From Saccoglossus kowalevskii (Eukaryota; Hemichordata; Enteropneusta; Harrimaniidae): a stretch of 23,845 bases of DNA. The DNA lies in NCBI RefSeq assembly GCF_000003605.2, contig NW_003151253.1, positions 928,118 through 951,962 of the forward strand. Direction: 5' to 3'. This document shows positions 1 through 23,845 of the stretch, in pieces (position 1 is the stretch's first letter; every line of letters begins with the position of its first letter). The position numbers and the translations under genes were made by a program. The notes under the pieces are model-generated. The model was given only the letters and a program-made list of their open reading frames with translations, searched no databases and was not told where the DNA came from.

Positions 1-331
1 AGTAGCGACATATTTTTAACTTCGCCTATTGCGTGATCAGTGATTACGTAAATAAACCAACACTTTCAATGAGTACATGCCGACCCAACTAAACTTGTTT
101 ATGGCTGTTTATGAACAGCGAGGACGCATCTCATAGAACAAAAGCTGTGGAAATCATAAACAAATGTAAATGTTGCGGAAATCAAGCATGGCGATAATGA
201 TTTTGAGTGAGGCAGAGTCTGGCAAGCGTCTCAGAGCAGCATTGCGCCGACACCACCACGACGTTTGAATCCCGGTGAGAGCACTGCAAACCTCTTAAGT
301 CACGAGGTAAACTTTCAATTTACACAATACA
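1..331. other. Unassigned edge sequence with a weak tRNA-like B-box
   Basis: GTTTGAATCCCGG (about 265-277) resembles a pol III B-box and TGGCAAGCG upstream an A-box, as in a tRNA-derived SINE head, but no cloverleaf was found. A 26-codon frame from ATG 189 has strong start context but no recognised product. Confidence 0.2.
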
Positions 332-514
332 TACCGTAAAATCTGTATTAGAAGTCGCATTCCTAATAGAAGTCGCACCCATTTTTTTAAAAAATTGGGA
401 ATCAAAAATTCATCATTTCTCATATGTGTAGATGCTCTAATAGAAGCCGCATCCTCTCTGTTGTATTGTACCATTTTAATAGAAGCCGCGGCTTCTAATA
501 CAGATTTTACAGTA
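332..514. mobile_element. MITE with 27-bp terminal inverted repeats, copy A
   Basis: The left end TACCGTAAAATCTGTATTAG (332) and the inverted right end CTAATACAGATTTTACAGTA (to 514) match over about 27 bases with two differences; TA at both outer ends fits a TA target duplication. The interior repeats TAATAGAAG.CGCA. Same family as 21168-21333. Confidence 0.75.
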
Positions 515-1020
515 ATCAGTTCCTACAACCATAATAAAAAGGCAGTTTTTCTGGCGAAACTCTCGCCAGGTTAGCAATAGTTTCTCACGATCACCAAACC
601 GGAGACACAAACGATAATACAAAGTGTATAAATACCATAACAAGCACAGTTTCTTACCTTTGAAATTGACGAAACACAATTTTGTCCATAGAAGCGTTGC
701 GCAAATAAAGGTTCCGGGATACAATATCCTCACAAAATTGACTGATTTCCACCGAGACGAGAACTGCGTAAGCATCATCAAAACTCGGATTAAACTCGGG
801 TAATTTCGGGAAAAGTCGGATTTTGAAGGAAAAATGTTAAAAATCAAGGAAAAACACAGTGAAACTTTGAAGAATCGAAAAAATAACTTGATGTGCACCG
901 TAGCACCATCAATTTCTGTCTCTGTACCAACTCTGAACTTAATTGGATCACACATGTGTGAGAAAAAGCTGGTAACATGAAAATGTGCACGCACATTGCA
1001 CAGACACAACCCAAATTAAT
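515..1020. other. Unassigned stretch, possible downstream part of SKAP
   Basis: A 177-codon minus-strand frame covers it but is Phe/Leu/Cys-rich with no motif I know. CAAAG|GTAAG on the minus strand at about 657-665 is a good donor-like site. No SH3 motif (ALYDY, WW.G, P.NY) was seen. Confidence 0.2.
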
Positions 1021-1690
1021 ACCCCCCGCCCGGATCGCAGATCCGGCGGGGGCTAATCAAAGCAATTGGAATTCAGGTTTTTAACAAGAAGTCGAAAATA
1101 TCACTTTTTACCAAAAATATTCATCAAAATTAGAGAATTAAAGATATCATCACAAAATACACAAATCTGAGAGAGGTCCACATGTAGTACTTACATATGT
1201 AATATCTAAACAATAGGACTTGAGTTTTTTAACAAAAAGTCGAAAATATCACTTTTTACCAAAAATGACAAAAATATTCATCAAAATTAGAGAATTAAAG
1301 ATATCATCACAAAATGAACAAATCTGAGAGAGGTCCACCCAATGTACCTACATACCAAGTATCAAATCATTTGGGCTTGGGGTTTTTCAAGAAGAAATCG
1401 AAAATAGCATTTTTAACCAAAAATGACAAAAATATTCGCTATAAATAAGACAATTGAACATATCCACACGAAATGAACAAATCTCAGAGAGAACCACCAT
1501 CCTAGAAAGTTTCACAGCTATACAGTTTGTGGTTTTTAAGAAGAAGTCGAAAATGTAAAGTTGACTACGGTGACGGCGACGGCGACAGCGGCTATGGTGA
1601 CGGCTACGGCGACAGCGGCGACGGACGCCAACAGACGATCAGTAATACTATAAGCTCCACTTGACTCTGTCGAAAGCGGAGCTAAAAATC
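1021..1690 (-). mobile_element. Hairpin-ended repeat element, reverse copy
   Basis: Read on the minus strand: hairpin AGCTCCGCTTTCGAC ... GTGGAGCT (1683-1653), a CCGTCGCCG-type trinucleotide tract (1630-1567), then degenerate units of about 180 bases with TTTTCGACTTCTT, CTCTCTGAGATTTGTTCATTT and GTGATATTTTCGACTTCTT, closed by a G+C-rich hairpin (1024-1051). No coding capacity. Same family as 12811-13667 and 23667-23845. Confidence 0.7.
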
Positions 1691-2172
1691 AGTGGAAAGT
1701 AAAGCATCCAAAACTAATCAGGCCTTAGCATAGTCCTAGAGCATCTATGAACCATTGAAATGTAATGATCAGTGCTTGAAATAACAGTGGAATAGCCAAA
1801 CAAATTATGGAGATTAGGTAATAAATATGCACAGATATTAACTCAAAACCTATCAGGTCTGTGCATATTGAAATATTGAATGAATGCATAATTAGTAATT
1901 AGTATGCACAGATTTTTACTCCAAACTATTCAGGTCTGCACATTGTCCCAGAGCATCTATGTGCCAAGTTTCATCAAAATCCAATGAGTGGTTCTAATAG
2001 ATATCAGTGGAATGGAACAGCTAAAAGTGATCATGCAAATTAGCTAATTATCATGCATGGTTTAATTAATATGCATGGTTTAAACCTAATCAAATCTGCA
2101 CATTAGCCCAGAGCATCTATGCATCAAGTTTCACCAAAAATCATCATATTGTTCTCGAAATCAGTGGAATAA
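1690..2172 (+). repeat. Three tandem units of the 140-bp dispersed repeat
   Basis: GAGCATCTATG landmarks at about 1741, 1951 and 2111, each with CAGGTCTG.GCA/CAGGTCTGCACAT upstream and AAATCA.TGGAAT downstream. It starts directly after the hairpin of the neighbouring element at 1683 and ends in a short (AC)n tract at 2172-2186. Confidence 0.75.
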
Positions 2173-2186
2173 ACACACACACACAT

Positions 2187-2689
2187 ATTCATGTCGTACT
2201 AACGTTGTGAAGATCGACACATATTCAATTAACTTTTAATATAGTTGCGATTAAAACGCGTTCCTATATAGGGTTGCTTTTTAATTGGAGTTTAATTAAA
2301 CTCAATTACAATGCAATTTAACGTAGAATTGCTTTTTAATTAAGTTTAATTAAATAAAAGTTGAATATCCCGTGACTGAACATAGAAATGTTTGCAATGC
2401 TTAGGTTTAGTAAAGGGGGAAGGTACGGTACAATTATATTAATTGTAATATAAACTAAACCATACCTTCCTCATTTACTAAACCGAAGCTACATAAACTT
2501 GACTTAAATTTGATTAAATATTAATATAAATTATGAAAATAGTCAGGGTCGTCACAATGTAGATCCTGTCATCACAAGTTGGTGTAAAGTTAAATTGAAG
2601 TTGTCACAACATTGGTACCACACACGCTCACATACATACATACACACATACCATTGTGTGCTTTGCACACAGGCGTAAAAAATACAAAC
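2187..2689. other. SKAP intron 5, A+T-rich
   Basis: TTAATTAAA-type inverted sequence repeats at 2273-2346 (GCTTTTTAATT.AGTTTAATTAA twice), the foldback at 2399-2489, and a CATA microsatellite at about 2626-2653. No PH-domain remainder was found. Confidence 0.5.
2399..2489. repeat. 91-base foldback with 27-base arms
   Basis: GCTTAGGTTTAGTAAAG...GAAGGTA (2399-2425) is inverted at 2463-2489 (TACCTTCC...ACTAAACCGAAGC) with about three mismatches; the 37-base loop holds CAATTATATTAATTG, itself nearly palindromic. Lies in SKAP intron 5. Confidence 0.7.
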
Positions 2690-2886
2690 CATAAAACAGC
2701 GCTCTTTGGAATGTGATAATTCAAAACTGAAATCTTTCTTTTTCTTGCTTGCTGTTTTTGCCTCATAACCCAGGAGTGAAAATGCATTCAGTTGTTCTTT
2801 ATCAGTAGACTTCTTATAGTAATAAAAGATATTGTCTTTAACCACACACCATCGCTTCTGCCATTTTGTTAAACCAAACTGTCCAT
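2690..2886 (-). CDS. SKAP: SKAP coding exon 5 (core of PH domain)
   Basis: The acceptor TTTTTTTGTCAG precedes 2886. The 65 codons contain KWQKRWCVVKDN, FYYYKKSTDKEQ, LLGYEA and DFSFELSHSKERCFM, close to SKAP2 EWQKRW, FYYYGSDKDKQQ and CCFEI. The likely donor is ATG|GTTTGT (phase 0), matching SKAP2 RIYQ|FTA. Beyond it the frame turns into Cys/Tyr/Val-rich sequence from a CATA-type microsatellite (about 2626-2653), which is intron. FARP-type PH domains are also similar, but neighbouring exons settle it as SKAP. Confidence 0.88.
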
Positions 2887-5800
2887 CTGACAAAAAAATT
2901 GATATACTGTAGAATACTTTATTTTCGCTTGGAACTAATTTTCGCTATTTTCACTGAATCGTACCTTCAGCAAAATCCAGCAAATATACCTTTTTTCCTA
3001 TATTTTACATTCAACATTCAAAAATCAGTGAAAATAAATTCCATACAAAATACCAAAAACGCCTTTTCAGCGAAAATTAATTCCAGCTTAAATTAAGTAT
3101 TTTATAGTACTATAACATTATACAGTGATTTTACAGAGACCTAATTTACAGGGCGACACAGACAGCATGCAATATGGCTGGGAAAGTTCTATGTTCTTAG
3201 TGTGTAGCAGAAATTAGTGTCCTATATACATATTCATTAAACCACATGCTCACCTTTTCTCTTCTTCCCCAACATTCCTTCTTTTGCAGCTGGTTGTAAC
3301 TCACTTGCAGGTGTTAATGGTACTATAGAAACTTAATAGAATAAATGAATATAACCTCATGAATAACCAAACAACTATACTAGCAATTCACATACCATCA
3401 TCAATGGTTAATAAAATACTAAGTTTATTAATCACACAGGGTCTGACAATACCAGCAATTCACATACCATCATCAATGGTTAGTAAAATACTAAGTTTAT
3501 TAATTGCACAGGGTCTGACTATACCAGCAATTCACATACCATCATCAATGGTTAATAAAATACTAAGTTTATTAATTGCACAGGGTCTGACTATACCAGC
3601 AATTCACATACAACCATCAATGGTTAGTAAAATACTAAGTTTATTAATTGCACAGGGTCTGACTATATTAGCAATTCACATATCATCATTAATGGTTAAC
3701 AAAATACTAAGTTTATTAATTGCACAGGGTCTGACTGTATTAGCAATTCACATACCATCATTAATGGTTAATAAAATACTAAGTTTATTAATTGCACAGG
3801 GTCTGACTATACCAGCAATTCACATAAACCATCAATGGTTAGTAAAATACTAAGTTTATTAATTGCACAGGGTCTGACTATACCAGCAATTCACATACAA
3901 CCATCAATAGTTAGTAAAATACTAAGTTTATTAATTGCACAGGATCTGACTTTATCAGCAGTTCACATACCATCATCAATGGTTAATAAAATACTAAGTT
4001 TATTAATTGCACAGGGTCTGACTATATTAGCAATTCACATATCATCATTAATGGTTAATAAAATACTAAGTTTATTAATTGCACAGGGTCTGACTGTATT
4101 AGCAATTCACATACCATCATTAATGGTTAATAAAATACTAAGTTTATTAATTGCACAGGATCTGACTATACCAGCAATTCACATACAACCATCAATGGTT
4201 AGTAAAATACTAAGTTTATTAATTGCACAGGGTCTGACTATACCAGCAATTCACATATCATCATCAATGGTTAGTAAAATACTAAGTTTATTAATTGTAC
4301 AGGATCTGACTATACCAGCAATTTACATACAACCATCAATGGTTAGTAAAATACTAAGTTTATTAATTGCACAGGATCTGACTATACCAGCAATTCACAT
4401 CCCATCATCAATGGTAAGTAAAATACTAAGTTTATTAATCACACAGGGTCTGACAATACCTGCAATTCACATACCATCATCAGTGGTTAGTAAAATACTA
4501 AGTTTATTAATTGCACAGGGTCTGACTGTATTAGCAATTTACATATCATCATTAATGGTTAATAAAATACTAAGTTTATTAATTGCACAGGATCTGACTA
4601 TACCAGCAATTCACATGCCATCATCAATGGTTAGTAAAATACTAAGTTTATTAATCACATAGGGTCTGACTATACCAGCAATTCACATACAACCATCAAT
4701 GGTTAGTAAAATACTAAGTTTATTAATTGCACAGGGTCTGACTATACCAGCAATTCACATACCATCATCAATGGTTAATAAAATACTAAGTTTATTAATT
4801 GCACAGGGACTGACTGTGTTAGCAATTCACATATCATCATTAATGGTTAATAAAATACTAAGTTTATTAATTGCACAGGGTCTGATTGTATTAGCAATTC
4901 ACATACCATCATTAATGGTTAATAAAATACTAAGTTTATTAATTGCACAGGGTCTGACTATACCAGCAATTCACATACCATCATCAATGGTTAGTAAAAT
5001 ACTAAGTTTATTAATCACACAGGGTCTGACAATACCAGCAATTCACATGCAACCATCAATGGTTAGTAAAATACTAAGTTTATTAATCACATAGGGTCTG
5101 ACAATACCAGCAATTCACATACCATCATCAATGGTTAGTAAAATACTAAGTTTATTAATTGCACAGGGTCTGACTATACCAGCAATTCACATACAACCAT
5201 CAATGGTTAGTAAAATACTATGTTTATTAATTGCACAGGGACTGACTATATTAGCAATTCACATATCATCATTAATGGTTAATAAAATACTAAGTTTATT
5301 AATTGCACAGGGTCTGACTGTATTAGCAATTCACATACCATCATTAATGGTTAATAAAATACTAAGTTTATTAATTGCACAGGGTCTGACTGTATAAGCA
5401 ATTCACATATTATCAATGGTTAATACAATTTACATGCAGTTTAATTTATTCCAGAGCACCTCTACCACAAGTTCAATTTAAATCTGATTTTTTGAGATAT
5501 AAGAAATTGGCTAATGATAATAAAGTAATCAATAGATATGTTTTTCAACATAAACTAATAACATCTGTGGATTACCCCATTAGGTATGCGTATTGTTACA
5601 GGCACATATGTTCATTATAATGTAATGATTAATCCTTAAAAAAAACTGGAAAGGCACAAAAAAAATATTATGCAAATTAGGTAATTATTAAAATGTATTA
5701 TTGATATATAATTCCAAAACTAATTAGTATTTATGTACCAAGATTCACTGAAATAAGATAAGTACTTGAAATATTGATGAAATCTGACTAAGTATTATAC

Positions 5801-7076
5801 AAATCAGGTAATTAATATATGCAGATTTTAATGAAAAACTAATAATGTCTGCGCAATGTCATAGAGCAACTATATACCAAGTTTTATTGAAACGTGATTA
5901 GAGCTTGACATATCGATGGAAATGTCGAAAATTGAATAATTATGCAAATCAGGTAACTAATCTGCACATATTTTAACAGATACTTATTAGGTGAGTGCAT
6001 TCGTCTAGAGCATTTATGTATCAAGTTTTCACTGAAATGTAATGATTAGTACTTGAAATATCAGCAGAAAGCTGAAAATTAACTAATTATGCAAATAAGA
6101 TAAATAATATGCACAAAAACTATCAGGTCTGTGCATTGTCCTATGACATCTATGTACCAAGTTTCATTGAAATGTGATGATTACTACTTGAGATTTTATT
6201 GGAAAAGCCAAAAATTGACTAACCATTATGCAAATTTGGTGATTATTATGCACAGACTTTTACCCAAAACTAATCAGGTCTGCACATTGTTCCAGAGCAT
6301 CTATGTGCAAAGTTTCATTGAAATCTGACCAGCAGTTCTTAAGATAATGTTGGAACAGACATATAGACATACAAGTTTATCGACTGGCCAAGACCTGACT
6401 GCAGCAATAATTGTCATTAATTGAATACTAATTTTATTAACTGCCTAGGATCTCATTACTCAGTAAGATAGTAATTTACATACTATTGCCATAGGGACAA
6501 TCATCAACACTTTTTGAGTCATCCGTACTATTTTCTGTGACACATTGGGAAATTGTGTCAGTCTCCTGCGACGTTGCTTCATCATATATATCTTCTGTCA
6601 CTGCTTCTAAAATGAAAATAAAATAAAATATTAGCCGGGTAGACCAGGGTAGTTGCGACACCAAAGATGATCGTCACCGGTATGGGGTTCAGTGCATGAT
6701 GTAAAGATTGACAAGCTCAATTAATTTCCACCAACCAGCGTTGAAATCAAAATTTGTCTCAATAGATAGAAACCATGGATAAAAATCATGCTGAAATTGT
6801 ACATTTTTTGAGATTTTTTCATGATGGCATTTCAAGGCAGTTTCAGAGGTGTAATATAAGATACTGGGACATGTACATTGTACATCGCTTTGAGAAAACA
6901 ATAAAAAGTCATTGATTCATACACCTATAGCTAATTAATATGCAAATTAGGTAATTAATATGCACAGATTTCAACTAAAACTAATCAGGTCTGCGCATGA
7001 TAAAAGAGCATATGTGTGCCACATTTCACTGGACGGACGGACGGACGGACGGACGGATGGACGGACGGACAGACGG

Positions 7077-7143
<67 letters not shown>

Positions 7144-9308
7144 TGTCAAATACAGAGTTACCATCACTAAGTTCTGAATTTCTGCACATAAACTACTAAT
7201 AGAAACTGGTTAATATACCAATGTGGTTAATAATGTTAGCGAAGTTTGCGAATTGTCATTTCATGACTTGCGTAAGATCAGATCAATGAAAAATTGTCTA
7301 AGAAAAGCCCAATTAGATTCCTGTAACAGTCTTCTTTATGATACAACAAATTCACAAAAATGTCAACAATTACAGAATTCTGCAGCTAGACTAGTCACTT
7401 GTTGCAGAAAGTATGAGCATATTACAGGTACACCATATTTGATGAGGCTACCTATTAGATTTAGACATACTGTTAAAGAAAAAGAAAACCTATGAGCAGT
7501 ATTGGAATATAAGCTCATTGTTTTGATAACAAAGTTGGAATAATATAGATAGCAGTATTCCATAGCAAACTGTTACATTTTAACTATTAATATTGCTATT
7601 TTATTTTTTCACCATGTTTATGGATTGGGATGCTAAATTATGTTAGAAAAAGATCTGACCTTTGTTTATTTAAAGTTCATTTAACATATTTATTCAAAAA
7701 GACGTATCGTTTGCAGATATTTTTTTATTTTACATCACTATCCAGGGGTCGAAATACTAGTGCAAGTAAACTCAAAATATAATGTGCACGCTGTGTATGT
7801 AGAAATTAACACAACATTTTCTCATTATATTCACTAAACCTAAATTATGTTCAACCAATATTGTAAGACAACTCAAAAAAAAGCAAATTCTTTCGAGATC
7901 GCGTCAATCGAGAACATGTAAATTTTATTTAAACTTTAAAAGTGGTGCATTTCACAACAAGTTAGTACAGGTAAATTTCAAATTCAACATGCACTAAGCA
8001 TGCAGGGAAAAGATTCTATTTCAATCCCTGTCATCATATATTCAGTTATATTTCTCTTATTATTAGTATTGTTCTTTTTATTATGTAACAATTTCCTTGT
8101 TTTGTACTATTGATTAGTTTTCAACTGTAGAAAGTGCAATAATAATAATATATAATAATATATCTATATCAAATATATTGTATTTACCAACTTGTCTTAT
8201 TATTATGTCTTCTCTTGAACTCGTCTATTTAAATATTTGGACATCACTTTTTAATTCTTCTAATATATTGATACACTTAATATGAGTAATAAAATTATTA
8301 TTTTAACTGTTTGAGTTATTGTAACCACAAGAAAAAGTTATATGAGGGGCGGCAAGGGGAGTAGCTGGTACAGTTTTACGGGAAATAAATAGGGCTTTTT
8401 ACAATTTACAAGGAAAAAAGACGTCTTTACAGTTTACAGTGAAAATTGAATTTTGCAGTGAATTGTGTCATCTAGTTGTTTTACATTTTCGAAAATGTAA
8501 TTTCCCTGGATTATTCTTTACGACTTTTTTTATTTGGATGTAAATTCTAGTACGTACCGAGAAAAATGGCACATTTTTACAGTTTACGAAAAAAATATTT
8601 GATTGATTACGTTGTACGTCTAGCCTGTGATTACAGAATTACTGAATTTATTTTTTCAATTTACGTTGTACGAACCAAAAAATATTGCAATTACGTTGAA
8701 CGAAAATAACCCTAGCCTCCCCCCTTTATATGACATAGTCAACAATAATAACAACAGACTTTTCCCCGTATACCTTGATCTTCATCTATGATGATACAAT
8801 ACATACCATGCTAGGCAAATAATTGTCACTTTTCTACTTCAACATAAACACATACATTGACAATCAAAGGTTCACATTACACTAAACACGGAAATTGTAA
8901 ATCTCACTTTTTCAATTGCTAAAATTGCACGAGGTGGTGCCAGTGCTTATGAATAAGTTTTAACTGTGATAGAGGGACTGTGGTTTTAAAAAAAAAAAAA
9001 AAACATCGACAGTACCTGTCCTATCTTCAGTCTCCATCCTTTTTTTCAGTGAAGTTATTTTTTTGATTAGTTCATCTCGTTTTTTGTTGGTGTCTCGGCT
9101 CAGTTTTTCTTTTTTCAACACCATAATCAGGAAATTCTCGACATCTTCCAAAATAAAAACAGAAACAAAAATTTACAAGCGAAACGCCCAGTTTTATAAC
9201 TTTAATAGCCGGGCTGCAGGCTACAAGGAAGTGCCACTCACGCTTCGGAAGGTATGAAACGTCCTTACCTTCCATTAGACACTTCACCTCCGGGATAACT
9301 GAATCCAT
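2690..9308 (-). CDS. SKAP: SKAP1/SKAP2-like Src kinase-associated phosphoprotein, 5' five exons (gene partial)
   Basis: Joined exons 9308-9269, 9144-9016, 6606-6484, 3322-3254 and 2886-2690 give 186 residues without a stop. Residues 1-56 match the SKAP N-terminal helical dimerisation region (DVENFL ... KKRDELIKKI, compared with DVETFV ... KRESLIKKI in vertebrate SKAP2). Residues 57-105 form an acidic Ser/Thr-rich linker with EDIYDE (Tyr64), a plausible Src-family site. The PH domain starts near residue 112 (EGMLGKKRKD, matching AGYLEKRRKD) and runs through KWQKRW (128-133), FYYY (141-144) and LLGYEA. It stops where SKAP2 reads RIYQ|FTA. Introns 1-4 are all phase 1 and every junction codon fits; the intron after exon 5 is phase 0. 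Family knowledge: SKAPs are cytosolic adaptors linking Src-family kinases and FYB/ADAP to integrin and actin control, with a C-terminal SH3. The rest of the PH domain and the SH3 were not found in 1-2690, so the gene runs off the left edge. Paralogue assignment (1 or 2) is not meaningful here. Confidence 0.9.
2905..3109. mobile_element. MITE/foldback family 2, copy A, in SKAP intron 4
   Basis: TACTGTAGAATACTTTATTT...AACTAATTTTCGCT at the left is inverted at the right (AGCGAAAATTAATTCCAGC...AGTATTTTATAGTA), arms about 42 bases, TA outside. The left edge lies within 20 bases of the SKAP exon 5 acceptor. Confidence 0.75.
3254..3322 (-). CDS. SKAP: SKAP coding exon 4 (start of PH domain)
   Basis: A 69-nt exon between acceptor TTTCTATAG|TA and donor AAAAG|GTGAGC. 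It encodes residues 99-120, ending EGMLGKKRK; the last G joins AT of exon 5 to give Asp121. This aligns with KAGYLEKRRKD at the start of the SKAP2 PH domain. It was too short to show up as an independent open frame and was found by looking for the missing PH strand with matching phase. Confidence 0.85.
3371..5438. repeat. 72-bp minisatellite array, 28 copies, in SKAP intron 3
   Basis: The landmark AAGTTTATTA recurs 28 times from 3421 to 5364, every 72 bases except one 71-base step (copy 6 to 7, lost C near 3828); copy 26 has TGTTTATTA. Partial units flank the array. Units fall into four subtypes by the bases after TTCACATA: CCATCATCA, CAACCATCA, TCATCATTA and CCATCATTA. Because 72 is a multiple of three, plus-strand frames with a 24-residue repeat stay open for hundreds of bases; these are not genes (no conserved protein, interrupted by the 71-base step and by CACATAG stops in copies 18 and 24). 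Confidence 0.97.
5440..6372 (+). repeat. About seven tandem units of a 140-bp dispersed repeat
   Basis: Landmark (C)AGAGCA.CTATGTACCAAG followed by TTTCATTGAAATGTGAT and GCAAAT.AG.TAATTA recurs near 5450, 5590, 5735, 5863, 6003, 6144 and 6295, a period of 130-150 bases. The right end decays into AGACATA-type short repeats. Same family as 1690-2172 and 6930-7143. It separates the 72-bp array from its diverged copy at exon 3. Confidence 0.8.
6390..6485. repeat. Diverged copy of the 72-bp unit overlapping the SKAP exon 3 donor
   Basis: The stretch aligns to the unit over TCATTAAT, AATACTAA-TTTATTA, ACTGC/ATTGC, AGGATCT and AATTTACATA, preceded by a partial GACCTGACTGCAGCAA like GATCTGACTATACCAGCAA. 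Its right end is the exon 3 5' splice site. It is more diverged than any array copy. Confidence 0.65.
6484..6606 (-). CDS. SKAP: SKAP coding exon 3 (acidic Tyr-containing linker)
   Basis: The acceptor TTTCATTTTAG|AA lies at 6607-6608 and the donor AATA|GTATGTAAATT begins at 6483. The 123 nt encode residues 58-97, rich in Asp, Glu, Ser and Thr, including EDIYDE. SKAP2 has an equivalent acidic, Tyr-containing stretch between its helical and PH regions. The donor and the following about 70 bases are homologous to the 72-bp tandem repeat that fills the next intron. Symmetric phase 1. Confidence 0.82.
6930..7143 (+). mobile_element. 140-bp-family copy ending in a GACG/GACA tetranucleotide tract (pearl-like)
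   Basis: One unit (TATGCAAATTAGGTAATTAATATGCACAG..., ACTAATCAGGTCTGCGCATG, CACATTTCACTGGACGG) runs straight into about 25 tetranucleotides, GACG from 7033 then GACA to 7142. Tandem core units followed by an ACGG-type microsatellite resemble the non-autonomous pearl elements described in bivalves, later linked to Helitron-like elements; the assignment is inferred. Confidence 0.55.
7200..7560 (+). mobile_element. CR1/L2-like LINE reverse-transcriptase C-terminal fragment, degenerate
   Basis: The frame at 7223-7495 reads ...LRKIRSMKNCL..., LDSCNSLLYD, QQLQNSAARLVTCCRKYEHIT, PYLMRLPIRFRHTVK. This matches the thumb/C-terminal pattern of CR1/L2/Jockey-group reverse transcriptases (LDYCNSLLYG, LQ.VQNSAARLV, HITP.L..LHWLP). 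The catalytic palm is absent; HWLP is degraded and the frame ends in a stop at 7495. A dead 3' fragment in SKAP intron 2. Confidence 0.8.
7561..8336. other. SKAP intron 2, A+T-rich, nothing recognised
   Basis: Only low-complexity AATAAT/ATATAT at about 8139-8175 stands out. Confidence 0.5.
8337..8735. mobile_element. Possible inverted-repeat element in SKAP intron 2
   Basis: TTATATGAGGGGCGG at the left and the inverted CCCCCCTTTATATGAC at the right bracket about 400 bases with several ACAGTTTAC / TTTACGTTGTACG motifs in both orientations. Ends are short and imperfect. Confidence 0.4.
9016..9144 (-). CDS. SKAP: SKAP coding exon 2 (N-terminal helical region)
   Basis: The acceptor is a T-rich tract ending in GGAAG|AT; the first two bases complete Asp14 with the last G of exon 1. 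The exon has 42 full codons (residues 15-56), Lys-rich and helical, with the SKAP-characteristic KKRDELIKKI. The donor is GACAG|GTACTG at 9015. Length 129 nt, phase 1 on both sides, so skipping it would keep the frame. Confidence 0.9.
9269..9308 (-). CDS. SKAP: SKAP coding exon 1 (start codon)
   Basis: ATG at 9308-9306 followed by 13 codons plus one base (MDSVIPEVKCLME). The donor GTAAGG begins at 9268. The frame remains open four codons further upstream but with no ATG (the codon there is GTG), so this ATG is the start. IPEV...LMEDVE aligns with LPEEIRNLLADVE at the SKAP2 N-terminus. Confidence 0.85.
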
Positions 9309-9426
9309 TTCGACTTTCACAAAACGAAATATCTCGGTTTTCTAATCAGGCCAAAACTCATCTGACGCAGAAATAAAGTTGCGTCTTGTTCTAGAAAACG
9401 ACGATGTTTAGAATTGCACTTCCCTA

Positions 9427-9509
9427 CTTCCTGGTTATATACATCACGTGACTAAGAACAACAAGACACGGATCCTGTCATTGGTGTAAATCCTACACAG
9501 CCGACCAAT
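9427..9509 (-). promoter_or_regulatory. Putative SKAP core promoter (CCAAT, E-box, TATA, ETS core)
   Basis: Reading the minus strand towards exon 1 there is CCAAT (9484-9480), the palindromic E-box CACGTG (9450-9445), TATATAA (9441-9435) and an AGGAAG ETS core (9432-9427). A start site about 30 bases past the TATA would be near 9405-9411 and give a 5' UTR of about 100 bases. A plus-strand CCAAT at 9505-9509 points the other way. Motif spacing is seen directly; promoter activity is inferred. Confidence 0.5.
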
Positions 9510-10090
9510 AAAATGTCTCGTTACACGCCAAACTGGACGAGCTATTACATTACATCTCCATCTCAGCGCTAGACTGAGATCTCTTATGAATGCTTCAAAC
9601 ACGATGTCTCCATCGAAAAAGAAATTGTTTTTCTTTAGCGTTTCACGAAGGTAATTATCTTTCATTTTTGTCACTTCGTTTGCGTCAGATATGTACATTT
9701 TCCGAAATCGCCAACACTTAGTTTTGGAACCGCGATGAGGCCTTCGAAGTCCCGTTTTTTCCATGGCGAAGTTACCCCCACGAAAACTCGAAATTCGCGA
9801 CCATGGGCTGTCAACTCGTGGCGATTCGATTGAACTCTGAAGTCCGAAATGCCCTCCTGCCAAAAGTCTTCTGCTGTTATATTGTCTGCGCATGTGCGAA
9901 TTTCCACCCCGAGGACTATTTCGCAGGGCACCGTGACAACTCAACCCTGCCCTAAGCTGTCAAATAAACCCGGAGGTGCTCATCGAAGCAGAATTTTAGC
10001 AATGGCGCATATTAAACAGCGAATGCAGTGTAAGCGTTTACCTCCTGGAGCCCCCCATCACAAAGAAACACTGATAGGCGCTCCATCGGG
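9440..10090. promoter_or_regulatory. CpG-richer segment between the divergent genes; possible bidirectional promoter / first exon
   Basis: CpG dinucleotides are clearly denser here than in the flanking A+T-rich DNA, which is also why long overlapping open frames occur on both strands (minus 9444-9944 and 9671-9931; plus 9849-10160). None shows a domain I recognise. An NRF1-like TGCGCATGTGCG lies at 9887-9898. On the plus strand an ATG with strong context (10002) is followed by a GTAAGC donor at 10030, compatible with a first exon. The segment may serve SKAP, SMUG1 or both; alternatively one of the minus-strand frames is an unrecognised exon. Confidence 0.35.
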
Positions 10091-11859
10091 TGAAATAACT
10101 AACACCACACATATTTTGAAACAAAACTGTTTCACAATCAAAGATTATTATTATCAATGAAATGTCTAGATTGTGAATAAAAAGAAAGACTAAAAATTCC
10201 GCAGTAATACAGTATGTCAATTGAATATACACAATTATGTCAAGGTCCTCTATGAAAGCTGTAGATTTTGTCTTTTCTTTCAGAATTTCACTCGGTATTC
10301 ATAGTGATGTTTAGTTAGGTACAAAACAAATAAATAGATTTCAAAGAGTCCAATATAAAATGTACTAGTTCGTTATCGTGATTGTAGCATGCATCAGTAT
10401 TTGAAAAGGGCACCATTTTGAAACTCAATTGAGAGCCTGGATTGTATAGGTTTTTTAGGTTGATCTAAAAAAAAATGTATCTGTTTTAAATCTGTTGACT
10501 TTATTGTGCGAATACATCCAAACTGATTATTAATTATTAATTCACGCAATAGACAATATATTAAAACAGTCTGTTACTGGAAGATTTTATTTTATTATAT
10601 GGCTTGTTTACATAAAGACACTGTCTTTTTTTAATAATGGCATAATGGTGTTGCAAATTACATATGACTGTGAATGCATTATTTTCATTGGAATTTGTTT
10701 TCACTAAAATAAAAAAATAGCCATGATTGTCATGCATTTATGGCTGATCTGTGGAAATAAATTGCATTCAAAACCATAGAAAAAAAAACACATATTCAAT
10801 CAACAAAAATGCGCTGAATATACAATTTTCGCCATAATTGGTATGTTATTTATGGCAGATTGATAAAAAGAAATACTATACTAAACCTTGGAAAATAACA
10901 ATGTTTTCATGTGGCTGTCATTCCTGGCAGATCAGTACTAAAGGGACTGTGGATGATAAAAGCATGTTCACAGCAAATGTAATCTTTTCGTTTACAATTC
11001 TACTTCTTCTCCTTAAGGCCCACTCCTAAAGTGTGAAAAATAATGTGAAAACAAACTTAAAAAAACAACTAAGTGTGATTTTACCCACAGTAATTAATTA
11101 AAATCACCTTTCACTCCTCCCACTCCTTAACAAAGAGATTATGTTTACTGTGTGCATGTTTTAATTATCCATTGCTTCATATGTGTGACAAGCAAAATGT
11201 TGTTTTTCAGCAGAAATTAATACCAGCTAGAATAAAAGTTATTAACAGACAGTAATAACAATTTTAGATTTTTTTTTTTTTTTTTTGGTGCTTTTGAGAA
11301 GTTTGTTTATAATGATTATCTCTTGAGTAGGATTTATAGGTGACAAAGGGTGGATGAGAAAAGTGCATGCAACTAGGGTGATATGTCAATGAAATACCTT
11401 GGAATTATTCAAGAAATCTTATGGTCAAACCACATTCGGTTATGACTTGAAAACAATCTACAAAATAAATGAATGAGCAAATAAATCAAAATTGTGAAAA
11501 AAAAATTAATATGAAAAAATTGCAATTATTGTATACTGGATAGGTGAAATAGACAAACCTAAGTTTGTTCCAAAATTGTAAATTTTCATTTGCAGAGATG
11601 GAAGTTTGTGAAAGTCACTGGCTTGGTCTCGGTGAACTTTCTACACAAGTTTCGCGCTGAAACATATGTTAATTTATTTAAAAAAATAAACTTGAATAAG
11701 GGGTATTTGAATAAAAAATGCATGAAATTAAAAAGATTATTTCTCATTTTGGTAAATTTCATTGAGATACTCACCTCACTGAAAAAATCTCAGTCTGAAA
11801 GTTATATTCCCACTTTATATGATCTTTTACTGTCTCACAACATTTTTTCTTGTCAAACT
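10091..11859. other. Intergenic or 5' intronic A+T-rich DNA
   Basis: A foldback at about 10672-10770 (GAATGCATTATTTTCA inverted as AAATAAATTGCATTC), a family-2-like scrap at 11204-11245 and a T-run of about 20 at 11267-11286. The frames at 11586-11871 on both strands overlap each other and look like chance. Confidence 0.45.
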
Positions 11860-12140
11860 AAAGGGCGGTAGTTGTTGCGCCACGCATGCGCGAGATATAT
11901 GGGTCTCATATAGACAAAGATGGTGACTTTGACTGTTGCGCAGATCAACGAATACAAACTGAGACATTACCAAGCTTTAATCAGGTATTTTTTTAGGTGA
12001 TTGGAAGGTATTGAAGGAGTCACAGGTGTTAATTAGTGCAAGTCACGCCCAGGTCAAACCTCATACTTTTTCATTAGAAAAACGCATTGGATTATGGGAA
12101 AATCAATGTTTATCAACACAAATGTGGCACATGCGCAGTT
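11860..12140 (+). promoter_or_regulatory. Second CpG/NRF1-like promoter candidate upstream of SMUG1
   Basis: An island of CpGs in A+T-rich DNA with two NRF1-type sites: CGCATGCGCG near 11883-11892 and GCACATGCGCA at 12127-12137. NRF1 sites are typical of housekeeping promoters. A candidate coding exon begins between them at 11920. Promoter identity is inferred from motifs only. Confidence 0.35.
11920..11984 (+). CDS. Candidate short first coding exon upstream of SMUG1 (unproven)
   Basis: ATG in strong context (A at -3, G at +4) opens 21 codons plus two bases, beginning MVTLTVAQINEY, followed by AG|GTATTT at 11985. Left unspliced, the frame stops at 11998. Its phase fits the acceptor CATCAG|T at 14779/14780, which would read through ATTATG into the SMUG1 frame and add about 26 residues. 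A phase match has a one-in-three chance by accident, and no homologue of the peptide is recognised. It could equally be an upstream open frame or the start of another gene. Confidence 0.25.
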
Positions 12141-12810
12141 TACAGTTTCCAAATCTGATTAAAATAACATCTTAGTTTGGGACTTTTTTTTTTTTTTTGA
12201 TTTTTTTTAAATGTATTTTATTTTATTTTTTATATACCTTATTAGAAATCATGCTTAAGATATGAAGCATCAGCAGCCAATCAAATCTGTTGTTACATAA
12301 CATTCTTTAGAACAGGAGATACAACACAACTAAAAACACAGCGAATTTGTGGGCTTTTGCAATTACCAGAAATAAAATAAAATACATGAAAAAATAAAAA
12401 TAAATACCATATTTGCTCTATTCAGAAGATCCAGTAGAATACAATGTCTCCAATAGAATCGCATATAATCCAAAATTACATTTGTTATATACTAAATCAT
12501 GAAATTATCACTTTTTTTGACCACCGATTATCCACTGTCGTTAACTCTATTGCTTTTTTACTTCGTACATATATTCCGTATTTTAAATGAATATTTTCTT
12601 AATTTTGGGTCAAAAATGTTATTTTCAACTTCTTGAAAACTTCCACTCCAATTGATTGGTTTGATACTTAAGTGGACTAGTTTTATTTTATTTGTTGTTA
12701 CCCTTGAGGGTATCAGCTGAAATAAAATTACTGGAAAGAACACATACTTATATAAATGGAAAAAAAAACAGACAATTTAAAACTTAAAGGAAATACAAAA
12801 AAATTAATCT
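12141..12810. other. A+T-rich DNA, no gene seen
   Basis: T-runs at about 12184-12210 and a faint relative of the 332-514 MITE near 12408-12460 (CTCTATTCAGAAG..CC, CAATAGAATCGCA). Confidence 0.4.
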
Positions 12811-13667
12811 TTAGCTCTGCTGTCGACTTTGTCGAGCGGAGCTTATCATATGAGTGATTGTCCATCGTCCGTGTCAATGTTTTACTTTTTCGACTTCTTC
12901 TTGAAAACTACAAGCCTAAATGCTTTGATACTTGGTGTATATGTACCTTGGGTAGACCTCTCTTAGGTTTGTTCATTTCATGTTGATATCTTCAATTCTC
13001 TAATTTTGGTGAATATTTTTGTCATTTTTGGTAAAAAGTGATATTTTCGACTTCTTGTTAAAAACTGTAAGTCCGATTGCTTTGATACTATTCATATTGT
13101 TCATTTTCTAATGATGTCTTCAGTTCTTTAATTGAAATGTGCATTGCTAACAGCGGAGCTATCTCAGCCGATAGGCTGCTTGTTTTTTCGACTTCTGCTT
13201 GAAAACTACAAGCCTGATTGCTTTGATACTTGGTGTATATGTACCTTGGGTAGACCTCTCTCAGATTTGTTCATTTTATGTAGATATCTTTAATTCTTTA
13301 ATTTTGATGAATAGTTTTGTCATTTTTGGTAAAAAGTGATATTTTCAACTTCTTGTTGAAAACCACAAGACTGATTGCTTTGATATTATACATATAGGTA
13401 CTATAGGTGGACCTCTCTCATATTTGTTCATTTAGTCATATCTTCAATTTGTCTTATTTTGCTGAATATTTTTGTCATTTTTAGTAAAAAGTGATATTTT
13501 TGACTTCTTGTTGAAAACCGCAAGTCCATTGCTTTGATATTATACATATAGGTACTACATGTGGACCTCTCTCATATTTGTTCATTTCGTGATGATATCT
13601 TCAATTCTTTAATTGAAATGTGCATAGCTAACAGTGAGGCTATCTCAGCTGAGAGACTGCTTGTTTA
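12811..13667 (+). mobile_element. Hairpin-ended repeat element, two units in tandem
   Basis: Starts with the 31-nt hairpin at 12813-12843 (AGCTCTGCTGTCGAC, loop TTT, GTCGAGCGGAGCT), then GTGATTGTCCATCGTCC and about 180-bp internal units (TTTTTCGACTTCTTCTTGAA, GACCTCTCT...TTTGTTCATTT, AAAAAGTGATATTTT). End-type hairpins with GCTATCTCAGC lie at about 13152-13180 and 13634-13662, so two element bodies appear joined. Non-coding. Confidence 0.72.
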
Positions 13668-13780
13668 AGATAATCATTGAATTTTAGAATCTTATAAATC
13701 ACTATTAAATGGCAACTAAGTTCAATTTTGGTGTAACAAGCAAGCGCAATTTGACAATTAGATAAGTGGAGTAAAAAAAA

Positions 13781-14055
13781 AATCACCTGTCATCAAAGAT
13801 GACAGACCGGTGATTGTCCGTCCATTTTTCTGTCTGTCCTTCTATCAGATGTTTGTCTACAATTGCACTTTTGACTTTTTCTTGAAAACAACCAGCCTGA
13901 TTTCTTTAATATTTTATATGTAGACACCTCAAGTTTTGGGTGGATATCTCCAGATCTTTAATTTTGATGAATATTTTGGTCATTTTTGGAAAAAGGTGAT
14001 ATTTTTAACAGCTAGTCCGTTTGCTTTGATATTTTATATGACACCTAGAGTTGGC
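13781..14055 (+). mobile_element. Diverged relative of the hairpin-ended family
   Basis: A 31-nt hairpin (13783-13813: TCACCTGTCATC, loop AAA, GATGACAGACCGGTGA) precedes TTGTCCGTCC and internal sequence TTTTGACTTTTTCTTGAAAA, GAATATTTTGGTCATTTTTG and AAAAAGGTGATATTTT like the neighbouring element. The stem sequence differs completely while hairpin length, loop position and downstream motif are kept. Confidence 0.6.
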
Positions 14056-14681
14056 CTTTTATGATACCACTAGTTTTAGTGACATTTTACAAAGGTCGTT
14101 TGTTCTGACATCCATGCTAGTTTCTGTGTCTGTCTGTGTGATTATACTCAGTCTGTCTCTGTACTTCCAGTCATACTGCATTAAAATTGACATACAGATG
14201 ATGCATGGATCCCTTCAGTTGATATGTAAGTCTTCATGTGACTGGTTCTAAACTACCCGTAATGCTAAACACGGACACTGCTTGTGTTTTTGAGACCATG
14301 CATGTTGTATATTCACATAATAATGTGATCGTATTTTATATTATGTTGATCTCTAGACATAGGTCTTTCTGGATCGCTTTGTGATTTCATTCAAAGGCTC
14401 AGACAAACTATTATAGACTAGTTTCAAAGTTTTGGGCTCAGCCAAATTTATTTAATTTTTCATTGGAACTTTGTGGCGACCTTCACTGCGGCGATTACTG
14501 CATTACACCGTCCATTTGATTTCCTAATCTCCCCTAAAACAAATTCCAAAATAGTAAATTTATAGCAAAAATATATATATATGAAATACAAAAATACAAG
14601 CTGTGCACAATACGTTGTTTCATCTTTATGTTGTAATTTTAAATGTTGTAATTTTTTTAAAACTTTGATTTTAATTTCTAG
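14056..14681. other. Immediate upstream region of SMUG1, nothing recognised
   Basis: A+T-rich. It ends with a credible 3' splice site (TTTTAATTTCTAG) so it is probably 5' UTR intron. Confidence 0.4.
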
Positions 14682-14792
14682 GGAATAAATGGTATCACGG
14701 CAATATATGACAAGTCTGCTATGTCATTTGGACGGTAACTTTCATTTCATTTCATCTTATTAATTCGCATTGACATCAGTCTTCAACTCATT

Positions 14793-16274
14793 ATGGATAA
14801 CCAGCCGGAGATGAAGAGACTAAAGACCGGTTACCATAGTTATTATCAGGACAATCCTGAAACAGAACTAGATGGACCTTTCAAACGTGTTCCCGATACT
14901 ACATTCCCCAAAACCGAACTTGACATCAGTCCTCAGCCAAGCATGGACTATCTGAAATACGGTAATCCGAGTAACATGGCAACAAGGATGTCCTACCCAA
15001 ATTATTCTGAAGTTAATCATCAAACGAGTATGGCAGCGCGAATGGCCTACTCGAATTACCCAGGGACCACTGATCCAGCCAATATGAGTTCGTGGATGGG
15101 ATATTCTAATTATACTGGTGTTGCCGATCCAGCAAACATGACGTCAAGGATGGCGTATTCGAACTATGCCGCTGCTGATCATGCAGGTGTGAATTCGCGG
15201 ATGGCGTACGCGAACTATGGTGTTTCTGATCAAACTAGCGTGGCTACAAGGATGGCCTACTCAAACTACGCAGGTGTTCCCAATCAGGCACGAGTGGCTT
15301 ACACGAACTATCCTGGCATTAGCGACCAGCCGAGTATGGTTGTGCGGCCGCCATATCCAAATTATGCTGGCATTGCTGATCAAACAAATGCTTCTGCAAG
15401 GATGGCCCAGTCGTATGACAGCGGCGTTGTGGACCACACTGCCGCTGCATCAAAGGGTTGGGGTTCAGCAAGTCTTGAAAGTACTCCAACATCGAGCCCG
15501 GGATATTTTAACTGGAGGGGAAATCCAGTTCAATCGGAGAACTCACCGGCAGCCAACTTAGGAGGCTATAGCGGTATGACCTCTGTGAATCACGAGGCCA
15601 ACAATATGATGAGTCATCAGTCTAACTCAGTGGATTTCACTGATAGAGGCGAGCTACCTCATGTGCATGCGTCTCTAAAAACTGAAGGGTATATCGATTG
15701 TAGGTATGATAATAACGGAGAAACTGGGGACTACGAGTCTAAAATAAAAATGCAACATAGCAAATTGCCAGTCGCTTACGACGAGAGAGTTTCATGCATG
15801 CCAGGTATGGCATCCAATCAGACAATACTTGAGCATAGAGGCATTCACTTACCTAATCAGAAATCTGTAATTGTGGAGAACCAAGCAGCCAATCATTATC
15901 CTGGATTTCAGTCACATGGTGTGATGCTGACCAATGACACGATGCCTGGTAAGAACTCGCCATCTAATGAAATATCAAAAGGGCAAGACTGGCGAGATAT
16001 TGTGAATGCATATAAGCAAGAAAAATGTAAAACTGAAGCTCTTCCTGTGCCGATTTATGACGGGGACATCGCTGATAAAGTACTGGAAATTGAGGATAAA
16101 TTGTGTCAGGCGTTGAATCACCTGCTCTTTACTGAGCCAGTTACTCACATATATAATCCATTAATTTATGCAAGTGAGACACATCAACAGTACGTAAAGA
16201 AGTATTGCACATCTGTTAAACCGATTCTATTTCTTGGAATGAACCCTGGACCATTTGGCATGGCACAGAATGGG
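14793..16274 (+). CDS. SMUG1: SMUG1 exon with repeat-rich N-terminal extension and first catalytic motif
   Basis: 494 codons. Residues 1-50 are charged and polar with a basic patch (MKRLKTGY). Residues 65-209 hold nine degenerate copies of a motif centred on RMAYSNY (starting at 65, 83, 101, 119, 136, 153, 167, 185 and 203), spacing mostly 17-18. Residues 210-410 are low-complexity, rich in Ser, Asn, Gly and His, and probably disordered. The glycosylase domain follows. The donor is GGG|GTAAGT at 16275. Possible acceptors upstream of the ATG are TTTCTAG ending near 14681 and CATCAG at 14779. Confidence 0.93.
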
Positions 16275-17565
16275 GTAAGTAAACATTGTGACCACAATAC
16301 GCTACCATATGCATGACCTCCAAAAGGTCACACATCCTGGCACCTTCTGGGGGGGGGGGGGGGGGTACAACTTCAATTTAATGAGAAGTGCTCCATTACT
16401 TTTAACCAACACTGTGAACACTTGTACCCCTTATTTAAGTTCCCAAAAAATGAAATGTATAATATTGGAAATTTTTATAGGGCAACAATACTCCCAGAAA
16501 GTACCAGTATGTGTGACCTTTAGGGTCAAAGTACCAGGATGTATGACCTTAAAACGTTAAATTATGCAGTAATCCGATTGTGCTGAACATAGGAAACATG
16601 TGAGAAGGGCGTGTCTTTTTTTAACCTTTTTTTTTTTTTGTACCGCAAACTTTTCTTTTTCTGTAGAGGTGAGGCAGGAGTGTTAAAACAAAAAATTACC
16701 TTTATGTGTACATTATTCCTATTTATAAATCACTACTATCAGAATCAGAGGTTTTTATGATGTCATAACTTTACTTTATCACCGATAATATAAACCTCTA
16801 TTTGCAGGTAAATTCAAATTTAACTAAATTTGTTTTATTTTGATAATGGTGCTTTATGACAACAATAATAACACTTTCGTATGCGGAGTTGTGAAGGATT
16901 CATTATTGTTTAAATAAAGTATTAAGTATAATTGCTATGCATGTTTGTATCGGAAGTCAATTAATTAAATTTTGCACTTTTCTGCATAGTTAATCTATAA
17001 ATCTTTTGAGAAATCAAACTAAATTTTTGTTTTTGCAGGTGCCATTTGGGGAAGTTTCGTATGTTCGTGATTGGTTAAATATTACTGGAAATGTTAATCA
17101 GCCAATAAACGAGCACCCAAAAAGACCAATCCATGGATTGCAGAGTACGCGTAGCGAAGTCAGCGGTCTCCGTTTTTGGAGGTTTTTCAAAGCATTGACT
17201 AAAACACCTGAAATGTTCTTTAAGTACTGTTACGTCCACAATTACTGCCCTCTAGTGTTCATGTCCAAGACTGGCAAGAACGTTACTCCGCCTACTTTGA
17301 ATGTTGCACAGCGAGCTCCGCTTATGACAGTTTGCGATACATCACTGTGCGAGACAATACAGCTGTTACAAGTGAAAGTAATTATAGGTGTTGGACGATT
17401 CGCGCAGGAAAGAGCGAAACATGCGTTGAAGGAACGTGGGTTAGAGATATTAGAATTGAGTTCCTAATGCATCCTAGCCCCATCAATCCGTTAGCCAATA
17501 AATGTTGGGACTCCATCGCTACACAGCAGTTAGCAGACATTGATGTACTCCGTTATTTAACGTAG
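14793..17565 (+). CDS. SMUG1: SMUG1, single-strand-selective monofunctional uracil-DNA glycosylase, with N-terminal extension and a frame disruption
   Basis: Exons 14793-16274 and 17039-17565, intron 16275-17038 in phase 0 between Gly494 and Val495. SMUG1 removes uracil and 5-hydroxymethyluracil from DNA in nuclear base-excision repair. The catalytic domain starts near residue 430: FTEPVTHIYNP, then LFLGMNPGPFGMAQNG|VPFGEV with the catalytic Asn (human Asn85) at 484, EHPKRP, SEVSGLRFW, HNYCPLVF (uracil-binding Asn, human Asn163), then HPSPINPLANKCW with the catalytic His (human His239). The last block is in a different frame: the main frame reads to a stop at 17465-17467, while HPSP... is one frame back and ends at TAG 17563-17565. 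Vertebrate SMUG1 is about 270 residues; this one would be about 670. Start: in-frame TAA at 14736, then ATG with A at -3 and G at +4. Sequence error, a young null allele and recoding remain possible explanations. Confidence 0.95.
16275..17038 (+). other. SMUG1 intron
   Basis: GTAAGT ... TTTTTGCAG, 764 bases, phase 0. It splits GMAQNG|VPFGEV. It contains an inverted-repeat element with a 17-G run (16314-16550); the rest is A+T-rich with nothing recognised. Confidence 0.9.
16314..16550. mobile_element. Short inverted-repeat element in SMUG1 intron, with poly(G) run
   Basis: The left arm (16314 to about 16355) and right arm (about 16489-16528) are inverted copies around GGTCACACAT and the CTGG/CCAG flanks. 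The right arm is followed by a direct second copy of AAGTACCAG.ATGT.TGACC (16529-16550). A run of 17 G (16349-16365) lies where the left arm should continue CTGGGAGTATTG. Looks like a MITE or foldback remnant; no coding capacity. Confidence 0.55.
17039..17565 (+). CDS. SMUG1: SMUG1 terminal exon, frame broken near 17444-17457
   Basis: The acceptor TTTTTGTTTTTGCAG ends at 17038. The main frame is clean for 142 codons (VPFGEVSYVRDW ... KERGLEI), then runs LELSS-stop at 17467. From about 17455 the frame one base back reads IEFLMHPSPINPLANKCW ... RYLT and stops at 17565, matching the SMUG1 C-terminus. Either one base is missing or two are extra; no GT-AG pair in the short stretch could remove it, and no canonical slippery heptamer is visible. 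Confidence 0.9.
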
Positions 17566-18364
17566 GCCGATAATCATTGACTGAAATGTATCTGTTTTGA
17601 AGTCGTTGTTTATAAATGTCCAGTGCAAGTCTTGATTTGTAATGTGTAACGTGCTATGTTATAGACACATTCCCAAAACTGTAGTTAATTCATGGCTTCA
17701 TCGGCTTCCAGTATTTTTTTTACCTGCATGTGAAAAGCGATGATAATACTGTATGATCATAGGTCTCACAACAAATTTAAAAGACTTCATTTATTTCACC
17801 AGTTTCTTTGCCAACTCCACAAATTTTAAAATTAGATTTCATATGTTATTTATTTCATTGATATCTTCAGTTACTACGCTTACACTTCATGAAGAAACAT
17901 TCCGACCATTCCGCGTTATTTGTCATTTGCGAATGAACTACGCTTTGAGAATGTTCTTATACATCCTGTTCGTCCATTTGTTACATGGGCTGAATTGTGC
18001 CATTTCAGTCTTCTGTGATGTTACCCAGCAAGCCATCTCTGAACAAGTCGTATTCTTCAAACTGAAGAAAATGATATTGCAAGGGCAACGATCATTACTA
18101 CCGTTTCTGAATATCAAATTTATTTCTAATTGCCTACTGTAGGTTTCAGCTTCTGTCAACTTTCAGTAGCAGTGCTACAAAAAATATGTGATATTATCCA
18201 GGAGAAATCTGTCTACAAATCTGCAAGAGTTTAGTCTTGGCCATTATTATCTCTTACCAGTATATATGGCTAGTATTTTTGTAACACCAGACTTTAAGTG
18301 AGAGCGGCTGCAGGGATGTATGTGTGTGTTTGAGGGTTGCATGATAGGCTTGTCTGGATTACAT
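17566..18364 (+). other. SMUG1 3' flank / probable 3' UTR
   Basis: No canonical AATAAA is seen soon after the stop; ATTAAA variants occur further on at 18524 and 18599. The 129-codon plus frame at 17753-18142 and the 73-codon minus frame overlap and show no motif. Confidence 0.4.
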
Positions 18365-18520
18365 ATTAACACCATTTGCAGGTTTCAGTGTCATGTGACA
18401 TCTTTGTCTGAGTAATTCATCAAATCCACCATTTTGTTCATTCCATGGACATTTATAGGGTTCAGTATTACATGGTATTATTGTCTGGGTACACCATCAA
18501 ATCCACCATTTTGTTTATCC
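18365..18520 (+). repeat. 77-bp direct tandem duplication
   Basis: CAAATCCACCATTTTGTT recurs at 18421 and 18498; preceding GGTTTCAGTGTCATG.GACATCTTTGTCTG matches GGGTTCAGTATTACATGGTATTATTGTCTG. Two copies, roughly 80 per cent alike by eye. Confidence 0.7.
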
Positions 18521-19141
18521 TATATTAAAAATGATATTTCGTATTTATTTGCAGGAATATTTACTGGTTTGTAAAGAAACAATGCTGTTAATTGTTGAAT
18601 TAAATTATTCACTGGTTTTAATTTTAAGTGCATTTAGATATTGCTGACATACTCAAACAGAAATTCATGTGCACCAGAAACTTGCAAATGGTTTTATCAT
18701 TCAGTAATTTTTAAAAATTCATGGTGAGTGGAATTTTTATTTAATATATTTTCATTATAAATTAACAATCTCTACTCGTGACACTTTTCATGTTGCTAAA
18801 ATCACAGCAAAATTCTATTCCTCAAATCAAGACGATGAAAAAATTTAGATTTGCAGTTACTGCTCCCTCTAAATTATTTTTGAGAAAAATGTGTCAAAAA
18901 GTTGGTTTTTTTTGGGGGGGGGATGAATTTTAGCCTCCACAAATTTTGCTTAATATATAATCTGGAAATGAAAATAAGATGTTTATTTATTTACTCTGAA
19001 TTTGAGAAAGTTTGTCATGAATTTTTTATAAATTTTCTGTTGTGAGTAGAATTCTACCTCAGTGATAAATGTAGCGATTTTTCATTTAGGTTTAATTTCA
19101 AATATACAACTGACTATATACAACTTGCATTCTACTTGATA
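18521..19141. other. A+T-rich, no gene seen
   Basis: T6G10 run at about 18907-18922. Otherwise featureless. Confidence 0.4.
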
Positions 19142-19339
19142 TACTGCAAACTGCTTTATTTTAGCCGGAATTAAATTTCGCTGAAAAGACTTTTTGACTG
19201 TTTTGTATGGGATATTTTTTCGCTGATTTTTGGGAAATGTTAAAATATAGGAAAAAACATTATTAACTGGATTTTATTTTCACTAAAACATTTCTTCAGT
19301 GAAAATTAAGTCCAAGCGAAAATAAAGTATTTTACATTA
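19142..19339. mobile_element. MITE/foldback family 2, copy B
   Basis: TACTGCAAACTGCTTTATTT...GGAATTAAATTTCGCTGAA left arm; the right arm is the inverted CTTCAGTGAAAATTAAGTCC...AAAGTATTTTACATTA. The interior shares GTTTTGTATGG (inverted CCATACAAAAT in copy A). Confidence 0.72.
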
Positions 19340-20149
19340 TGTCACAATTTATAGTGACTTCTACAACTGAACATTTTGAATGCCAACTTTTATGATTGGT
19401 TTCTATGGAGATGAGAATTCTTGATTTCAATATGGCAGCCTTTATGAATCATAGCTGCAGAATTTTTTCTATATTTTTTTCACAAATTTTGTTCAAGCTC
19501 TCGCAAAATTAGTTTTCAAAATTAGCTGTCGCTAAATTAGTTTTGTTTATTTTTTGCCTCCATTGATGAGAACATTCATAAGGTGCAAATATATACTGTG
19601 AAATCACAAAAATACCATTGCCATGAAAACATAATTAGGTACCTCTTTATTATCTCTTGGACATTTATTTGATTCAATCAAGAATAAGTTTATGCATAGG
19701 CTCTTGTTGAACATTAAAACCCTCAAAACAGGCATGGATTCTAGGTTTGTACTGGGATCTCGCGCCAGAGTTCTTTATTCACATTTCCAATTGTCATAAT
19801 CTTTTGTTCATGCAAAATAAATTACTTTTCGTTGATAAATTTGAACAAACTGACAAAATTCAACATTGCCGTCAGGTTTGTACCACAATTTTTTTTAAAA
19901 ACGTGGAAGAAATTCCGCAGTCTAGTTCAGAAAATATAAACCTTTTATAAAACTTATACTTAAAGCAATTCCATGCTCAGAATTGAAAGATTTACTAGAA
20001 CTGTCACAAAACTGGCGCATTTTTATTATTCACAAAAAATATTTATAGGTATCAGGCTTATTGTAGTTTGATAGTTTTACCAGAAAAATTATATATTACA
20101 GATTTGTATGTTTTAATTATGTATATGTATGAGTCACATGACTTGATGA
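19340..20149. other. A+T-rich, no gene seen
   Basis: A 67-codon frame at 19747-19950 has no recognisable motif. CAAAATTAG / CGCTAAATTAG repeats near 19503-19545. Confidence 0.4.
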
Positions 20150-20420
20150 TGCAAGTCGCATTTATTGCCATATATGGGCGTCTGACATTTTTTTATGTTA
20201 ATGAGACACCCATGATTGTCCAATCAGCAGTTTATCCAATCAGCAGGTACAATATATTTGTGTTAATTCTGTGCGGTTCATCCCTTTTGCCATCCATGTC
20301 AACTTTGTTGTGTCCAGGACACAAATCACATTTATTGCCATATTTGGGCATGCAACATTTATTTTATGTTAATATTACCTTTGACTGTCACCAGTTTATC
20401 CAATCAGAGAGAATTATACA
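20150..20420 (+). repeat. 170-bp-spaced direct duplication with CCAATCA motifs
   Basis: CATTTATTGCCATAT.TGGGC...ACATTT.TTTTATGTTAAT occurs near 20158 and 20328, each followed by TTTATCCAATCAG. The first copy has TCCAATCAGCAG twice (20219-20247). Open plus-strand frames here are by-products. Confidence 0.65.
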
Positions 20421-20605
20421 TTCATTCATGTTTTTTGTGTGTGCTCCATGTTGTAGTATGTGTTGGGGTATATTTTGGTTGTGTCCATGAGATGTCACGG
20501 CTGGTTAGTTTATTAGCTTCAATATCATTCTTTAAGCCACCTATGTCAACTTTTGTAGGTTGTCTATTCAAATTCCGATCATTTTGTAAAAACTTACGTT
20601 CTGAA

Positions 20606-20703
20606 TACTGTAAACCGCTTTAATTTTGCGAATGTCAATTTTTTGTGAATTTCATGCATCAGTTGCAAAATTTTGTAGCAGTGAAAAATTGAGCGGTTTA
20701 CTC
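20606..20703. mobile_element. Short family-2-like inverted-repeat remnant
   Basis: TACTGTAAACCGCTTTAATTT resembles the left end of family 2, and GAGCGGTTTA at 20691-20700 inverts the TAAACCGCT core. About 95 bases, no coding capacity. Confidence 0.45.
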
Positions 20704-21167
20704 TATATTGATCAAAACATTTCAAATACTGTCAAATTGGATTGGACCGAATTTGGAGAAATATTTTGTGTCGATAACCAGGCTATGACAGGGTTAAAAG
20801 ACTACTTTTTTTTACCTTTTGCAAATTACATCTGAATATCTTCAAAACCTAATTTATAGTAAAATTATATTTTGTTATAACTCCTGTAGCCAATGGAAAC
20901 GAACGTGTTCTCGATCTTGCTATCACCATGACAACCACAATTATTATAAATCGTCTCAATACATTTAAGTAGATGGTAGATGAACACTGTACAAATGTCA
21001 CATCAGTTGGAATCAAATTATATAATTATTGTCAACAACTGCCAAGGTTTTCAAGTTTATTAAAACTATATCTATATTAACCTACCAGGACCTGTAATAG
21101 CAAGTAAATGTACTGCAAACAAAACAGTTTATACATTTTTTTTCAATTCAAAACCTTCCAAGATGAC
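20704..21167. other. A+T-rich, no gene seen
   Basis: No domain, RNA gene or clear repeat was found. Confidence 0.4.
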
Positions 21168-21333
21168 TACTGTATAATCTGTATTGGAAGCTTCATTCCT
21201 AATGGAAACCCCTTTCATTATTTTTTAACAATTAAGACCCAAAAATTTCTCATTTGCGCAGTTGCTTTATTAGAAGCTGCATCCCCTCTGTCATATCATT
21301 TAAATAGAAGCTCTGGACACAGATTTTACAGTA
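21168..21333. mobile_element. Same MITE family, copy B (more diverged)
   Basis: TACTGTATAATCTGTATTGG at the left, CAGATTTTACAGTA at the right end, with GAAGCTGCATCCCCTCTGT inside matching GAAGCCGCATCCTCTCTGT of copy A. Confidence 0.72.
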
Positions 21334-22189
21334 CAAATCTTCACAAAAAGTAACCAATCTTTGCCTGAAGAACACAAAAATGTTTGCCTTGACTCAAGAA
21401 ATTGGAATAAATTTGGCTCACAAAATAAAGTGGCCTAACCTTCTCACCACCAGACTTTCTCACCTAAATTTGACTGCATTTTTTTTCTTATATTCTTCAA
21501 TATTTCAAGAAATGAACCCAAATTTTAGAGGCAACAGACAACATTTGAGTCAATTCTCACTTTTTACTCAAAAACTTTGGCTATCTTTGTCCCAATTTTC
21601 TGAAGGAAAGTGCAGACTATAAGCAGGACTATTTTGTGAGTTTGTGATAAAGAGAGAACTGGTGGTGAAAGGTTAAGGTCGAAGGTCATCACATGGTTCA
21701 CAGCACGTTTAAACTTCATGTCAATGTATTTCACCCATGTTGCATGGAACCCATATCTGTACTTGTCTCGTCACGCCACCCACCAGCCTTTAACCATATC
21801 TGAAAAATAGGGCTACCGGGGGGGTATTAAACGAATCAAAGACTTTTGATTACTGTGAAAACTTGCCGTTGTTGTATTGCTGATACTTTTTAAGTGTTGT
21901 CTCTATGTAAATCATGCGTAAATTGTCTGAAAATAGTGGAAATCCTTTTATGAATGAATTCTATCTCTTCCTGTGAGTTTTATCTTCAATTTGTATTTTA
22001 CTAGAAAAATTAAAAACAATTTTAACTTCTTTACGTTATAACCATATATATGTATAGTGTATATATTAGTATCAAAGTGTTTTTATTACAATAAAAAATA
22101 CAAAACACAAATATTTGTTGCTTTTGTTATTGTAACATTGAGTGTCTAGGTTTTGTCATCACAAAATGAACTTATGTAAAGTTCGGAAG
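21334..22189. other. A+T-rich, no gene seen
   Basis: Short runs of G at about 21817-21825; an AATAAA at about 22091 has no gene to attach to. Confidence 0.4.
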
Positions 22190-22460
22190 ATGTCAGACTC
22201 GCTATTTAGTTGTATTTATTACTATGTAACCATGGGTACTAGACGCCGTCTATTATTATTACTATGAATAATAGACTAGTGAATCTGTCTTTCTGCGTAT
22301 GCGAGTTCTCAAGGTAATGTACTGAATTCACGGAGTCGGCCAATCAGTGATGATGCAGAATTCTACGTCGTTTATGTATTTACGTAGCGATACACCAAGC
22401 CATTCTTGAGTGCACTGGAATGGGACTCTGAATGGCTGGATTCCAGGCTACCTTGGTACC
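22190..22460. promoter_or_regulatory. Weak promoter-like patch with CCAAT and palindromes
   Basis: TGCGTATGCG near 22295 (NRF1-like), GGCCAATCAG near 22338, CTACGT...ACGTAG at about 22364-22386, and hairpin CCTTGGTACC...CCAAGGTAC near 22451-22475. More CpG than its surroundings. Could serve a gene beyond the right edge. Confidence 0.2.
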
Positions 22461-23108
22461 TATCACTCCAAGGTACTACTAATTACCCATAATTCTTTAT
22501 TTGTATTATTGGACATTGATTTTTCTAAAACTTCATTGGCTTACTATTTTGGACCCTATTACTCTTAGTACCGATATAAAAACATCAAACTATTCAGTAA
22601 TTTGAAAAAAAAAAGTTCTGTTCTGTGTACTGGTGACTTTTACCATTCAATACATTGGTAGGATTGTGGGTTATCACAGACACTGTGCACTCTCTATTGT
22701 AGCAAGTTGTGTATAAACCATTTTATGTTTGGGGAAGGACATTATTTAAGCATGGGCTATTTCAAGTTGTTGGATGAACAGGAAATATATGTAAAAGGCT
22801 GATATAGAGCAGTGTCTATAGAGAGACTGAATTGAGTACATTGTATATGTAAAGAAATTATCTCCTCTCTCAGGTTCTTTCATTTCCTAATATTGACCAA
22901 GAACCTGTTTCGGAATAAGACATGTATTAGGCTTTAAAATGGCTACCATAGAATTTAGCCATTTTGAATTGGATTGTGAAATGAATGCACAAGTCTCTGT
23001 TTTGATACTTCACCCCAACAGAACCCAAAAGTGCCTTAACTGCCTTTTATTTATAAATTAGTCAATGTTATAGCGCCCTCTAGAAATCAGCTAGAATATG
23101 AGGAAGGT
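22461..23108. other. A+T-rich, no gene seen
   Basis: No coding frame, RNA gene or repeat recognised. Confidence 0.4.
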
Positions 23109-23537
23109 TAGACTGGCGCAGTCGGGGCGATAATTTGTGTAGTTTAAATAAAATTAAAAAAATCGCAAAACAGAGATGTTAGCACAAAATCAATTAAATA
23201 TTCATGATGCACATATCATAATGAGGTGGGCGCGGAAATACGTGCATAATGAGGTCAATATGGTAAAGGTCACACTGCAGACCCAACAAGGCGGCACGTT
23301 GAAATTCAAGTTTGTCGTAGCAGTCGTAAACAGACTTAGAATGTAGCATAGAAACTGTAAAACGTAGGTTTTAATGTAGTTTCTAGTCGTAAAATTACAG
23401 TGTCGATAGAGGGCCATGCAGAATAAACCAGTCGGGGTGATTTCGCAGTTACAGGGGATCATACCTCCATTTCGCAAATTATTTTTATTTTATTTAAACT
23501 ACAAAAACAAATTAATCGCCCCGACTGCACCAGTCTA
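23109..23537. mobile_element. Non-autonomous DNA transposon with about 55-bp terminal inverted repeats (TA flanks)
   Basis: The left end TAGACTGGCGCAGTCGGGGC continues through AGTTTAAATAAAATTAAAA; the inverted right end reads GCCCCGACTGCACCAGTCTA with TTATTTTATTTAAACTACA before it. GACTGG...CCAGTC bounded by TA on both sides fits a Tc1/mariner-type TA duplication. The interior of about 315 bases has no transposase; the 91-codon minus frame there is unremarkable. Confidence 0.8.
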
Positions 23538-23666
23538 GTGTAGTAGTGGAAGGTTTTACTTCTTGAATATTGCATTGTGTTTACATGGAAGTAAAAAAAA
23601 ATTTCAAATTAATATAGAAACCACTGCTTCACTCAATGATAAAGACAACATATTTTGTAATCATTT

Positions 23667-23845
23667 TTAGCTCCGCTGTCGACTTTGTCGAGCGGAGCTT
23701 ATCATATGAGTGATTGTCCGTCGTCGTCGTCCGTGTCAATGTTTTACTTTTTCGACTTCTTCTTGAAAACTACAAGCCTGAATGCTTTGATACTTGGTGT
23801 ATATGTACCTTGGGTAGACCTCTCTCAGATTTGTTCATTTCATGA
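23667..23845 (+). mobile_element. Hairpin-ended element, 5' part, cut by window edge
   Basis: The hairpin at 23669-23699 and the following about 145 bases are nearly identical to 12811-12990, differing by a few substitutions and extra GTC triplets in the CCGTCGTCGTCCGTGTC tract. The close match suggests a recent common source. Confidence 0.75.

Follow-up and report, generated by a model that had tools for sequence, protein, structure and literature searches.

Did genes that now lie beside different vertebrate Hox clusters once adjoin each other? The Hox borders as they were before the vertebrate duplications bear on the origin of the Hox regulatory landscape, and an invertebrate pair made of SKAP, which encodes a Src-family adaptor, and SMUG1, which encodes a uracil-DNA glycosylase, would suggest that they did. 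In vertebrates the anterior flanks read HOXB-SKAP1-SNX11-CBX1-NFE2L1, HOXA-SKAP2-SNX10-CBX3 and HOXC4-SMUG1-CBX5-HNRNPA1-NFE2; given the human strands, an order Hox-SMUG1-SKAP implies that SMUG1 and SKAP are divergent.

The vertebrate SKAP-Hox and Smug1-Hoxc4 linkages are already in print. The genes scap1, snx11, cbx1 and nfe2l1 adjoin a cichlid HoxBb cluster (PMC2080641), mouse Smug1 adjoins Hoxc4 (PMC4510006), and human HNRNPA1 separates SMUG1 and CBX5 from NFE2 and COPZ1 (PMC13265542); two other papers lend further support to the vertebrate linkage (PMC9774920, PMC10762089). The vertebrate background assumed by the earlier note is thus largely as claimed, with both HoxBb-scap1 and Hoxc4-Smug1 published, except that the three genes listed 3′ of HoxCa in a cichlid clone are cbx5, hnrpa1 and nfe2, without smug1 (PMC2080641). 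Judging from that list, Smug1 does not border the Hox cluster in every teleost. Among the matches listed for the SKAP, SMUG1 and Hox-neighbour literature, as represented by titles and abstract openings, no paper is about an invertebrate SKAP-SMUG1 pair.

The SKAP-SMUG1 pair of Saccoglossus kowalevskii

The window, i.e., the whole stretch of 23,845 nts analysed here, contains SKAP on the minus strand and SMUG1 on the plus strand as back-to-back neighbours, with their first ATGs 5.5 kb apart. The features are as follows:

2690..2886, minus strand: SKAP exon 5, the bulk of the PH domain (PF00169, 3.9e-10; best chains 1u5g and 1u5d)
3254..3322, minus strand: SKAP exon 4, linker plus the beginning of the PH domain (joined frame and 1u5e match)
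6484..6606, minus strand: SKAP exon 3, acidic linker with EDIYDE (joined frame and 1u5e match)
9016..9144, minus strand: SKAP exon 2, N-terminal dimerisation helices (frame 8963-9172, best match 1u5e, E 0.0025)
9269..9308, minus strand: SKAP exon 1, from the start codon to a phase-1 donor (ATG, GTAAGG donor; the joined protein matches SKAP2 1u5e)
9501..10000, no strand: CpG-rich stretch (observed/expected CpG 1.30), just upstream of SKAP exon 1
14793..16274, plus strand: SMUG1 exon with the start codon, a tyrosine-repeat extension of ~420 residues followed by the first part of the glycosylase domain, including MNPGPFGMAQ
17039..17565, plus strand: last SMUG1 exon, with a change of frame between ~17440 and 17465 and the HPSP tail in the other frame

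The five SKAP exons (9308-2690) have AG/GT splice borders and are united by four phase-1 joins into one frame of 186 residues. Residues 7-181 of this frame, comprising the N-terminal dimerisation helices and then the PH domain, align to residues 5-182 of SKAP2 (1u5e) with an E value of 2.8e-26, compared with 1.5e-6 for the first non-SKAP chain. The PH exon alone ranks SKAP2 (41.2 bits) and SKAP1 (40.8 bits) first and is equidistant to the two, as expected for a pre-duplication gene. No second SKAP was found in the 572-Mb genome, where all four matches at E up to 0.001 fall within the window. The C-terminal SH3 exon was not found in the window, and the adjoining 10 kb leftwards read N; SKAP is therefore probably cut by the left window edge and continues beyond it. 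A tblastn search of the window for Hox, CBX and SH3 exons gave a best E value of 0.13, which was taken as chance.

SMUG1 (14793-17565) consists of two exons separated by a GT-AG intron, with a frame change near the end. Its glycosylase core, which carries the MNPGPFGMAQ motif, matches Xenopus SMUG1 at 3.2e-79 and the human SMUG1 chain at 2.2e-75. The tail (match at 2.2e-5) contains the HPSP-NP-AN motif, but in a frame different from that of the core. A shorter piece of the gene scored 20.1 bits against the Pfam UDG model, below the cut-off of 24.3, and the core had no NCBIfam match up to 0.1. Core domain and HPSP tail are shared with the SMUG1 proteins of Xenopus (1oe4), human (9ggs) and Geobacter (5h93); in contrast to these, a frame change precedes the tail here. 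Furthermore, the human chain has 23 residues before the domain, whereas the hemichordate gene has ~420, with eight YxNY-type repeats. As far as the sequence can tell, the frame change could be a sequencing error or a real mutation, and we regard the locus as a SMUG1 gene by descent rather than as a proven working enzyme.

Judged by these alignments, chance cannot explain either homology. The exon joins and the matches to structure chains establish both identities and their orientation, and bear out the claim of the earlier note that SKAP and SMUG1 are adjacent and divergent; the interval that it delimited runs from the final base of SKAP exon 5 (2690) to the stop codon of the SMUG1 tail (17565). 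The CpG-rich interval at 9501..10000 is a candidate promoter region lying between the two genes and may serve as a divergent promoter for both. Ten further open frames of the window that were scanned gave no Pfam match above a curated cut-off.

Neighbouring genes on scaffold C4122

The window sits on scaffold C4122 (1,116,440 bp), on which we recognised a ZEB-like gene, GTPBP4, an ADARB-type editase and a WDR37-like gene. The pair lies between GTPBP4 on the left and ADARB together with the WDR37-like gene on the right. Left of the window, four of nine frames scanned match NOG1-type models and five match nothing; on the right, the ADARB frame is the single match among ten. In a further scan of 75 right-flank frames (loci L032-L044; 613 are listed for L031-L045 and L069), the WD40 models matched one frame each, the best at 1.3e-8, and HU-CCDC81 reached 0.009. 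For the WD40 exons found in the right flank, the best 60 of 409 PDB sequences are other WD40 proteins; we tentatively call this gene WDR37-like.

The presence of GTPBP4 and ADARB on one scaffold is a feature of a block resembling human 10p15.3, which contains LARP4B, GTPBP4, IDI2, WDR37 and ADARB2 (PMC4411697, where ADARB2-AS1 is the entry given). As in the human block, GTPBP4, the ADARB-type editase and the WDR37-like gene occur together here, within ~221 kb of the 1.1-Mb scaffold. Unlike the human block, however, SKAP and SMUG1 are placed between GTPBP4 and ADARB, and ADARB and the WDR37-like gene follow in the opposite order.

This placement depends on scaffold joins, because the window is bordered left and right by N blocks (918118-928117 and 951963-991296), which may represent assembly gaps or withheld sequence. 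The pair could thus be genuine within its contig and its position in the 10p15.3-like block a misjoin, an explanation compatible with any of the other readings and in line with a right flank that is about half N. We consider such an artefact improbable, given that GTPBP4 on one side and ADARB with the WDR37-like gene on the other are grouped in human 10p15.3, a point in favour of a generally sound scaffold.

Search for Hox, SNX, CBX and NFE2L genes

A homeodomain search of the genome returned 95 matches, one of them on C4122. This one is not a Hox gene, as the frame that contains it, 851 residues long, is of the zinc-finger type and, from its features, presumably ZEB. Homeoboxes of the Hox1 and Hox2 types are found on a separate scaffold of 61 kb, C1423; the one of Hox1 type is 12.6 kb away from the scaffold end and is transcribed towards it. 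On the SMUG1 side, where the earlier note had expected Hox1 beyond the right edge, C4122 ends 164 kb past the window, well within the ~1 Mb considered in that note, and no homeodomain match was obtained in this stretch, about half of which is N (84,583 of 164,478 bases readable). That expectation was neither borne out nor refuted. In S. kowalevskii the pair does not demonstrably flank Hox1, a result limited by scaffold ends and N blocks, and its tie to Hox rests on the vertebrates, since no Hox gene was found on C4122.

It is conceivable, although we hold it to be unlikely, that the pair still flanks the anterior Hox end in this species and that Hox1 follows past the right-hand end of C4122. 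The Hox1-type homeobox reads towards a nearby end of C1423, so that its outer neighbour may lie off the scaffold; C4122 ends 171 kb beyond SMUG1; and the divergent layout fits Hox1-SMUG1-SKAP on the human strands. However, joining C4122 and C1423 end to end would still put no less than ~183 kb between Hox1 and SMUG1, an interval containing ADARB and the WDR37-like gene. Beyond Hox1, 45 selected frames from the last 10 kb of C1423 gave no Pfam match up to 0.01, and the 928 kb left of the window contain no SNX, CBX or NFE2L match in searches of low sensitivity.

In these low-sensitivity searches, none of the 13 PX (SNX), 30 chromodomain (CBX) and two bZIP-Maf (NFE2L) matches in the genome falls on C4122, nor does any of the eight weak matches to an SNX10 query. 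The SNX10/11 and CBX1/3/5 genes predicted leftwards in the earlier note therefore did not appear; the test is weak, as the genome as a whole yielded no identified SNX10/11 or HP1-type CBX. The 14 control genomes likewise gave no match for PX, Chromo, Homeodomain or bZIP-Maf and provide no gauge of sensitivity; a chromo-shadow family search, uninformative as its controls were blank too, gave no candidate. Scaffold C2353 has a PX match and a chromodomain match ~70 kb apart. Judged by eye, the former does not look like SNX10/11, and the latter is of a type also present at C3278, C518 and C1804, not HP1.

Origin of the adjacency

The idea that the locus preserves an anterior Hox flank holds in part: SKAP and SMUG1 do exist here as adjacent, divergent genes, and the vertebrate linkages are largely as described, but the surrounding genes match human 10p15.3. 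As in vertebrate anterior Hox flanks, SKAP and SMUG1 both belong to the set, and their orientation fits one ancestral order, Hox-SMUG1-SKAP; in contrast to those flanks, the two are direct neighbours, and C4122 yielded no Hox, SNX, CBX or NFE2L match in tests that were weak.

We think it rather likely that the adjacency was inherited from a pre-duplication chromosome that also carried Hox, the pair not being shown to flank Hox1 here. With one invertebrate genome available for the comparison, we infer both the common descent of the adjacency and its tie to the Hox chromosome. The chromosome carrying Hox would also have held SKAP next to SMUG1, and genome duplications with subsequent loss in vertebrates would explain why SKAP now adjoins HOXA and HOXB, and SMUG1 adjoins HOXC; no special mechanism is invoked.

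Alternatively, shuffling within a chromosome could have joined SKAP and SMUG1 secondarily, in which case the similarity to the vertebrate Hox flank would be coincidental. According to PMC11175523, many Hox-cluster neighbours are highly rearranged and commonly lie on different chromosomes in the bilaterians compared, so the local gene order may be recent. In addition, the resemblance to the Hox flank was noticed after the fact, and the genes found around the pair are not Hox-flank genes. Nevertheless, SKAP has two neighbour slots among ~1000 genes per chromosome (our own estimate), and the orientation agrees with the vertebrate-derived order as well; a secondary origin thus seems to us quite unlikely. 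Returning to inherited linkage, we see in the pair the probable remnant of an old chromosome rather than a proven edge of a Hox cluster.

Because C4122 unites SKAP and SMUG1 with GTPBP4, WDR37-like, ADARB and ZEB-like genes, we tentatively raise the possibility that the human 10p15.3 block once belonged to the ancestral Hox chromosome and became detached from it, with SKAP-SMUG1 as the hinge. The genes now around the pair offer a concrete map, open to checking, of the possible break-up of that old chromosome. In chicken, chromosome 7 carries HOXD and ZEB2, and chromosome 2 carries HOXA with 10p genes. ADARB1 and ITGB2 appear in one list for chicken chromosome 7 (PMC11366514), and ITGB2 is said to have moved off the HOXD chromosome in the ancestry of primates (PMC12198301).

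SKAP and SMUG1 genes

The earlier note had placed SKAP and SMUG1 together and divergent in the window, and this was confirmed by the exon structures and by the matches to SKAP2 and SMUG1.

Exons of the pair (window positions)
9308-9269, 9144-9016, 6606-6484, 3322-3254, 2886-2690, minus strand: SKAP exons, in-phase joins, 186 residues
14793-16274, 17039-17565, plus strand: SMUG1 exons, coding sequence

The 186-residue SKAP product aligns to residues 5-182 of the SKAP2 structure 1u5e (E 2.8e-26; best non-SKAP chain, 1.5e-6), and all four SKAP matches at E <=0.001 in the genome search fall inside the window. The PH exon by itself gives a near tie between SKAP2 (41.2 bits) and SKAP1 (40.8 bits), as expected for a pre-duplication gene. 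Since no SH3 exon was found within the window and the sequence reads N over 10 kb to its left, SKAP is incomplete here. One SKAP intron carries a tandem repeat (3374-5409; 28 copies of a 72 bp unit), which is crossed by long open frames because its period is a multiple of three.

The SMUG1 core matches Xenopus SMUG1 at 3.2e-79 and human SMUG1 at 2.2e-75. Its HPSP-motif tail lies in a different frame, so the reading frame must shift between about 17440 and 17465 in the last exon, for which a sequencing error may be one cause. The N-terminal part (14793-16060) consists of about 420 low-complexity residues with eight YxNY-type repeats spaced by 14-18 residues, whereas the human chain has 23 residues ahead of the matching part. 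The first ATGs of the two genes are 5.5 kb apart, with a CpG-rich stretch between them (9501-10000; observed/expected 1.30).

Hox, SNX and CBX searches

The pair had been proposed as a fossil of the anterior Hox flank, with Hox1 to the right and SNX10/11 and CBX genes to the left. We searched 572 Mb in 4,830 contigs, including the scaffold carrying the window, C4122 (1,116,440 bp; window at G000:C4122:928118-951962), of which 164,478 bases lie right of the window, 84,583 of them readable. With 150 of 209 candidates scored, a single one of the 95 homeodomain matches falls on C4122; it was rejected as Hox, since it is part of an 851-residue zinc-finger frame with further zinc fingers adjoining. 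Hox-type homeoboxes were found on three other scaffolds, which we classed by signature residues: C1423 (61,380 bp) presumably holds Hox2 and Hox1 types, C132 (337,294 bp) five (Hox3, Hox4, one middle and two posterior types), and C2346 two posterior types. A separate scaffold has four homeoboxes within 100 kb (G000:C1465:630021-729362, L014-L017), which we take to be one Msx-like, two NK2-type and one Lbx-like gene; these may belong to the deuterostome pharyngeal cluster. In its division over three scaffolds, the Hox cluster is like that given for Saccoglossus kowalevskii in a table of PMC6307216, which suggests a hemichordate genome.

C4122 held none of the genome matches to PX (0 of 13), chromodomain (0 of 30), the SNX10-type query (0 of 8; best E of the eight, 0.003) or bZIP-Maf (0 of 2). 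These negatives are weak, because no SNX10/11 or HP1-type CBX was recognised genome-wide among the hits read (a subset: the 17 short loci L051-L067 plus two more at scaffold C2353), searching went one exon at a time, the control genomes were matchless and C4122 is partly N. 

Neighbours and origin of the pair

Neighbours of the pair on C4122 (left of 888 kb, among the minor part of the scaffold that was read)
646233-650273 (G000:C4122; L027, L072), left: gene with a homeodomain, zinc fingers and a PLDLS-like motif, taken to be ZEB-like by these features
about 890.3-894.7 kb, left: GTPBP4/NOG1
1,095.7-1,098.0 kb, right: ADARB-type editase (A_deamin 2.2e-115; editase 1 chain 6vff 3.3e-218)
1,108-1,112 kb, right: WD40 exons, presumably WDR37-like

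In a PDB search with the WD40 exons, the best 60 of 409 matches were other WD40 proteins. The human 10p15.3 genes listed in PMC4411697 include LARP4B, GTPBP4, IDI2, WDR37 and ADARB2-AS1. With GTPBP4 on its left and the ADARB-type and WDR37-like genes on its right, the pair is thus enclosed by a block resembling human 10p15.3. We assume that HOXD and ZEB2 lie on chicken chromosome 7. The list for that chromosome in PMC11366514 includes ADARB1 and ITGB2, a turkey list agrees (PMC8470100), and ITGB2 is described as having departed the HOXD chromosome in primate ancestry (PMC12198301). The block is thus loosely tied to the Hox chromosome.

C1423 may adjoin C4122 at its right end, in which case Hox1 would lie on the SMUG1 side of the pair, about 183 kb or more away from SMUG1 and past the ADARB and WDR37-like genes.

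Vertebrate linkage of SKAP to HOXA/HOXB and of SMUG1 to HOXC appears in passages of PMC2080641, PMC9774920, PMC4510006, PMC13265542 and PMC10762089. On the other hand, the three 3' genes given for a cichlid HoxCa clone are cbx5, hnrpa1 and nfe2, with smug1 absent (PMC2080641). Combining the linkages other than that of the cichlid clone predicts that SKAP and SMUG1 were formerly close. They are neighbours here, and their orientation is the expected one, judged by the human strands. Inheritance is the best account of the adjacency; the Hox cluster would since have been separated from the pair, or at least adjacency to Hox is unproven. An inherited pair with Hox separated fits the passage of PMC11175523 in which many Hox-cluster neighbour genes are highly rearranged in the species examined. 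We regard the pair as a genuine relic of old synteny that is modestly informative. An anterior Hox flank in this genome is unproven and looks less likely than when proposed.

Repeats and other frames in the window

Three places (1056-1554, 12807-13614 and 23663-23845), the last at the window's right edge, share one family of interspersed repeats whose internal period is 157 bp. The open frame at 7214-7492 had no Pfam match; by its motifs, we take it to resemble the terminal part of a LINE reverse transcriptase.
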